NCBI RefSeq assembly: GCF_000447755.1
Contig: NZ_AUNE01000027.1
Location: 1-64,000, forward strand
Origin: Bacteriovorax sp. BSW11_IV
GTDB taxonomy: Bacteria > Bdellovibrionota > Bacteriovoracia > Bacteriovoracales > Bacteriovoracaceae
Length of the DNA stretch: 64,000 nt
Direction: 5' to 3'
The notes beneath the pieces are model-generated. The model was not told where the DNA came from. It saw only the letters and a program-made list of their open reading frames with translations, and did no database searches. This document shows positions 1 to 64,000 of the stretch, piece by piece (position 1 is the stretch's first letter; each line of letters opens with the position of its first letter). A program made the translations under genes and the position numbers.

Positions 1-648
1 GAGTCCCTCTAGCATAACGAGTAGACGTGTCGTTGGAATATCGAGATTTGTTTGTTCTTTTTGCAGGACTTCACTGTCGTATCGAAGTCCAGCACCAAGC
101 TCAAATTGAGATGTGTAGTTTTTAGAATAGATGGCCTCAAAATGAACACCACTTCTTTTTCCAATTTCTTCATCTACTAAACTCGTAGACTCTTTGAAAC
201 CTTGAACGAAGTTTGCTTTGATTGTTAAGTGCTTCTTGCCAATTACACGAGCATAGCGCTCTTCAATTTGTCTGTATTTTTCTTGAATTTGAAGTATGGG
301 AAGTTCTGTCCAAATTCTTTCGACTGACTTACTTAGAGTGACAACTTGATTATCTGAAAAAGGAATAAGTGAATCCTTTTCTACAACAATCCACTGAGAG
401 AAGTCGCGATTAACAGTTATGGCCCTTGCAAGAATTGAAATATTCTTTGTAGAAAACATTGAAATTTGACCAGGCAAAATTCCATCTTCTTTTCCAAGCC
501 TGATGACAAAAGTTTTCTTGGTACTAGAGATCGCTTTGATGATGACCATATTGTTGTTGGTCTCATAATCTTTTTCAATTAATTCCTGGGCCATAGAATT
601 GATACCCAGACCTATGCATAAAAAATAGAGGTAAAGCTTTTTTGTCAT
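1..648 (-). CDS. Exported protein of unknown function, 3' part outside window
   Basis: A reading frame on the minus strand starts with ATG at 648 and stays open to base 1, giving 216 residues with the C-terminus cut off by the window edge. It begins with a hydrophobic signal peptide (MTKKLYLYFLCIGLGINSMA, likely cleaved after SMA), so the protein is exported. The following 100 residues are mixed alpha/beta with a predicted helix rich in Gln/Glu/Arg. The last visible part alternates polar and hydrophobic residues (FELGAGLRYDSEV, TTRLLVMLEG), as outer-membrane beta strands do, so a C-terminal barrel is possible but unproven. I do not recognise a family. The neighbouring giant lipoprotein is divergently transcribed. 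Confidence 0.75.
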   Translation of the reverse strand, partial: MTKKLYLYFLCIGLGINSMAQELIEKDYETNNNMVIIKAISSTKKTFVIRLGKEDGILPGQISMFSTKNISILARAITVNRDFSQWIVVEKDSLIPFSDNQVVTLSKSVERIWTELPILQIQEKYRQIEERYARVIGKKHLTIKANFVQGFKESTSLVDEEIGKRSGVHFEAIYSKNYTSQFELGAGLRYDSEVLQKEQTNLDIPTTRLLVMLEGL

Positions 649-952
649 ATTTCTATTTTAGAAGATATTTGCAGCAAAAGGTATCGCGGGGCAGTTTTGG
701 CAAAAACTGCAGTCATAGTGTCTATAAGCAATTATTGTGGTCAACTTTTTAAATAAGACGATTATTCAACAACCCCCATTTTTGACCTAAGTGGCCTTAA
801 TCATAGGTCTTTTGGGAGTCTTTTCCCAACGTCTCGAAAATTCTGAGAAAATAAACGAGTAACCGAGTCTAAAGCTCCGAAATACAAAGGGATTTAATCT
901 AAAGCCCCAGAAGATTTGTACGATAAGTCTTAGGGAAAGAGACTGAGGAATT
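649..952. other. Intergenic region between divergent exported-protein genes
   Basis: This 304-base stretch separates two divergent genes and should hold both promoters. I see no real gene in it. It contains a small perfect hairpin (GCAGTTTT at 691-698 pairing with AAAACTGC at 703-710) with no T-run on either side, and a GACCTA/TAGGTC inverted repeat (784-789 and 804-809). AGTCT at 926-930 and AGACT at 940-944 flank the region just before the ribosome binding site (GAGG, 945-948) of the downstream lipoprotein. No convincing -35/-10 pair stands out. Confidence 0.5.
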
Positions 953-3900
953 ATGATTAAAAATTTGTTGTTTTTAGGACTTACGGCCATAGCGCTTATT
1001 TCATGTACACCACAAGGCGGTGGACAGAAGAGTGCGTCTTGTGGTTTTGGAGAGTCGTACGACAAAATTTCTCAAAAATGTGTCAACGTTCGTGAGGCAC
1101 CTGCAACCACTTTAAAAACTTTTGAACTCAATGAAGATGCAGCTCCATCCTATGTCACACTAACATACGATGATGCCAACGGTGATCAAGCGTCTTCTTG
1201 TAAAGTCACTGAGAATTTCTCTCAAATTGAAGCTGTTGCTCCAGTTGTTTACACAGACCTTGCTCTTCAAATGGCCAATATCGTAGCAGAAGCAGATTTT
1301 GTAAGAGGTAAAGTTGAAACTCTTATCGCTCCAGGAACGGGAAGTGTGAATGTACTTTATGCTAACGTTCTTAGCAGCTATGCTCTTGCAAAAGAATCAA
1401 CGTCAAATAGTTCTCTCTATGCTTATATCGATAGTATTCGTTCTTTAAGTACACAAATTGCTAATGTTGCGCTTTCTAATACTCCAACTTATAGCTTTGG
1501 TTTAGCATTTCAAACATCTTTGACAAGCTTTGCAAAAGTCGTCGTTAACGTTGGAAATCGTTGTGAGTGTATTGGTGGTGTGTGTAAAGTTGCAATATGG
1601 CCTCGTACAGAGGTGAGTGGATCATTTGGATTAACTTATACTATCACTGATCCTATCGATGGTGAGAGTAACCCAACACAAATGATCGTTGAAGTTATTC
1701 CTGTTAATGATGCTCCTGTGGCAAAAAATGGCAATGTATCTTCTATTTCAGAAAGTACAAATTCATCGGCCACGACCAATACTTTTGTTCTGACAAATGT
1801 GTTTTCAGATGTTGATAGTTCAATTGTTTCTCTAGATATTTCATCTCCATCTACAGGATCATTTTCAAATTGTATGATTCTGGCCGGAGCACATTTAACT
1901 TGTGATTACACTTCTCCTGATGGCTCTTCAAATAGTGTTGGAGCGGCCGCTACGAATTCTCTTGGTAACGTCATTTTTACGGCCAAAGCATTTGGAACAA
2001 GTGGTAATTCAATTGTTGTTAACTATGTTGAGCATCTCTATCCTGATTTTGATAACGATATTAAAGTTAAGGTGAGTGGCAATACAATCAACATCAATTT
2101 TTGGTCGTCACTGGCCACGGCCGATGAAATTGTTTCGAAAGTAAATAGTACTCCTGAAGCTGCAGCTCTTGTTAGTGCACAAGCAGTTGGGGGAGCTGGT
2201 GCTTTTTTACAAACGACAGGGCAAACTGTTACTCTTACTGGTGGAGTTGCTCCATTAGTAACTTTCTCATATAGAGTTCTCGATTCAAGTGGCCTTTATT
2301 CAAATATTGCAACTGGAACAATTGATGTCACTCCTCATGACGATGCTCCGGTTCTTGATCTTGCCAATATTACTTATTCTCCAAGTCCGGTGACTTTAAC
2401 AAGCTTTATTATGACAGTTCCATTTTCTGATGAAGAAGGTGATGACGTTAATACCACTTGTTCGTTTCCTGTAAATACATCATTCTTTGTCGAATCGGCA
2501 TGTGCTTGTAGCAATGTCACAAATACATGTACTGCAACACTTAAGCCTAAAGGTGGTGTTGTTGGTATTACTCCAATCACAATGCAAATTGCCCAAAATA
2601 GTGTGCCGGCCAATACTGATACTCAAATTATTTCAATCAATGTTGGTCAACCTAGTGGCGAAGCTCCTTATCCTGTAAATCATGCAGCGCTAGGAACAGA
2701 AGGAGCAACAGCTCAAGTTGCCATTAGTGAATATGTCGCGATAAGCACAGATGCTTTTATTGATGATGTTGTAAATGCATCTTACTCATTCGCGGTCTCT
2801 GATCCGGCCAATGGAACGTTGACAGGTTGTGCTCTTATTACAGATGGAACGACGAAAAGACTAGATTGTACTTATGTACCTGATAATGGAAACGTTTCAG
2901 GTGTCAGTACTCAAGCTGTTTCAAATTTTCAATTAGGAACGGGAATTAGTTGTATTGCACTAACTGCCAATACTGGTGGTGTGTGGGCCAACAATATTAG
3001 TGTTACAACTGCTTCGCAACTTGGCATGAGTGCAGGAGATGAGTTTGCAGTTGTTAGTGGATTTGCAATTACGGTTTATGTTGAAGCAGGTGTTTCAACA
3101 TGTACTCAAGTTGCTCAGGCCATTAATAACTCGGCCAAAGCTAGCTCATTTGTCACAGCATCTCCAGTGGCGCCAGCTCAAACTGTAGGCGCTGCCGCTG
3201 CAGAATTAATGACAGCAAATGTGACTACAGCAGCTGTTGATGGTGCTGACTTTTTTACCTATACCATTAGTGATGGCACAAATACTTCGCATCAGGCCTA
3301 TGTTACGATCAACGTAACACCAACTAATGATGCTCCTTTATTTTGTCAGTACTCTAGCTTTACTGATGCTCCTGAGTGTAACAATCTTCTTGGTTGTATT
3401 GGATCAGGAACACCTAGTGGGTCAATTAAACCAAATACAATTGGTATTCGTTATTATGACCAAGACACGGCGACTTGCTACGTCTCTAACGGTACTAGTG
3501 CCAATACAAATTGGGAAGTCGCAACAGATGATGGACTTGATACTCTAACAGTAACTCAAAGAGAGAAAGTTATTATTAAGCGTATTCGCATTGATGAAGG
3601 TGGCGGGAATATTGGTGGTAATGAAAACACTGAAACTTTGGTTGTAAAAAGTTTAACAAGTTCAAATACTAATCTCATTCCAGCTGATGCTTTCTCTGTT
3701 GGAGTCTTCAAGGGAAGTAATCGCGTAAAAGTATCAGGGGCCTATGCCAATGATGTTGTGGAAACAACACCGGCCAATAGCTCTGATGATGAAGATATTC
3801 GTATCGAAGTTATCCCTGTTTCTTCACTTGTTGGAGAAAGTGACATTGTTTTAACTTTTAGCGATGGTACAAACGATCTCGATGTTTCTTTTAAAGTTGT

Positions 3901-6247
3901 CGTTAATAATATTTCTGCCACTCATGGAAATTGGGAAAATATTAAGGCCATTGGGGCGACACAAAACCGCATTGATGAGATCACAGGACAAGATTATGCT
4001 TGTTCTTATTCCCAAACTTCTTGTAGTGGATCTACTTGTACAGGATCTTTTGATCCAAGTGCTTCCGCTACTCAAGTTACTCCTGATGCTTTGAATGCAC
4101 TCTTTTATAGAACCGATACTAAAGAATGTTACAAAAGTACGGGCACTACCGCAGGGGACTGGGAGAAAATTGAAACTCACTGTCAAGTTTCTCCATCGGC
4201 CTATGCTACAGGTTGTACAGGAGCATCATGTATTGGTTCAGGTTCACCAAGTGGTGTTGTGACACCAAAGGCCGTGGATGTTGTTTATCTTGATGAAGAT
4301 ACGAATACTTGTTACCAATCAACCGGAACAACAAATACTTCTTGGAAATCATATACGGCAACAGCTTCTGTTTTTCTAGACTTTGGGGCCTTCTCTGTTA
4401 GTGGGGGATCTCTTGTTGGTTATAATGTTTATAGACGACCTGTTTTTGAAGAGTTTGATTATGAAGTTCCTTTGAACAAAACAACAATTGCAGCTTCTCA
4501 AACTTACTATACTGATAATCTTTCAAACTCTACCACAGCTCCAACTTCAGGAACATTGTACTTCTATGAAGTTCGTCCTGTGGTTCAAGAGACTGGTACA
4601 AGTAATAAATTTAATGCCAGCACAACTGAGGCCTTTACGACTTTAAGAGTTGTTGTTCCTCATGAAAATCAAACACTCGTCCACCGTTGGATTGTAAATA
4701 AAACGATGTGTGAAAAAATGCAAAAGAGCACTGATTCATCAAACAACTATAGATGTTTGTATGAAGGTCTTGGTAGTACGGCCAATGCTCCTGGTTCAAA
4801 TTATTATGATTTTGGCCGCGATCTATTAGTTGATCGATTTGAGGCCGGTTGTCCTTATACAAAATCACCTGCATGTATTTTTACACCAGATGGAACGTGT
4901 CTTGGAATCAGCGACCCGTCTAATGGTGTGGACTCTGCCACAAGTGTAGGCGACATTTACTACGCGAGAAGCTCAGGTAAGTGTTGGCACTACGATGGCG
5001 CCGCCTCATGGTCAATATTTGATGGAACGCAAACGGCCAGTGATTATAATCACGCTGAACTTCCACCACTTGTGAATATATCACAAACAGGTGCGGATTC
5101 ATTTTGTCGTGCTCAAACGGTTTCTAATATCGTTGGGGTTTGTAATTACTCGACAAAATCTTGTGTAAATCCTGCTGAGCCAACGAAGAGAATTGATTGT
5201 CGTGGTGCTGGTGCACCAGCGATTAATCCCATCGCCGGATCACCGTTTTACTATGATGAAACAAATAAGGCCTGTTACCAATATTCTGGTTCATGGAATA
5301 TTGTCGCTGGAAATATGATTGGTCAATCAGCGGGTCTGTTACCATCAAGAAAAGATCAGACGGCCTATTCTGAATGGTATATCAATCCAATATCTGCAGA
5401 GTCAGGAACTTCTGAAATGACTGATGCTGCTGTAACGAATCTAGAGACAGGTCTTGCACTTAATGTTCAGGCCAAGTGTAATACAACTTCGGCAAATGGG
5501 CTTGAAAGTGATTATACAGATTCTGATTCACCAAATAGTAATGCTCGCTATACATTACCTGCTATTGCTAGTTCATCAATTCGTTCAGTTATGACAGGTG
5601 CTACGCAAACAAATTCATGTCTTTCAAAATACGCGGTACAAGATCACGTTGGAAACGTAAGTGAGTGGACTTCTGATCGTTTTGTCTGTCCAAATGGGGC
5701 CTTTACATGTCAGGCCATTAATGACGTTGACAATGATATACTGGAGTTAAACTCGACAACAGATAATTTCCGCTATGCTGATGGTAGTGATCTTTTCACA
5801 GTTTATAATTTTGATGGAAGCTCTGGACCTTGTGATGATACAGGAGCAGGTTGCGGTGCTGATCTATCATCATGGTTATATAAAACAAAACTTTTTGGGG
5901 CCTCATACTTTGTGACTCCAATGGGTGTGCCATTAGATGTAAGCTACAACACAACTTTCAGTGGGAGCCCAACAACGGCCTATACTTCACTGATTGGTCC
6001 TTCGACAGGAATAACGCAAACTCAGCTTCATGAAGATCTAATTGATGTGAATATGGCCGAAATTAGCAGAGTCACTAATACAAGTAATTGTGGTGGTGTC
6101 GTTGGTGGTGGATCATATACGTCAGGTAATGGGGCCGGAACATACTACTTCAAGCTCTATCCATGTGAAGATGATACTGTTACAGCGGGCATCAGTGAAG
6201 AAATCGGCTTTCGCTGTGTGGCACCGGCCGGTGGTTACCTCGAATAA
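953..6247 (+). CDS. Giant lipoprotein with Ig/cadherin-like repeats, cysteine modules and FGE-sulfatase-like C-terminus
   Basis: This 1764-residue protein has a lipoprotein signal peptide with the lipobox LISC (Cys18), so it is probably anchored in the outer membrane. It then has several Ig/cadherin-like domains, recognisable by DxDxD-type turns and by linkers such as VIPVNDAPVA, VTPHDDAPVL and VTPTNDAPLF. Several of these domains carry a CxC..C signature (CECIGGVC, CACSNVTNTC). Five copies of a separate cysteine-containing module lie between about 3.34 and 5.31 kb. The C-terminus matches the formylglycine-generating-enzyme/sulfatase-modifying fold: DHVGNVSEWTSDRF and the terminal GFRCVAP. 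Many members of that fold are non-catalytic, so binding or an unknown modification are both possible. A smaller relative lies at 21681-23780. The ATG at 953 has a GAGG ribosome site four bases upstream. Confidence 0.85.
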   Translation: MIKNLLFLGLTAIALISCTPQGGGQKSASCGFGESYDKISQKCVNVREAPATTLKTFELNEDAAPSYVTLTYDDANGDQASSCKVTENFSQIEAVAPVVYTDLALQMANIVAEADFVRGKVETLIAPGTGSVNVLYANVLSSYALAKESTSNSSLYAYIDSIRSLSTQIANVALSNTPTYSFGLAFQTSLTSFAKVVVNVGNRCECIGGVCKVAIWPRTEVSGSFGLTYTITDPIDGESNPTQMIVEVIPVNDAPVAKNGNVSSISESTNSSATTNTFVLTNVFSDVDSSIVSLDISSPSTGSFSNCMILAGAHLTCDYTSPDGSSNSVGAAATNSLGNVIFTAKAFGTSGNSIVVNYVEHLYPDFDNDIKVKVSGNTININFWSSLATADEIVSKVNSTPEAAALVSAQAVGGAGAFLQTTGQTVTLTGGVAPLVTFSYRVLDSSGLYSNIATGTIDVTPHDDAPVLDLANITYSPSPVTLTSFIMTVPFSDEEGDDVNTTCSFPVNTSFFVESACACSNVTNTCTATLKPKGGVVGITPITMQIAQNSVPANTDTQIISINVGQPSGEAPYPVNHAALGTEGATAQVAISEYVAISTDAFIDDVVNASYSFAVSDPANGTLTGCALITDGTTKRLDCTYVPDNGNVSGVSTQAVSNFQLGTGISCIALTANTGGVWANNISVTTASQLGMSAGDEFAVVSGFAITVYVEAGVSTCTQVAQAINNSAKASSFVTASPVAPAQTVGAAAAELMTANVTTAAVDGADFFTYTISDGTNTSHQAYVTINVTPTNDAPLFCQYSSFTDAPECNNLLGCIGSGTPSGSIKPNTIGIRYYDQDTATCYVSNGTSANTNWEVATDDGLDTLTVTQREKVIIKRIRIDEGGGNIGGNENTETLVVKSLTSSNTNLIPADAFSVGVFKGSNRVKVSGAYANDVVETTPANSSDDEDIRIEVIPVSSLVGESDIVLTFSDGTNDLDVSFKVVVNNISATHGNWENIKAIGATQNRIDEITGQDYACSYSQTSCSGSTCTGSFDPSASATQVTPDALNALFYRTDTKECYKSTGTTAGDWEKIETHCQVSPSAYATGCTGASCIGSGSPSGVVTPKAVDVVYLDEDTNTCYQSTGTTNTSWKSYTATASVFLDFGAFSVSGGSLVGYNVYRRPVFEEFDYEVPLNKTTIAASQTYYTDNLSNSTTAPTSGTLYFYEVRPVVQETGTSNKFNASTTEAFTTLRVVVPHENQTLVHRWIVNKTMCEKMQKSTDSSNNYRCLYEGLGSTANAPGSNYYDFGRDLLVDRFEAGCPYTKSPACIFTPDGTCLGISDPSNGVDSATSVGDIYYARSSGKCWHYDGAASWSIFDGTQTASDYNHAELPPLVNISQTGADSFCRAQTVSNIVGVCNYSTKSCVNPAEPTKRIDCRGAGAPAINPIAGSPFYYDETNKACYQYSGSWNIVAGNMIGQSAGLLPSRKDQTAYSEWYINPISAESGTSEMTDAAVTNLETGLALNVQAKCNTTSANGLESDYTDSDSPNSNARYTLPAIASSSIRSVMTGATQTNSCLSKYAVQDHVGNVSEWTSDRFVCPNGAFTCQAINDVDNDILELNSTTDNFRYADGSDLFTVYNFDGSSGPCDDTGAGCGADLSSWLYKTKLFGASYFVTPMGVPLDVSYNTTFSGSPTTAYTSLIGPSTGITQTQLHEDLIDVNMAEISRVTNTSNCGGVVGGGSYTSGNGAGTYYFKLYPCEDDTVTAGISEEIGFRCVAPAGGYLE

Positions 6248-6325
6248 CGTCTTGACCAAGATTTAATATTTCAAATGATCTTTCCTATGCTAGACTTACT
6301 TTGCAAATGCCAAGGAGTCAAAAGC

Positions 6326-7198
6326 ATGGGAATTTTCTTTAATCGCACTCAATCACAAAACGACGAAGGAAAAACTAACGCTGAAGGTGGTAAGGGAAAG
6401 GTCATTGCTTTCTTAAACCAAAAAGGTGGCGTCGGAAAAACCACTGTGGCCTTCAATACGGCCTTTGCTCTTAGAGCGCAGGGAAAGCGCGTTCTTTGCC
6501 TCGACCTTGATCCTCAAGCTAATCTTACCTATCTCTTTGGCATCGAAGATGTTGAAGGCTACTCACTATATAATCTTCTTTTAAACTCTATTCGCGAGCT
6601 TAAAGGTCTGCATACTTCATGTCTGGTAAGTGATCTTCTTGTGCAAAAAGATGGTGTTGATCTTATCCCATCTTCTGGGGATCTTTCTGGATTTGAGTTA
6701 ACTGTTGCAGGGATCTCTGTACCCCGCCAATTAATTCTTAAAAAGTTTATTGAAAAAAATGGTCTGACACACCTATACGATTACATTGTTATCGATTGTC
6801 CTCCAACTCTAGGGCTTTTAGTGATCAATTCTCTTTGTGCCAGTGACGGTGTTATCGTTCCTTTTAGACCGGACGATTTTTCTCGCAAGGGGCTTAACGC
6901 ATTTTATGAAGTTTTAGAAAATATCGACGATATGGGTGTAGTAAAAGTTCCAGAAATTCTTCTTCACGTTCCCAACCTTGTGGATGCCAGAAGAAAACAA
7001 GAACAGGACGACCTAGTCAATATTGTTAATCAGCTTGGCAGTGATTCGAAAGTTATGGAGCCCATTCACAATAAATCACAACTTGTGAAGGCCTTAGGTC
7101 AAAGAAAGTCGGTATACGACTATTCTTCAAAAGAGTATGCTCCTTTGCAGGAGAGTTTCACTAAAATAGCCAATGTCATCGAGGAGTGGGCGCAATGA
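6326..7198 (+). CDS. ParA/MinD-family ATPase, orphan
   Basis: This 290-residue protein is a deviant-Walker-A ATPase. The P-loop KGGVGKTT lies at residues 33-40, the A-prime motif DLDPQAN around 60-66, and the Walker B strand is YIVIDCPP. ParA-family proteins dimerise on ATP and position DNA or protein complexes. The length fits the chromosomal type without an N-terminal helix-turn-helix. I chose the ATG at 6326 because AAGGAG (6312-6317) precedes it; an in-frame ATG at 6275 lacks such a site. No ParB or parS-like repeat is visible nearby, so its cargo is unknown and it need not be the chromosome-segregation ParA. The stop codon overlaps the start of the next gene (ATGA), which implies translational coupling. 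Confidence 0.9.
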   Translation: MGIFFNRTQSQNDEGKTNAEGGKGKVIAFLNQKGGVGKTTVAFNTAFALRAQGKRVLCLDLDPQANLTYLFGIEDVEGYSLYNLLLNSIRELKGLHTSCLVSDLLVQKDGVDLIPSSGDLSGFELTVAGISVPRQLILKKFIEKNGLTHLYDYIVIDCPPTLGLLVINSLCASDGVIVPFRPDDFSRKGLNAFYEVLENIDDMGVVKVPEILLHVPNLVDARRKQEQDDLVNIVNQLGSDSKVMEPIHNKSQLVKALGQRKSVYDYSSKEYAPLQESFTKIANVIEEWAQ

Positions 7199-7446
7199 AA
7201 AATCCTTTATACGTTGTTACCAATAATGGAAAAGATGTAGAAGAAGTTGGAAATATCTTCGAGGCCATCGTAAAAAAATTAGGACTTGAGCCTGTCATCG
7301 CTCTTTTTCAAACTCTTATTGACGAACTTCTAAAAAATATCAACTCATACGCCATGTTGTTGGCCGTTCAAGAATTTATCGACAAGCTTCTTGAGAGTAT
7401 GAAAGAAGTTGTAAGTAAGGCGCCATTTTTGGCGCGCTTTGTTTAA
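7195..7446 (+). CDS. Small helical protein coupled to the ParA-like ATPase
   Basis: This 83-residue frame starts at an ATG overlapping the parA-like stop codon by four bases (ATGA, 7195-7198), preceded by GAGGAG at 7181-7186. A GTG at 7186 in the same frame would fall inside that ribosome site and is less likely. The protein appears mostly alpha-helical and amphipathic, with repeated Leu/Ile/Val and Glu/Lys, and has no signal peptide. I do not recognise a family. Coupled small proteins next to orphan ParA ATPases often act as adaptor or cargo factors, so a role as partner of the upstream ATPase is a reasonable guess but only a guess. Confidence 0.75.
   Translation: MKNPLYVVTNNGKDVEEVGNIFEAIVKKLGLEPVIALFQTLIDELLKNINSYAMLLAVQEFIDKLLESMKEVVSKAPFLARFV
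7420..7444 (+). terminator. Possible weak intrinsic terminator at end of the ParA pair
   Basis: GCGCCA (7420-7425) can pair with TGGCGC (7430-7435) across a TTTT loop, followed by GCTTTGTTT. The stem overlaps the last codons of the small gene, and the T-run is interrupted, so this is only a candidate. Confidence 0.35.
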
Positions 7447-7454
7447 GACCCGAA

Positions 7455-8366
7455 CTAAAGCTTGTTACATACTTCATGAAATTTTTCGAGTATCCACTTT
7501 TTGGCGGGATCGTGTTCAAATGAATTGTACCAGTACAATCTGTTTTTTAGTGCTGGAGTTTTAAATGGAATTTTGTGAATATCAATTTTTGCATGATTTC
7601 TAAATTTGAGGGCCGTTTTTAGTGATATGCCTGCAAGTAGATTAGTGCTTTCAACCAAAAATGGAACAGTCATAAAATTGGGCACAGACATTTTCACAGA
7701 TCTTTTTAATTTATTCATGCTTAGAATTTTGTCAAATTCACCCATCAAATTTCCTTCGAAGGATGTGATGATATGATCTTCTTTCAGATAGTTTTGTAGA
7801 GTTAAATTCTTTTTTATTGCAGGGTGATTTCTCCTAGAAATTACACAATAACTATCATCAAAAAGATGTTCAGAAAAAAGTCCTAAAGTATCATCTGTAT
7901 AACCACTTGTGGCCAAAACAATGTCAAAATGACCAGAGCGAAGTTGTTTTGAAAATTCTGATTGCGAATAATGAACAGGAATTATTTTGATATGTGGTGC
8001 CTCTTTTTCAATAATCTTTAATATCTCGGGAAAAATTGAATAAATAAACACATCAACAATTCCTAAACGAAATGTTCTTTTATAGGCCTTTATATCAAAT
8101 TCATTTTTTTCTAATAATCCTGCTTTAATTAACTCTATAGCACTTGCAAGATTTTTACTTATTTCATGTGCCTTCGTTGTTGGTTGAACTCCTTTTGAAA
8201 GTCGTGTGAATAACTCATCACCCGTTATTTCTCTTAACCTTTTTAGGGCCGCACTTACTGAGGGTTGGGTTAGACCTATTTCTTTCGCTGCCAAAGATAC
8301 ATTACAAGTTCTATAGACTGCATCAAAAACTATGATTAGATTCAAATCAATACCGCTGATATTCAT
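7455..8366 (-). CDS. LysR-family transcriptional regulator
   Basis: This 303-residue protein has the LysR layout. An N-terminal winged helix-turn-helix (DLNLIIVFDAVYRTCNVSLAAKEIGLTQ at about 8-35, then PSVSAALKRLREITGDELFTR) is followed by a periplasmic-binding-protein-type effector domain from about residue 90 to the end. The length is typical. It is divergent from the oxidoreductase gene at 8451, with 84 bases between the starts, which is the classical arrangement for a LysR regulator controlling its neighbour and itself. The intergenic region is very AT-rich and could hold T-N11-A boxes, but I cannot single one out. The effector cannot be inferred. Confidence 0.92.
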   Translation of the reverse strand: MNISGIDLNLIIVFDAVYRTCNVSLAAKEIGLTQPSVSAALKRLREITGDELFTRLSKGVQPTTKAHEISKNLASAIELIKAGLLEKNEFDIKAYKRTFRLGIVDVFIYSIFPEILKIIEKEAPHIKIIPVHYSQSEFSKQLRSGHFDIVLATSGYTDDTLGLFSEHLFDDSYCVISRRNHPAIKKNLTLQNYLKEDHIITSFEGNLMGEFDKILSMNKLKRSVKMSVPNFMTVPFLVESTNLLAGISLKTALKFRNHAKIDIHKIPFKTPALKNRLYWYNSFEHDPAKKWILEKFHEVCNKL

Positions 8367-8450
8367 ACTGTTTATATACTCCTATATTATATATTGATTA
8401 TATTTATATCACTTTGAGTGTTATTTTGTATACATCATAGAGGAGGTCAC

Positions 8451-9398
8451 ATGAAAGTGATGAAATTTTTTAATTATGGTTTGAATTCAGATTCTCAGCA
8501 GATGTTTGAAGAAATCCCGCGTCCACAAAAGGGAGAGGTCGTTGTAAAAAATTACTCCAGTTCAATTAACCCTTTGGATTGGAAAATAAAAGATGGTCAT
8601 TTAAGAGAAATTTTACCATTACAATTGCCCTTTGCACTAGGCTGGGATTTTGCTGGTACTGTTACTGAAGTTGGTGAGGATGTCACAGATTTCAAAGTTG
8701 GAGACCGCGTTTTTGGCATGATAGATATCAATCCAAACAGTAAGGGCACTTATGGTGAATATGTAATTGTTTCGAGTTCTGGCATTGCTCACGCTCCGAA
8801 GAAGGCAGCGTTAAATGAACTTGGCGCCTATCCACTTGCCGCCTTAACGGCATGGCAGTCTTTAACGACGAATGGGCAATTAAAATCTGGGGATCATGTT
8901 CTTATTCATGCAGGGGCCGGTGGTGTAGGACATTTTGCTGTTCAAATTGCAAAATCCTTAGGGGCCCACGTCGTAGCGACTGGCAGTTCTAATAATGTCG
9001 ATCTCATTAAGTCTTTTGGAGCTGATAAAGTGATTGATTATAAGAATTCTAATTTTGAAGATCAAGGTGAGATCTTTGATATGGTCCTTGATCCCGTTGG
9101 GGATGAGAACTCTCATCGTTCATTAAAAGTTTTAAAAGAAGGAGGGAGATTAGTTACTTTGTTAGGAGTTAGTGAGAAATTAAAGCAAGAGGCACAAGAG
9201 AAGAATATTTCCACCTTTCATACATTTGTTAGTCCTATCTCTAAGGATTTAGAGATGATTGCAAATTTAATTGATAGCGATCAACTTAACGCTTATGTGA
9301 GCGATACATTTTCTCTTGATGAAATCGATGAAGCACTCAAGAAAAATAGCGAAGGTCGCACGACTGGGAAAATTATAGTTAATATTTTTAACGACTAA
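8451..9398 (+). CDS. NADPH:quinone oxidoreductase-like medium-chain dehydrogenase
   Basis: This 315-residue protein belongs to the zinc-independent MDR superfamily (quinone oxidoreductase/enoyl reductase type). The GroES-like domain carries SINPLDWKIKDG and LGWDFAGTVTEVG. The Rossmann domain carries the nucleotide-binding motif HAGAGGVGHFAVQIAKSLGA around residues 145-165 and the typical ending TGKIIVNI. The catalytic-zinc ligands of alcohol dehydrogenases are absent, as expected for quinone-oxidoreductase-like members that reduce quinones or reactive enones with NADPH. The ATG at 8451 is supported by AGGAGG at 8441-8446; an upstream in-frame start at 8418 is not. Control by the divergent LysR protein is likely. 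The substrate is unknown. Confidence 0.92.
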   Translation: MKVMKFFNYGLNSDSQQMFEEIPRPQKGEVVVKNYSSSINPLDWKIKDGHLREILPLQLPFALGWDFAGTVTEVGEDVTDFKVGDRVFGMIDINPNSKGTYGEYVIVSSSGIAHAPKKAALNELGAYPLAALTAWQSLTTNGQLKSGDHVLIHAGAGGVGHFAVQIAKSLGAHVVATGSSNNVDLIKSFGADKVIDYKNSNFEDQGEIFDMVLDPVGDENSHRSLKVLKEGGRLVTLLGVSEKLKQEAQEKNISTFHTFVSPISKDLEMIANLIDSDQLNAYVSDTFSLDEIDEALKKNSEGRTTGKIIVNIFND

Positions 9399-9406
9399 TA
9401 AAATTA

Positions 9407-10675
9407 TTAAAAATATGATCCTGTCGGAATCCCCACCGACAGGCCCCACGTTTGAACTTTTTCTTGTTCACGGCCCCAATGGATATAGTTGATTTCGACA
9501 AAATATTTCTTACCAAAACGAAGCCATAAATTATCGTAAGTCTCTGAACTTTGAGTGGAAAGGAACATGCCGTAAGTGAGATTGTAATTTTTAAGTCCAA
9601 AAGGATGGAAATAACTTAATTCAAAACCTTGTGGGTAGATAATTTTATTGTGAGTGGGCTCATTGCTATCAAAACGGTAGCCGAGAACTTGGGCCCCAAG
9701 AAGAGTTGTGAGTTTAACTCTGTTGTCAAATGCATTGGCCAAGTCATAGGCAAAATATAATCCAAGATTATTGAAAATTGTTTCGTTATAGACGAGGGCA
9801 TTAAATGCTCTAAGACTTGTATTTTCTGTGAGATCAAATCTTGAATAGATCATAAAACTAGGGGCAATTTCTTTGTCTTTGATGCGACCAAGACTACTTG
9901 TCTTAAGGGAATAAGGACCTAGACCCACGGCCGTGTGTAAACGGCGAAGGCGATCGGGGATTGTGGCCGTGACCCTAACTTTTGAAATCTCTCCAAATTG
10001 ATTTTTTATATCAAACTCAATAGGGTCATTTGAAGTAAAATAAAGTGAGAAAGTCCCTTCGTGGTCACTTGAAAGTTTGATATTTGTGCCTGCCATACTT
10101 ACTCGCAAGCGAGGTTTTTCTCTTCCAATTTTTCCCGTTTTTTCCATCATACAACCAACGGAGATAAATTCATTTTCAAGTCCTGTGACTTGGACATTGT
10201 ACTTCGTGCATGAGTTGTCGATGAGGTGTGATTCACTTTTTTTTAGCTTTGTGTTGGTGACAAGCTTTAGAACTTCAAGCAGTTTTTTATCTTCATAAAC
10301 TTGAATTTCTTTGGGACTTAAAAGATTAATTTTTAATTCACTCTCAAAGTGATTATTGTTCGTCTTTTGCGGAATGATTTTTTCATTGCCATAGATATAG
10401 GTTATAGACTTTTGCGATTGAGTCATAATTTTTAAACGTACAACAGGCGTAAGCATGTTGTTGTCATCTTTTGGCCATTCTAAGGAATCTTTTAAAATTC
10501 CGGCACGCACATTATTAGTTCCCACTGTTTTTAACAAACGAAAACTCGCAAGATCGATGGGAATGGTTGATTTCCCAATTTGTAGAGGGCCGATATTTAT
10601 AAGACCTTTGTCAGATGTCGCAAGAGTCGAGACTATATTGAACAATATAAAGATGATGACAGTAACGTATTTCAT
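9407..10675 (-). CDS. Exported protein, probable outer-membrane barrel C-terminus
   Basis: This 422-residue protein has a signal peptide (MKYVTVIIFILFNIVSTLA, about 1-19), so it is exported. The first half looks like a periplasmic beta-rich domain (about residues 20-250). The second half is rich in alternating aromatic/hydrophobic strands (SLRAFNALVYNETIF, LWLRFGKKYFVEINYIHWG) and ends in a strand close to the terminus, which suggests an outer-membrane beta-barrel. I do not recognise the family. Two cysteines (around 155 and 175) could form a disulfide. It faces the oxidoreductase gene convergently with only eight bases between the stops. A perfect inverted repeat lies just upstream of its start. 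Confidence 0.82.
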   Translation of the reverse strand: MKYVTVIIFILFNIVSTLATSDKGLINIGPLQIGKSTIPIDLASFRLLKTVGTNNVRAGILKDSLEWPKDDNNMLTPVVRLKIMTQSQKSITYIYGNEKIIPQKTNNNHFESELKINLLSPKEIQVYEDKKLLEVLKLVTNTKLKKSESHLIDNSCTKYNVQVTGLENEFISVGCMMEKTGKIGREKPRLRVSMAGTNIKLSSDHEGTFSLYFTSNDPIEFDIKNQFGEISKVRVTATIPDRLRRLHTAVGLGPYSLKTSSLGRIKDKEIAPSFMIYSRFDLTENTSLRAFNALVYNETIFNNLGLYFAYDLANAFDNRVKLTTLLGAQVLGYRFDSNEPTHNKIIYPQGFELSYFHPFGLKNYNLTYGMFLSTQSSETYDNLWLRFGKKYFVEINYIHWGREQEKVQTWGLSVGIPTGSYF

Positions 10676-10678
10676 TTT

Positions 10679-10704
10679 ATGATTTTAATTTTTCTTAAAA
10701 TCAT
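10679..10704. repeat. Perfect 10-bp inverted repeat upstream of exported-protein gene
   Basis: ATGATTTTAA (10679-10688) is perfectly complementary to TTAAAATCAT (10695-10704) with a six-base spacer. It lies four bases upstream of the minus-strand start at 10675. It is AT-rich with no following T-run, so it looks more like an operator or leader hairpin than a terminator. Confidence 0.5.
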
Positions 10705-10712
10705 AAGATAGT

Positions 10713-10744
10713 GGGAAAAAAAGAAGGGCCACTTTGGGCCCTTC
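10713..10744 (-). terminator. Intrinsic terminator of the 10.8-11.4 kb gene
   Basis: Read on the minus strand, an eight-base stem (GAAGGGCC at 10723-10730 with GGCCCTTC at 10737-10744, loop of six) is followed by seven T residues. It sits 13 bases after the stop of the minus-strand gene ending at 10758. The stem contains the GGCC core seen in several other terminators here. Confidence 0.75.
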
Positions 10745-10757
10745 TATATAGGACAAA

Positions 10758-11399
10758 TTAGTTGATCAAAATTTTATCGTCGACTTTTTTTAAAGTAATC
10801 CACTGACGGAAGCTTCCATAGCGGATAATTTGGTTTCTTGTTCTATCGTCAACTTGAGTTTGAATCTTTCTATTAATCATAAAATCAAATGAAACGCGTA
10901 CGCTCTGTCCTTGATCGAGCTTATTCATTTCTTCTTCATTTAATAAATCAGAAATTTCAATGCGAACACTTTTGACAACTAGGTCATCTGAAACACTATC
11001 TTTATGTAAAGGCTTGTAAACGCCATCTCTATAGATGATTGCCGTTAGTGTGCTCGTTTTGATGGCCACTTCTTTTTGTTCCTTGCTAAAAAAATTGGCA
11101 AACGAATAAGCGTCATAGGGATTCACTTTTGAAAATGAGAATCCTTTTTCGCTCTCATGACACTGGAAAAAATTAATATTTGCTGAAAACTCTAAAGTCT
11201 CATCATTGATAATAATCTTTCTTTCAGTCAAATTATAGGCCTGTAATCTATGTCTAAAAGAATCTGCTTTAGACTTACAGTTGGCCAATGTTCCATCGGC
11301 CACTTTTAGCCATTGGTCTGATTCGATTGAATTGGTGGCCATGGCCATATTCGCGCTAAATAGAATTGAGAAGAAGAACATCTTTTTGATCATTTTCAT
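10758..11399 (-). CDS. Exported protein of unknown function
   Basis: This 213-residue protein has a clear signal peptide (MKMIKKMFFFSILFSANMAMA, cleavage around residue 21). The mature part contains two cysteines (CKSK near 40 and FQCHES near 78) that could form a disulfide. It looks like a beta-rich periplasmic domain. I do not recognise a family. The start has a GGGGAAAA purine stretch upstream, and an alternative ATG lies two codons downstream. It is a single gene with its own terminator; the next gene on the minus strand begins about 80 bases further on. Function is unknown. Confidence 0.82.
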   Translation of the reverse strand: MKMIKKMFFFSILFSANMAMATNSIESDQWLKVADGTLANCKSKADSFRHRLQAYNLTERKIIINDETLEFSANINFFQCHESEKGFSFSKVNPYDAYSFANFFSKEQKEVAIKTSTLTAIIYRDGVYKPLHKDSVSDDLVVKSVRIEISDLLNEEEMNKLDQGQSVRVSFDFMINRKIQTQVDDRTRNQIIRYGSFRQWITLKKVDDKILIN

Positions 11400-11586
11400 T
11401 TTTTCCCCTTAGTGTAGATTCTTTTTGTTGTGTTGCCCTGAAATAACATACTTTAGGGTGGCCATGTGTAAGGAATTGCATACTTTGTAATATATTCTTC
11501 TTCATTTTTTTTTCCCAAGTATTGGGGGCATAATGGGCATTGTGCTAGACAAATGGGGCGCAAAAATATAAACATTCCAAAAACTT

Positions 11587-12654
11587 ATGTGCTGGACTGA
11601 GAATATGATGCAAAATGTAAATCCCGAGGATTTGCACTTATCCAATTACGATTTTGACCTTCCAAAAAACCTTATCGCCGATAGGCCGGTTGTTGGGCGC
11701 CATCATTCTAAGCTTCTTATCTACAATGCCAAAACAAACGAAATCATTCATACGAATTTTTTAGAAATCGACAAATACCTTCCTTCTGATTCTTTGCTTG
11801 TGGCAAATCAATCAAAAGTTTTTCCATGCCGACTACTTGGCCAAAAAACTTCTGGTGGGAAGGCCGAGATTTTTATTCTCTCTGTTGTAAGCTCGAATAA
11901 TTCTTACAAGGCGCTTATTAAGTGTCGCGGTAAGAAGAATGTAGGGGATCAGTTTATTTTACCTCATGACGTCAAGGCCACGATCACAAGTGTCCAAGAC
12001 GGTGTTTTTTGGCTTTCATTTTCAGTAGTAGATTTTACTGGTTATCTCGAGCAAGTAGGTAAGATTCCCATTCCACCTTATATTCGCTCCGGTGAATCTG
12101 ATGAAAAAGATAAGAGTGACTATCAAACAGTATTTGCTAAAAACGTTGGCAGTGTGGCCGCTCCTACGGCCGGTCTTCATTTCACAGATGAAGTCTTTGC
12201 CAATCTTGCTAAAAAGAATATTGAGCGTGCCTTTGTTACTCTTCATGTTGGTCTAGGAACGTTTGCGCCTGTGAAAACAGATAATCTTTCTGATCATGTG
12301 ATGCATACTGAAGAATACTTCATTGATGCGGCCAATTTGGATAAACTTAATAGTAAAAAGAAAATTATCGCCGTAGGGACAACTTCACTTCGCGTTTTGG
12401 AATCTTCATTTCATGAAGGGCGATTTGATGTTGAGGCCGAAAAAAGATATCACACCAATATTTTTCTTCACCCTGGAAAAACAGTTCATAGTATAGATGC
12501 GCTCATTACGAATTTTCACCTGCCGAAATCAACTCTTCTCATGCTTGTAAGTAGTTTAATTGGCCGTGAGAAAACACTCGAGCTTTATAAAGAGGCCATT
12601 ACTAGAGAATACAGATTCTTCTCATACGGTGATGCCATGTTAATTTTAAGGTAG
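11587..12654 (+). CDS. queA: S-adenosylmethionine:tRNA ribosyltransferase-isomerase
   Basis: QueA moves the ribosyl part of S-adenosylmethionine onto preQ1 in tRNA, making epoxyqueuosine at position 34. The frame gives 355 residues, the usual length. Family motifs are visible: YDFDLPKNLIADRP at the N-terminus, SVAAPTAGLHFTDEV, HVGLGTFAPVKTDNL, MHTEEYF, GTTSLRVLES and NFHLPKSTLLMLVS. The start is uncertain. No good ribosome site precedes the ATG at 11587, and ATGs at 11605 and 11608 are also in frame; family alignment would favour one of the latter. Seven bases separate the stop from tgt, so the two queuosine genes form an operon that continues into the protein-export genes. Confidence 0.97.
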   Translation: MCWTENMMQNVNPEDLHLSNYDFDLPKNLIADRPVVGRHHSKLLIYNAKTNEIIHTNFLEIDKYLPSDSLLVANQSKVFPCRLLGQKTSGGKAEIFILSVVSSNNSYKALIKCRGKKNVGDQFILPHDVKATITSVQDGVFWLSFSVVDFTGYLEQVGKIPIPPYIRSGESDEKDKSDYQTVFAKNVGSVAAPTAGLHFTDEVFANLAKKNIERAFVTLHVGLGTFAPVKTDNLSDHVMHTEEYFIDAANLDKLNSKKKIIAVGTTSLRVLESSFHEGRFDVEAEKRYHTNIFLHPGKTVHSIDALITNFHLPKSTLLMLVSSLIGREKTLELYKEAITREYRFFSYGDAMLILR

Positions 12655-12661
12655 TAGCTAA

Positions 12662-13777
12662 ATGACAATGTATAAAGAAGTTGCAAAGAGTGGTAAGGCC
12701 CGCGCTGGAGTTATCACAACTGCTCACGGAGAAATTGAAACACCTATTTTTATGCCTGTTGGAACACGTGCTTCTGTAAAATGCATGTGGCAACATGAGC
12801 TAGAAGAAGTTGGTGCTCAAATTATTCTTGGAAATACTTATCACCTATATCTAAAACCTGGTCATGAACTTGTTGAAAAAGTTGGTGGCGGACTTCATGG
12901 TTTTATGAATTGGAAAAAACCAATCCTGACTGATAGTGGTGGCTACCAAGTCTTCTCACTCTCAGATATTAATAAGCTCACTGAAGAGGGTGTAACGTTC
13001 CAATCACATATTGATGGTTCTTATCATTTGATTACTCCTGAGAAATCAATGGAAATTCAAAAGGCCCTCGGCTCTGATATTGTCATGGCCTTTGATGAGT
13101 GTCCTGCGCTGCCGGCCTCAAAAGAGCGCCTGCGTGAAAGTATGGAGCTAACACTTCGTTGGGCCAAGCGTTGTAAAGACGTAGAGCTTAAACCGCATCA
13201 GCACCTTTTTGGAATTATTCAAGGAGGCCTTCATAAAGATCTTCGTACAGAGTGTATGGAAAGACTAAAAGAGATCGATTTTCCAGGTTATGCTCTTGGC
13301 GGACTTTCAGTTGGTGAAAAAAATGATGAAATGGTGGAGTTTCTCAATGACTTCGTTCATACCATGCCAGATGATAAGCCACGCTATTTGATGGGTGTCG
13401 GTAAGCCGCTTGATGTTCTTAATGGTATTCGCGCAGGTCTTGATATGTTTGACTGCGTTTTGCCAACTCGAAACGCAAGAAATGGACAGTTTCTCACAAG
13501 TCATGGCCCGCTTAGTATTAAGAAAGAAAAATTTAAAGAAGATACTTTGCCACCTGATCCAGATTGTTCATGTAAAGTGTGTCAAAACTACTCAAGAAGT
13601 TATATCCGCCATTTGTTTAATGTGGGTGAATATCTTGCAGGGCAGCTAATTAGCTTTCACAACTTACATTTCTATTTAACTATGGTAAAAGAGGCGAGAC
13701 AGGCCATCATTGATGACCGATTTGAAGAATATTACGCAGAATTTAAAACAAAATACACATCCGAAAAATGGAAATAA
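12662..13777 (+). CDS. tgt: tRNA-guanine transglycosylase
   Basis: Tgt exchanges guanine 34 for preQ1 in tRNAs with GUN anticodons, the step before QueA. The 371-residue protein shows the TIM-barrel motifs in order: TDSGGYQVFSL with the general base Asp91, FDECPA, GGLSVGE, and DMFDCVLPTRNARNG with the nucleophile Asp264. The zinc site is Cys302, Cys304, Cys307 and His333, matching the numbering of the E. coli enzyme as I recall it. It lies seven bases after queA and ten before yajC, which fits the widespread queA-tgt-yajC-secD-secF order of Gram-negative bacteria. Confidence 0.98.
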   Translation: MTMYKEVAKSGKARAGVITTAHGEIETPIFMPVGTRASVKCMWQHELEEVGAQIILGNTYHLYLKPGHELVEKVGGGLHGFMNWKKPILTDSGGYQVFSLSDINKLTEEGVTFQSHIDGSYHLITPEKSMEIQKALGSDIVMAFDECPALPASKERLRESMELTLRWAKRCKDVELKPHQHLFGIIQGGLHKDLRTECMERLKEIDFPGYALGGLSVGEKNDEMVEFLNDFVHTMPDDKPRYLMGVGKPLDVLNGIRAGLDMFDCVLPTRNARNGQFLTSHGPLSIKKEKFKEDTLPPDPDCSCKVCQNYSRSYIRHLFNVGEYLAGQLISFHNLHFYLTMVKEARQAIIDDRFEEYYAEFKTKYTSEKWK

Positions 13778-13787
13778 GGAGATTTTT

Positions 13788-14138
13788 ATGAAATTTTTAC
13801 TATTACTAGCTCAAAGCGCAAGTGCACAAGAAGCAGCTGCCGCAGCTCCTGCACCAGCTGGTGGCATCACTCAATTTGCCCCACTTATTATTATTTTTGT
13901 AATGTTTTACTTTTTAATTCTTCGTCCACAAAAGAAAAAAATGGAAGAGGAAAAAGACACTCTATCTAAACTTTCAAAAGGTGATGAAGTTTTCACGAAG
14001 TCAGGTATTCTTGGAAAAATTCACGGTATCACAGAGAAAGTTGTGACACTAGAAGTTGAAGATGGTGTTAAAATCAAAGTTCTTAAAGGACAAATTGGCG
14101 GATTAGCTAAATCTATTTTCGAAGAAGCTAAGAAGTAA
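13788..14138 (+). CDS. yajC: Preprotein translocase subunit YajC
   Basis: YajC is the small accessory subunit of the SecDF complex in the inner membrane. The 116-residue protein has one transmembrane helix (ITQFAPLIIIFVMFYFLIL, about 29-47), directly followed by the family signature RPQKKK. The cytoplasmic SH3-like part contains GDEVFTKSGILGKIHGI. The ATG at 13788 is chosen because AAGGAG (13776-13781) precedes it; a longer in-frame version starting inside tgt has no ribosome site. An unusual feature is the Ala-rich segment (AQEAAAAAPAPAGG) before the helix, seen also in other YajC proteins. Confidence 0.96.
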   Translation: MKFLLLLAQSASAQEAAAAAPAPAGGITQFAPLIIIFVMFYFLILRPQKKKMEEEKDTLSKLSKGDEVFTKSGILGKIHGITEKVVTLEVEDGVKIKVLKGQIGGLAKSIFEEAKK

Positions 14139-14160
14139 TTCTAAGCGCGCTGGAGGCCTT

Positions 14161-14421
14161 ATGTTTGGCATTGGAATGTCTGAACTGTTAATCATATTTG
14201 TTTTTGCTCTTATCTTTATTGGACCTAAGAAATTGCCTGAACTGGCAAAAAATTTAGGAAAAGGATTGAGAGAGTTTCAAAAAGCTAAAGATGATCTGAT
14301 GAATCATGTCAATGATGCAGCCAGACACGAAGAGAAGGTTGAGCATGTTGCTCAGGATAAGCCAGCGCCCGAAGCGCCAAGTCAAAACAAATCAGATGAA
14401 GACAATAAGGGCCACTCATAA
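14161..14421 (+). CDS. tatA: Twin-arginine translocase subunit TatA/TatE type
   Basis: The 86-residue protein is a Tat pore component. It has an N-terminal membrane helix (ELLIIFVFALIFI, about 8-20), the hinge GPKKLPEL, an amphipathic helix (AKNLGKGLREFQKAKDDL) and a polar charged tail. The amphipathic helix and length favour TatA over TatB, although the MFGIG start is shared by both. It sits between yajC and secD, so Sec and Tat parts are encoded together; tatC is not in this window. Its last three codons and stop lie in a terminator hairpin, which should limit read-through into secD. Confidence 0.93.
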   Translation: MFGIGMSELLIIFVFALIFIGPKKLPELAKNLGKGLREFQKAKDDLMNHVNDAARHEEKVEHVAQDKPAPEAPSQNKSDEDNKGHS

Positions 14422-14437
14422 GAGTGGCCTTTTTTTT
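14410..14437 (+). terminator. Intrinsic terminator overlapping the tatA stop codon
   Basis: GGCCACTC (14410-14417) pairs perfectly with GAGTGGCC (14422-14429) across a four-base loop ATAA, followed by eight T residues. The tatA stop codon TAA (14419-14421) lies in the loop, so the stem encodes the last residues Gly-His-Ser. Confidence 0.88.
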
Positions 14438-14451
14438 CAGCATACCTTTTC

Positions 14452-14481
14452 TTGCATAATTGTGTACTTCCGAACTATACT
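14452..14481 (+). promoter_or_regulatory. Candidate sigma-70 promoter for secDF
   Basis: TTGCAT (14452-14457) and TATACT (14476-14481) are separated by 18 bases, about 70 bases before the secD start and just after the tatA terminator. The position makes sense because the terminator would otherwise cut secDF off from the upstream operon. Confidence 0.5.
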
Positions 14482-14549
14482 TTTTAATGGTTTAGCTAAA
14501 GCTTAAAAGAATAAGGACGTTCGTTCGACGAACTTAAGGGAGTATGTAG

Positions 14550-16259
14550 ATGAAAAGAAGCTGGTGGTATCGCTTTATCATTCTTATAGCGATTACTGTA
14601 GTCTCCATTGTGGTTGTAATCCCCACTGTCATGGACTTCAACAAAGAAAGTAACTATCCTGTTAAATCAAGAATCAATCTTGGACTAGACCTTCAAGGTG
14701 GTCTGTACATGATTCTTGGTATCGACTTTAAAAAAGTTTATAAGGATGAAGTTAAAAGTTACGCTCGTAAAATTGAATTCGCCATGAAAGATGAATCAGG
14801 GGCAGAAGTTCACGGAGCGGAAATTGACGAAACTGATCCTCTAGATCCAAAGATGAACATTGTTGTTGCTGATGTGGCCAATGTTGAAAAGACAAAAGAT
14901 AAGATCCACGAATTCTTCAACGGTCTTCTTCGTATCACTAAAGAAAACGGAAATAACCTTCAGATCGCCCTTACTAATAATGTAAAAAGAGATATTGAAG
15001 AACAATCTGTGACTAAGTCTATTGAAGTTATCAGAAACAGAATTGATGAGTTCGGTGTAACTGAACCAGAAATCGTTTCTCAAGGTAACGACAGAATCGT
15101 TGTTCAACTTCCAGGTGTTAAGGATATTGATAGAGCAAAAGAGCTTATTGGTAGAACAGCTAAGCTTGAGTTCAAACTTGTTAACGACACTGTTCCAATG
15201 GCAACAATTCAGTCATGGTTACAAAAAGCAGAAGCTAGCGGTATTAAATTCTCTAAAGAGGAGCGCTTCTCTGATTATATTAGAAAAGTAAATGAGTTCT
15301 TAAAGAATGACCTTCCAAAAGACTACCAACTTGCTTTTGAAAAATCTGTATCTAAAGCAACTAATGAAGTGGAGCTTAAAATCCCATACCTCGTTGACGT
15401 TAACCCAAGAATTTCTGGGGAAGACCTTGCTGATGCTCGCGTACTTATTGATCAACAAAAAAATCAACCTTACGTTTCTCTAGAATTTAAGAAACAAGGT
15501 GCTGATGCTTTTGAACAAGTAACTGGTGACAATATTGGTAGAAGAATGGCGATTATTCTAGATGGTAACGTTTATTCTGCACCAAATATCCAATCAAGAA
15601 TTGCTGGTGGTAGAGCACAAATTACACTTGGTCAGGGTGATTTCAACAGAACAATGAAAGAAGCTCGTGACCTTGCACTAGTGCTTAGAGCGGGTGCTCT
15701 TCCTGTTCAACTTGACTTTCTTGAGCAAAGAACTGTTGGTCCATCACTTGGTCACGATTCTATTGCGAAAGCTGAAGTGGCCTCACTTATTGGATGTGTG
15801 ATTGTTTTCCTTTTCATCCTTGTTTACTACAAGCTCTCTGGAGTTGTGGCGGTAGTTTCTCTTACACTAAACGTTCTTCTAGTTCTTGCTGCTCTAGTTG
15901 GACTTGAGGCCACTCTTACTTTACCAGGGATTGCTGGTATCGCTCTTACTGTTGGTATGGCCGTCGATGCCAATATCATTATCTATGAGCGTATTCGAGA
16001 AGAAATTAGAAAAGGTATTTCTAACTATAAAGCTGTTGAAAAAGGTTTTGAGTCTGCATTTTGGACAATTATCGATGCCAACATCACAACAGCACTTGCA
16101 GGTCTATGTCTTCTTAACTTTGGTACAGGTCCAATTAGAGGTTTCGCAGTAACACTTCTGATTGGTATCGTTGCTACAGTTTATACATCATACTTTGCAG
16201 GGAAACTTTTCTTCGAACTTTATATGGATAAAGTTGAAGGCCAAGATCTTAGTATCTAA
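14550..16259 (+). CDS. secD: Protein translocase subunit SecD
   Basis: SecD is the larger half of the proton-driven SecDF pump that helps pull proteins through SecYEG. The 569-residue protein has an N-terminal membrane helix (about 9-27), the signature LGLDLQGGLYMILGID, and a large periplasmic P1 domain. A block of five membrane helices begins around residue 410, with the conserved GIALTVGMAVDANIIIYERI in the RND-type core. Its Asp is the proton-relay residue of the family. The ATG at 14550 is preceded by GGGAG. The stop is 17 bases before secF, so the two are co-transcribed from a promoter downstream of tatA. Confidence 0.98.
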   Translation: MKRSWWYRFIILIAITVVSIVVVIPTVMDFNKESNYPVKSRINLGLDLQGGLYMILGIDFKKVYKDEVKSYARKIEFAMKDESGAEVHGAEIDETDPLDPKMNIVVADVANVEKTKDKIHEFFNGLLRITKENGNNLQIALTNNVKRDIEEQSVTKSIEVIRNRIDEFGVTEPEIVSQGNDRIVVQLPGVKDIDRAKELIGRTAKLEFKLVNDTVPMATIQSWLQKAEASGIKFSKEERFSDYIRKVNEFLKNDLPKDYQLAFEKSVSKATNEVELKIPYLVDVNPRISGEDLADARVLIDQQKNQPYVSLEFKKQGADAFEQVTGDNIGRRMAIILDGNVYSAPNIQSRIAGGRAQITLGQGDFNRTMKEARDLALVLRAGALPVQLDFLEQRTVGPSLGHDSIAKAEVASLIGCVIVFLFILVYYKLSGVVAVVSLTLNVLLVLAALVGLEATLTLPGIAGIALTVGMAVDANIIIYERIREEIRKGISNYKAVEKGFESAFWTIIDANITTALAGLCLLNFGTGPIRGFAVTLLIGIVATVYTSYFAGKLFFELYMDKVEGQDLSI

Positions 16260-16276
16260 TCTTTTTGGAGTTTAAA

Positions 16277-17206
16277 ATGTTAGAAGTAATTAGCAGTAAT
16301 TCAAATATTAATTTCACAGGCAAGTTTAAACTTGCCTCAATCCTATCAATCGTTCTTGTGCTTGGTTCACTTTTCTTTTCTTACTCGAAGCTAAAATTCG
16401 GTGTAGATTTCAGAGGTGGAGCTGAGGTTCAAGTTAAATTTGCAGATAATGTAAAACTAGATGACCTAAGAGGGAATCTTGTTAAAAGTGGATTCAAAGG
16501 TCTATCAGCTCAAACTATTGGTGAGCAAGCAGATAATGAATTCCTTTTAAAAGTAGCAGGGGATGATGAAAATCTAAATACGATCACTCAGTCTCTTACA
16601 GATACACTTAATAAGAACTATGCTTCTCAAGGTGTAGAGATTAGAAAAGTTGATATCGTTGGTCCTAAAGCGGGTGCGCAACTTAGAATTTCTGGTTTCC
16701 AGGCAATGTTATGGGCCCTTATTGCGATTATGATTTATATCGCTCTAAGATTTGATTTCAAATATTCTCCTGGTGCAATCGTTGCTCTATTTCACGATGT
16801 TTCGATTATTCTGGGTGTTTTTGCCTTAACTGGAACTGAGTTTACACTTCAAACTGTTGCGGCCATTCTTGCGGTAATTGGTTACTCGGTAAACGATACT
16901 GTAATTGTTTATGACCGTGTACGTGAACACGAAGGTCAGTTTGTTGGAAGATCATTAGCTGAGCATATCAATAATGCTGTTAATGAAACTCTACCAAGAA
17001 CAATCCTAACTTCTGGTACAACTCTTTTTGTATGTATCACTATGTTAATGTTTGGTGGTCTCGCTATTAGAGACTTCTTCTTGGCGATGACAATTGGTAT
17101 CGTTGTAGGTACTTATTCATCAATCTTTATTGCATCACCAATTACACTTATGTGTGAGAAGTTCCAAAAAAATAAAGAACCAGCGAATGAAACTGTTAAA
17201 GCTTAG
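16277..17206 (+). CDS. secF: Protein translocase subunit SecF
   Basis: SecF completes the SecDF pump. The 309-residue protein has a first membrane helix (KLASILSIVLVLGSLFFSYSKL, about 18-38), the signature FGVDFRGGAEVQV, a short periplasmic domain, and the five-helix core with VIGYSVNDTVIVYDRVRE and the Asp typical of the proton path. The ATG at 16277 follows GGAG (16267-16270); an in-frame TTG at 16265 would overlap that ribosome site. The gene end overlaps the start of the next frame by 20 bases, and a terminator hairpin follows ten bases after the stop. Confidence 0.97.
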   Translation: MLEVISSNSNINFTGKFKLASILSIVLVLGSLFFSYSKLKFGVDFRGGAEVQVKFADNVKLDDLRGNLVKSGFKGLSAQTIGEQADNEFLLKVAGDDENLNTITQSLTDTLNKNYASQGVEIRKVDIVGPKAGAQLRISGFQAMLWALIAIMIYIALRFDFKYSPGAIVALFHDVSIILGVFALTGTEFTLQTVAAILAVIGYSVNDTVIVYDRVREHEGQFVGRSLAEHINNAVNETLPRTILTSGTTLFVCITMLMFGGLAIRDFFLAMTIGIVVGTYSSIFIASPITLMCEKFQKNKEPANETVKA

Positions 17207-17792
17207 TTTGATAATAGGCCTCCTTACGGGGGCCTTTTTTAGTTTTGGCTCTGACTTAGAAGATGATTTGGATAATATCGAATCCCAAATGGAGAGTGTT
17301 GTTCAAAAGGCCCAGACCCAGTATGGTCAGGATGAGAATAAAGAGTCGGCCCGCCCCACACAAAGTTTAAAAGAAACTGTGCGAATGGCCCTTGGTCCAT
17401 TTCGTAAAATGAGTGATGAAGAGCTTCATCGTCATGTAGAAGATTCTTTAAAACGTAGTGGAACAGGTGCACTAATAAAAAAATATCCACAAACAATTGA
17501 TGTCGTTTCTGAACTATTAAAAGATCCTGAGGCCCTTCCATCGTTAAGCGGTGTTGTGGAAAGACGTGATCGTTTATGGTTTTTTGTGGGGATTAATATT
17601 GGGATTATTTTCTTTGGGATTGCTCTAAGAAAGTTAACATCTAAAGACGGTGACGGACTCGTTGCTAGAGCAAGAAAAGGATTGATACGCTTTTTCTTTC
17701 TAAACGTTCTTAGAATTGCTACATTCGTTTATTTCTTCTACGATGAACTAATGCCAGCATGGTATATCGTTAAAGATACACTAAAGCTCTAA
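17187..17792 (+). CDS. Membrane protein of unknown function downstream of secF
   Basis: This 201-residue frame starts inside the end of secF (ATG at 17187, 20-base overlap). It has an N-terminal signal peptide or membrane anchor (LLKLSLIIGLLTGAFFSFGS), a charged Gln/Glu/Asp-rich segment (about 21-60), then a soluble region and two hydrophobic helices (LWFFVGINIGIIFFGIAL near 130 and RFFFLNVLRIATFVYFFY near 170). I do not recognise a family. The overlap suggests coupling to secF, but a strong-looking intrinsic terminator lies inside its codons 10-18, so expression should depend on read-through or on ribosomes covering the hairpin. A later start after the terminator would lose the signal peptide, which argues for the start given. 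Confidence 0.72.
   Translation: MKLLKLSLIIGLLTGAFFSFGSDLEDDLDNIESQMESVVQKAQTQYGQDENKESARPTQSLKETVRMALGPFRKMSDEELHRHVEDSLKRSGTGALIKKYPQTIDVVSELLKDPEALPSLSGVVERRDRLWFFVGINIGIIFFGIALRKLTSKDGDGLVARARKGLIRFFFLNVLRIATFVYFFYDELMPAWYIVKDTLKL
17216..17240 (+). terminator. Intrinsic terminator after secF, inside the next reading frame
   Basis: AGGCCTCC (17216-17223) pairs with GGGGGCCT (17228-17235; one G-T pair) across the loop TTAC, followed by six T residues. It begins ten bases after the secF stop. It also lies within the signal-peptide codons of the frame starting at 17187. Confidence 0.72.
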
Positions 17793-17795
17793 ATC

Positions 17796-19457
17796 TTATT
17801 CAATAGAATCAACGGCCGGAACACAAGCGACACGTTTGTCAGAAGGCCTAATCCCTACAGGGATTCCTGAATTACCAACCTCATTTTGTAAATCATCGGC
17901 CGCACGTACAGTGTAGCGTTTTTGATAACCTTTTTGTGTAAAAGGGTCTAAGTCATTCGCTACAGGTGGCCAGTAGAAATAAGTTGTGTAGTCACGAACA
18001 GAAAGGGAAGTTGGTCTAATTTTTGAGCCATCTTGTTTTATATGAAACCAGATGGGTTTAATTTCACTTTCACGAACGAACATAACATCAGGAGTAACAG
18101 TCGTACTTGTTCCTTGTGAGTCTGTAAAAGTTTCGGTCGGTCCTACTGCGATATATAGGGCCTCAGTTGGTACACCTACAAGGTCTTTTAACACACTATA
18201 AAGTGGATCAGTACTATTGTAATCATCTGTTCCTGGGCATTTTCCAAATCCATATTTATCTACAAATGGCACCATGATATAGCCAAGATTTGGTTGAGCT
18301 CCGGCGATACCACTCACTTGAGGAACGTTAGACCATTGCAGTAATGAAAAGATATCTTGATCAAGCGTATCTCCACCATTTCTTCTGGCGTATTCTTCTT
18401 TAATAAGTGTATTGGCCTTTAATTGGTTATTTTCTAAATACATTCTTGGATCATTTAAATCCCATACGGCAAAGTGATTTGCTCTATATTCAAGACGAGG
18501 ATACTCCTCATTATCAACTCTTGTATTGTGTTCACGATAATTGAAGCAGACAATATTTTTTTCAGTGTCTGGCAGTGCTGGTGGTGCATTGTCTGGTCTG
18601 AAGTAAAAGTGACTTCGCGCCATATCGCTATAGATACTCACATTTGAACTGCTATCTGTTTCAATGAGAAAGCGCAAACACGTATATTGTGTGATCCCCT
18701 TAAAGCGAATGATTCCTGTGTCATCATCTTCGACCGGATTTTTCAAGAGCACTTGTAGGTAATCACTTTGTGCATTAGTTCCTGTTCTCGTTTCTTGGAT
18801 GTTAAGAACATAAGGCGTATCGAAAAGCAGCGTCGGCTCTAGAACGGCTTCAAATTTATTTGTTCCTGGAAATGTTGTGACGTTCACTTGCTCACCAGTT
18901 TTCGCTGTTAGAAAACATTGTGGAGTTGCTGGGTCTGGGTTTGAACCAGTTTGAATAGCATTTGTACACCAGCCATTGAGGTTTCCAAAAAGAGGTTGAT
19001 TTACAATTTCTGATCCGACTGTAACAGAACCATAGAGCTTAGCTTGAGTGTCTGTTTTGGTGGCACAAAATGCAGGACAGTTAGGCGATGTATTGAGTGT
19101 GACAGATTGTTTCGCTTTACATACGCAAAAATCTGAATTGATAAAAACAGAATCTTGCGGACGAATAATTTCATCACTATCTTTCAAACAAGCGCCTTTG
19201 GCACCAGAGAGAATTGTTTGTTGATCTTCTGTTAGACTTTCTGTGATATCAGCAATCTCACTTGCATCAGCAATATGAAATCCTTCAGTACAAGAAGAAA
19301 CACATTGTTCATTATCGATTTCGTAATAAAGTGACTCCCCACAAGAATCAACAAGATCTGATGCTCCAGAGATTACACGCTTAGAGCGTCCGGCCTCTTT
19401 TACGCAAGAACTAAGTAGGAGAGTAAATAGGACAATTAGTGTTAATTTTTCTTTCAT
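17796..19457 (-). CDS. Cysteine-rich lipoprotein of unknown function
   Basis: This 553-residue protein has a lipoprotein signal peptide with lipobox LSSC (Cys18). The first 190 residues are rich in cysteine (SCGESLYYEIDNEQCVSSC, FCVCKAKQ, NCPAFC, WCTNA, QCFLTA), suggesting a disulfide-stabilised outer-surface or periplasmic domain. The remaining part contains only a few cysteines and resembles an extended beta-rich domain. I do not recognise a family. It is convergent with the secF-linked gene (three bases between stops) and divergent from the HU-like gene. Long lipoproteins with N-terminal cysteine modules also occur at 0.95-6.2 and 21.7-23.8 kb, but the patterns differ and direct homology is not clear. 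Confidence 0.83.
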   Translation of the reverse strand: MKEKLTLIVLFTLLLSSCVKEAGRSKRVISGASDLVDSCGESLYYEIDNEQCVSSCTEGFHIADASEIADITESLTEDQQTILSGAKGACLKDSDEIIRPQDSVFINSDFCVCKAKQSVTLNTSPNCPAFCATKTDTQAKLYGSVTVGSEIVNQPLFGNLNGWCTNAIQTGSNPDPATPQCFLTAKTGEQVNVTTFPGTNKFEAVLEPTLLFDTPYVLNIQETRTGTNAQSDYLQVLLKNPVEDDDTGIIRFKGITQYTCLRFLIETDSSSNVSIYSDMARSHFYFRPDNAPPALPDTEKNIVCFNYREHNTRVDNEEYPRLEYRANHFAVWDLNDPRMYLENNQLKANTLIKEEYARRNGGDTLDQDIFSLLQWSNVPQVSGIAGAQPNLGYIMVPFVDKYGFGKCPGTDDYNSTDPLYSVLKDLVGVPTEALYIAVGPTETFTDSQGTSTTVTPDVMFVRESEIKPIWFHIKQDGSKIRPTSLSVRDYTTYFYWPPVANDLDPFTQKGYQKRYTVRAADDLQNEVGNSGIPVGIRPSDKRVACVPAVDSIE

Positions 19458-19760
19458 TCTAACTATCTTTTCGTCATCGCTTCTTTCACCTTTAACCTAT
19501 TTTAAGATACACAGAGCAATAAAGACGGCCATCTTTAAAAATTGAGTCATTTCCATAGCTTAAAAAACAACTTTGTTAAAAAAAGTTAGCACTAATGCCT
19601 TGAAAATTGGTCACAAGACTGACACCATAGTAATGTAAGTGCCTGAATTTCTAAAAAATAAGAAAACTCATTTAATCTTGTTAAGTAATTCTCGAAACTT
19701 ACCGATAGGTAAAAAAACGAAAGAAAAACAAATTCTCTATACGCATCTCGGAGGAAGATT
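19458..19760. other. Intergenic region between lipoprotein and HU-like gene
   Basis: This 303-base region must carry the two divergent promoters. It is AT-rich with several A-tracts, but I see no gene and no -35/-10 pair that I would defend. The last bases hold the strong ribosome site GGAGGA of the HU-like gene. Confidence 0.4.
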
Positions 19761-20066
19761 ATGACAAAAGCGGATTTAATTGCAGCAGTAGAAAAGCAGG
19801 CAAACCTGACTCACAAACAAGCTGAAACGATTGTAAACATTTGTTTCGACAGTATGATTAAGTCTCTTTATGACGATGAAAGAATTGAAATTCGCGGTTT
19901 CGGCTCTTTTGCTAACAGAAATTACAAAGCTTACGAAGGGAGAAATCCTAAGACTGGTAAGATTGTAAAAGTACCACCAAAGAAAGTTCCTTTCTTCAAA
20001 GTAGGAAAAGAATTGAAAGAAATGGTAGATGCAGGAAAAGATAAGTACGTAATTCGTGAAGCATAA
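19761..20066 (+). CDS. HU/IHF-family DNA-binding protein
   Basis: The 101-residue protein is a small nucleoid-associated protein that bends DNA as a dimer. It has the family pattern: N-terminal helices (TKADLIAAVEKQANLTHKQAETIVN), the turn IEIRGFGSFANR, and the beta-arm segment GRNPKTGKIVKVPPKKVPFFKVGKELKE. The sequence of the arm and the RGFGSF turn look closer to IHF than to HU, but without comparison I leave the subtype open. The start has an excellent ribosome site (GGAGGA). The gene is followed by its own terminator, so it is probably monocistronic. Confidence 0.97.
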   Translation: MTKADLIAAVEKQANLTHKQAETIVNICFDSMIKSLYDDERIEIRGFGSFANRNYKAYEGRNPKTGKIVKVPPKKVPFFKVGKELKEMVDAGKDKYVIREA

Positions 20067-20091
20067 TCAAAAGATCGTATTGTTAAATATA

Positions 20092-20118
20092 AAGGCCTCC
20101 TGATTGGGGGCCTTTTTT
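20092..20118 (+). terminator. Intrinsic terminator of the HU-like gene
   Basis: AAGGCCTCC (20092-20100) pairs with GGGGGCCTT (20106-20114; one G-T pair) across a five-base loop, followed by a T-run to 20118. It lies about 25 bases after the HU-like stop and strongly resembles the hairpin after secF. Confidence 0.87.
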
Positions 20119-20127
20119 ATTTCTAGG

Positions 20128-20156
20128 CAAAAAAAAAGCCCCGCAGTTTGCGAGGC
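20128..20156 (-). terminator. Intrinsic terminator of the tRNA-Cys gene
   Basis: On the minus strand GCCTCGCA pairs with TGCGGGGC (20138-20156; one T-G pair, three-base loop), followed by nine T residues (20129-20137 as A on the plus strand). It begins about 30 bases after the tRNA 3' end. Confidence 0.88.
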
Positions 20157-20184
20157 GAATATTTGAAAGGGATTGTGTTTTAAG

Positions 20185-20262
20185 TGGAGGTCAGAATCGG
20201 ATTCGAACCGATGATACAACAGTTTTGCAAACTGCGCCGTTTGACCGCTCCGGCATCTGACC
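20185..20262 (-). tRNA. tRNA-Cys (anticodon GCA)
   Basis: On the minus strand the acceptor stem GGTCAGA pairs perfectly with TCTGACC. The anticodon arm is GCAGT-TTGCAAA-ACTGT with anticodon GCA in the loop centre, and the T arm is ATCGG-TTCGAAT-CCGAT. The discriminator base is U and CCA is encoded at 20185-20187. A U discriminator is the hallmark of cysteine tRNAs. The variable loop is short, which excludes leucine and serine. The gene stands alone with its own terminator. Confidence 0.95.
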
Positions 20263-20355
20263 ACTTACTGTTTAAGTAGCTGTGATTGTGTATGAACGGT
20301 CCATAATTGTCAAACCTTATTTCTGATAAAATTCACCTCTAAACAATGCTTGGCA

Positions 20356-21459
20356 TTATTTGATCTTGTTCTCCAGTGGTTTGATCTCATAAATTCTGCC
20401 ACTATCTGTAGATATAAAAATATGGCCTTTACTATTGGCGCTCACATGGCGTATGCGCTCTTTAAGCTCACTCAGAAGCTCCTCTTCTTCGATAACTTTA
20501 TTTTCCTTGATTCGCACCCTTCGTAAATGTCGCGAGCTCAAATTGGCCAAGAAGAAGTCTGAGCGCCAATTTTCAAATGCACTCCCTTTATAAATTAAAA
20601 GGCCAGAAGGGGAGATTGAAGGTGTCCAATATTTTATAGGTTGCTCCATTCCTTCTTTATGTGTACTTCCAATTTTAGGACCCCAGTACTCACTGCCATA
20701 AGTGATAATGGGCCAGCCGTAGTTGGCCCCTTTTTTTATTAAATTGATTTCATCACCACCACGGGGACCAAACTCACTATTCCAAATATTGCCATCTTGG
20801 TCGATATCAATTCCTTGAGGGTTGCGGTGGCCTAAGCTCCAGACTTCTTTTGCAAAGGTCTTATCAGTTTCGTGAGGGTTGTCTGCTGGAATTGTTCCAT
20901 TGAGATTAAGTCTTATGATCTTTCCGTGATGTTTTGTTTTATCTTGGGATAAGTCGCGCAGTCCTCTTTCTCCAATGCCCATATAGATTTTGTCGTCTTT
21001 AAAAACTAGACGAGAACCAAAGTGGACAGTCTTGTCGCTATTAGCATTGCTGACAAACAACTCTGTGAATTCTTCGAGCTTATTATCTTTTAAATTTAAT
21101 TTGGCACGACCTAGTGCTGTGACAGCTCCGTCATTGATTGGTTTTGAGTAGGTGAGGTATATATATTTTTGACCTTGAATCTCTTTAACTTTGACATCAA
21201 GAAGTCCTCCTTGCCCTTTCGTGTAGACTCTTGGAGTGCCAGAAATTGGCATTTTGAGACCATTTTGAAGTTTGAAAAGATGACCACTTCTTAGTGTGAA
21301 TAGTATCGTTTCATTATCATAAAAATCAAGGCCCCAGATGACGTCGTCGGTATCAATAATTTTTTCAATTTGGAAGTTGTGATGCTGAGATGTCACCGTT
21401 TGGGCAAATATATTGGATGTGATTAATAGTAGTGAAAAAACGATTCCAAATTTTTTCAT
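20356..21459 (-). CDS. Exported soluble aldose dehydrogenase-like protein (PQQ-dependent, YliI family)
   Basis: This 367-residue protein has a signal peptide (KKFGIVFSLLLITSNIFAQ) and a six-bladed propeller of the glucose/sorbosone dehydrogenase family. These periplasmic enzymes oxidise aldose sugars with PQQ. Family motifs are GQGGLLDV, GIGERG, GKIIRLNLNGTIPADNP, WSLGHRNPQGID, NSEFGPRGGDEINLI and NYGWP. The HRNPQG and GPRGGDE segments hold residues that bind PQQ and calcium in the E. coli homologue YliI. Whether this organism makes or imports PQQ cannot be seen here. The start is supported by GGAG. Length and domain content are typical. Confidence 0.93.
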   Translation of the reverse strand: MKKFGIVFSLLLITSNIFAQTVTSQHHNFQIEKIIDTDDVIWGLDFYDNETILFTLRSGHLFKLQNGLKMPISGTPRVYTKGQGGLLDVKVKEIQGQKYIYLTYSKPINDGAVTALGRAKLNLKDNKLEEFTELFVSNANSDKTVHFGSRLVFKDDKIYMGIGERGLRDLSQDKTKHHGKIIRLNLNGTIPADNPHETDKTFAKEVWSLGHRNPQGIDIDQDGNIWNSEFGPRGGDEINLIKKGANYGWPIITYGSEYWGPKIGSTHKEGMEQPIKYWTPSISPSGLLIYKGSAFENWRSDFFLANLSSRHLRRVRIKENKVIEEEELLSELKERIRHVSANSKGHIFISTDSGRIYEIKPLENKIK

Positions 21460-21680
21460 CGAAACTCCGTGATTAAAAACTAATTTATTAAATTATAACA
21501 GGATGGACTGAAGAATCACCTCTTAAAATGGGCATTTGGAGTTAATGAATGTTGATAAATGAACTCTAACTGACTGTTTAGTAGAATTACTAAAAATTCA
21601 CTATAAATAATCCTTATAATAATAAAATATTTTTAGAATTAACCGATAAAGATACTAGGATTTTTAAAAGGTTGAATCAA

Positions 21681-23780
21681 ATGGCAAACAAACTCTTTTC
21701 AATGACAATGATAATTTTGATGAGTTTATTTTTCTTTTCCTGTAGTGCTAAGAAAAATAATTCAAATGCATCGTTCAAATTGTATTTGGGGGCGCAAGTT
21801 TTAAATAATTACTCCTTCACAACCTTAAGGGCAAATCCTGTTGGTGATGCTCTAGGTCCGGATGGTAAACCAATTCCACCTTTTGATATTTCATTATCTG
21901 ATACAGCTGATGGAATAGTTGAAATTCCAAATGGAATTTGGCACTTTCAAGTCGTCGCCTTTGATAATGTCAATCTTGCTATTGCTAGTGCTTTTTGTGG
22001 GGACTTCGGCCCAGTTGAATTAACAGGTGAAGATGCACAAGTTGAAATTGTCATTACTGGTGCAAACTGTAGTACACCTGAAAATAGCAACTATGTCACA
22101 CAAGTAAAGACTAATTATGCAAGTGCTGGAGGGCTCTATAACACTCCACCAGTGGCCACAGGTTTTGTACAGCCTAATATAAATGAAGATGATACTTTCA
22201 ATGTAACGCTATTATATTCTGATAACGAAAGTGATCAGGCCACAAGTTGTACGATTTCACAAATGTCGCTCGTATCCCTTGTGAATGCGTGTTCATGTTC
22301 GGCAGGGGTGTGTGGTGCAACTTTAAAAGGCAATCCAGATAGTTTTGGGGCAGCTTCTTTTTCTTACTCAGTAAATACAAATGGCCAAGTTTCAAATGAT
22401 TTCACAATCGTGTTTAATATTCTCGCTGTTGATGATGCTCCAGTTGCGCAAAGTTTAACTCTTGCAACCAATTTAATTGAAGATGCTGATCAGACTGTTA
22501 TTTTAAATTATACCGACATTGAAGGTGATCAAGCGACAGCTTGTACTATTTCAAATGAGGTCAATGTCCAAGTGACTACGAACTGTACTTGTACTAGTGG
22601 AACATGTGATGTTGGAATTCGATCTTTGCCAAATGCAAACGGACCTGGAAGCTTTGACTTCAACGTTGTGTCCAATTCATTAGTCTCAAATGTTGGAACC
22701 ATTAATTTCACTATTGATCCTGTAAACGATCCACCAGCGATTACAACTACTATTCCCACAGTTTCAGTGCCAGAGCACCAATCCTTTACTTTTAGCTTTC
22801 CCTATAATGACGTAGATGGCGATAGCGTAACTTGTTCAACAGTCGGAGTTTCTTTTCCAGTAACATGCACATGTTCAGTGGGCAATTGTGATGTTGTCAT
22901 AAATCCCGAAATAGGTGGCCAGCTTGGAACTCATAACTTGGGAATTGATGTCTCTGATGGACAGTACACCGCCTCAATGACAACAGTCGTTGATATTTTT
23001 TTACTGTGTCCAACTCATTATATAAAAGTTCCGGGAGTTGCTCCTGTTAATGATTTTTGCGTTATGAAATATGAGGCGAGCAATAATGGCTCAAACCAAC
23101 CTATATCTTCAGATGTGGCGGTGCCGTGGAGTGCTGTTTCCATGGATAATGCTAGTGCCTATTGTCGCAACGTCAATGAGCCAGGTTTTCAGTCTTCTCG
23201 TTTTGATCTTATCGCAAATGAAGAGTGGGTTGTAATTGCAAAAAATATTGAACTCCAACCATCTAATTGGTCTAATGGAGCGATCGGCTCACCAAATGCT
23301 CTTAATAGAGGATGGAGTTTAGCAACTAATACAAATTTTTCTTCTGATAAGAGCGTCAATTGTGTTTTCAATACTGGTGTAAATGCATGTGCAGTATCAG
23401 GTGATCACAATTATAAAAGAACTCATAACCTTTCAAACGGTGAAGTCATTTGGGACTTTGCGGGGAATCTTTCTGAGTGGGTTGACTTCACTTTGACAGA
23501 TTCGGTTTTAACAATGGGTCCAACAGATGTTAGTTCTGCAGGATATATGGAGCCAATCCCCACAGGAAGTTTAGTTTTAGAAGATATCGGTCAGACCAAT
23601 GGTTATGGTTTTAGTCAGGGGACTGGTAAGATTATTGGTGGACCGGTGGGCGCACTAACTCGTGGTGGTTTTTATAATGAAGATTTGAGTGCAGGGATAT
23701 TTAATATGAATATGCAAGCATCAAGTTCAGCATCAAGTGCAACAAAAAATGGCTTTCGCTGCGTTTATCGCACACAATAA
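21681..23780 (+). CDS. Lipoprotein with Ig-like repeats and FGE-sulfatase-like C-terminus
   Basis: This 699-residue lipoprotein has lipobox FFSC (Cys21). After an N-terminal unique domain (about 22-150) come at least three Ig/cadherin-like repeats. Each has a D-x-E/D-x-D turn and the cysteine signature CxC..C (ACSCSAGVC, CTCTSGTC, CTCSVGNC), linked by AVDDAPVAQ and PVNDPPAI. The last 240 residues match the formylglycine-generating-enzyme fold: a Cys-rich start (YIKVPGVAPVNDFCVMKYEAS), DFAGNLSEWVDF, RGGFYN and the terminal NGFRCVYR. It is a smaller relative of the protein at 953-6247 with the same order of parts. The ATG at 21681 follows AAAAGG; an upstream TTG at 21672 is less likely. Its role may be surface adhesion or recognition. 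Confidence 0.88.
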   Translation: MANKLFSMTMIILMSLFFFSCSAKKNNSNASFKLYLGAQVLNNYSFTTLRANPVGDALGPDGKPIPPFDISLSDTADGIVEIPNGIWHFQVVAFDNVNLAIASAFCGDFGPVELTGEDAQVEIVITGANCSTPENSNYVTQVKTNYASAGGLYNTPPVATGFVQPNINEDDTFNVTLLYSDNESDQATSCTISQMSLVSLVNACSCSAGVCGATLKGNPDSFGAASFSYSVNTNGQVSNDFTIVFNILAVDDAPVAQSLTLATNLIEDADQTVILNYTDIEGDQATACTISNEVNVQVTTNCTCTSGTCDVGIRSLPNANGPGSFDFNVVSNSLVSNVGTINFTIDPVNDPPAITTTIPTVSVPEHQSFTFSFPYNDVDGDSVTCSTVGVSFPVTCTCSVGNCDVVINPEIGGQLGTHNLGIDVSDGQYTASMTTVVDIFLLCPTHYIKVPGVAPVNDFCVMKYEASNNGSNQPISSDVAVPWSAVSMDNASAYCRNVNEPGFQSSRFDLIANEEWVVIAKNIELQPSNWSNGAIGSPNALNRGWSLATNTNFSSDKSVNCVFNTGVNACAVSGDHNYKRTHNLSNGEVIWDFAGNLSEWVDFTLTDSVLTMGPTDVSSAGYMEPIPTGSLVLEDIGQTNGYGFSQGTGKIIGGPVGALTRGGFYNEDLSAGIFNMNMQASSSASSATKNGFRCVYRTQ

Positions 23781-23787
23781 AAAATTA

Positions 23788-23819
23788 AAAAAAGAGGCCC
23801 TTACGATAGGGCCTTTTTA
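23788..23819. terminator. Bidirectional intrinsic terminator between lipoprotein and yqeY
   Basis: AGGCCC (23795-23800) pairs with GGGCCT (23809-23814) across an eight-base loop. T-runs follow on the plus strand (TTTTT) and on the minus strand (seven T). It serves the convergent genes ending at 23780 and 23801; the yqeY stop lies in the loop. Confidence 0.75.
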
Positions 23820-24220
23820 ATAAGATCTGTAGCTAGCTTTCCATCAAAACGACCTTTAATTTGTGGCGACAATTCTTTCATTATTACGCCTAGATTTGGG
23901 GCCGCATGATTTGCTTTAATATCATTGATAAGCGCTACAACTTCTTCTTCTGTAAGCGCCTTCGGTAAGTATTCGTCTAAGATTTTTACCTCAGCAAGGA
24001 CTTCGTTAAATTGGTCAGAACCCTCTGGAAACATAGAAAGAGACTCTTTAATTTTTTTTGCATAAGAGATAACAATATCCATCTCTTCAATTGGTTTATT
24101 TGAAGTATCATTTTCAATAAATAATTTTTTTAAATAGCGAAGCACGTTCAGTCTGATCTTATCTTTTGCTTTCATTGCAGTAATGATTTCTTGACTGATT
24201 TGATCTTTAAGTTGTCCCAT
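23801..24220 (-). CDS. yqeY: GatB/YqeY domain protein
   Basis: The 139-residue protein is a YqeY-type helical protein, related to the tail domain of GatB, the amidotransferase subunit that acts on misacylated tRNA. The family features are visible: MKAKDKIRLNVLRYLK, a long central helix, ILDEYLPKALTEEEV, and the ending LGVIMKELSPQIKGRFDGKLATDLIKKAL, where the last part binds tRNA in GatB. The precise role of free-standing YqeY is not known. The start has an AAGGATG ribosome site. It is a single gene between two exported-protein genes. Confidence 0.95.
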   Translation of the reverse strand: MGQLKDQISQEIITAMKAKDKIRLNVLRYLKKLFIENDTSNKPIEEMDIVISYAKKIKESLSMFPEGSDQFNEVLAEVKILDEYLPKALTEEEVVALINDIKANHAAPNLGVIMKELSPQIKGRFDGKLATDLIKKALS

Positions 24221-24308
24221 GACTATTCATCCTTGTTAATTTTTTCCTAAGTGTATCAGGATAATGAAAGCTAATAAAGTTTTCACATGAAAATACGATT
24301 AAAAAAGT

Positions 24309-25838
24309 ATGTTTAAGTTCGTTATTTTTACCCTCTTTCTTACTTCCTTGCCTCAATTGGCCCTTGCGCAATATGAGCGAGACGAATTAATTGGTCAGGA
24401 TTCAATATGTCTAAAGCTTGAGAACTACGAAGATGAGATGGGTCGAGAGTGTCTTATCACAAAAAAATCTATAACTGAAATTCATCGAAAAGACAGATTG
24501 TCTCGAGATCTTGATGAGCATTTGGCCCTAAGTGAAATCAAGAGAAATATTCAGTCCATGGCCGATGCTCAAATTTATAACTCAATCCAAGTTTTGGCCG
24601 CTCTCGGTGTAGAAAAAGAAGATTTAGGGCTTAGTCGAAAAAAAGACGAATTAGAAGTTAAAGGTTATCACTTTCCAAAATTTTCTCGAAAAAAAAATGC
24701 TGAACTTCAAAAACGTTATTTTCTTTCGGCCATACGTTACCATGAACAAAAAACTCTTCTTGCAAATTATCCACTAACAAATGACCAAAAGAATAATATC
24801 AAACATAAATTACGAATAATGGAGTTGCGCTATCCTTTAGTCACTAATCATAATTTCAAATTCTTTAAAGATTATGTGGTATCAAAATTTAAAATCACAG
24901 GTGGTTATAAAGTTGAAACGAAGGAAGAAGAGTATGTTCTAGATTCTTACTTATTAGGTGAAGTCCCTGAAAAACTTGATGAAGTATCGCAGTTGGGGTT
25001 TAAAGTAAAATCAAATGCTGGAAAAGTTCTAGAAGGTCTCGTAAGTGGAAAAAATGAAAAGCAAATGGATATCATCTATAAAGATCTTACTTCAGAACTT
25101 CAACAATCCCTAGCGATGCAACTCAGTCCACTGGAGAGTATTAACTCCTTCAACTCATGTCAGCTCTATAACGTTCATTCTCGAATAACTTTAGATGCGA
25201 TCAATTCTTCAGCAGATCCGGCAAAGCTTGTGAAAAGTTTTTGTAATTGCCAAAAAGAAAACTCACCTATAGATGAGGACATTGTAATGGGGCTAGAAAT
25301 GGCCTCTCTCGGTGGTTTAGGTCTGTGTATTACGCCAACAGGTGTAGGTCAAATTGTTGGCTGTCCTACCGCTTTTGTTGCTGGCCTTGGGGCAACTGGG
25401 GCAAGTACAATCAATTTTTTTTCCTATATGAGTAACTATTCAGACATCAGCAAGGCCCGTGGTGTAACTACAGTATTAGAAAGAGATTCCTTTTATCAAG
25501 ACGAGGTGAATCGACTTAGAGATAAAGAACTCGATTCACTTAGTAATATTGGTGTTTCTCGCTTGATTGGACTCGTAGGTCTAAAAGTTGGTCACATCGG
25601 AATGAAGGGGCTTCTAAGAGTTTATGAAAAGAGTAATATTTCAAAAACTTTAGCAAAGAAAAATCCGTTTCAAAAAGAGAGATTCAATTCGCAAGTAGAT
25701 AAATTAGATCCTAATATGCAAACAAAGATGTTTGTCATTTTAGATCGCCTAGATGAGAAAACAAGAAATTATTTTATTGAATCACCTGAGGTTCTTTTGC
25801 GTGAACTTAAAAAATCAGGAGGAAAATGTGCTCTATAA
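24309..25838 (+). CDS. Exported protein of unknown function
   Basis: This 509-residue protein has a signal peptide (FKFVIFTLFLTSLPQLALA, cleaved before QYERD). The mature part is largely helical with many charged residues. It contains one Gly-rich hydrophobic stretch (MASLGGLGLCITPTGVGQIVGCPTAFVAGLGATGASTI, about 337-375), which could insert into or lie on a membrane, and several cysteines (SICLKLENYEDEMGREC, NSCQLYN, SFCNCQKE). I do not recognise a family. It heads a run of three exported genes and overlaps the next by 11 bases, so they are probably co-expressed. Confidence 0.83.
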   Translation: MFKFVIFTLFLTSLPQLALAQYERDELIGQDSICLKLENYEDEMGRECLITKKSITEIHRKDRLSRDLDEHLALSEIKRNIQSMADAQIYNSIQVLAALGVEKEDLGLSRKKDELEVKGYHFPKFSRKKNAELQKRYFLSAIRYHEQKTLLANYPLTNDQKNNIKHKLRIMELRYPLVTNHNFKFFKDYVVSKFKITGGYKVETKEEEYVLDSYLLGEVPEKLDEVSQLGFKVKSNAGKVLEGLVSGKNEKQMDIIYKDLTSELQQSLAMQLSPLESINSFNSCQLYNVHSRITLDAINSSADPAKLVKSFCNCQKENSPIDEDIVMGLEMASLGGLGLCITPTGVGQIVGCPTAFVAGLGATGASTINFFSYMSNYSDISKARGVTTVLERDSFYQDEVNRLRDKELDSLSNIGVSRLIGLVGLKVGHIGMKGLLRVYEKSNISKTLAKKNPFQKERFNSQVDKLDPNMQTKMFVILDRLDEKTRNYFIESPEVLLRELKKSGGKCAL

Positions 25839-26706
25839 ATTATTTGTCTCGGCCTTTATTCTTGTATATTCGTTTTCTATATTAGCATCTGATCTTCTCG
25901 ATGAGATTATACGTCAAACTCAAGTCGAAGGAGTAAGTATTGAACAGCTTGAAACGCAAAAGAATGCCATAAAAGGAAATACACTTCTTGATATAATCAA
26001 TCGTACAAAAATTGATGAAGAAATCTCTCGCCAAAAACATATTAAAGCAAAGATTCTTTTAGAAGTGGCCATTAATAATACCGATATTTCTCAAATCAAT
26101 CCAGGTTCTTCCTTGGACCAAAATCGACTTAAAAAACGAACAACCGATTTAGGGAGTGAGCTTCTAAATAAATCAGTGGATGAAACTGTTGTTAAAAGTA
26201 ATCCGGCCCTGGCCTCAATAAATCATAAACCTAGTGGAAGGGCGTTGGTGCTTGGTCGTGATGTTGATATGGACAATCTTTACCATGCTCGTAATCCAAT
26301 GAAAAAAAGCGAGACAATAATTGTCGAAAAAACAACAGATCTAAGAGGACGCACGGTTTATAAATCTTTGGATGGCAAAGTTGTCGACTATACGCCCATG
26401 GGAAAAGTGTTTGCAAAAAATGACGTTATTTTTAAAGATGAATCAGGGAAATTGCAAAAAGGATATCCAAAGGCCATCTATTCAGATGGAACATTAGAAT
26501 TCAAGGATCAATATGGCCTCACTCAAAGACGTATCGCTGGGAGTTATCATTTAAGTGACGATATCGCATCGTTTGACGGAGATAAAATTAAAACTAATTC
26601 CCAAAAAAGTGTTTCTATTTATGATGATCTTGATTCTAATAACAACTTATCGTCTCGGGAAAAAAATGCTTTGAAATCTTTAAGACGTGTAATGTGTAAT
26701 CTCTAA
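25828..26706 (+). CDS. Exported protein of unknown function, GTG start
   Basis: This 292-residue protein is read from a GTG at 25828, chosen because AGGAGG (25817-25822) lies five bases before it and because it gives a good signal peptide (LYKLFVSAFILVYSFSILAS). The frame is open further upstream but without a ribosome site. The mature N-terminal part is helical and rich in Ile/Gln/Glu; the C-terminal half has short beta repeats (GKVVDYTPMGKVFAKND, GKLQKGYPKAIYSDGTLEFKDQYG) that look like WG/MORN-like hairpins, though this is a weak impression. It is in the same operon as the preceding gene (11-base overlap). Family unknown. Confidence 0.78.
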   Translation: MLYKLFVSAFILVYSFSILASDLLDEIIRQTQVEGVSIEQLETQKNAIKGNTLLDIINRTKIDEEISRQKHIKAKILLEVAINNTDISQINPGSSLDQNRLKKRTTDLGSELLNKSVDETVVKSNPALASINHKPSGRALVLGRDVDMDNLYHARNPMKKSETIIVEKTTDLRGRTVYKSLDGKVVDYTPMGKVFAKNDVIFKDESGKLQKGYPKAIYSDGTLEFKDQYGLTQRRIAGSYHLSDDIASFDGDKIKTNSQKSVSIYDDLDSNNNLSSREKNALKSLRRVMCNL

Positions 26707-26724
26707 AGACAGTCGTCTTATTCG

Positions 26725-26753
26725 TTGACACTTAGGCCTTCACCCAATATGTA
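26725..26753 (+). promoter_or_regulatory. Candidate promoter upstream of the 26.8 kb gene and lrgAB
   Basis: A perfect -35 TTGACA (26725-26730) is followed after 17 bases by TATGTA (26748-26753), a poor -10. It lies about 45 bases before the GTG at 26799, so it could drive that gene and lrgAB. Confidence 0.35.
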
Positions 26754-26798
26754 AAATTCGACCAAATGAGTGGTTTGCATTTTGCAAAAGGAATTGTT

Positions 26799-27596
26799 GT
26801 GAAAGCTGTAATTGTTCTATTATTTCTCTTTATTTTTCATCCATCAGTTGTCTGGGGTAGTGGACTCAATAATTGTTATGGTCTAGTTGAAAAGTTTTTT
26901 ATTAATGAAAGTGTCATTTCAAGTGACGATGCCATAGAAGTTCTTGGCGAGATTGAAGAGTTGCTGTTGCGATCTGTTGCCAGCGAGTTTCGCTTTGGTG
27001 ATCATGATGCAAGCTACTTTCAAGATCTTGAAAATGCAAAACATACGTTGTCTGAGCTTATTGAAAAGGCCTTAGAAGGTAAGAAACTTAGCTCTAATGA
27101 AATTGAAAATTTAAAAAACCGAATTTCTAGTTTACTGCCTAAAGAAGTTGAACAAACACTCGTAAATACTCCTGATGATATTTGGCAGGGCATGACTAAG
27201 GATTCTTCACTTGTGCAGGCAGAAGTTGTTTATGAAGTTCCAACTCGAAATGATCTTCATTCATTAAAAGTTGTCTTCAATCAGAATGTTGTTGATAAAC
27301 TTTTTCACTCTTCTCTACAAGTAGAGCAAAAGGCCGCGCCAAAAATACTCACTGCAATTACCCATGGATTTGGCTCGTCGGGTACTGGGCATGGTATACA
27401 ACGTTTAATGATTGATAGTGATATTATTGAAGTTTTTATCCGTGGTAATGATGTTGGACGTATTAGACTCGGGGGTTATATGGACAATGGCATTCTTTAT
27501 TTGGTCCACTTTTCAAATAAGGGTGAGCATGGTTCATCGCGATATATACAAACATTTGTCAATCAAGTTAAAATGGAGAAGACTAAAAGGAATTAA
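26799..27596 (+). CDS. Exported protein of unknown function preceding lrgAB
   Basis: From the GTG at 26799 the protein has 265 residues; AAAAGGA lies seven bases upstream, and the start gives a standard signal peptide (KAVIVLLFLFIFHPSVVWGS). An in-frame ATG at 26766 is possible. The middle is helical and acidic. The C-terminal 100 residues form a compact-looking domain with HGFGSSGTGHGIQRL, GNDVGRIRLGGYMDNG and YLVHFSNKGEHGSS, rich in Gly and His, that could be a small enzymatic or binding domain. I do not recognise it. The gene ends 11 bases before lrgA, so they may be co-transcribed. Confidence 0.77.
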   Translation: MKAVIVLLFLFIFHPSVVWGSGLNNCYGLVEKFFINESVISSDDAIEVLGEIEELLLRSVASEFRFGDHDASYFQDLENAKHTLSELIEKALEGKKLSSNEIENLKNRISSLLPKEVEQTLVNTPDDIWQGMTKDSSLVQAEVVYEVPTRNDLHSLKVVFNQNVVDKLFHSSLQVEQKAAPKILTAITHGFGSSGTGHGIQRLMIDSDIIEVFIRGNDVGRIRLGGYMDNGILYLVHFSNKGEHGSSRYIQTFVNQVKMEKTKRN

Positions 27597-27607
27597 GGGG
27601 AGTGCTT

Positions 27608-27964
27608 ATGCCTGGCCTTTTAACTGGTTTTTTTCTTATTTTACTTCATCTTTTTTTGGGCAATTTGGCCTCGAAATTTATATTTAATGGATTCATGCCA
27701 GGAAGTGTTCTTGGTATGATTTTCCTTTTCTTGTCACTAAAATTGAATTTAATTAAGTCCCAAAGTGTTGGTGAGTTTTCAAAACTGGTCTCAAAATTTA
27801 TCCCGCTTTTTTTCGTTCCTATTGGCGTCGGCCTTATGGACTCATATAAAATAGTTGAGGCCAATTTCCTCATTATTATCTTTTCGAGCTTAATTAGCAC
27901 CATTCTCATTTTGCTTTTTGTTCCTAAGTTGTATTTGTGGCTTGTGAAAAGGACAGGTGTTTAA
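27608..27964 (+). CDS. lrgA: LrgA/CidA-family holin-like membrane protein
   Basis: The 118-residue protein is a CidA/LrgA-type membrane protein with four hydrophobic helices. It contains the family motif MPGSVLGMIFLFLSL (about 31-46) and KFIPLFFVPIGVGLMDSY. In other bacteria LrgA and LrgB form a membrane complex that affects autolysis and, in several species, transports pyruvate or glycolate. The ATG at 27608 follows AGGGGAG; a GTG at 27602 overlaps that site. Its stop overlaps the lrgB start (TAATG), as expected for a coupled pair. No prophage genes are nearby. Confidence 0.92.
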   Translation: MPGLLTGFFLILLHLFLGNLASKFIFNGFMPGSVLGMIFLFLSLKLNLIKSQSVGEFSKLVSKFIPLFFVPIGVGLMDSYKIVEANFLIIIFSSLISTILILLFVPKLYLWLVKRTGV

Positions 27965-28656
27965 TGGATATTTTTCGCACTGATCTTTTTTTTATTCTTT
28001 TAACAGTCGGTTCATATCTGTTTTCAGTGGCCCTTGCTCGCAAAGTAAAGTTTCCTTTGTTTCATCCAGTGATTGTTGTTCTCGTTATCATAATTAGTGC
28101 ATTAAAAATAATGGGAATTGATTTTTCAACTTATAATAAAGGTGTTGCCGCCATTGATTTTATGCTTGGCCCTTCAGTTGTCATTATTGGATATTTTCTT
28201 TACGACAATTACACACATATTAAAAAACAGCTCTATCCCATTTTAATAACAATGATTATTAGTGCTCTTTTTGGAGTGGCCTCTGTTTTTGCGATAGCTT
28301 ATGCAATGGGTGCCAATAGGGAAATCGTCGCAAGTCTTCTTCCTAAGTCAGTAACATCACCCATAGCTATCGAAGTTTCGGCATCTTTGGGAGGATTACC
28401 TTCATTAGCTGTTGTCGTTGTTATTATTGTTGGGATTTTCGGGGCCAGCTTTGGTCCTTCACTATTAAGAAAATCAAATGTTTCAGATCCTATTGCCAAG
28501 GGGCTTGCCCTGGGATCTGCGTCTCATGCTTTAGGAACGGCCACAGCTCTCGAAATCGGTGAAGTTGAGGGCGCCTTATCTGGTTTGGCCATCGGGTTAA
28601 TGGGCGTTTTTACCGCTATTTGGGCGCCAATTTTATTTTATATCGTTTATAGGTGA
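27964..28656 (+). CDS. lrgB: LrgB-family membrane protein
   Basis: This 230-residue polytopic protein is the LrgB/CidB partner of LrgA. Recognisable are the motifs SLLPKSVTSPIAIEVS (about 133-148), ASLGGLPSL and the C-terminal GSASHALGTATALEIGEVEGALSGLAIGLMG. Most of the protein is hydrophobic, consistent with six or more helices. The ATG at 27964 overlaps the lrgA stop by one base, so translation is coupled. The substrate, or a role in cell lysis, cannot be told from sequence. For a predator that dissolves its prey from inside, either a metabolite transport or an envelope role is conceivable. Confidence 0.95.
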   Translation: MDIFRTDLFFILLTVGSYLFSVALARKVKFPLFHPVIVVLVIIISALKIMGIDFSTYNKGVAAIDFMLGPSVVIIGYFLYDNYTHIKKQLYPILITMIISALFGVASVFAIAYAMGANREIVASLLPKSVTSPIAIEVSASLGGLPSLAVVVVIIVGIFGASFGPSLLRKSNVSDPIAKGLALGSASHALGTATALEIGEVEGALSGLAIGLMGVFTAIWAPILFYIVYR

Positions 28657-28659
28657 ATC

Positions 28660-29046
28660 ATGGATATTTCAAAGTTAAAGTTTCAGTTTAATTCAATTAA
28701 AAGGCCAAAAGACTGGGTGTGTGATTTTGATGCTCACATTTATTTTGACTTAAATCAGTATGAAATTATTTTAAATTTACAAAATAAAATTAAAGAGAGT
28801 TTTAGCTCTGAAGACATTTTTGTTGGAGATATTATTCCAAAAAATGTTGGTCCCCATTTGAAACCCATGATGGAAGTTAATTTTAAAAGATCTCATTTTA
28901 CTGAATTTGTCTTATGGCTTATGGACAATCGTGGACCGTTATCAATATTGGTTCATAGATTGAGTGATAATGATTTTAAAGATCATACATCAGGGGCACT
29001 TTGGCTTGGAAAGCAAGTTCCCCTGGATTATGATAAATTTAATTAG
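28660..29046 (+). CDS. DOPA 4,5-dioxygenase-like small protein
   Basis: The 128-residue protein matches the DOPA_dioxygen family (named from fungal DOPA 4,5-dioxygenase): FDAHIYFD near the N-terminus, VGPHLKPMMEVNF, and the C-terminal ILVHRLSDNDFKDHTSGALWLGKQVPLD. Conserved His residues in the first two motifs and near the third are the likely metal ligands. Bacterial members are of unknown substrate. It starts three bases after lrgB and could be in the same transcript. Its end overlaps the convergent glpD-like gene by eight bases. Confidence 0.88.
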   Translation: MDISKLKFQFNSIKRPKDWVCDFDAHIYFDLNQYEIILNLQNKIKESFSSEDIFVGDIIPKNVGPHLKPMMEVNFKRSHFTEFVLWLMDNRGPLSILVHRLSDNDFKDHTSGALWLGKQVPLDYDKFN

Positions 29047-30412
29047 AAAGTAGAGTTTCAATTAACTTTTTTTGAGAATCGCTCAGTGTGAACTCTGGGC
29101 GATTAATACGTCTAGAGACGTCTTCTATCTTTCTTACGTGTTCCTTCTCAACAATCGACTTGATAATCTCATCGTTGATATGAATTTCTTTAAATGAATC
29201 AACAATACTTTTTTGGCGAAGGGGCATTGAACTTAGGCCATCATTGTAATTTCTTTGTTGGCGTAGGCAAATGGCCTTGGCCACATCACTGGCCATCACT
29301 CTAAAAGTTGTATATTTACCACCAATAATAATGTGCAAATTTGGCTTCACTTGGAAATACTTATGCTCTCTGGCCGTTTTTCCAAGATTAGAATCACTAT
29401 CTTCTTTTACGAGTGGTCTTATGCCAGCAAAAGAATTAACGATATCCTCTAAAGTAAATTTTGAATGGGGAAAATAGTTATTTAAATTTGCAATTAAGTA
29501 CTCAAGCTCATTTTGGCTGGCCTTAATATCAAAGAAGTCTTCGTTGGCATTAACCTCTGTTGTTCCCACTAGGACATGATCTTTTTGGGGTATAACAAAG
29601 ATGACTCGACCATCGTTAGGGGTAAGCACCATGGCCGACTTCAGAGGAAGTCGCTCTTTTTTTATCCAGATATGGCTTCCTTTTGAAGGCAGAATATGAT
29701 CTTTCCATTTGAGTTCATATTCATCTTTTAAGACGTGATCAGTAAATGGCCCAGTGGCAAAGACTAGATCTTGGCAAAATACGTCTCTTGATATTCCGGT
29801 GATATTATCTTTTAGTGTCACTTTAATCTGATTATCACACAGAGTTTCATGCTTCACATATTCAACATAATTAAGAGCATGACAGTTTTTGTTTTTAAGG
29901 CCATCGTAAATAACTTCTAAAGTTAATTTAAGATCATCCACTATGGCATCATAGTACATTCCACTGCCTTTAAGGCCACTTTCCTTTATTCCTGGAATGA
30001 ATTTCATTGTATCTGATTTAGAAACCATCTTATGGGGTGAATTTTGAAAACCAGAAAGGAGATCATAAAGAAATAATCCAATCTTAAGCATCCATTTTGG
30101 TCTTAATGAATCCTTGAATACGGGCATATAAAAATTCATTTCATAGCACAAATGTGGAGCAATTTTTAACCAAAGATTTTTTTCATGAAGGGCCTCGAAT
30201 ACCAAACCAAAGTCCATATTCTCTAAATAGCGAATTCCACCGTGAAGCATTTTCGATGAGCTTTGTGATGTTTGAGATGAGAAATCTTTTTTATCTACAA
30301 CAAGACAATTAAGTCCTTGAAGAGAGAGGTCTCTAAATATTCCTGCACCAACAATTCCCCCTCCAATGATTAATGTATTGTAACTTAGGGGGATACTCTC
30401 TAATTTGCTCAA
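29039..30412 (-). CDS. glpD: FAD-dependent glycerol-3-phosphate dehydrogenase
   Basis: GlpD oxidises sn-glycerol 3-phosphate to dihydroxyacetone phosphate at the inner membrane and passes electrons to quinone. The 457-residue protein has the FAD-binding motif GGGIVG at residues 17-22, the signature SSKMLHGGIRYLE, VFATGPFTDHV, and the substrate-region VLTPNDGRVIFVIPQKDHVLVGTTE and FAGIRPLV. The C-terminal domain is shorter than in E. coli GlpD (about 500 residues). The start is a TTG at 30412, preceded by AGGAG, and overlaps the stop of the upstream gene as TTGA, so translation is coupled to the acidic protein gene. No glycerol kinase or transporter is nearby. Confidence 0.95.
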   Translation of the reverse strand: MSKLESIPLSYNTLIIGGGIVGAGIFRDLSLQGLNCLVVDKKDFSSQTSQSSSKMLHGGIRYLENMDFGLVFEALHEKNLWLKIAPHLCYEMNFYMPVFKDSLRPKWMLKIGLFLYDLLSGFQNSPHKMVSKSDTMKFIPGIKESGLKGSGMYYDAIVDDLKLTLEVIYDGLKNKNCHALNYVEYVKHETLCDNQIKVTLKDNITGISRDVFCQDLVFATGPFTDHVLKDEYELKWKDHILPSKGSHIWIKKERLPLKSAMVLTPNDGRVIFVIPQKDHVLVGTTEVNANEDFFDIKASQNELEYLIANLNNYFPHSKFTLEDIVNSFAGIRPLVKEDSDSNLGKTAREHKYFQVKPNLHIIIGGKYTTFRVMASDVAKAICLRQQRNYNDGLSSMPLRQKSIVDSFKEIHINDEIIKSIVEKEHVRKIEDVSRRINRPEFTLSDSQKKLIETLLSN

Positions 30413-31902
30413 TTTCTAGCTCCTGGGGCATCTATTAGCCAAACAGCATTTCCTGTACATGTTATTTTAAATTCACGGTCCATGCCCTCTGTTAGAGGAG
30501 TTATCTGGTATGTAATTCCCACAACCGCATTGGCCTTCAATTCAAATGCACGTGCACGCAGTCTTTCTTTTAACTGATCAAAAACTTCACTTTGAGAAAG
30601 ATCAGCAATATTTTCTTGATAATCTTCTTCCTCTTCAGAGTTTTGTCTAAGTTCGCTCTCTAAAACAACTTTGTGAGAAGAGATGATGTCGATATAACGG
30701 ACTATTTGCATTGCGTCCAGTCTTGAATCTAGCGAGAGGATAATATCTTCTTGTTTAATTTCGTTTTCTTTAAATTCATGATGTGACGTTTTGTTTTGGC
30801 GAAGATTTGATTTTGTGACAAGTCCTTTCTCTTCGTTTTCATATGATTTTGACGGACGAATTTCTTCTGAAAGTCCCATTAAAATTTCAAGATTAAAGCG
30901 TCTTAACTTATGGCATAAATAGATTGCGGCGTATTCACTAAGTTGGGAAAGAAGTAATGTTCCGTGTTCGATACTCATGGTCATGACTTGACGATTGCTA
31001 TCATTGATTAGGCCGTGCTCTTCTAAGATGGATGCAATGGCCTCTCCATCTTCATGGTATTTGATCTTCTTTAAAACAATACTAAAGGGAGGATTTCCTC
31101 CTAGAGCAACGTTGCCATAAGTGATATTTTCACTAAAGCGTCTTACGTCTTGAAATGTTTCTCTAGTAGGTGGACTTGGCATTTGTGTTGTTTGAGTCTG
31201 TGTTGCTTCAGGTTCAAAAAAAGAAGGAGGATTATCGACTTCAATTTCGTTTTCTGAGTCATATTCAGAGACGGCCTCTAAGCTTTCTTCCATTACCACG
31301 TCATTATTTTCTTGTGCACTCTCATCGCTATAATCGATTAAGTCTTCATTGGAGCTTAGAAAGTCTGTTTCTTCTTGATCATCAACGCCATCACTGTCGT
31401 CATTGTCTTCTTCTGAATCATCGTTATATTCAGTATCTTCTGAATCAAAAGTTGGGAATTCGCTTTCTTCGCTGGAATCCATACTAAATTCTTCGCCAAA
31501 TTCTTCTGAGGAAAAACTTTCATCACTGCCAAAGTTCAGTGCTTCTTCATCTTCATCTTCATCTTCTTCAGATTCAGATTCTAATTCTGATTCTGATAAC
31601 TGGAAGTCGGGAATTGTGGCCTCTTCGTCTTGGCCTTCGTCTTGTTCAGGCATTTGGGGAAACTCATCTTCTTGGTCTTCATCTTCTTGTGAATCATTAC
31701 TCATGTGAAAAGATGGTTTATCGCTATCGTCTTCAAGATCATCGATAGAAGGCAGGGCATCTTCTTGATCGTCATCGTCTTGAGTTTGATTTGGGTCTTT
31801 ATAAGTTTCTAATTTGGCATTGACCTCATCATCTTCTTGGTGGAAGAAAGCTGAGATATCTTCTAGACGGGTAAGGTCTGGGCGTGTTTTGTCATCAGAC
31901 AT
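30409..31902 (-). CDS. Acidic low-complexity protein with YbjQ-like C-terminal domain
   Basis: This 497-residue protein has no signal peptide. About residues 20-240 are extremely rich in Asp, Glu and Ser (runs like DDDDQEDALPSIDDLEDD and ESESEEDEDEDEEA) and should be disordered. A middle domain (about 250-350) looks structured (PFSIVLKKIKYHEDGEAIASILEEHG, GTLLLSQLSEYAAIYLCHKL). The last 100 residues match the YbjQ/UPF0145 heavy-metal-binding fold (LKERLRARAFELKANAVVGITYQI... GNAVWL), known as a homopentamer. The function is unknown. It precedes glpD with a 4-base overlap, so the two are translated together. The unusual acidic tail might bind cations or basic proteins; that is speculation. Confidence 0.85.
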   Translation of the reverse strand: MSDDKTRPDLTRLEDISAFFHQEDDEVNAKLETYKDPNQTQDDDDQEDALPSIDDLEDDSDKPSFHMSNDSQEDEDQEDEFPQMPEQDEGQDEEATIPDFQLSESELESESEEDEDEDEEALNFGSDESFSSEEFGEEFSMDSSEESEFPTFDSEDTEYNDDSEEDNDDSDGVDDQEETDFLSSNEDLIDYSDESAQENNDVVMEESLEAVSEYDSENEIEVDNPPSFFEPEATQTQTTQMPSPPTRETFQDVRRFSENITYGNVALGGNPPFSIVLKKIKYHEDGEAIASILEEHGLINDSNRQVMTMSIEHGTLLLSQLSEYAAIYLCHKLRRFNLEILMGLSEEIRPSKSYENEEKGLVTKSNLRQNKTSHHEFKENEIKQEDIILSLDSRLDAMQIVRYIDIISSHKVVLESELRQNSEEEEDYQENIADLSQSEVFDQLKERLRARAFELKANAVVGITYQITPLTEGMDREFKITCTGNAVWLIDAPGARN

Positions 31903-31950
31903 AAATCGATTCCTTCGATCTGGTTATATGCCTATTATAACAAAGAATTA

Positions 31951-31980
31951 AAAAGGGAGCTATAAGCTCCCTTTTATTTT
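31951..31980. terminator. Intrinsic terminator after secA
   Basis: AAAAGGGAGC (31951-31960) pairs perfectly with GCTCCCTTTT (31966-31975), loop TATAA. On the minus strand the stem is preceded by secA and ends in TTTTAATT; on the plus strand it is followed by a T-rich stretch. It separates secA from the downstream acidic-protein gene. Confidence 0.75.
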
Positions 31981-31988
31981 TTAGAAAT

Positions 31989-34541
31989 TTAGGCCCCGTG
32001 GCACTGTTTGAATTTTTTCCCTGAGCCACATGGACAAAGGTCATTTCTTCCAACTTTATTTCTACCGCGAGATACGGCCTGAATGGCCTTGGCTTCTTCG
32101 GCCTTTTCAAGGGCCTCTTGGGCCATTTTATAGGCCTCAAGCTGTCTTTCAAGCTCTTCTTGATGCTGTTTTCTTAGTTCATCAATCTCTTCTTTTGTAT
32201 AAAGTCTAACAGTGTACATATTGCGAACAACTGACTTTTTAACTTCAATTCTCATCCCTTCAAAAAGTGTAAACGATTCACGCTTATACTCTGTTAAAGG
32301 ATCTTTTTGAGCATATGCACGTAGGTTGATCCCTTCTTTCATATGGTCCATGGCCAGAAGGTGCTCTTTCCAGTGATTGTCAAAAGTTGTTAGTAGGATC
32401 TCTCTTAGGGCAAGTTTAACTTGCTCTTCTTCATATTTTGAGAATTTCTCATCGATGATTTCATTTGCTCTTGTCGTAAAATACTCTTCAATATTTCCTG
32501 CAAACTTCTCAGAACATTCAACTGCACTGATTTCTAGTTCAGTATTGAATGTCGCCTTGAATGATTGCTTCATTTCATCCCATGGCCATTGGTCTAGAGG
32601 GACTTTTTTCTCAGTTCTGAAAGTATTTACTAGTTCTTCAGAAACATCTTCGATCATTTCTTTAACAAAACCTAGATTGTCATTGTCTCCTAGTATTTCT
32701 CTTCTAATTCTGTAAATAACACGTCTTTGCTCGTTCATTACGTTATCGAACTCAAGAAGGTGCTTTCTAATTTCGAAGTTATGAGTCTCCACTTTCTTTT
32801 GGGCCTTAGCGATAGCATTGGAGATCATCTTATGCTCAATTGGCTCATCTTCTTGCATTCCAAGTGTGTTCATAACCTTTGAGATTCTGTCACTTCCAAA
32901 AATTCTCATAAGATCGTCATCTAGAGATAAGAAGAATTTTGAGTGTCCTGGATCTCCTTGACGGCCTGAACGACCTCTAAGTTGGTTGTCGATACGACGT
33001 GATTCGTGTCTTTCTGTACCAACGATGTAAAGTCCGCCTAGGGCCTTTGTTTCATCAGTTAGCTTAATATCGGTACCACGACCGGCCATATTTGTTGCAA
33101 TTGTAACAGCACCTTTTTGACCAGCATCTTTAATGATGTCGGCCTCTCTGCCGTGTTGTTTAGCATTTAGAACATTGTGTGGAATACCTGCTCTTTCAAG
33201 TTCTTCAGAGAGTAGCACTGAAGAATCAATAGAGATTGTACCAACAAGAACTGGCTGACCTTTTTCATGAAGTTCACGCACAAGATTTATAATGGCCTTG
33301 TTCTTTGCGTTTTTGTTTTTGTAAATAACGTCGGCCTCATCAATTCTTGCAACGGGCTCGTTTGTTGGAATAACAACAACATCAAGATTGTAGATTTTTC
33401 CAAATTCTTCTGCTTCTGTATCCGCTGTACCTGTCATACCTGCAAGTTTGCTATACATTTTAAAGTAGTTTTGGAATGTAATTGAAGCAAGAGTTTGGTT
33501 TTCAGATTTAACTTCAACGCCTTCTTTTGCTTCAATGGCCTGGTGTAGACCATCTGACCAACGAGAACCATCTTTTAAACGGCCTGTGAATTCATCAACG
33601 ATGATGACCTTTCCTTCTTTGATAACGTAATCAACATCATTTTTAAAAAGGTGGTGAGCTCTTAGAGCTTGATTTAAGTGGTGAAGAAGCTCTGAGTTTT
33701 TTAGATCGTAAAGGTTTTCGATTTTTAAAACTTCTTGAACTTTAATAATACCATCTTCAGTAAAGATCGCTGATTTTGTTTTTTCATCTACTGTGAAGTG
33801 TTTCTCTACAGTCAGTTTCGGAATGACTGAGTTTGCAAGTCCGTAGGCATCAGTATTTCCTTCGCTTGGACCCGAAATCAGTAGGGGAGTTCTCGCTTCA
33901 TCGATTAAAATCGAGTCAACCTCATCCACGATACAGTAGCGGAAGTCTCTTTGAACATATTCCTCTAAAGAGAACTTCATATTGTCTCTTAGGTAGTCAA
34001 ATGCAAATTCATTATTTGTACCGTAAGTAATATCTGAGCGGTAAGCTGCTTGGCGCTCTTCATCGCTCATATCGGCAACGATACAGCCTACGCTTAGACC
34101 TAACCAGTTAAACAGGACTCCCATTTCTTTGGCATCACGACTCGCTAGGTAGTCGTTGACAGTGATAATATGGGCCCCTTTTCCTTCTAGGGCAACAAGA
34201 TACAGAGGAAGGGTTGCTGTAAGTGTCTTACCTTCACCCGTTTTCATTTCGGCAATTTTTCCTTGGAATAATACAATCCCACCGATCATTTGCACATCGA
34301 AGTGGCGCATTCCAAGGGAGCGTTTTGACGCTTCTCTTACTGTGGCGTAGGCCTCTGGTAAGATGCTATCAAGGTCTGCACCATTTTTAATCATTTCTTT
34401 GAACTTAGGAGTTTGCGCCTTTAGTTCATCGTCGCTTAAAGCTTGCATTTGAGCTTCAAGAGAGTTGATTTGGTTTACAATTGGACGAATTTTTTTAATA
34501 TCGCGATCGTGTTTTGTTCCGAACAAAGTTTTAAGTAACAT
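31989..34541 (-). CDS. secA: Preprotein translocase ATPase SecA
   Basis: SecA is the cytosolic motor that drives unfolded proteins through SecYEG. The 850-residue protein shows the expected order: DEAD motor with Walker A MKTGEGKTLTATLP (about 100-113), VDEVDSILIDEARTPL, the pre-protein cross-linking domain, then the second motor half (GTISIDSSVLLSEELE, ATNMAGRGTDIKL, LRGRSGRQGDPG). The helical scaffold follows, and the zinc-binding C-terminal tail CPCGSGKKFKQCHGA, which binds SecB in other species. The start has AGGGA upstream. The M23 peptidase gene precedes it with 22 bases between, so the two are probably in one transcript. Confidence 0.99.
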   Translation of the reverse strand: MLLKTLFGTKHDRDIKKIRPIVNQINSLEAQMQALSDDELKAQTPKFKEMIKNGADLDSILPEAYATVREASKRSLGMRHFDVQMIGGIVLFQGKIAEMKTGEGKTLTATLPLYLVALEGKGAHIITVNDYLASRDAKEMGVLFNWLGLSVGCIVADMSDEERQAAYRSDITYGTNNEFAFDYLRDNMKFSLEEYVQRDFRYCIVDEVDSILIDEARTPLLISGPSEGNTDAYGLANSVIPKLTVEKHFTVDEKTKSAIFTEDGIIKVQEVLKIENLYDLKNSELLHHLNQALRAHHLFKNDVDYVIKEGKVIIVDEFTGRLKDGSRWSDGLHQAIEAKEGVEVKSENQTLASITFQNYFKMYSKLAGMTGTADTEAEEFGKIYNLDVVVIPTNEPVARIDEADVIYKNKNAKNKAIINLVRELHEKGQPVLVGTISIDSSVLLSEELERAGIPHNVLNAKQHGREADIIKDAGQKGAVTIATNMAGRGTDIKLTDETKALGGLYIVGTERHESRRIDNQLRGRSGRQGDPGHSKFFLSLDDDLMRIFGSDRISKVMNTLGMQEDEPIEHKMISNAIAKAQKKVETHNFEIRKHLLEFDNVMNEQRRVIYRIRREILGDNDNLGFVKEMIEDVSEELVNTFRTEKKVPLDQWPWDEMKQSFKATFNTELEISAVECSEKFAGNIEEYFTTRANEIIDEKFSKYEEEQVKLALREILLTTFDNHWKEHLLAMDHMKEGINLRAYAQKDPLTEYKRESFTLFEGMRIEVKKSVVRNMYTVRLYTKEEIDELRKQHQEELERQLEAYKMAQEALEKAEEAKAIQAVSRGRNKVGRNDLCPCGSGKKFKQCHGA

Positions 34542-34563
34542 TATTTATTCCCTAGTTTAAAAT

Positions 34564-35664
34564 TTAATCTAAAATGTAGTATAGCGGATCAACTGGTGTA
34601 CCGTTAACGCGCACTTCATAGTGCAAGTGTGGACCTGTTGACAGACCTGTATTTCCTACTTTTGCGATGGCATCTCCGCGCTTAAGTACTGTGCCTTTTT
34701 TGGTCAAAAGCTTCGAATTGTGTGCAAAAAGAGTTTCAATTCCATATCCATGATCAATTTGAACATAGAGACCAAATCCTGGTTTTTCACCGGCCGCAAC
34801 AACAACGCCGTCAGCAGGGGCAATAACTGGTGTTCCTGTGTTGGCACCAATATCAAGACCTTCGTGCATTTTTACTCTTTTTGAGTAGTGAGACATTCTT
34901 GGGCCGTAGTAACTTGTAATCCAGCCGCGAGCAGGCAAAAGCGTTGGTGTTGCTTTTAAAAATGATTCGCGATCGAGTAAGTATTGGTCCAATTCATGAA
35001 TCGCCACTTCCAATTCCTTAATGTGAGACTTTACCTTTGAATATTTATAATCAAATTCAGCAAAGTCTGAAGCCAGCGCGAAACTTTGTTTTGTCAGTTC
35101 GTTCCACTCTTTTGTAAAAGCGTACCCCGTGATGAGTCCAAAGTTTGTTGCAATTTTTTGCTCATAAAGGTCTTTAAGCTCGAGGTACTTCGCATCGGTT
35201 TTCATCTCTTTAAAGTTATTGAAGATGTTGACTTTTACAGTGTCCTCTTTATTTAGGTCGTAGTCATCTGGTGAATCGAGACTGTTAGGGATTCTTTCGT
35301 TTTCACTTTTTGCTGAATCTTCTTCACTACTGTTTGGTGCACTTTCTTTTTTGCCAGAAAAGCCTGTAATAATTCGAAGTTTCTTTTCAAAAGTTTTAAT
35401 ACGCTCAATATCGTCTGTTAAAGAGTTGATCTTCATATGAAAGAGCTGAATCTGCTCTTTAAGCTGACGGTTTTCAAGACTTAAGTGTTTATTTTCGTAA
35501 ACTTGTTTTAAGATTTTCAAATAATCGTAGCAAAGAACTCCAAGAAGTAATCCGAAGATTACACTCATGAAAATGAAGGCCTGAAACAGGACTTTAGGAA
35601 TTCTGATGGAGCGGACACCCTTGTCTCTCTCCGGAACTAACATAATAGTTATATAGCGATCCAA
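34564..35664 (-). CDS. Membrane-anchored M23-family peptidase
   Basis: The 366-residue protein has one N-terminal membrane helix (VLFQAFIFMSVIFGLLLGVLCY, about 25-46), a coiled-coil-like region (about 50-100) and a linker, and a C-terminal LytM/M23 domain. The zinc ligands are present: His267 and Asp271 in HEGLDIG and His348 in GPHLHYE, with His315 in FAHN and His346 as further active-site residues. With all ligands intact it is probably an active endopeptidase that cuts peptide cross-links in peptidoglycan, facing the periplasm, unlike EnvC/NlpD-type proteins that have lost ligands. The start is a TTG at 35664 with GGAGA upstream. It leads into secA. Confidence 0.95.
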   Translation of the reverse strand: MDRYITIMLVPERDKGVRSIRIPKVLFQAFIFMSVIFGLLLGVLCYDYLKILKQVYENKHLSLENRQLKEQIQLFHMKINSLTDDIERIKTFEKKLRIITGFSGKKESAPNSSEEDSAKSENERIPNSLDSPDDYDLNKEDTVKVNIFNNFKEMKTDAKYLELKDLYEQKIATNFGLITGYAFTKEWNELTKQSFALASDFAEFDYKYSKVKSHIKELEVAIHELDQYLLDRESFLKATPTLLPARGWITSYYGPRMSHYSKRVKMHEGLDIGANTGTPVIAPADGVVVAAGEKPGFGLYVQIDHGYGIETLFAHNSKLLTKKGTVLKRGDAIAKVGNTGLSTGPHLHYEVRVNGTPVDPLYYILD

Positions 35665-35821
35665 CGCTTTTCTCCGTTAAAAATTTTTGAGGCCCTAAAA
35701 TTGTAAAGCCGTGGAAGTACTCTGGCAACGACGAGATGCACAGAAAAAAGAGATTATTTATCTTTCCTTCAAGAATATTTATTGTAACAATAAATATGAC
35801 CCTCTGAATGGAGCACTTGCG

Positions 35822-36583
35822 TTGCGACAAACTCTCATTTTCATATTATGGTTATCAACTCTACTTTGGATGAACCGAAGTCATGGTGCATCTATTGCTG
35901 TGAGTTTTGCGACTAGTGATCTACCTGGTCTACTAGACAAATCTCAGGGCCATGAAAAAGGTTTCTTTGTCGATTTATTTGATTTGATAAAAACAGAAAC
36001 GGGCCTCGATGCCCAACTTCGTATCTATCCATGGGCAAGAGCACAAAAACTAGTGAGTTCTGGTGATCACCATGTTTTGATTGGACCCTATCGCTCTAAG
36101 CAGCGTGAAAAGAATTTAAGCTTCGGGAGCAATCCGATTTACAAAGATCGTATTGTTCTTGTCACAAGTGCAGAGGATAAGGTCAAGTGGCGTGGTCGCC
36201 TTGAAGATTTAGCGAATGAATCTGTGATCATTATGCGAGGCTGGTACTATGGTGAAGAAATTCAAAACTTTCTTTCTGATCATAAAAAAACTCTAAGCGC
36301 AGGAGACTTAGCTCAGGCACAAAAACTTCTTCTGTATGGTAGGGGCCGCTATCTTATCATTAATGAGCGTAGTTATTTCTACTACAAGAGCAAAGAGAGT
36401 TATTTCGATAAGAGTGTTCTCATTTATCCCAATCTTACAACAGTTGATGGTTATATAGCATATTCAAAACAATATAAGAATTTTGAACAAATTCAAAAAA
36501 GTGTAGAAAATGTAATTCAGCAAATTACCATTGATGGTCGTTTAGACCGATTGCAGAAAAAATATTTTTCACATCTCCATTGA
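35822..36583 (+). CDS. Periplasmic solute-binding protein (family 3), no transporter nearby
   Basis: From a TTG at 35822 this is a 253-residue exported protein, start chosen because TGGAG precedes it at eight bases and a signal peptide follows directly (LRQTLIFILWLSTLLWMNRSHGA). The frame is open upstream to 35711 without a ribosome site. The mature part has the family-3 solute-binding-protein fold (GFFVDLFDLIKTETGLDAQLRIYPWARAQKLVSSGDHHVLIGPYRS), like the polar amino-acid binding proteins. A second member lies at 62173-62934. No ABC permease or ATPase genes are adjacent, so it may serve as a sensor domain or orphan receptor. Convergent with the PP2C gene. Confidence 0.85.
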   Translation: MRQTLIFILWLSTLLWMNRSHGASIAVSFATSDLPGLLDKSQGHEKGFFVDLFDLIKTETGLDAQLRIYPWARAQKLVSSGDHHVLIGPYRSKQREKNLSFGSNPIYKDRIVLVTSAEDKVKWRGRLEDLANESVIIMRGWYYGEEIQNFLSDHKKTLSAGDLAQAQKLLLYGRGRYLIINERSYFYYKSKESYFDKSVLIYPNLTTVDGYIAYSKQYKNFEQIQKSVENVIQQITIDGRLDRLQKKYFSHLH

Positions 36584-36598
36584 AGAAAATTGCCAGCA

Positions 36599-37342
36599 TT
36601 AAAGTGCAATAACAAGTATGACTGAAATATTGTCTTGTCCACCATTTTCATTGGCCTGAGCAACAAGAGTATCTGCCACCAATTCAAGCTTTTCTTTTGT
36701 CGCTTTTGAAGGATCAGGGATATGATGATTGATTAAAAAAAGAATATCTGCATCTGAAACTTTTCCGTGAAGTCCATCTGAACAGCTTAGAAATATATCT
36801 CCACGAGAAACTTTATAGGTGAAGATGTCGACTTCTACTTCATCGTCAAAACCAACTGCGCGTACGAGGACATTTTTCTCTGGATCTTTTTGGGCCATCT
36901 CGCGATTATAAATTCCCAAATTCAGCTTCTCTTGAACTAGTGAATGATCTTTTGAGAGTTGGTAGATTTTTTGCTTGTTAATAAGATATGTGCGGGAATC
37001 TCCAACATTTCCAATGTAAAGGGTGTCGCCTTTAAACTTTAGCATATTAACAGTCGTTCCCATTCCTTGTAAGTTGGGATCGGTGAGAGCATGATTTTTT
37101 ATATTTTGATTAGCATAGAGAACAGCCTTCTTGCTATTTTCATCTGGATTTGAATTTGGATTTTGATCAAAATACTCAGGAATAAGCTTCACTGCCATGG
37201 CCGAGGCAATATCACCACCATTGTGACCACCCATCCCATCCGCTACGACAAAGAGATTTTTCTTATGGCCTACAAAAATGGCGTCTTGATTGGTCTTTCT
37301 TTTGCGACCGATGTCTGTTTTTCCCGCAGCTATTAAACCCAT
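36599..37342 (-). CDS. PP2C-family serine/threonine protein phosphatase
   Basis: This 247-residue protein removes phosphate from Ser/Thr using two Mn/Mg ions. The metal-binding motifs are all present: TDIGRKRKTNQDAI (Asp10, Asp20), VADGMGGH (Asp35), GMGTTV, GNVGDSRTYL, SCSDGL and GQDNISVI. Length is typical of bacterial Stp/PrpC enzymes. No Hanks-type kinase is adjacent; the nearest protein kinase gene is prkA at 39 kb, of a different family, and its link to this phosphatase is only a possibility. The start has GGGAG upstream. Confidence 0.95.
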   Translation of the reverse strand: MGLIAAGKTDIGRKRKTNQDAIFVGHKKNLFVVADGMGGHNGGDIASAMAVKLIPEYFDQNPNSNPDENSKKAVLYANQNIKNHALTDPNLQGMGTTVNMLKFKGDTLYIGNVGDSRTYLINKQKIYQLSKDHSLVQEKLNLGIYNREMAQKDPEKNVLVRAVGFDDEVEVDIFTYKVSRGDIFLSCSDGLHGKVSDADILFLINHHIPDPSKATKEKLELVADTLVAQANENGGQDNISVILVIAL

Positions 37343-37573
37343 GGTTTCTCCCTCAGTATTTTAAAATTTTCTTAAGTCCTTGGATTTTTGTCAAAAGAAG
37401 GCAAGATGTTTCACCTTATTTGGCCCATATTTGCGAGAAGTTGTGATGGAACGAAATGGCCAAAAAGAGCATAAATGGCATTGAAATTGCTCATATCTCT
37501 CTATTGGGGCCAGTGGTGCGTAAAATTGAGGTGTGTATTGTTTAAGAATTGGTCAATTGACCAAAGGTGTTTC

Positions 37574-38878
37574 ATGAAATTTGCTATGCTCATTTTTTGT
37601 CTATTATCGTTTAGCTCAATGGCCGATTTTTTCAATAAGAATATTGATTCGGATTTCTTTATTAAATTAAAAGATAAGCACAGCGCTGTATTTGGTAGAT
37701 CGTGGTATCCCAATATTGAGGCCTCTGGTCTATTAGGGCACCTCGAAAGAGAAAACCCTCGTGCTTTTCAACAATATCTAAATTTAGAAAAGAAAATTAT
37801 TTCTTGGGTGCAATTTCTTGACTCAAGCGAGAACAGTGATTTATTTGGAAAAGATTTAAAACAGTGGCGTTATAAGAATGAGGGCTGCTTTGCTCTTATG
37901 GTTATTAATGTTTATGAAAATGAACTAAAAAAATATGACGAGAAAAATCAAGTGATTTTCTCTTATCTCTTGGCCCATAGGCCTCAGTCACTTTTTGCAA
38001 ATAATGGAATGTTCTATTTAAAAGGTGCTGAAGTTGAGGGAACAAGAAGTTTCGATTCAGGATCTTTTTTAGGTCATACTTATAGTCGCAATATGAATGC
38101 CATCACCCGCACTTTTAGCGATTTCATGGATTTCATTTTCTCTAGTGGTGAGAATACCAAAAATATCGTTAATCTCTATGAGCAACGTTGCGATGAACTA
38201 CCGCTTGCAAGTGATTTTTTTCCCAATTGGGATATGGAAGAAATTGAGCAAATTGCGTCTATAGATGATGATCAAATTAGAGCAAATGAACTGCGAGTTT
38301 TTATGGATAGTGCATGGTCTCCACGCATGAATTTTCGCTATGGATATCGCCAAGCTCTGGCCCTTTATCCTCATCTTGGACTTAAGTTTTCTGCGAAAGT
38401 TGAATCAGCTCAATTTATAAGAACGTATTTTGATGTGATGGTAAAAATTTACGATGAACATAAAGTAGTGGATGAGAAATTATGTCGTGCTTTAAATGCA
38501 CCATTGTCTCTAGCAAGTACACTTGGTTTTGATGTCGATCCACTTAATAATTTGTATAAAAAAATGACGATAGAAGATTTTAAAAAATGGATGGAAATTA
38601 AGGCCTCGATTAATATGGCCTCTATGTATGAAATAGATGAGTGCTTAGGTACTCTTCGCTATATTGATAATGTGTGGTCGGGTTCAACTATTTTACCACA
38701 TCCGAATAATTCTATTATGAGAAGAGATATACGTTATTACTTAGGAAAAATAGAAACCGAACTTTTTTATCACCCATCTTGGAAGGCCACCGTTTGCATG
38801 AAAACGAAATTGAAAAAAAATGATAAATCTCTGTCAGTCACTAAGGCAAAGTCTCCCGGCGTTTTTGGTTGTTTTTGA
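37574..38878 (+). CDS. Exported protein of unknown function
   Basis: From the ATG at 37574 (AAAGG six bases upstream) the protein has 434 residues with a signal peptide (MKFAMLIFCLLSFSSMA). The mature part appears helical with many aromatic residues. It has a few cysteines, including two near the middle and end (ENEGCF-type loop, DECLGTL, KATVCM) and a C-terminal PGVFGCF. I do not recognise a family. It precedes prkA by 180 bases but has no clear terminator, so I cannot say whether they share a transcript. Confidence 0.82.
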   Translation: MKFAMLIFCLLSFSSMADFFNKNIDSDFFIKLKDKHSAVFGRSWYPNIEASGLLGHLERENPRAFQQYLNLEKKIISWVQFLDSSENSDLFGKDLKQWRYKNEGCFALMVINVYENELKKYDEKNQVIFSYLLAHRPQSLFANNGMFYLKGAEVEGTRSFDSGSFLGHTYSRNMNAITRTFSDFMDFIFSSGENTKNIVNLYEQRCDELPLASDFFPNWDMEEIEQIASIDDDQIRANELRVFMDSAWSPRMNFRYGYRQALALYPHLGLKFSAKVESAQFIRTYFDVMVKIYDEHKVVDEKLCRALNAPLSLASTLGFDVDPLNNLYKKMTIEDFKKWMEIKASINMASMYEIDECLGTLRYIDNVWSGSTILPHPNNSIMRRDIRYYLGKIETELFYHPSWKATVCMKTKLKKNDKSLSVTKAKSPGVFGCF

Positions 38879-38990
38879 GCATGTATTTATAGTGATGTCT
38901 TTAAGTCGGGTATATGTTGTTGTTTTATAGTTGATTAAAATAGGTGCATTTTGGCTCCTTGAATTTCTTATAATTTATGGCCTATTTCCT

Positions 38991-39018
38991 TTGTATCTCT
39001 GAACTTTTAAGGCATAAT
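38991..39018 (+). promoter_or_regulatory. Candidate promoter of the prkA operon
   Basis: TTGTAT (38991-38996) and CATAAT (39013-39018) are 16 bases apart, about 40 bases before the prkA start. A sigma-70-type match of medium quality. In enterobacteria the prkA cluster depends on alternative sigma factors, so other promoters may exist. Confidence 0.35.
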
Positions 39019-39059
39019 AATAAGAAGAATGGGAACCTTTCACGGATGGAGGACTCACA

Positions 39060-41117
39060 ATGGCCCAAATCGATATACGCTCTTTTATGAATGAGAACTA
39101 TAAAATCGCAGATTTTGCCCACTTAAATTGGGAAGGTTCTTTTCAAGATTATCTAGACAAAGTTGCTAAAGATCCAAAGATCACAAGAAATTCTTTTCAG
39201 AGAGTTTACGACATGATCATGTCTTTTGGAACGAGCACTTACACCGAGTACAAAAAAGAAATTACTCGTTATCATTTTTTTGATGATCCAATCAATAACG
39301 GTAAAGATGCTGTTTTTGGTATTGATGTTCACCTAATGAAATTTGTGAACTTTTTTAAATCTGCGGCCATGGGATATGGTACAGAGAAACGCGTTTTACT
39401 ACTTCACGGACCAGTTGGTTCTGCGAAGTCATCTATTGCCAGACTTCTTAAAAAAGGTCTTGAGCATTACTCTAAAACTGATGATGGTGCTCTCTATACT
39501 TTCGAATGGTATGACGCTGAAGAATCAGAAATCCTTGGTGGTCAAAAACTATTCCCATCTCCAATGCATGAAGAGCCTTTAAAGCTTATTCCAGTAGACG
39601 TAAGAAAGAAATTTATTGAAACGGTTAATAAAGGTCTTGATGGGCACAAGATCAATATTAAAGGTGAAGTTTCTCCGGCCGATCGATATATTATGACTGA
39701 GTATTTGAAAAAATACGAAGGTGATTGGCTAAAAGTTATGGATCGTCACATCCGAGTTCGAAGACTTATTCTTTCTGAAAAAGACAGAGTAGGTATTGGT
39801 ACATTCCAACCAAAAGATGAAAAAAATCAAGACTCAACAGAGTTAACAGGTGATATTAACTACAGAAAAATCGCTCAATATGGTTCTGACTCAGATCCAA
39901 GAGCCTTCAACTTTGATGGAGAGTTCAACATCGCTAACCGCGGTATCATCGAATTTATCGAGATGCTTAAGCTTGACGTTGCTTTCCTATACGACCTTCT
40001 AGGTGCTTCTCAAGAGCATTCAATCAAGCCAAAGAAATTCGCTCAAACTGATATTGATCTTGTTATTCTTGGGCACACAAATGAACCAGAGTTTAGAAAA
40101 CTTCAAAACAATGAGTTCATGGAAGCACTAAGAGATAGAACGGTTAAAATTGATGTTCCTTACATTACTCGTCTTGATAACGAAGTGAGGATTTATCAAA
40201 GAGATTTTAACGCTGAGAAAATTCCTCACGTTCATATCGCTCCTCACACTCTTGATATGGCCGCGATGTGGGCCGTTTTAACAAGACTTGAAGAGCCAAA
40301 GAAAGCGGACCTAACAAAACTTCAAAAGATGAAGTTATATAATGGAAAGACTCTTCCTGGTTACAATGAAGATAACGTGAAAGAACTTAGAAAAGAAGCC
40401 ATTCGCGAAGGTCTTGAAGGGATTTCTCCTCGTTATATTCAAGATAAAATTTCCAATGCACTTGTTAAATACGGTGAGTCTGGTTCATTAAATCCATTTA
40501 TGATTTTTAATGAATTAGAAAGTGGACTTAAGCACCACAGCTTGATCAACTCTGCTGATCAACTTGATACGTATAGAGAGATGCTTGCGATGACTAGGCA
40601 AGAGTATGAAGACATCGTTAAAAATGATGTTCAAAAAGCAATTTCTCTTGATGAGAGCGCAATCGAAACTCTTTGTTCTAACTATATTGATAACGTTAAG
40701 GCCTACACTCAAAAAGAAAAAGTTCGCAACAAATACACGAACAAACTTGAGGATGCTGATGAGCGTTTCATGAGAAGTATTGAAGAGAAAATCGATATTG
40801 CTGAATCTCGTAAAGATGATTTCAGAAGAGAGATCATGAATTATATTGGTGCCCTTGCAATCGAAGGTAAGAAATTTGATTACAAGATGAATGAAAGACT
40901 TCATAGAGCACTTGAATTGAAACTTTTTGAAGATCAAAAAGATTCTATCAAACTTACATCGATCATTTCAAATGTTGTTGATAAAGAAACACAAGAAAAG
41001 ATCGACGTTATTAAAGCTCGTCTTATTAAGAACTATGGATACGATGAAATTTCGGCCACAGATGCACTTAATTACGTTGCTAGTATTTTTGCAAAAGGTG
41101 ACAGTGCGAAGTCTTAG
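39060..41117 (+). CDS. prkA: PrkA family serine protein kinase
   Basis: The 685-residue protein is a PrkA/YeaG-type ATPase-kinase, known in Bacillus sporulation and in enterobacterial stationary-phase and nitrogen-stress responses. The N-terminal AAA+ domain contains the Walker [10 protein letters not shown] (117-125) and the family stretch HEEPLKLIP; the C-terminal PrkA domain follows after about residue 430. It starts with ATG at 39060 after GGAGGA. It is followed after 40 bases by the YeaH-like gene and then the SpoVR-like gene, the three-gene set found in many bacteria. In E. coli PrkA acts together with YeaH. A role in stress or in the dormant or attack phase would fit, as inference. Confidence 0.97.
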
Positions 41118-41157
41118 GACTTCGCATCTTTTCCCATAAGATCCCTAAGGAGGGTAA

Positions 41158-42273
41158 ATGGATCACCCGATTAAACGAGATCATGCAAGATTTCGAAAAA
41201 TCATCAAAGGTAAAATTCGCGATAACCTTCGCAAATATGTCTCCCAAGGAGAAATGCCTATTCCCAAAGGAAATGGCCAATTCAAAGTTCCCATGCCGCA
41301 AATTGACACCCCAAGATTTCGCTTTGGTGATAAAAGCCAAGGGGGCAGTGGACAAGGTGAAGGACAACCAGGTGATTCAGTTGATGGACAACCAGGGGAA
41401 GGTCAACCAGGTCAAGGTGAAGCAGGTGAAGGTGAAGGAAATAAAGAGTTAGAAGTAGATCTTTCTCTTGATGAACTTGCTCATATTCTTGGTGAGGAGC
41501 TTGCTCTGCCAAAAATCGAACCTAAGGGTAAGAAGAATATGCAGTCCACTGTGGATAAATACACAAGTATTGGAACCGTGGGGCCAGATTCTCTAAAGCA
41601 TTACAAAAGAACTTATAAAGAAGCATTGAAAAGACAAATTTCAATGGGTACTTATAATCCAAAGAACCCAATTATTGTCCCAATCAAAAGTGATATGCGC
41701 TATCGTTCTTCAACTTCTAAAATTGAATTTGAAAACTCTGCTGTTGTTATTTATATGATGGACGTTTCTGGATCAATGGGTGATGAACAAAAAGAAATTG
41801 TGCGAACAGAGTCTTTTTGGATCAACTTGTGGCTAAAGTCTCAGTATAAAGATATTGAAATCCGCTATATCATTCACGATGCTTCGGCCAAGGAAGTTGA
41901 TGAGGATACTTTCTTTAGAACACGTGAAAGTGGGGGAACGCTGATTTCCTCTGCACTTAAACTTTGTCGTGACATTATTAAGAGTGACTACAACTCCGAT
42001 GAATGGAATATCTATCCTTTTCACTTCTCTGATGGAGACAACTGGTCAACTGAAGACACAAAATTATGTCTTGATATTTTAGATAACGAGATCATTCCTC
42101 ACTCAAATGTGTTTTGTTATGGTCAAGTTGAAAGTCGCTATGGTTCAGGTCAGTTTTATAAAGATTTAGCTGCACGCTATGGTGAAGAAAATGACAATGT
42201 TATTTTGAGTAAAATCAAAAATAAAGATGCCATTTTAGAATCTATTAAAGATTTTCTAGGTAAGGGTAATTAA
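41158..42273 (+). CDS. yeaH: YeaH/YhbH family protein (DUF444)
   Basis: The 371-residue protein belongs to the DUF444 family and is the usual partner of PrkA. It has the typical N-terminus ([21 protein letters not shown]), then a low-complexity linker at about residues 60-98 made almost entirely of Gly, Gln, Glu, Asp and Pro, and the von Willebrand A-like domain with the metal-binding [12 protein letters not shown] (about 201-212). Gly/Glu-rich linkers are common in this family, but this one is long and very regular ([25 protein letters not shown]). AAGGAGG precedes the start. Only two bases separate it from the next gene. Confidence 0.95.
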
Positions 42274-42275
42274 AT

Positions 42276-43775
42276 ATGGAAAGAACGAAACCAATTACTG
42301 GTGAGTTAAGAGAGCTAAGAGACGAGGTTGAAGGTTACGCTCGTGAATTTGGCCTAACGTATTTTCCTGTAGTATTTGAAGTCTGTGATTACGATACCGT
42401 TTGTATTCTTGCTGCTCAAGGAGGATTTCCAACTCGTTACCCTCATTGGCGCTTTGGTATGGACTACGATCAACTTTCTAAGGGTAATACTTACGGCTTC
42501 CAAAAAATCTATGAACTTGTCATTAATACAGATCCTTGCTACGCATATTTGTTAAGTTCAAATCGTTTTGTAGATCAAAAGCTCGTTATGGCCCACGTGT
42601 ATGGTCATGCTGACTTTTTTTACAATAATGCATGGTTCAAATCGACGAATAAGAAAATGATGGATGTTATGGCCAATCATGGAACTAAGATTCGTCGTTA
42701 TATGGATCGCATCGGCCAAGATAAAGTTGAAAATTTCATTGATATTATTCTTTCATTTGAAAACCTTCTCGATACAAATGTTCTTTTCTTAGATCCTTCT
42801 TATCAAGTGAGAGAAGGTGTCGTTGAAGAAGATGATGAAGAATTTGATAAACGCTCATCTGTTCTAAGATCATTTATGAACAGTAAATTGGACAAGAGAA
42901 ATGCTCCCGTAGCGAAGAAAGTTGAAGACGATGAATCCACATTAAAGAGTATCGATAAAAAAGTTCGTGGAACGCGCGATATTATGAAATTTCTTATGGA
43001 TTACGCTCCAATCACTGAATGGCAGGCCGATATTATCGGTATTTTGCGTGAAGAGGCCTATTACTTTCTCCCTCAAAGAATGACAAAAATTATGAATGAG
43101 GGTTGGGCCAGTTACTGGCACTCGAAAATTCTAACTGAAAGAGCGCTTAGAGATAGTGAAGTTATCGATTTCGCCGATGTTCATTCCGGTGTTATGGCCA
43201 TGAGCCCAAAGTCTATCAATCCTTATAAAATAGGTGTTGAGCTCTTTAGAGATATTGAATACCGATGGAATACTGGTAAATTTGGAAAAGACTATCTTGA
43301 ATGTACAAATTTATTTGAAAAAGAAAATTGGAATAAAGAGACGAATCTAGGGCGTGAGAAGATTTTTGAGGTGCGTAGAAGTCATAATGATATCACATTC
43401 ATTGATGAGTTTTTCACTGAAGAATTTTGTCAAAGACAAAAACTTTTCACTTATAAATTCAATCCAAGAACTGGTCGCAACGAAATAGACTCAAGAGACT
43501 TTAAAGAAATTAAAACGAAGCTTCTATCTCAGCTAACTAATTTTGGTTCCCCAATTATTGAAGTTGAGTCGGCAAATTTCCAAAATAGAGGCGAGTTGCT
43601 CCTACGTCACGTCCATCAGGGCGTTGATCTTGATATCAATTACGCTTCGCAAACAATGGCCAATGTGCACAAGGTTTGGAAGAGACCAGTGAGTATCGTT
43701 ACTGTTGTAGAAGATGTTGAGCATGTCTATTCTTTCGATGGTAAAGAGTTTAAACAAGTAAATTTGAAACTTTAA
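42276..43775 (+). CDS. spoVR: SpoVR family protein
   Basis: The 499-residue protein is of the SpoVR/YcgB family, which is needed for spore cortex formation in Bacillus but is widespread in non-sporulating bacteria; its biochemical role is unknown. Family features are the long N-terminal domain starting ELRDEVEGYAREFGLTYFPVVFEVCDYDTVCILAAQGGFPTRYPHWRFGMDY... (only the start recognised here), the HVYGHADFF motif, and NEGWASYWHSKIL. The His- and Glu-containing motifs suggest metal binding. It is the third gene of the prkA-yeaH-spoVR set, directly following yeaH, so all three are probably translated from one message. Confidence 0.95.
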   Translation: MERTKPITGELRELRDEVEGYAREFGLTYFPVVFEVCDYDTVCILAAQGGFPTRYPHWRFGMDYDQLSKGNTYGFQKIYELVINTDPCYAYLLSSNRFVDQKLVMAHVYGHADFFYNNAWFKSTNKKMMDVMANHGTKIRRYMDRIGQDKVENFIDIILSFENLLDTNVLFLDPSYQVREGVVEEDDEEFDKRSSVLRSFMNSKLDKRNAPVAKKVEDDESTLKSIDKKVRGTRDIMKFLMDYAPITEWQADIIGILREEAYYFLPQRMTKIMNEGWASYWHSKILTERALRDSEVIDFADVHSGVMAMSPKSINPYKIGVELFRDIEYRWNTGKFGKDYLECTNLFEKENWNKETNLGREKIFEVRRSHNDITFIDEFFTEEFCQRQKLFTYKFNPRTGRNEIDSRDFKEIKTKLLSQLTNFGSPIIEVESANFQNRGELLLRHVHQGVDLDINYASQTMANVHKVWKRPVSIVTVVEDVEHVYSFDGKEFKQVNLKL

Positions 43776-43797
43776 AATTGACCATGGCCTTCTAATT

Positions 43798-43823
43798 AGT
43801 GAAAATAGTAAAGTATTTTCACT
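43798..43823. repeat. Perfect 10-bp inverted repeat before the FecR-domain gene
   Basis: AGTGAAAATA (43798-43807) is perfectly complementary to TATTTTCACT (43814-43823), spacer GTAAAG. It ends two bases before the ribosome site AGAGGG (43825-43830) of the gene at 43837. No T-run follows, so a terminator is unlikely. It could be an operator or a translation-affecting hairpin. Confidence 0.55.
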
Positions 43824-43836
43824 TAGAGGGTCATGG

Positions 43837-45711
43837 ATGATTACTGTCAATTTTAGAATTTTACTTCTATTGTCTTTTTTTATTTCTATCAATTCAAATG
43901 CTTCAATATCGGCAAGTGTTACTAAGGTTCGCGGATCAGTAACTAAACTCTTGCCTCACTCAATTGTGGCCAGCGATGTGAAATCTGGTGATAAGCTTCC
44001 TGAAGATACTTCCATCGTTACGGGTGATAGAAGTTTTGTCAAAATCATCTTCAATGACAACTCACAGGTTTCTCTAGGCCCTAATTCAAAACTTGTTATC
44101 ACTGAGCTTAAAAAGTCTGAGGCCGGTGTTATTTCTCTTTTAAAAGGTCGTCTGAGATCGCAAGTAGAGAGAAAGGATAATGATAAGAATAAATTATTCA
44201 TTCAAACCAGAACCGCCGCCCTTGGTGTTAGAGGGACAGATTTTCAAACAATTTATAATCCAGAAAATAATGTAACAAACCTTCTGACATTTAAAGGTAA
44301 AGTTGCCATGGTTAAAATTGACGACAAACTTCAAAAAGAACTTTTATCTGAGCAAAAAGATGTGAAGTATCTCGAGGAAAGAGATGCCAAAGGGCAATTG
44401 AAAATTCACCGTGAAAAAACTCATGTAAAGGCCAGTAGTGAGCAGCTCGATAAAATTCTTGAAGACAAGAAAGTGGTCGAAGTTGAAAAAGGTCAATTCT
44501 CAGGAGTCTCAGATTCACTAGAGCGTGCGACTGAACCAGTTAGAATTTCACCCGTTCAGTTTAGTGCTCTTTATCAAAATGCTGGTTTAATGGATAAAGG
44601 TGAGCAAAAAATTGCTGCCATCAAAAGTACTGATGCTACAGTTGCTCTCATTGATCAGGCCCCACAGAAGGCCCCTGCAGAAGGTTTTTATGATGAGAAA
44701 ACAGGTAAGCTAGCTCCTAAGGCCGGAGGTCTTATAGACCTTGAAACAGGTGTCTATGTTCCACCAACTAAAGAGGCCGCTTTTGATCCAAAAAATAAAG
44801 TCTATATTGCTGACAATCTTGGCTCTATTGATAAAAACTCTGGGGATTTTATCGCACCGGCAGGTCTTAAACTTGATGCCGTAAAGGGTTTTGTCCCAGA
44901 AAAGAGTGGTTTAAAAAATCAAGAAACGCTTGTGGCCCTATCTGGTGATCTGAATGAGCAAACGAATTTAAAAATTTGGAGACCAACAGAAGATAGAAAA
45001 GAATTAGTTGTTGCTAAGGATAATTATCTTTCTTCTCGAGAGGAGTTCTCTAAAGGCCAACTGCTTGTCAGCTACCTTACAGGTGGTCAAAAACTTAAAG
45101 GCACTAAGTCGAATAAGTTTAATGATACAGAAAAAGACACGCAGTCTTATTCTGGATTTAATATTCAATACGCTCATTCTTCTGATGGTAATTGGCAGCT
45201 TATCAATGAGCTTGGTTACCGCTCATTGGATTTTGGAATTGTAGGCAATGGTTTTGCTCAAAATTCAAAAGGTCTTTTCACCATCGGCATTGGTCTAAGA
45301 AAGTACTTTAATGAAAAATGGAATTTCGTATCACGCTTATCTTTAGAACAAGAATTTTTCTACAACGTCAAAACAGAAAATAGCGTTGATACATTTAGCT
45401 TAAAGAAAATCACTCTCTTTAAATGGCGCAATTATTTTGAAGGTCACCTTGTTAGATGGCAGCGTTTTAGTATAACAGGAATGGGTGGACTTTTATTAAT
45501 TCCAACGAAAGAAACAGGTGATGTTGAAACATCAATGGCCTTTGGACTCAATTTAGGAGTCGGACTAAAGTACTGGCCATCACCAAAACATTTCCTAAAA
45601 CTTGATATGACGACAGAGAATTTTAGTGGTGATGTTAAGTCGGAATCATTTAGTTCGAATCAGGAGCATTCAAGCGGTGTTCTTGCTCTTCGCTATGGAA
45701 GATTATTTTAA
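43837..45711 (+). CDS. FecR-domain protein with internal repeats and C-terminal barrel
   Basis: This 624-residue exported protein (signal peptide ILLLLSFFISINSNA) has a FecR domain at about residues 20-150 (SVTKVRGSVTKL, GDRSFVKIIFNDNSQVSLGPNSKL, RTRTAALGVRGTDF). A charged linker follows, then about five short repeats with pattern D-x2-T/S-G-x-Y/F-x-P (about residues 285-360), and a C-terminal 220-residue region of alternating strands ending in LALRYGRLF. The last residue is aromatic, as in outer-membrane beta-barrels. So it probably sits in the outer membrane with the FecR part in the periplasm. It is not the usual sigma-regulator FecR, which has an inner-membrane helix. A perfect inverted repeat precedes the start. 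Convergent overlap of four bases with the next gene. Confidence 0.88.
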   Translation: MITVNFRILLLLSFFISINSNASISASVTKVRGSVTKLLPHSIVASDVKSGDKLPEDTSIVTGDRSFVKIIFNDNSQVSLGPNSKLVITELKKSEAGVISLLKGRLRSQVERKDNDKNKLFIQTRTAALGVRGTDFQTIYNPENNVTNLLTFKGKVAMVKIDDKLQKELLSEQKDVKYLEERDAKGQLKIHREKTHVKASSEQLDKILEDKKVVEVEKGQFSGVSDSLERATEPVRISPVQFSALYQNAGLMDKGEQKIAAIKSTDATVALIDQAPQKAPAEGFYDEKTGKLAPKAGGLIDLETGVYVPPTKEAAFDPKNKVYIADNLGSIDKNSGDFIAPAGLKLDAVKGFVPEKSGLKNQETLVALSGDLNEQTNLKIWRPTEDRKELVVAKDNYLSSREEFSKGQLLVSYLTGGQKLKGTKSNKFNDTEKDTQSYSGFNIQYAHSSDGNWQLINELGYRSLDFGIVGNGFAQNSKGLFTIGIGLRKYFNEKWNFVSRLSLEQEFFYNVKTENSVDTFSLKKITLFKWRNYFEGHLVRWQRFSITGMGGLLLIPTKETGDVETSMAFGLNLGVGLKYWPSPKHFLKLDMTTENFSGDVKSESFSSNQEHSSGVLALRYGRLF

Positions 45712-47105
45712 ATTTCAATCTGCTCCCCATCAAGCTCTTCAATATCTCGTTGGTCGATATTGATTTGTTCTTGAAGGGGAGTGATAATTTCTGGATTTTT
45801 TATATCATCTAAAAAACTTTCCATATCCCTATGCATAGGTCCTTCTCTTTTGGAAGTCTTAGCAATATTGCTCCAAATTAGTGTTTGCAGCTCAAAGTAA
45901 CAATTCATCCCATCGTGATGCTTACAAGTTTTGTCTAAGCTTGAAACCATTTGCGAGTAATCATTCGTTTGCATTGCTAAGTGAGCAATCATAAGTTCGA
46001 CTTCAAAAGGGGGCTTTTTACCATAGAGTTCTTGCAGTATCATGGCGTTCTCGTAAGCCGCCTCTGTTTTATTTGCTCTAAGTTTAAAGGCCGTATCAAG
46101 GCTGATTTTTTTTCTTTCATCAAGCTTTGGATTGTTAGAATTGTGAAGAAGATCACTCCCTTCGTCCCAAAGCTTTAATAGCCAAGCAATCGGAGTTGCT
46201 CTTTCAAGGGCATTTCTTGAGTCGTGCTTTTGGGCCAGTGCTAATTTGAAATGTCCGTAGGCAAGTTCATATTTTTTTTGTGCTAAATTGATATTACCTT
46301 TTAGGTTTTCTGCATTTGGACCTTTTAAGTCTTCGACAAACGCCTTCGCTCTTTCGACATTTCCAAGACGATAATATAAAAGGGCCAGTAACTCTCTTAT
46401 CTCACTAGAGTTATAGTATATGGCCGGAATTGAATCTACAAATTCTTCGACTTTTTTTTCTTTGTTAATAAACAGTCCAGATTTTAACCAAATTCTTAAA
46501 TATTCTTTGTCAGCAAAAATCCATTGGAAATCAGATAGCGTTTCCCCGCGCGATGCAATTGTTTTTTCATAAAAAAGATTTCGCACATTTTCTAACCAAA
46601 AATGGTCGTTCTTCGTGTAGTCAGCAGTCACAAGCTCACAGCGTTCGATATTTTTTAGTAATTCTTTGCTAGGGCCTTTGGTGATCATAGCGGTAACTTT
46701 CATGATGCAAATTTCTTTGAAGTAGCGCTCTTCAAAATATATTGGGGCGCTCAAAATTGAGATCACTTTGTTCATATCGCCTTCAATAAAAGCAATAAGA
46801 GATTCATAGCGCTCAACAATGATTTTTAAGGCCGACTCTTTTTTATCAATTTTAAATAGGAGAAGCTTCGCTTTTTCAAGTTCACCGGATAAGAGAAGCT
46901 CTTTTACTTTTTGAATGATTCTAATCGTTGCATCTCTATCTCTTACGTTTGCAAGTTCGATATATTCCGCCACTTCATATTCTTTTAGTAAGGACCAGTC
47001 TGTTTCAATTTCTTTGAGTTTTTCAATTTTATAAGGAACAGCTTCATCTGCTAGTGCAGAATTTAACCCGAATGTAATTGTCAGAAATAGGAATATTGTC
47101 TTCAT
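45708..47105 (-). CDS. Exported helical-repeat protein of unknown function
   Basis: The 465-residue protein has a signal peptide (KTIFLFLTITFGLNSALA). The mature part is made of paired helices with TPR-like spacing (VRDRDATIRIIQKVKELLLSGELEKAKLLLFKIDKKESAL, LLYYRLGNVERAKAFVEDLKG, YELAYGHFKLALAQKHD), so it is probably a periplasmic scaffold protein. Two close cysteines (KTCKHHDGMNCYF) near residue 400 may form a disulfide. I do not recognise a specific family. It ends convergently against the FecR-domain gene with a four-base overlap. Confidence 0.83.
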   Translation of the reverse strand: MKTIFLFLTITFGLNSALADEAVPYKIEKLKEIETDWSLLKEYEVAEYIELANVRDRDATIRIIQKVKELLLSGELEKAKLLLFKIDKKESALKIIVERYESLIAFIEGDMNKVISILSAPIYFEERYFKEICIMKVTAMITKGPSKELLKNIERCELVTADYTKNDHFWLENVRNLFYEKTIASRGETLSDFQWIFADKEYLRIWLKSGLFINKEKKVEEFVDSIPAIYYNSSEIRELLALLYYRLGNVERAKAFVEDLKGPNAENLKGNINLAQKKYELAYGHFKLALAQKHDSRNALERATPIAWLLKLWDEGSDLLHNSNNPKLDERKKISLDTAFKLRANKTEAAYENAMILQELYGKKPPFEVELMIAHLAMQTNDYSQMVSSLDKTCKHHDGMNCYFELQTLIWSNIAKTSKREGPMHRDMESFLDDIKNPEIITPLQEQINIDQRDIEELDGEQIEI

Positions 47106-47164
47106 TTCATTAACAATTTCGGAAAGTTTTCCGATAACTTAAGTGAACTTTCAAGGATGTATAG

Positions 47165-48952
47165 TTGATTAAAAAAGTTTTTACTTTGTTTTTTATGATT
47201 CTTATTTTTAGCACACAAGTACGTGCTCTGATTCCTCTTGAAAGTTTAATCCTCGGTGATTTTTCTGATAAATACGATTTAGAAGTAAGTGATCCACTCC
47301 ATTACATTTATGATTTCACCCAATACGCCAGTGATGATGTCATGGATAAAGACAAGAAGGCCTTGGCCATTTATCGTGGTTTCTATGAAGAAGGTCAAAA
47401 TTTAAAGGATTACTGCGACTCTAATCGAGAACCTACTAAATATCCTATTGCTTGGGATCGGGATCAAGCAAAGAGGGCCTATATGGCCACGCTTCAGTAT
47501 GTAGGTCTTGATATCACAATTAGGGCCATGGTGAGTTATGCTAAGTTTTTTGAAATGACTGAAGAAGAGTATACTTCAATGGTTTCAGGACTGGTCGGAA
47601 ATTATTGTTCGGCCAATTTGTCTATCATTAGTGTAAAGCAGTTGCAGAAGCTTATGACAAAGCGTTTTACAAATAATTCTTTCGCTCTTCCTGATGTCAA
47701 AGGAAATCCTCTTTTTTCTCAAGATGTTCATTCTCTCCAATCTATGGAGAGTGTTAGAAAGCGTGAGTTCTATTATACAGTAGAATTATTCAAATCGTTT
47801 TGTTCATGGAATGGTTCAACAGATGATGTCGGTCTCATGGTACCGCTTCTAAGAAATCCTGTTACCTATACTTTTATTGAAAGACAGCTTCTAGGTAAAA
47901 GATTGGTTTATAATGAAAACTCTGGACGTATTCATTATGCTGATGCCGCCAACACTGTTCAAGTTCAGTGTCAAAATTTAGTTTGTCGTAAAACTGATTT
48001 GAAAACATTCAATGTAAAATTTCCAAAATCAATAGGGTTTTCAAATATAAAAACAGATCTCGATAATTTATACTGCGAAGATTTCGTGAATGTCGATTAC
48101 AACTTTAAGCAAAAAGATGAGAAGTTAAAAAAAATTATCGACTCTATTTCTTTTGATGAGCAAAATTTTTTAATAGGGCAATTTGTCGCCCTAGTTACAG
48201 GAATTCCAGATTTCTTTTTATGGCAAAAAGAATTTAAAGATATACAGCTTCTGTCTCGTTTAAGCATCGATCAATTTTGGTCTCGCTGGGCAAAGAAATA
48301 CACGGAAAATCTGGGTAAGGATCTTTACTATGAAGAGCCATTAACAATGGAGCTTGTGGATAAGAAAAATTATTTCAACAAGTATCTGCCAAACTTCAAA
48401 GTTGTTTTTGATGTCAATCTTGGCGAGATGGATCGCATAAATCAGCGAGTTGGAAAAATGAAATCCTATTTTGAGATTCATTTAAGTCATCAATTTGCCG
48501 CATGGATTAGAAGAGAGTGGCAAAACCATGATCCACGCGAGAAGGAAGTTGAAGGTCAATTGCAAACGGCCCTGCGCGATCGTCTTACTGATGCGGTTAA
48601 AGAAATTCAGCAAAAGTTTGTCTTTCCTCCTTGGACTGAAGGACTCGACCGAATTCTTGTAAATGAAATTTTAGAGCAGTTCTCCGAATATCAAGGAAGT
48701 TACTTCGCCAGGAATAAAACGGGGACAATGGTCATTCCCGTGGAAATTAATTTTGGACCTTATGCGCTTTCTTATATGCGTCATAATCACAAAATAAAAA
48801 AGTCAAAAGAACTTGAAAAATCTAAGGAAGAACTGAGAGAGTTGCGTCGTAAAAAAAGTGAAAAAACAAATAAACCAATGATAGATATTGATGCAGATGA
48901 TGATGAATCTTCTCAAATCCCTGAAAATTCAGAAGACGTAGAAAACTTATAA
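47165..48952 (+). CDS. Exported protein of unknown function, TTG start
   Basis: This 595-residue protein starts with TTG at 47165, with AAGGA seven bases upstream and a good signal peptide (IKKVFTLFFMILIFSTQVRA). The mature part is mixed, with several cysteines in the first half (DYCDSNREP, GNYCSANL, KSFCSWNG, VQCQNLVCRKTD, LYCEDF), probably disulfide-bonded. The C-terminus is a long Lys/Glu-rich helix (KSKELEKSKEELRELRRKKSEK) and an acidic tail (DIDADDDESSQIPENSEDVENL). I do not recognise a family. It ends 24 bases before rpoH and may be read with it. Confidence 0.82.
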   Translation: MIKKVFTLFFMILIFSTQVRALIPLESLILGDFSDKYDLEVSDPLHYIYDFTQYASDDVMDKDKKALAIYRGFYEEGQNLKDYCDSNREPTKYPIAWDRDQAKRAYMATLQYVGLDITIRAMVSYAKFFEMTEEEYTSMVSGLVGNYCSANLSIISVKQLQKLMTKRFTNNSFALPDVKGNPLFSQDVHSLQSMESVRKREFYYTVELFKSFCSWNGSTDDVGLMVPLLRNPVTYTFIERQLLGKRLVYNENSGRIHYADAANTVQVQCQNLVCRKTDLKTFNVKFPKSIGFSNIKTDLDNLYCEDFVNVDYNFKQKDEKLKKIIDSISFDEQNFLIGQFVALVTGIPDFFLWQKEFKDIQLLSRLSIDQFWSRWAKKYTENLGKDLYYEEPLTMELVDKKNYFNKYLPNFKVVFDVNLGEMDRINQRVGKMKSYFEIHLSHQFAAWIRREWQNHDPREKEVEGQLQTALRDRLTDAVKEIQQKFVFPPWTEGLDRILVNEILEQFSEYQGSYFARNKTGTMVIPVEINFGPYALSYMRHNHKIKKSKELEKSKEELRELRRKKSEKTNKPMIDIDADDDESSQIPENSEDVENL

Positions 48953-48976
48953 TCCTCATGTTATTATCCCTTCCAT

Positions 48977-50026
48977 ATGAGTGATAAAAAGAAAAAAGAG
49001 ATTGTCCCTGAAGTCCTTCCAAAAGTTGAAATGGAAGATCTTCTGCGCGATGAAAAGTCCATCGATTATAATGACGAAGATATTATTGATCTCGATGAAT
49101 TTGAACATACTGAACTTGCCAAAATTCAAGATGTCTTTGAAGAATCAAATCTTCCTACACCGCTAGAAACAGGTCTAACGACGAAAGAGTTAAAAGGAAT
49201 TGATCCTTTAACTTTATATCTGAAAGAAATTAGCCGCTACGATTTATTGAGCCAAGAGCAAGAAGCTGCTCTTACAAAGGCCCTCGTTGAAACAGGGGAT
49301 CTTGATGTTGCGAAAAAATTAGTGACGGCCAATTTGCGTTTAGTTGTAAAAATCGCCATGGAGTACCGTAGCGCATATCAAAATGTCATGGATCTTATTC
49401 AAGAAGGGAATATTGGTCTTATGAAGGCCGTTTCAAAATACGATCCTGAAAAAGGAGCGAAGCTAAGTTATTACGCAAGCTGGTGGATTAGATCCTATAT
49501 TCTGAAATTTATTTTGGATAATTTTCGTTTAGTCAAAATTGGAACTACTAACGATCAAAAAAAATTGTTTTATAATCTTCTGCGTGAAAAAGAGCGCCTC
49601 ATTTCTCTTGGTATAAATCCCGACAATGAAACGCTTTCAAAGCGTCTTGGGGTCTCTGAAAAATCTGTGGCCTTAATGGATGAGCGCCTTGGCCCTTCAA
49701 CTGGGGATCTTAGTATCGATAGGCCCATCAGTGATGATGGTAGCGGTGCCCGTATTTCAGACTTCCTTGAAGATGATAGCGATGACATTGCTGAAAAACT
49801 TGCACACTCTGAGAGTATCGAAATTTTGCGTGAGAATTTAGTGGATTTTATTGATGGGCTTAAGCCACGCGATCAAGAAATCTTTAAAAAACGACTACTT
49901 AGCGAAGTTCCTCCGTCCCTTCAGGCCATTGCGGATGAATACGGAGTGTCACGAGAGCGCATCCGCCAGATAGAGGAGCGTTTGCTCAATAATTTAAAGG
50001 TTTACATGTCCGAGCATTTGGGGTAA
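48977..50026 (+). CDS. rpoH: RNA polymerase sigma factor, RpoH (sigma-32) type
   Basis: The 349-residue protein is a sigma-70-family factor. Region 1.2 begins at DPLTLYLKEISRYDLLSQEQE; region 2 follows (ANLRLVVKIAMEYRSAYQNVMDLIQEGNIGLMKAVSKYDPEKGAKLSYYASWWIRSYI). The segment QKKLFYNLLREKERL is the RpoH box seen in heat-shock sigma factors. Region 4 has the helix-turn-helix PSLQAIADEYGVSRERIRQIEERLL. Compared with typical RpoH (about 285 residues) there is an acidic N-terminal extension of about 75 residues of unknown role. The start ATG lacks a clear ribosome site. It may share a promoter with the preceding gene. Confidence 0.94.
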   Translation: MSDKKKKEIVPEVLPKVEMEDLLRDEKSIDYNDEDIIDLDEFEHTELAKIQDVFEESNLPTPLETGLTTKELKGIDPLTLYLKEISRYDLLSQEQEAALTKALVETGDLDVAKKLVTANLRLVVKIAMEYRSAYQNVMDLIQEGNIGLMKAVSKYDPEKGAKLSYYASWWIRSYILKFILDNFRLVKIGTTNDQKKLFYNLLREKERLISLGINPDNETLSKRLGVSEKSVALMDERLGPSTGDLSIDRPISDDGSGARISDFLEDDSDDIAEKLAHSESIEILRENLVDFIDGLKPRDQEIFKKRLLSEVPPSLQAIADEYGVSRERIRQIEERLLNNLKVYMSEHLG

Positions 50027-50120
50027 AACTCCCTAAAATAATTCGTCTTTTACTAGGTTTCAATGTCTATCTCAGCTTTGCTACTTGGTTTAAGATCTGT
50101 CATTACAAGGAGAATTTGAG

Positions 50121-50396
50121 ATGACTACTACAGAAAGACAACAAATCGTTAATGAATTCGGAACTGAGTTTGGTAAAGGTCCAAAAGATTCAGGATGTAC
50201 AGCTGTTCAAGTTGCACTTCTTACAGCAAGAATCAACGGTCTTAAGGGACACTTCGAGTCTCACAAGCATGACTACCACTCAAACAGAGGTCTTTTGAAG
50301 ATGATCGGTCAAAGAAAGTCTCTACTAAAGTATCTTCAAAATAATAACGAAGAGAAATACAAGAACCTAATTAATAAGCTTGGACTAAGAAAATAA
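50121..50396 (+). CDS. rpsO: 30S ribosomal protein S15
   Basis: S15 binds the central domain of 16S rRNA and is a primary assembly protein of the small subunit. The 91-residue sequence shows DSGCTAVQVALLTARINGLKGHFESHKHDYHSNRGLLKMIGQRKSLLKYL, the family core, and is the usual length. AAGGAG precedes the start. It is followed by a terminator and then pnp, matching the rpsO-pnp order of most Proteobacteria. Strong codon bias (mostly CTT, AAG, GGT) fits high expression. Confidence 0.99.
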   Translation: MTTTERQQIVNEFGTEFGKGPKDSGCTAVQVALLTARINGLKGHFESHKHDYHSNRGLLKMIGQRKSLLKYLQNNNEEKYKNLINKLGLRK

Positions 50397-50402
50397 GTCA
50401 AA

Positions 50403-50431
50403 AAAAGGGGGGCCATAGGGTTCCCCTTTTT
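50403..50431 (+). terminator. Intrinsic terminator after rpsO
   Basis: AAAAGGGG (50403-50410) pairs with CCCCTTTT (50423-50430), with a 12-base loop that can pair further (GG with CC), followed by TGTTTTT. It starts six bases after the rpsO stop and probably gives partial termination between rpsO and pnp. Confidence 0.72.
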
Positions 50432-50469
50432 GTTTTTGGCGATTAAAATAAAAATAAGATTTGTGTGGA

Positions 50470-50549
50470 GGTAGAAAGAAATTTGTTGGATATTTGAAAG
50501 TGGTGTTTATGATGAACTCTTCTTTGAAATATCTTCCAAATTTCCTACC
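50470..50549 (+). promoter_or_regulatory. Long hairpin in the pnp leader, probable RNase III/PNPase control site
   Basis: The arms 50470-50500 and 50522-50549 can form about 24 base pairs: GGTAG/CTACC at the base, then GAAATTTG/CAAATTTC, GATATTT/AAATATC and AAAG/CTTT at the top, interrupted by a three-base bulge, a 3x3 internal loop and one mismatch, with a loop of about 21 bases. In E. coli a long leader hairpin upstream of pnp is cut by RNase III so that PNPase can repress its own synthesis. Position and shape here suggest the same type of control. Confidence 0.6.
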
Positions 50550-50621
50550 AATACTCAAAATAAAATATAAAACCTATTAAGCGATAAAAGGATTATCTTC
50601 CTTTTGTAATGGAGTACGTTA

Positions 50622-52790
50622 ATGAACGAAAACAAAAAGATTTTCACTTACAATTATGGTGGTAAAGAAGTTACCATCGAAACTGGTCGTCTTGCTAAGC
50701 AGGCCGATGGTTCAGTTCTTGTGTCTTGCGAAGGGACTCAAGTTCTAGTTACAGTTTGTTCAGCTAGAGAAGTAAAAGACGGACAAGACTTCTTTCCACT
50801 TCTTGTAGAATATACTGAGAAATTTTATTCAGCAGGGAAGTTCCTTGGTGGATTCTTAAAGAGAGAAGGTCGTCCTTCAACTCAAGAAACTTTAAACGCT
50901 CGTCTAATTGATAGACCACTTCGTCCAATGTTCCCAGAAGGGTACATGTTTGACACTGTAATTTCATGTACAGTTATGTCTTACAACGAAAATGGAGACC
51001 CAGAAGTTCTAGCGGGTCTAGGTGCTTCAGCGGCCCTTACTCTTTCAGACATCCCTTTCAACGGTCCAATCGCCACTTGTAAAGTAGGTCGCATTGGTGG
51101 TCAATTTATTATCAACCCATCTCACTCACAGTGGGCCGAGTCTGATCTAGAAATTGCTGTTGCAGCTTCTGAAGATGCAATCCTTATGGTTGAAGGTGAA
51201 GCTAAGATCGTTCCTGAGCAAGAAGTGCTTGATGCCATTTTCTTTGGTCACGATGAGATTAAAGGATTTGTTAAATTCCTTAAGGGAATGCAAGCAGAAC
51301 TTGGTAAGACTAAGCGTTCTTGGGAATCAGCTGCTGCTAACAAAAAACTTGTTGCTACAGTTACAGAAAAATTTTCTAGCGATGCAAGAGCAGCTATCGA
51401 AATCACTGATAAGCTTGAGAGACAATTTGCTGTAAAAGCTCTTGAGAAAAAAATCAAAGCCGATATGGCCGAAAATTTCGCTCAATATGATCTTGCTGAA
51501 AATGCAGAGTTTGGAAAGGCCGCTTATAAAGGTGTTGAAGAACTTATGTACAACATGATGAGATCTGACATTCTTGATAAAGAACACAGAATTGGTGGTA
51601 GAGCTCTAAATCAAGTTAGACAAATTGAAACTGAAGTTGGAGTTTTAGCTGCTCCACACGGTTCATCACTATTTACTCGTGGTGAAACTCAAGTTCTTTC
51701 AACTGTAACTATCGGTGGTGCTTCAGGTGAACAAATGTCTGATAGAATCGTTGGAACAAATTACGATAAATTCTACCTTCACTATAACTTCCCTCCATAT
51801 TCAGTAGGTGAAGCACGTGGTGTAAGAGGTGTTGGTCGTCGTGAACTTGGTCACGGAAATCTTGCTGAGAGAGCTCTTAAAGCAGCTATGCCAAATGCTG
51901 AAGAATTCCCATATACAACAAGAGTTGTGTGTGAAGTTCTAGAATCAAATGGTTCTTCTTCAATGGGTTCTGTATGTTCTGGTTCAATGGCCCTTATGGA
52001 TGCCGGTGTTCCTCTAGTGAAGCCAGTTGGTGGGATTGCTATGGGTCTAATCACTGATGGATCACGCTTTAAAGTTCTTACAGATATTCTAGGGGATGAA
52101 GATCACCTAGGTGATATGGACTTTAAAGTTGCTGGTACTGAAGATGGTATCACAGCTATTCAAATGGATATTAAGATCACTGGTCTTACACGTGAAATCG
52201 TTATCTCAGCAATGGGACAAGCAAGAGATGGTCGTCTTCATATTCTTAATGAAATGAACAAAACTATCGCAGCAGGAAGAAGTGAATTCAAACTTGGTGT
52301 ACCAAAGATTGAAACTTTCAAGATTCCACAAGATAAGATTGGTGCCCTTATTGGTCCAGGTGGAAAGAATATTAAGAAAGTACAAGAGCAATTTGAAGTT
52401 ACAATTGAAATCGTTGAAGATGGTACAGTTAAAGTTCTTGGAACAAATCCTGATAAGATTGCTTCATGTATCACTACTTGTAACCTTCAAATTAACGGTC
52501 CAGAACTAGGTTCTGACTACCTAGCTGAAGTTGTAAGCTTAAAAGATTACGGTGCATTTGTTGATATCGCTGAAGGTGTTTCAGGACTAGTTCACGTATC
52601 AGAAATTACTGATGCTGAAAGAGTAAAAGACGTAAACGACTATATGGCAGTAGGTGATAAAGTTACTGTAAGAGTTGTTGAAGTTGATAAAATGGGACGA
52701 ATTAAACTTTCTTGTAAGGCCGCTGGTGGTCTTAAGAGAAAGGACGGAAAAGAGCCGGCCCCTAAGAAAGAAGAAGCTCCACAAGAATAA
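50622..52790 (+). CDS. pnp: Polynucleotide phosphorylase
   Basis: PNPase degrades RNA 3' to 5' with phosphate and is a core part of RNA turnover. The 722-residue protein has the expected order: first RNase PH domain (about 10-225), helical linker, and second RNase PH domain with the catalytic-site stretch GSSSMGSVCSGSMALMDAGVPLVKPVGGIAMGL. Then come KH (IGALIGPGGKNIKKVQEQ) and S1 domains (GSDYLAEVVSLKDYGAFVDIAEGVSGLVHVSEI) at the C-terminus. Length is standard. It follows rpsO and an extended leader hairpin, and ends with its own terminator. Confidence 0.99.
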   Translation: MNENKKIFTYNYGGKEVTIETGRLAKQADGSVLVSCEGTQVLVTVCSAREVKDGQDFFPLLVEYTEKFYSAGKFLGGFLKREGRPSTQETLNARLIDRPLRPMFPEGYMFDTVISCTVMSYNENGDPEVLAGLGASAALTLSDIPFNGPIATCKVGRIGGQFIINPSHSQWAESDLEIAVAASEDAILMVEGEAKIVPEQEVLDAIFFGHDEIKGFVKFLKGMQAELGKTKRSWESAAANKKLVATVTEKFSSDARAAIEITDKLERQFAVKALEKKIKADMAENFAQYDLAENAEFGKAAYKGVEELMYNMMRSDILDKEHRIGGRALNQVRQIETEVGVLAAPHGSSLFTRGETQVLSTVTIGGASGEQMSDRIVGTNYDKFYLHYNFPPYSVGEARGVRGVGRRELGHGNLAERALKAAMPNAEEFPYTTRVVCEVLESNGSSSMGSVCSGSMALMDAGVPLVKPVGGIAMGLITDGSRFKVLTDILGDEDHLGDMDFKVAGTEDGITAIQMDIKITGLTREIVISAMGQARDGRLHILNEMNKTIAAGRSEFKLGVPKIETFKIPQDKIGALIGPGGKNIKKVQEQFEVTIEIVEDGTVKVLGTNPDKIASCITTCNLQINGPELGSDYLAEVVSLKDYGAFVDIAEGVSGLVHVSEITDAERVKDVNDYMAVGDKVTVRVVEVDKMGRIKLSCKAAGGLKRKDGKEPAPKKEEAPQE

Positions 52791-52796
52791 TATGAG

Positions 52797-52822
52797 AGAG
52801 GGCCTTACGGGCCCTCTTTTTT
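52797..52822 (+). terminator. Intrinsic terminator after pnp
   Basis: AGAGGGCC (52797-52804) pairs perfectly with GGCCCTCT (52810-52817), loop TTACG, followed by TTTTTT. It starts seven bases after the pnp stop. The dut start codon lies 15 bases after it. Confidence 0.88.
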
Positions 52823-52836
52823 GTTACGGGATAAAA

Positions 52837-53301
52837 ATGACTGCATATGTTGATTTGAAAATTAAAAAATTAGAGCACTTCGATAATGATCTTCCTTTGC
52901 CTGCTTATGAAACAACAGGAGCAGCAGGAGCGGATTTAAGAGCACAACTTGGAAAAGGTGAATCTTTAGTGATTGCCCCTGGCAAGAGAGTGCTTGTACC
53001 AACAGGACTTAGTTTTGAAATTCCTGAAGGGTATGAAGTACAAATCAGGCCACGCTCGGGTCTTTCATTTAAGACTCAACTTCTCGTTGTTAATAGTCCT
53101 GGAACTATTGACTGCGACTACAGAGGTGAAGTAAAAATCATTCTCGGAAATTTTGGAACAGAAGATGAAATCATTGAACACGGTGATCGCGTTTGTCAGA
53201 TGGTTATAGCACCAGTGACACAGGCGAAATTTGTTGTCACAGATGAGCTTTCATCAACAGAAAGAGGGGCCGGCGGATTCGGCTCTACAGGTAAACAATA
53301 A
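52837..53301 (+). CDS. dut: Deoxyuridine triphosphate nucleotidohydrolase
   Basis: Dut splits dUTP to dUMP and pyrophosphate, keeping uracil out of DNA and feeding dTMP synthesis. The 154-residue protein shows the five trimeric-dUTPase motifs in order: AGADLRA, RPRSGLSFK, GTIDCDYRGEV, GDRVCQMVI and the C-terminal arm RGAGGFGSTG. The ATG at 52837 is the only good start; the frame is open upstream into pnp without meaning. It is the first gene of a group of three closely spaced genes with a PHA-system-like protein and a ferredoxin. Confidence 0.98.
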   Translation: MTAYVDLKIKKLEHFDNDLPLPAYETTGAAGADLRAQLGKGESLVIAPGKRVLVPTGLSFEIPEGYEVQIRPRSGLSFKTQLLVVNSPGTIDCDYRGEVKIILGNFGTEDEIIEHGDRVCQMVIAPVTQAKFVVTDELSSTERGAGGFGSTGKQ

Positions 53302-53328
53302 AGTAAAGAGATAATAGGGAGAAACTCA

Positions 53329-53613
53329 ATGGATTTAGTTGTTAACTATAAGAAAGCAGCTTCAAAAGAAGAGGGATGGGATCTTGCGAAGGCACAGATA
53401 ACTCCTGAATATGTGGCGAAATTCAATGTAAAGGCCGAAATCAACTATGATAGAGCGAGTGGTAAAATTATTGCTACTGGTAAAGGTTTTACACTAAGTC
53501 TTGAATTTTCCGACAATGATTGTAAAGTCGGCGTCGAATTATCTCTCATGCTAAGGCCATTCAAAGGAAAGATTCTTGAGGCCGTGCAAAATAAACTTGA
53601 GAAAACAGTTTAA
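53329..53613 (+). CDS. Polyhydroxyalkanoate-system-like small protein
   Basis: The 94-residue protein resembles the PHA_gran_rgn family (polyhydroxyalkanoic acid system protein). Shared features are an alpha/beta layout with FNVKAEINYDRASGKIIATGKGFTLSLEFSDNDCKVGVELSLMLRPFKGKILEAVQNKLEK and the closing amphipathic helix. Members are found near PHA genes but also in organisms without them, and the function is unknown. No PHA synthase is in this window. AGGGAG precedes the start. It lies between dut and the ferredoxin with gaps of 27 and 8 bases, so one transcript is likely. Confidence 0.7.
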   Translation: MDLVVNYKKAASKEEGWDLAKAQITPEYVAKFNVKAEINYDRASGKIIATGKGFTLSLEFSDNDCKVGVELSLMLRPFKGKILEAVQNKLEKTV

Positions 53614-53621
53614 GGAATTTT

Positions 53622-54752
53622 ATGCATAAGGTGACGATTAGACCAACTGGCCAAATTGTAGAGATTGATGAAGATAAAACTCTTCTTCAATCTCTAAAAG
53701 ATCAAGGTCTATTTATTAATTCATCGTGTGGTGGACACGCGAGCTGCTCAGATTGCATTATTAAAATCATTGATGGTGAGGATTATGTAAATACGCCTCC
53801 ATTTCCTGAAGTGCAATTAATGGGTAACGTTTTTCATATTACTAAAGAGCGTCTGTCATGCCAGACATACGTAATGGGTGATATCACTATTGATATTTCT
53901 GATCACGATAAAACACGTGTTGATGATCGTCTTAATAAAAAAGGACGCGGCTTTCTTAAAAATAGAGCGCCAGTTAATACGAAAGTTAGAAAGAAAGAAG
54001 ATGTTGATAAAATGTACACTGAACGCCAAGCTATTCGTGATGAAAAGCGCGAAAAAGATGGCGAGTGGCAAAAGCACTGGGAACGTGAAAAAGATGTTCT
54101 TGCTGTTAAGAAACTTGGTGGCGGAAAAAGGCCAAGACTTTTTAGAACTGATCATTTAGAAGAGAAAATGGCCGAGGCCAGCGAAGAAAATAAAAGAGAA
54201 CAGAGCGCACCACGCGAGTTCAGAGAAAAACGCGACTTCGGTGACAAGCGCGAGTTCAGAGAAAAACGTGACTTCGGTGAGAAGCGCGAGTTCAGAGAAA
54301 AGCGCGAATACGGCGAAAAACGTGATTTTAGAGAGAAACGTGAATTTGGTGAGAAGCGTGAGTACAAAGGAAAGCGCGACTTCAACGAAAACCGTGAGTA
54401 CAAAGGAAAGCGCGACTTCAACGAAAACCGTGAGTACAAAGGAAAGCGCGACTTCAACGAAAACCGTGAGTACAAAGGAAAGCGCGACTTCAATGAAAAC
54501 CGCGAGTACAAAGGTAAGCGCGATTTTAATAAAGGGCCACGTCCTGATCGTGACTTCAGACGCCCACGTGAGGAGCGTGAAGACGGTGAAAACCGCGGAC
54601 CACGTACTCCAAGAGAAGATAGGCCTAGATTTAAAGATTCTGCCTTTCCAAGACCTAAATCATCTCAAAGAGATGGACAAGCACAGAGAAAGGATAGAGG
54701 CGATAAGGCCGGTTTTCCAAGAAAAGATTTTAGAAAAAGTAGAAAAGATTAG
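53622..54752 (+). CDS. 2Fe-2S ferredoxin fused to long basic/acidic repeat tail
   Basis: Residues 1-95 are a [2Fe-2S] ferredoxin domain: HKVTIRPTGQIVEIDEDKTLLQSLKDQG, the cluster-binding CGGHASCSDC and the fourth Cys in RLSCQTYV. A long charged extension follows (to residue 376). Residues 198-305 are nine copies of a 12-residue unit alternating Arg/Lys and Glu/Asp with aromatic residues (types REFREKRDFGEK and REYKGKRDFNEN), encoded by a 36-base tandem repeat. The end is rich in Arg, Asp and Pro. The tail should be unstructured and could bind RNA or negatively charged partners. Such a fusion is not a standard ferredoxin type to my knowledge. AAGGAA precedes the start, eight bases after the previous gene. 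Confidence 0.88.
   Translation: MHKVTIRPTGQIVEIDEDKTLLQSLKDQGLFINSSCGGHASCSDCIIKIIDGEDYVNTPPFPEVQLMGNVFHITKERLSCQTYVMGDITIDISDHDKTRVDDRLNKKGRGFLKNRAPVNTKVRKKEDVDKMYTERQAIRDEKREKDGEWQKHWEREKDVLAVKKLGGGKRPRLFRTDHLEEKMAEASEENKREQSAPREFREKRDFGDKREFREKRDFGEKREFREKREYGEKRDFREKREFGEKREYKGKRDFNENREYKGKRDFNENREYKGKRDFNENREYKGKRDFNENREYKGKRDFNKGPRPDRDFRRPREEREDGENRGPRTPREDRPRFKDSAFPRPKSSQRDGQAQRKDRGDKAGFPRKDFRKSRKD
54213..54536 (+). repeat. 36-bp tandem repeat inside the ferredoxin gene, nine units
   Basis: Nine in-frame 36-base units start at 54213, 54249, 54285, 54321, 54357, 54393, 54429, 54465 and 54501. Units five to eight are nearly identical at DNA level, differing by a few bases, while the first four have diverged. 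The absence of non-repeat spacers separates this from a CRISPR array. Confidence 0.92.
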
Positions 54753-54777
54753 GCCCATGAAAATGGGCCTTTTTTTT
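54751..54777 (+). terminator. Intrinsic terminator at the ferredoxin gene stop
   Basis: AGGCCCAT (54751-54758) pairs perfectly with ATGGGCCT (54763-54770), loop GAAA, followed by T residues to 54777. The stem overlaps the stop codon of the ferredoxin gene. Confidence 0.87.
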
Positions 54778-55360
54778 AATATTTACAAAGAATTGTTTTG
54801 ATTTTATCGAGATCAACTTTTCTGGCGGCCTTGTCAATGACCACTTCTTTTCCATCATCTAAGATGGCCCAAAGTTGATAGTGACCTTTGTTTTCAAATC
54901 CTCTGAGTGAGGGATCATTTTTCATCTTGGCCACATTAGGAGAGTCAAGGAAATGCTCTACAAAAAGTGCGTCTGCGCTTTTTAAATTTAGCTTTTTTCT
55001 TAGTAGTAGAATTCCAAAGAAGACTCTGTGTGTGAGGGTTATTTCCTTGCCATTTTTTGTAATGAACTTTTCATAGAAAAAAGCACACAATAAAAACAGA
55101 GGAATGCCGGCCATGACAGCAATGGCACCTAGGCCTAAGACATAGTTGATTTGGTCGCCGGTGGCCATGAGTTTTTCAACAGGACCTCGTACGGCAATAT
55201 ACATGGCACCAATAACAATCGCTATTGCTGCAAAGTAACCCCAAAATAACATCGGAAGACCGTATGTCTTAAGAGTAATACTCTTTGTATTGTTAATATC
55301 TTTGACTTCAACTCTATCAGTTTCTTCTTCAGAAACTGGAAACATATACATTAATCCCAT
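54776..55360 (-). CDS. Membrane protein of unknown function with two transmembrane helices
   Basis: This 194-residue protein has two strongly hydrophobic helices (GLPMLFWGYFAAIAIVIGAMYIAV near 34-57 and INYVLGLGAIAVMAGIPLFLLCAFFYEKF near 71-99), between a short N-terminal part and a C-terminal cytosolic or periplasmic domain of about 90 residues (ITLTHRVFFGILLLRKKLNLKSADALFVEHFLDSP... KVDLDKIKTILCKY). I do not recognise a family; the tail resembles the YcxB/DUF-type membrane proteins with a small PH-like fold, but weakly. Start position uncertain because several ATG codons occur close together and none has a clear ribosome site. Confidence 0.75.
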   Translation of the reverse strand: MGLMYMFPVSEEETDRVEVKDINNTKSITLKTYGLPMLFWGYFAAIAIVIGAMYIAVRGPVEKLMATGDQINYVLGLGAIAVMAGIPLFLLCAFFYEKFITKNGKEITLTHRVFFGILLLRKKLNLKSADALFVEHFLDSPNVAKMKNDPSLRGFENKGHYQLWAILDDGKEVVIDKAARKVDLDKIKTILCKY

Positions 55361-55406
55361 AAAGGAAAATTACACTTGGATAGGGTCTTAGGCAATGAAA
55401 AAAGGA

Positions 55407-57056
55407 TTATTCTTGACCAGATCTTTCCTCAGGAATATTTATTTTCGCAGAATTGACGGGGATCGTTATTGTGAACTGCGCAAACTCATTTTCCAGGGTA
55501 TCAAGCTCTATATGGCCATCGTGAACCTTATTAATAATATCAAAACTCAGAGAAAGTCCTAAACCAGTCCCTTCCCCGGCCGCTTTAGTCGTAAAAAATG
55601 GAGTGAAGATTCTGTTACGATTTTCTTCCTTAATACCCAGACCATTGTCTCTAACTTGGATGGTAATTAGACCATTGTTGTGAGAGGTCGAAATTTTTAA
55701 TTGAGGTACATAGCTGTGGCCGAGAAGATCTTTTTTCTTTTTCATTGAATAAAGTGCGTTTGAAAAAAGATTGAGAAATACACGAGAAATATCGGCGCGC
55801 ACAACTTTTAAGGGCGGAAGTCCTTCGTCAAAGTTTTTCATGATATTGGCACTAAAGCCATCGTACTTAGCACGTATGGCCTGACCAGCAAATTTGAGGT
55901 TCTCTTCAATCAGTTCATTAATATCAGTTTTAGTGAAACTCATTTTATTGTGGCGAGAGTGTTCAAGCATACTTTTAATGATTTCTTCTGCTCTTTTCCC
56001 ATGTTGAGTGATTTCTTTATTCATCGATAGAATGTCAGAGACAACATAGTTGAGTTCTGTTCTTTGTTCTTGGTTGAGATCTTGTTTTAAAAGCTCATTG
56101 GCCTCGTCGAGGGCCTCAACACAGGCCTTTGAAAAATTGATGATAAAGTTTAGAGGGTTGTTAAGCTCGTGGGCAATCCCTGAGGTGAGTGAACCTAAAC
56201 TTGCTAACTTTTCTTGAGCAATCAATTTATCTTGGAAGTTTTTAATTTCTTCAATCTTCTCTTGAAGAATGACGTTTTTATTTTGTAGCTCTTTTGTTCT
56301 CTTATGTACTAGCTCTTCAAGATGATCTTTATATTCTTGTAGTTTCGCCTCGGCCTTGTCTCTCATTCCAATATAGCTCTTAAGATTGATTCTCATATCG
56401 TTGATTGAATTAACGAGTAAATCAATTTCATCTTTTGAATTATCAATTTTCGTGATCTCAATTGGCCTATCAAGACTACCTGGAGTCATTTCACTGGCAT
56501 AACGGCTAATCTCTACAATTTTTCTCGTAACGATTACGTAAATGATGAACATGATACACAGGGAGACGAGAAAAGTTTTTACTGTCTGGGTCATTAAAAT
56601 GACAAGGATTCGGTCCCATAGTCTTTGATAGATATTATCAAGGTTGATTTTGACTTCTAACAAACCAATGGAGAGTTCCTCTTGCGCCTCGACGTATTTG
56701 AGGGCAATTGTTTTTGTCAGAGCATTAGTAATTTTTTTATTTCCCACTTCATAGAATAAATACTTGTCACCTTCTCGCAACTCATTAATGCTGATGTATT
56801 CAACATCGGGCAATTTACTAATCCCTGTGATTTGTATTGTCAGTTGATCTCTGTCAAGGTGCCAAAGAGAGTTGGCCAGGGAATTGGTGTAGATTGTTTC
56901 AATTTGAGTTAGGGTGTCGTTTGCTTTTAATAGATCTTTTTTATAATCCAAATAGAGTTGAATCAATGTTCCCAGAAAAGTAAAAAATGTACTACATAGC
57001 AATATGTATTTAAGAAGTTTAAATTGTAATTTGGTATGAGACTTATTTGCCTTCAT
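55407..57056 (-). CDS. Sensor histidine kinase, orphan
   Basis: The 549-residue protein is a membrane-bound two-component sensor. Order: membrane helix (LLKYILLCSTFFTFLGTLIQLYL, about 15-40), periplasmic sensor domain (about 40-150), second helix (TFLVSLCIMFIIYVIVT near 165), HAMP-like region, coiled coil, and HisKA with GSLTSGIAHELNNPLNFI. The ATPase domain follows (VFLNLFSNALYSMKKKK, DNGLGIKEENRNRIFTPFFTTKAAGEGTGLGLSLS). The catalytic His is in the motif IAHELNNPL near residue 300. No response regulator is adjacent, so its partner is encoded elsewhere. I start at 57056 because GGAG precedes this ATG, rather than the upstream TTG at 57068. Confidence 0.95.
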   Translation of the reverse strand: MKANKSHTKLQFKLLKYILLCSTFFTFLGTLIQLYLDYKKDLLKANDTLTQIETIYTNSLANSLWHLDRDQLTIQITGISKLPDVEYISINELREGDKYLFYEVGNKKITNALTKTIALKYVEAQEELSIGLLEVKINLDNIYQRLWDRILVILMTQTVKTFLVSLCIMFIIYVIVTRKIVEISRYASEMTPGSLDRPIEITKIDNSKDEIDLLVNSINDMRINLKSYIGMRDKAEAKLQEYKDHLEELVHKRTKELQNKNVILQEKIEEIKNFQDKLIAQEKLASLGSLTSGIAHELNNPLNFIINFSKACVEALDEANELLKQDLNQEQRTELNYVVSDILSMNKEITQHGKRAEEIIKSMLEHSRHNKMSFTKTDINELIEENLKFAGQAIRAKYDGFSANIMKNFDEGLPPLKVVRADISRVFLNLFSNALYSMKKKKDLLGHSYVPQLKISTSHNNGLITIQVRDNGLGIKEENRNRIFTPFFTTKAAGEGTGLGLSLSFDIINKVHDGHIELDTLENEFAQFTITIPVNSAKINIPEERSGQE

Positions 57057-57299
57057 TTGCTCCAACAAACTAGAATGTCGCGATTTATGAGATATCTTAA
57101 ATATTATATACGATTATCTTTCGAGATCATGTTTTTTTTGACATAAATATATCTCTATTCTTGTCTTAGGCGGGGGCCTTACGCTATGTTGTTTCTTTTG
57201 GCCTAAGTCTTTCTCAATTTTATGTTCTTTTTATTCAAGGAGCAGTTTTAGCCGCTGTGCTGTGGCCATTTATGCTCAATTCAATAAACTGTAGGCATT

Positions 57300-58763
57300 A
57301 TGTCTCAACAGTTAGATTACGGTGATAAATCACCATTACGTTTAGTTAAAAATGCCTTTGGCCCAAGCACGAAAGAAGTTCGTGCTCATGAGCTAACGCA
57401 GAATTGGCCATGGCCTTCGGTCTCCCCGCACGGACCAGGAAGTGTTGCACCGAGTGTTATTCATGTTCCAAAAAAAGAAATTGATGAATTCCTATCAAAA
57501 GTTGTGAAGCGCTATATTCGCACTATTCAAAAATTTGGTCTGTCATTTTTTAAAGAATCACTTTTCAAAAGGGATTATAAGAAAACGAGCGATGAAGAGT
57601 TTGTTCATATTTTTACCCAATCAGTTTACGCGAAGTTTTTTTGCGAAAAGCTTGATCAAAAAGATAGGGATACTTTTTTTGCATTTTTAAATGATAGGGA
57701 TACGTTTTATAAAGTTGATATGAGTCATTTGGCGAATATGGAAACGATAGAAGGAATCGATCTTTATCCTTCAACTTCCCTTTTTAAATGGGAAGAGGGG
57801 AAAATCCAATTAGTTGCCATTAATATGAATAATCAGGTTTACACCACCAGACATCGTCAATGGGACATTGTGAAACTTTTAGTTTTGCAAGGTGCGGCCG
57901 TTAGACTTCTTATTTGTGAGCACCCTAGAGCGCATTTTCCCATTGATTCCTTCGTTGGCGTCTCCCAGTGTCTTCTTAATCGTGAATCATTGTTATATCG
58001 ACTATTGTCGCCACATTTTTACATGCAACTTCCACTGAACTTTGCAGTTCTCTATATTTCAAAGTCTGTGGCCCACAATAATCAAAATGAAATCTATACA
58101 CCGTTTCCCTGTACGAAAAAGGGATTTCTCTCAAGTTTAAAAACGTCATTCAGCGGAATTGAGGGCAATAGCGCTTATCCGGCCTATCGCTTTAGGCTGA
58201 CACCCGATGAGATTTACGGTCCCTATGGAGATTTTCTCTCCCTTTATTGGGAAGTTATATTTTCTTTTGTGTGTGATCTTTTTAAAGATATATCTCAAGC
58301 ACAACGAAGTGAAGCAGATGTGAGAGCGTGGGCAAAAGAATTACATTTTCTAATCCCAGGCTTTCCTGGCCCCGATGAAATTATTAAAGGGGATACTTTA
58401 GAGCGCGTGGTGACGAGCTTCATACACAATGTAACGGTTGAGCACTCAAGCGATCATTACAACTATTCTTCATTTGCTCGCGACCAATTACCCCTGCGTG
58501 TGAGAAAGGCCTTGGATGATCATCATTGGTCTTTTGAGGGAAGTTTAAGTGGTGAGGATTATGCTCGTCATGAATTGGCCACAAAGATGTATTTTCAGAC
58601 ATCCACACTTATTTCCCTTACTCAAGTTAAGTATGATTTTGAGGCCAGTAAACAAATGAAAGTGTCCCATTTTCATCATAATTTGCGAGAGCTCGATAGG
58701 GGACTGACACCCCAATTACGCTTTATTCCTCTTGCGCATATCGCCTCAAGTATCCAATTTTAA
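57300..58763 (+). CDS. Compact lipoxygenase-like protein
   Basis: The 487-residue protein matches the catalytic core of lipoxygenases, iron dioxygenases that add oxygen to polyunsaturated fatty acids. From memory of human 5-LOX, His212 in HPRAHF fits the second iron-binding His, because the spacing to LLSPH (His239) is 27 residues in both. Asp/Phe-rich GDFLSLYWEVIFSFV and AKELHFLIPGFP match conserved helices, and EHSSDHYNY (His382, His386) matches the third and fourth ligands; a His at the fourth position occurs in mammalian 15-LOX. The chain ends SSIQF, similar to the C-terminal iron ligand (usually Ile). Odd points: the first His pair is H-x3-H, not the usual H-x4-H; there is no PLAT domain or signal peptide. 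Confidence 0.78.
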   Translation: MSQQLDYGDKSPLRLVKNAFGPSTKEVRAHELTQNWPWPSVSPHGPGSVAPSVIHVPKKEIDEFLSKVVKRYIRTIQKFGLSFFKESLFKRDYKKTSDEEFVHIFTQSVYAKFFCEKLDQKDRDTFFAFLNDRDTFYKVDMSHLANMETIEGIDLYPSTSLFKWEEGKIQLVAINMNNQVYTTRHRQWDIVKLLVLQGAAVRLLICEHPRAHFPIDSFVGVSQCLLNRESLLYRLLSPHFYMQLPLNFAVLYISKSVAHNNQNEIYTPFPCTKKGFLSSLKTSFSGIEGNSAYPAYRFRLTPDEIYGPYGDFLSLYWEVIFSFVCDLFKDISQAQRSEADVRAWAKELHFLIPGFPGPDEIIKGDTLERVVTSFIHNVTVEHSSDHYNYSSFARDQLPLRVRKALDDHHWSFEGSLSGEDYARHELATKMYFQTSTLISLTQVKYDFEASKQMKVSHFHHNLRELDRGLTPQLRFIPLAHIASSIQF

Positions 58764-58888
58764 TGATATTTCAATAAAATTAGATGTATAAGTTCTAGAC
58801 ACCCTATAAAGAGTGCAGGCCCACCTTTCTTTGTATTGGATTTCTTTGCACAATGGGGTCATTAAATTAATTAACAAAAGTTGGACCC

Positions 58889-59953
58889 TTGTTTAAAAAA
58901 CTATCCTTGTTAGCAGTACTGCTTCTAGTGGCCCATAGCACCTTAGCGATGACTTCGCTAAATTGCTTCGATTACATGGATGAGTTTACTGGCAAGTCAG
59001 AAAGTACTTATCGCGATATTTCTATTAGAATCGAAGAAGGCTCAGTGGCCTCTTTCAATAAAGAAATTAAAGATTTTGTGTCTATGCAGCCCTATCCATT
59101 TTGGTCTTCAGATGAATTTGTTGATGATTTCTTCTTGGTTAGAAATGCCAAGCCTACTGTAAAAGATGCATTTGATAATGCAAAAGAGCGCGTGAGAAAA
59201 CTCGAAAGAAAAGTAGATCTTCTCAACAAAAAGTATCCTGAGCATAGAATGTATCTCAATAGCTTTAAATCGAGTTTATCTAAGACGATAAAAAATGCTG
59301 AAATGAATTTCAAGAAGAAGTACTCACAAAACTTCAATGACATTTATACTTTCGATGCCCACTATAATCTTATTTCTTCAACGCTGATTAATTCAGCTCT
59401 TGGGAATTTGGCGGAGCTGAAGGTGGCCCTGACGAGACATGGTGTTGTGGCGCAAAGTTTTTATCCTTTCTTGAATAGGGGTCTAATGCATAAAGATGCC
59501 TCTTCACTATATGAGTCTTTAATTTCTCGAATGGATACGGCCGTAATGTTCTATTACAAGAATATTCAAAGTGGAAATATGACAGTTAAGCGTATGCGCC
59601 AAATGTATCCTATTCTTTCTTCGTCGGTTCATACAGATGACGTGGATATTTTTATTAAAGAATTTGTTATGCATATCCAAAATAAAGAATTTGATATTCT
59701 CTCATTTGATGAGGCCACTCAAATGTATTCGTTCGTTGAGGTCAAGCATTCTGAAAAGACTGTGGGAAGCAATAAGAGCGCTCGTGACTCTATATTAAGA
59801 CAGGCAAAAATGACATTTGAAATCTTTAAATTCATCGGTGTAAAAGACAAGGTTGTTGTTGAAATGGCGGCGCCCTTTGGTATCGATCGCGTTTTAGCTG
59901 ATGCCTTAAGAGAACTTGATGTTATCATTGATGGTGGAATTTTCCAGAAATAG
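58889..59953 (+). CDS. Predicted exported nuclease, PD-(D/E)XK/YraN-like fold
   Basis: From a TTG at 58889 this 354-residue protein has a signal peptide (FKKLSLLAVLLLVAHSTLA). The first 160 residues are helical and charged without known domain. The C-terminal half has the signature of PD-(D/E)XK nucleases of the YraN type: a helix Glu in GNLAELKVAL (Glu176), then EFD (Asp269), FVEVK (Glu284, Lys286) and a later helix with Gln in RQAKM (Gln305), all in the right order. If real, this is an exported DNase-like enzyme. The long insertion between the first helix and the Asp is unusual for YraN. The ribosome site is weak, so the start is less certain. Confidence 0.7.
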   Translation: MFKKLSLLAVLLLVAHSTLAMTSLNCFDYMDEFTGKSESTYRDISIRIEEGSVASFNKEIKDFVSMQPYPFWSSDEFVDDFFLVRNAKPTVKDAFDNAKERVRKLERKVDLLNKKYPEHRMYLNSFKSSLSKTIKNAEMNFKKKYSQNFNDIYTFDAHYNLISSTLINSALGNLAELKVALTRHGVVAQSFYPFLNRGLMHKDASSLYESLISRMDTAVMFYYKNIQSGNMTVKRMRQMYPILSSSVHTDDVDIFIKEFVMHIQNKEFDILSFDEATQMYSFVEVKHSEKTVGSNKSARDSILRQAKMTFEIFKFIGVKDKVVVEMAAPFGIDRVLADALRELDVIIDGGIFQK

Positions 59954-60013
59954 CCTCTTCTTGATCCTCTTCTAAGTTCTTCTATAATAGAGAAAGATTT
60001 AAAAGGGGATCCT

Positions 60014-60514
60014 ATGATTGAAAAAATAATCGAACATTTTGGTCTTGAAAAACATCCTGAGGGCGGGTACTTCAGAGAAGTTTACCGATCTGAAAACTAT
60101 ATTGAAAATGAATCCTTACCTGAAAATATAGTTGGTCGCAGAAGTTACGCCACTTCAATTTACTTTATGCTTACTTCTGATGAAGTTTCAAAATTACACA
60201 GAATTAAATCTGATGAGACATGGCACTTTTATGGAGGAGATCCTCTTGTTGTGTTAGAAATCGATGAAGATGGCAATGTTCATAGAACTGTACTTGGTAA
60301 CGACTTTTTAAACGGTCAACAGTTGCAATATACGGTTCGTGCTAATCGATGGTTTGGGGCCTATTTAGAAGATGGTGGTGAGTATTCACTCGTGGGGTGT
60401 ACGGTCGCTCCAGGTTTTGATTTTCGCGATTTTGAAATGGCGCAAATGACTCATCTTAATGAGGAGTTTCCTGAAATTGAATTCGATGATAAAATTGTGA
60501 ATGAGCTTATTTAG
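60014..60514 (+). CDS. Cupin protein, DUF985 family
   Basis: The 166-residue protein is a DUF985 cupin. Family motifs are LEKHPEGGYFREVYRS near the N-terminus, SIYFMLTSDEVSKLHRIKSDETWHFYGGDPL in the middle, and NRWFGAYLEDGGEYSLVGCTVAPGFDFRDFEM at the end. The beta-barrel fold is known from yeast and bacterial members, which are probably sugar- or nucleotide-binding enzymes of unknown reaction. The conserved His/Glu residues would bind a metal. AAAAGGGG precedes the ATG. The gene overlaps the end of the convergent next gene by eight bases. Confidence 0.93.
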   Translation: MIEKIIEHFGLEKHPEGGYFREVYRSENYIENESLPENIVGRRSYATSIYFMLTSDEVSKLHRIKSDETWHFYGGDPLVVLEIDEDGNVHRTVLGNDFLNGQQLQYTVRANRWFGAYLEDGGEYSLVGCTVAPGFDFRDFEMAQMTHLNEEFPEIEFDDKIVNELI

Positions 60515-60980
60515 CCACGCAATCTTTTAGTAGGGTAAATTGTGTTGGGGTTTCTATCACTCCAATACAACCCATTTCTTTTGAAGATTTTGTCGATGTA
60601 TTTTTGAAATATCTCATCTTGTCATGAATTTTTGTGGGTTCAGTTTTTGTCATGCCGGCCTTTCTGGCCATATAGCTAAATTCTACTTCGTAAACTTCAA
60701 CATCTTTATCAATGAGTTTAGGGGTCTCTATTTTAAGGGTTGAAAAATCATCGACGATATACTTTTCTGTATTGTGGATTTCATTAGAAGGCTCAAAGAC
60801 ACTGACAATATACTTGAAGTTTTTTTGCTTTAAGCATACTGAGTTTTCATTACGATTGATCCTAGAACCTGAAAAATCGAGTTTAATCGCCTCTTGGATA
60901 TACGTTTTATCGTCTTTGTTGCATTCAAAGGCAAAGGAAGAATGAGCAGTTAAAAGTGAAAGTATTATTAGACGAATCAT
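60507..60980 (-). CDS. Small exported protein of unknown function
   Basis: The 157-residue protein has a signal peptide (RLIILSLLTAHSSFA) and a single predicted beta-rich domain with several cysteines (ECNKDD, VCLKQKN, MGCIGVIE, KDCVAK), which probably form two disulfides. I do not recognise a family. AAGGATC precedes the start. It follows the FAH-family gene on the same strand with only nine bases between, so the two are likely co-transcribed. Confidence 0.82.
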   Translation of the reverse strand: MIRLIILSLLTAHSSFAFECNKDDKTYIQEAIKLDFSGSRINRNENSVCLKQKNFKYIVSVFEPSNEIHNTEKYIVDDFSTLKIETPKLIDKDVEVYEVEFSYMARKAGMTKTEPTKIHDKMRYFKNTSTKSSKEMGCIGVIETPTQFTLLKDCVAK

Positions 60981-60989
60981 CTTGATCCT

Positions 60990-61655
60990 TTATTTTAGCA
61001 TACTATTGAGTTCATAAAATGATTCAAAGTTTAGTGTCAGCTTGTCATCCTTGGCAAGAGGACCTACGCCACTTGGTGTACCTGTTAAAATGATATCACC
61101 TGCATTTATTGTCATATAAGTCGTAATTTCTTTTACAATATCTGTAAGATTGAAAATCGTTTCTTTGATATTTCCCTGTTGTTTTAAATGGCCATTTATC
61201 TTCAATGAGAAATTGAGATCATTGAGATCTTTAATTTTAGATTTGCAAACAAATGGCCCTATCGGGCATGAACGATCAAAGGCCTTGGCCTTCTCCCAAG
61301 GAGAACCTTTTTCTTTTAATTCTTGTTGTTTTTTTCTTAGAGTTAAATCAAGGGCGAGCGCCACGCCGTATATACTTTGGTGAATTACTTCATTGGTAAT
61401 TTCTTCTCCCATCGCAATACTTTCTTTAAACAAGAAGGCCAATTCTATTTCATGGTGTATTTCACCCAGATGAAAAGGTAGTGCAATTTCTTTGTCTATA
61501 TTTATTAGCGAGCTAGTTGGCTTAAGAAAAAGAAGAGGGCTTTTAGGAATGGGATTTGAAAGTTCGTGAGCGTGCTCTCTATAGTTTCTGCCTATGCAGA
61601 TTATTTTTGAGCACGCAAGTTCGATAGGAAAATGATTTTCAGTTAGAAGTTTCAC
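60990..61655 (-). CDS. Fumarylacetoacetate hydrolase family protein
   Basis: The 221-residue protein belongs to the FAH superfamily of metal-dependent C-C hydrolases and decarboxylases, in the short acylpyruvase-like group. Visible are KIICIGRNYREHAHEL, PLLFLKPTSSL, the metal-binding EIHHEIELAF, FDRSCPIGPFV and DIILTGTPSGVGPL. The real substrate is often oxaloacetate or acylpyruvate, but it cannot be told from sequence. The start is a GTG at 61655, preceded by GGAGAA at about ten bases, and overlaps the end of the upstream gene by 17 bases. Confidence 0.93.
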   Translation of the reverse strand: MKLLTENHFPIELACSKIICIGRNYREHAHELSNPIPKSPLLFLKPTSSLINIDKEIALPFHLGEIHHEIELAFLFKESIAMGEEITNEVIHQSIYGVALALDLTLRKKQQELKEKGSPWEKAKAFDRSCPIGPFVCKSKIKDLNDLNFSLKINGHLKQQGNIKETIFNLTDIVKEITTYMTINAGDIILTGTPSGVGPLAKDDKLTLNFESFYELNSMLK

Positions 61656-62064
61656 CTTGTTGGTCTTCTCCTGCTAATTTAAAACGAACGACTTCGTAAT
61701 CTCTATTTAAACACACTTCGTGTAAAAGATGGAGGTCTTTGTTAAGCAGGTTGACGAATTTTTTAAATCTTGGGTGAGAATCATTGATCTTAATTTGTTT
61801 GCGCAAAACATTGCGATTAAGACCTAGAATGACTGCTGCTCTTAAATCGAACTTAACTTGTCTACTGTCAAAATCAACGTTCATATCATCAATATAAAGG
61901 CCGTAGACTCTCTTATTTAAAACCATTACTTCATCCTCAGAGAGTTTACCTGAGTCGTTGATTGTGTAGTTCGTGCACTCTCTTTCTTGGATTCTTACAA
62001 CCGCGGCCTGGGCCTGTGTTAGTGTCAGTAGGGTTATTGAACCAATAATTAGACTCTTAAGCAT
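61639..62064 (-). CDS. Small exported protein of unknown function
   Basis: The 141-residue protein has a signal peptide (LKSLIIGSITLLTLTQAQAA) followed by a small domain with two cysteines (ECTNYTI and EVCLNRD) that may form a disulfide. It contains NKRVYGLYIDDMNVDFDSRQVKFDLRAAVILGLNRNVL and is otherwise featureless. I do not recognise a family. AAGGAG precedes the start. It heads a run of three minus-strand genes with the FAH enzyme and the small exported protein at 60507. Confidence 0.82.
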   Translation of the reverse strand: MLKSLIIGSITLLTLTQAQAAVVRIQERECTNYTINDSGKLSEDEVMVLNKRVYGLYIDDMNVDFDSRQVKFDLRAAVILGLNRNVLRKQIKINDSHPRFKKFVNLLNKDLHLLHEVCLNRDYEVVRFKLAGEDQQGETSN

Positions 62065-62172
62065 AAATACTCCTTATTAGATATGGAGTCTTTATAATAG
62101 AAAGTCGAATTTTAGGCCAAGGGCACATGTAGGAATTATAGAGGTGTCTAAAGACTGTAAATTAAAGAGTAA

Positions 62173-62934
62173 TCAAGGGAAATCAATGTAATACTTCTTC
62201 TCAATGGTTTTTAGTTTTCCCTCTTTTTTCAGCGAATTCATCGCTTCCATGATGCTTTTCATTGTTAGTTTTGAATTGGGGCGGCCAAGAATCTTGTGAT
62301 TATAAATTTGGTCATAATCTGCAGAAAGCTTGAGTTTTGAAGTGAGGTCTTGGTTGATATCGGATTTCATCTTGAAATAGGATTCTGTAATAATCGCCAG
62401 GTCAGCTCGTCCTTTTAATACAAGATCTATATTTTTACTATGATCATTTGTGAAGATGATATTGTACTTTCTCTTTAGCTCTTCTTCATTGCTCTCAAGC
62501 TCAGCAAAGCCATAGTGATAACCAAGAATAACAGCGATTTTTTTATCTTTTAAATTTTTTTGTAGATCTTTTTGAGTGTAGATACTTTTATTAGTTTTTA
62601 AGCTTAGATATTTCTCTCCACCCATAGCAATTATTGGCGACACACTTAAGTTATATTTTTCCCAACCCCATTTTTCTGACTCAAAGAAAATATAATCAAA
62701 TTTGTTTTCTTCGTAATCTTGGTAGCGTCTTTTTGGAGAAGTGAAATAGGGGCGAAGTTCAATGTCGAACTTAACAAGTTTGTCATTGAGCAGGTGGATA
62801 AGGTCGACTGCAGCTCCTTGGGCCTTGGTATCTGTTATCTCAGCATAGGGAGGAAAATTGTAGAGGCCAACGTATATAACGTCTAATGCCAAGGAGTGCG
62901 CACAAATGGCCCAGAATAAAAATATTTTAAACAT
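62173..62934 (-). CDS. Periplasmic solute-binding protein (family 3), no transporter nearby
   Basis: This 253-residue exported protein has a signal peptide (FKIFLFWAICAHSLA) and the family-3 binding-protein layout: DVIYVGLYNFPPYAEI, AAVDLIHLLNDKLVKFDIELRPYFTSPKRRYQDYEENKFDYIFFE, then KKIAVILGYHYGFAEL and RADLAIITES. It is a relative in kind, not a close copy, of the protein at 35822-36583. No ABC permease or ATPase genes are next to it. Such orphan binding proteins in Bdellovibrio-like bacteria may act in sensing; that is speculation. AAAGG precedes the start. Confidence 0.9.
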   Translation of the reverse strand: MFKIFLFWAICAHSLALDVIYVGLYNFPPYAEITDTKAQGAAVDLIHLLNDKLVKFDIELRPYFTSPKRRYQDYEENKFDYIFFESEKWGWEKYNLSVSPIIAMGGEKYLSLKTNKSIYTQKDLQKNLKDKKIAVILGYHYGFAELESNEEELKRKYNIIFTNDHSKNIDLVLKGRADLAIITESYFKMKSDINQDLTSKLKLSADYDQIYNHKILGRPNSKLTMKSIMEAMNSLKKEGKLKTIEKKYYIDFP

Positions 62935-63184
62935 ATCAACCTTTAAATACTTTAGAAGATTATAAGCGAAAACCCTTGATTATTGAGTTAAAAAATTTTA
63001 CTCATTAAACCACGGTAATCATGGAGAGTTTAACTCGGTCATTGTCTAAAATGGTTGATGGCCAAAGGGTCGTTTATATTTATGATCATTGACCAAAGCT
63101 TAGGCAGTAAAGGCCCAAAATTGAGGGTCATCTCATTAAAATTACACTTGTATTTCAGGCGTCATTTTTGCACAAAGTACTGCG

Positions 63185-64000
63185 ATGATTAATTCAATAA
63201 GAAGCTCAATCTTATTCGCACTGATCTTTGGATCAATGTATTCACTTCCTTTACAGGCAAGTGGTCAATGCTTTTCACAATTAGAAAATTCCTACACTCA
63301 CAGTGAGGTTTTAAGTCGACTAGAGAATCTAAGTCCAGGGATCGATAAAGACAAAATTCGTCTAAAAGTTTCAAGTGTAGATTCCTCTTTTATGTTTTAT
63401 CGCAGTTTTGTCTCTCTTTTTTATGATGAACTAAAAGCAAGATTGGCCAACAGTCCTCTTCGTAAATTAGAGCACTTCCAAGGATTTTCACCCATTGACT
63501 ATCATCCTGATAACTTTTCATTTTATGGTGTAGGAAATAAAGAATTAAGATATCAAATGAACGATTATGATAATGGCAATCGTGTCCCTGTTATCACTGA
63601 TCTTATTCGCTATATGAGCTCTTTAAAAATTGCTAATCGTAACAGATTTGATCGCAAAGAGCTCAAGGAGCTTATTGAATCATATTATAAAGGTCTCCAA
63701 GGTAAAGAAATTGATTACCCAGAATTTATGCTGAAAAATATTCACTTCAAAGATGGACACTATTTTTCTGATTCATCGGATTATGGAGGTCAGAAATTAG
63801 TGCGCAAATTATCTAAAGGCAGAGTTGCTAGGGAGCTTAGTAAGGATGAAAATCATTTCATAGAGCAGATTGTGGAAGATTTTTTCAAGGGACGTTTAGA
63901 AGTTCTTGATGCTTTTAAATATTATAATGTAACAGGTGGTTCAGGAGGGCTTCTTCGCTATAAGATTCTGCTCAGGGATAAGGATCATATTCTCGTCTAT
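63185..64000 (+). CDS. Exported DUF2252-like protein, 3' part outside window
   Basis: The frame starts with ATG at 63185 and stays open to the window end, giving 272 residues. A signal peptide is present (IRSSILFALIFGSMYSLPLQA). The body matches the DUF2252 family: SPIDYHPDNFSFYG corresponds to the HGDxHxxNF-type motif, and MNDYDNGNRVPVITDLIRYMSSLKI matches the NDFDE...P..DLxRL motif, both kinase-like active-site segments. GGSGGLLRYKILL is the later Gly-rich motif. DUF2252 proteins have a kinase-like fold and are normally cytoplasmic, so an exported member is unusual. The start has no clear ribosome site. Confidence 0.75.
   Translation, partial: MINSIRSSILFALIFGSMYSLPLQASGQCFSQLENSYTHSEVLSRLENLSPGIDKDKIRLKVSSVDSSFMFYRSFVSLFYDELKARLANSPLRKLEHFQGFSPIDYHPDNFSFYGVGNKELRYQMNDYDNGNRVPVITDLIRYMSSLKIANRNRFDRKELKELIESYYKGLQGKEIDYPEFMLKNIHFKDGHYFSDSSDYGGQKLVRKLSKGRVARELSKDENHFIEQIVEDFFKGRLEVLDAFKYYNVTGGSGGLLRYKILLRDKDHILVY

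Follow-up and report, generated by a model that had tools for sequence, protein, structure and literature searches.

The gene at positions 57300 to 58763 of the window, by which we mean the whole 64,000-nucleotide stretch of Bacteriovorax sp. BSW11_IV DNA that was analysed, is real, and its 487-residue product, P0001, is placed in the lipoxygenase superfamily by its predicted fold and by homology. Comparison with its relatives shows that the protein-derived ligand positions of a predicted metal site are all retained (H208, H212, H382, H386 and the C-terminal carboxylate), and that its clade is marked by a first histidine pair one residue shorter, a Coffa-site valine and an aromatic C-terminal residue. 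The open frame runs from an ATG to a TAA and ends in SSIQF (Table 1). The landmarks that had been picked out in the original prediction are present, namely the H-x3-H pair, the intervals of 27 residues from H212 to H239 and 170 from H212 to H382, and the C-terminal phenylalanine, and they are not a chance pattern, since H208, H212, H239, H382 and H386 are invariant in all 34 family sequences. A Pfam scan of P0001 found neither PLAT nor any other domain, no transmembrane segment was evident, and no signal peptide was evident by inspection. We consider it reasonably probable that P0001 is a lipoxygenase-superfamily metalloenzyme with a single domain and a cytosolic location, its metal being predicted.

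Table 1. Coordinates of the lipoxygenase-like gene, its predicted functional residues and the adjoining kinase gene in the window.
Feature	Position	Strand	Evidence
Lipoxygenase-like gene (P0001, 487 aa)	57300..58763	+	Open reading frame; fold model matched to lipoxygenases; family alignment
H208-x3-H212, predicted first metal-ligand pair	57921..57935	+	Spacing 4 in 34/34 family vs 5 in 26/26 canonical sequences
H239	58014..58016	+	Present in every family and canonical sequence, always 27 after the H212 position
V250, presumed Coffa position	58047..58049	+	Val in 33/34 family vs Ala in 25/26 canonical sequences
H382-S-S-D385-H386: predicted third ligand His, clade-specific acidic residue, fourth-position His	58443..58457	+	H382 and H386 in 34/34, D385 in 33/34
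F487, C-terminal; main-chain carboxylate the expected metal ligand	58758..58760	+	Phe/Tyr in 33/34 vs Ile/Val/Leu in 25/26 canonical sequences
CHASE5-HAMP-HisKA-HATPase histidine kinase, divergent neighbour	55407..57068	-	Pfam
Possible control region shared by the lipoxygenase-like gene and the CHASE5 kinase	57069-57299

A lipoxygenase fold, on whose absence the original prediction had beforehand been made to fall, is present in an AlphaFold2 model built from the family alignment (pLDDT 89.6, pTM 0.89, with pLDDT below 50 at residues 1-33 only). When this model was compared with the PDB by Foldseek, all 50 matches listed were lipoxygenases (E 2e-14 to 6e-12), CspLOX2 and a myxobacterial enzyme being included; among these listed matches the highest TM-score was 0.73, normalized to query length, and identity to P0001 was 12-16%. 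At E<=1 a family profile retrieved 52 different PDB sequences, every one of them named as a lipoxygenase and ALOX5 and ALOX12 included (best E 4.4e-11), and alignment of the family to 26 canonical myxobacterial lipoxygenases by hhalign gave a probability of 99.75 and an E value of 3.3e-27 over 347 columns. The Pfam lipoxygenase profile, PF00305, with a cut-off of 23.6 bits, had been proposed as a check, and here the outcome was divided: P0001 itself had no match in Pfam-A, PF00305 included, or in NCBIfam, but its siblings did, the paralogue in its own genome (C11:118601-119989, 33% identical to P0001) giving 19.2 bits (E 4.7e-4), a same-genus homologue rising above the cut-off with 26.1 bits, and 20 of 28 family members matching at E<=1 (best 1.1e-7). 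The description of a divergent, compact lipoxygenase-like protein lacking PLAT is thus borne out by the fold model, the family profiles and the Pfam scan. P0001 has the catalytic-domain fold, three aligned ligand histidines and a fourth position of the Asn/His/Ser type; because it lacks H-x4-H, a C-terminal Ile (rarely Val) and an Ala/Gly Coffa residue, we do not class it as a canonical lipoxygenase.

The altered metal site was defined in a joint alignment of the 34 family members with 26 canonical bacterial lipoxygenases, the latter all myxobacterial. Spacings of 4 (H208 to H212), 27 (H212 to H239) and 4 (H382 to H386) are constant throughout the family. In helix 9, the first ligand pair has a spacing of 4 in every family member vs 5 in every canonical sequence, while the distance from the second ligand histidine to the next signature histidine is 27 in all 60. 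MAFFT, hhalign and HMMER (the comparisons being with 12-LOX and 5-LOX) agree in placing a one-residue gap between the two ligand histidines. One reading, in which the family's pair would stand for histidines two and three of the canonical signature and the first ligand would be missing, was considered and rejected: the first histidine of that signature, H362 of 5-LOX, is not a ligand, and the distances from W to the ligand and from the ligand to H399 equate H208 with H367 and H212 with H372. H239 is the counterpart of H399, the non-ligand signature histidine of the same enzyme. In the DSSP assignment of the model the helix is interrupted at 211-213, close to the two prolines that flank the pair (P209 and P214), and simple deletion of a pi-helical bulge between the two ligands is a candidate idea that the model brings to mind. 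In one place the first pair of Myxococcus fulvus LOX1 is given as His372/His376, i.e. H-x3-H (PMC6612559); if this is no misprint, the shorter pair would not be unique to the P0001 clade.

The remaining positions differ from the canonical set to varying degrees. The 'shifted iron ligand' originally ascribed to H386 is inaccurate, as H386 occupies the usual Asn/His position, filled by His in 34 of 34 family members and by Asn (23) or His (3) in the 26 canonical sequences; the true anomaly is the first pair, one residue shorter. The residue before the fourth-position histidine is Asp in 33 of 34 family members vs Val in 20 of 26 canonical ones, and R402 and D420 are invariant in the family. The column of V250, which we take to be the Coffa site from 5-LOX numbering, separates the two sets almost completely (Table 1). 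The family C-terminus aligns end-to-end with the canonical SIxI, and its last residue is Phe or Tyr in 33 of 34 cases, as against Ile (22), Val (2), Leu (1) and Thr (1).

Literature searches returned nothing on the P0001 clade, whose 34 sequences come from Bdellovibrionota, Bacteroidota, Yersinia, Pseudomonas, Myxococcota and Planctomycetota. Genome contigs searched once with an alignment of 11 sequences yielded 29 loci, with hosts among Bacteriovoracaceae, Halobacteriovoraceae, Algoriphagus and another Cytophagales bacterium, and further afield in Yersinia rohdei, Y. alsatica, Pseudomonas, Myxococcales, Paraglaciecola, Cocleimonas, a Schlesneria and an actinobacterial bin. Among 291 Bdellovibrionota genomes the family profile matched 25, of which 23 belong to the taxonomic family of the window genome; it also matched 5 of 25 Yersinia genomes and 7 of 194 genomes of the Algoriphagus order. 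One Yersinia copy (G623:C1:766695-768155, in the genus of Y. rohdei) contains an in-frame TAG and may be decaying there. Neither the viral contigs nor the plasmids searched encode a relative, which gives no support to an origin on mobile elements. In a separate comparison with BFVD, the P0001 model matched giant-virus proteins predicted to have a lipoxygenase domain (mimivirus, Yasminevirus, Terrestrivirus); a 2026 paper describes lipoxygenases as undetected in viruses (PMC12993299).

In the tree, the 34 family members are split from the 26 canonical sequences (a myxobacterial-only sample) with an SH-aLRT of 100 and one label change, which indicates that the P0001 clade is sister to, and outside, the canonical bacterial lipoxygenases, a branch that had not been separated from them before. 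P0001 pairs with L015 (support 98; L numbers denote loci and G numbers genomes) and lies near L016, the Schlesneria sequence and a Myxococcales/actinobacterial pair, and two further P0001-type sequences, 38-39% identical, occur in G251 and G136. The main Bacteriovoracaceae clade holds the C11 paralogue; P0001 stands apart from it, which makes it either an old paralogue or a gene acquired by transfer. Its branch is long (0.91), it deviates at several otherwise near-invariant family residues (Y193, A191), and a genome of the same genus, G001, has only the other paralogue. Of the two genome copies P0001 is the more divergent one, with every ligand kept.

The P0001 gene stands alone, head to head with the CHASE5 sensor histidine kinase gene upstream and followed by an open frame lacking a Pfam match, and no conserved operon was found among its nearest relatives (L147, L148, L015, L016). 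The window also encodes, at 53622-54752, a protein whose N-terminus is ferredoxin-like (CGGHASCSDC) and whose long, charged tail consists of EYKGKRDFNEN repeats. Across the family, a recurrent neighbour is a histidine kinase whose hydrophobic, multi-transmembrane N-terminal domain (TGGF...IWF...LP) has no Pfam match, represented by L026:6372-7667 with homologues in L018 (in G005), L020 (in G020), L023, L028, L036, L004 and L151. It adjoins the lipoxygenase-like gene in 8 of 23 positive genomes of the window genome's family, on the same strand upstream (G005, G261) or downstream (G012, G016), convergently (G020, G245, G270) or divergently (G168); three of the eight have same-strand abutting pairs, and at L026 the kinase frame begins immediately after the stop of the lipoxygenase-like gene. 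A relative of the kinase lies one gene from the P0001-type gene of G251, and the window genome has two tandem copies on contig C10, none adjoining P0001. Genomes carry no more than 1-3 copies of this kinase. It is enriched among lipoxygenase-positive genomes, being present in at least 19 of the 23 vs roughly 14 of ~67 others; as the latter denominator is an estimate and relatedness is uncorrected, the Fisher test of this enrichment serves as a rough indication. Other signalling genes that abut family members encode a kinase-GAF-cyclase (Algoriphagus), a SpoIIE phosphatase (the Cytophagales bacterium) and ECF sigma factors (two gammaproteobacterial bins). A patatin/NTE-type phospholipase gene starts within 26 bases after the Schlesneria copy and a lipid-droplet-type hydrolase precedes L036, both of which would fit a lipid substrate. 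Aldehyde dehydrogenase and flagellin neighbours were discarded as functional links, as they belong to one Bacteriovoracaceae subclade and look like inherited gene order.

We favour the view that P0001 works like a lipoxygenase, a reading that model and alignment together make rather likely, and its most likely role would be that of a non-haem Fe (or Mn) dioxygenase producing an oxidized-lipid signal. P0001 would bind Fe(II/III) or Mn; a metal-hydroxide, Fe(III)-OH, would take a bis-allylic hydrogen from the 1,4-pentadiene of a polyunsaturated acyl chain, and O2 would then be added to give a hydroperoxy lipid, as in lipoxygenase chemistry, with the Coffa-site valine probably limiting the position of O2 entry. 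The window genome has four PF00487 fatty-acid desaturases, at least one of them (L119) delta-9-like by inspection, and dienoic lipids are therefore conceivable. Against the lipoxygenase reading, the hosts are not known to produce any polyunsaturated fat. Another of the four desaturases, at L118:1411-2358 (contig C57 of the same genome), resembles dihydroceramide/sphingolipid delta-4 desaturases and suggests sphingolipid synthesis in this organism. More tentatively, the oxidized lipid might act as a signal in this Bdellovibrionota family, because membrane histidine kinases belonging to a single subfamily repeatedly adjoin the family gene. That a dedicated membrane histidine kinase reads the lipid signal of the clade, as oxylipin signalling that includes predatory Bdellovibrionota, is a speculation we hold to be possible but doubtful. 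The original prediction had also envisaged action on prey lipids. To act from outside on the membranes of prey, P0001 would require an export route, as neither a signal peptide nor a transmembrane segment is evident in it, which counts mildly against that idea. A role on predator or prey lipids can be surmised, and the relatives include the non-predators Yersinia and Pseudomonas; the only genomic clue to role points to signalling kinases.

Other explanations have to be set against lipoxygenase activity. An unrelated helical metalloprotein with a chance likeness to lipoxygenases might be argued from the low identity of P0001 to solved structures and its own missing Pfam match, but profile, profile-profile and structural matches were to lipoxygenases only, and we give this reading practically no credence. 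It is also conceivable, though rather unlikely, that the fold serves another chemistry, either that of a hydroperoxide isomerase/epoxy-alcohol synthase like mammalian eLOX3 or the oxidation of mono-unsaturated, sphingoid or isoprenoid lipids. The metal-ligand positions are all kept in the clade, but its changes surround the metal/O2 site (shorter pair, D385, Coffa Val, aromatic C-terminus, R402, D420), and no polyunsaturated fats are known from hosts such as Yersinia and Pseudomonas. The latter point loses force in that Burkholderia thailandensis, which lacks polyunsaturated fats, can have an active lipoxygenase (PMC11011848).

Neofunctionalization or decay of P0001, leaving a pseudo-enzyme or lipid-binding regulator with the C11 paralogue as the true enzyme, strikes us as improbable. 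The long branch, the departures from near-invariant residues, the loss of the H390 equivalent (LNRES for LPKxH), the failure of PF00305 to detect P0001 and the fact that G001 has the other paralogue alone speak for such a history. However, the open frame is undamaged, every ligand is intact, as are D385, R402, D420 and the SIQF at the C-terminus, and the independent P0001-type sequences L015, L112 and L117 (38-39% identical) keep both H-x3-H and the SIQ-aromatic end.

Lipoxygenases are described as rare in bacteria, occurring in <1% of species (PMC6612559), and the biological role of bacterial oxylipin signalling is reported as still unconfirmed (PMC11011848). Part of the P0001 clade is missed by PF00305. 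The clade demonstrates that the predicted ligand set can stay while the spacing of the ligands, the C-terminal residue and the residue at the Coffa site all change, and it is a natural experiment in how the metal is tuned and O2 is placed. Should the linkage to the kinase prove true, oxylipin signalling in bacteria would gain a concrete pair of enzyme and sensor, and since family genes often adjoin a membrane sensor kinase, lipid-oxidation signalling in bacteria may exceed its known extent.

The metal ligands of lipoxygenases are described as common to all, with the carboxylate ligand usually Ile and very occasionally Val (PMC13059375), and it is against this background that P0001 can be compared with known enzymes. 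CspLOX2 of Cyanothece (5MED), a compact iron lipoxygenase of 569 aa lacking PLAT (PMC5437038), shares the single catalytic domain, the overall fold (Foldseek E 2e-14) and the arrangement of three histidines, a fourth side chain and a C-terminal carboxylate; in contrast to the H-x3-H, His386 and Phe487 of P0001, it has H257-x4-H262, with H449, N453 and a C-terminal I569. Canonical myxobacterial lipoxygenases (MF-LOX1, PMC6612559; Enhygromyxa salina, 8x8f) resemble P0001 in catalytic-domain homology, ligand order and similar distances but differ in that position 4 is usually Asn, the Coffa residue Ala and the last residue Ile; about 40 myxobacterial open frames were examined, and H-x4-H was present in each one in which the motif was found. 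Such canonical genes are common in Myxococcota, occurring in 44 of 284 genomes, and several of these genomes have three or even four matches, which frequently lie in tandem. Mammalian ALOX15 shares the four-histidine arrangement, whereas ALOX15 and ALOX5 both have a PLAT domain, H-x4-H and a C-terminal Ile. Fungal manganese lipoxygenases are like P0001 in lacking the beta-barrel and in having a C-terminal residue other than Ile (Val; PMC13059375), but theirs is not aromatic.
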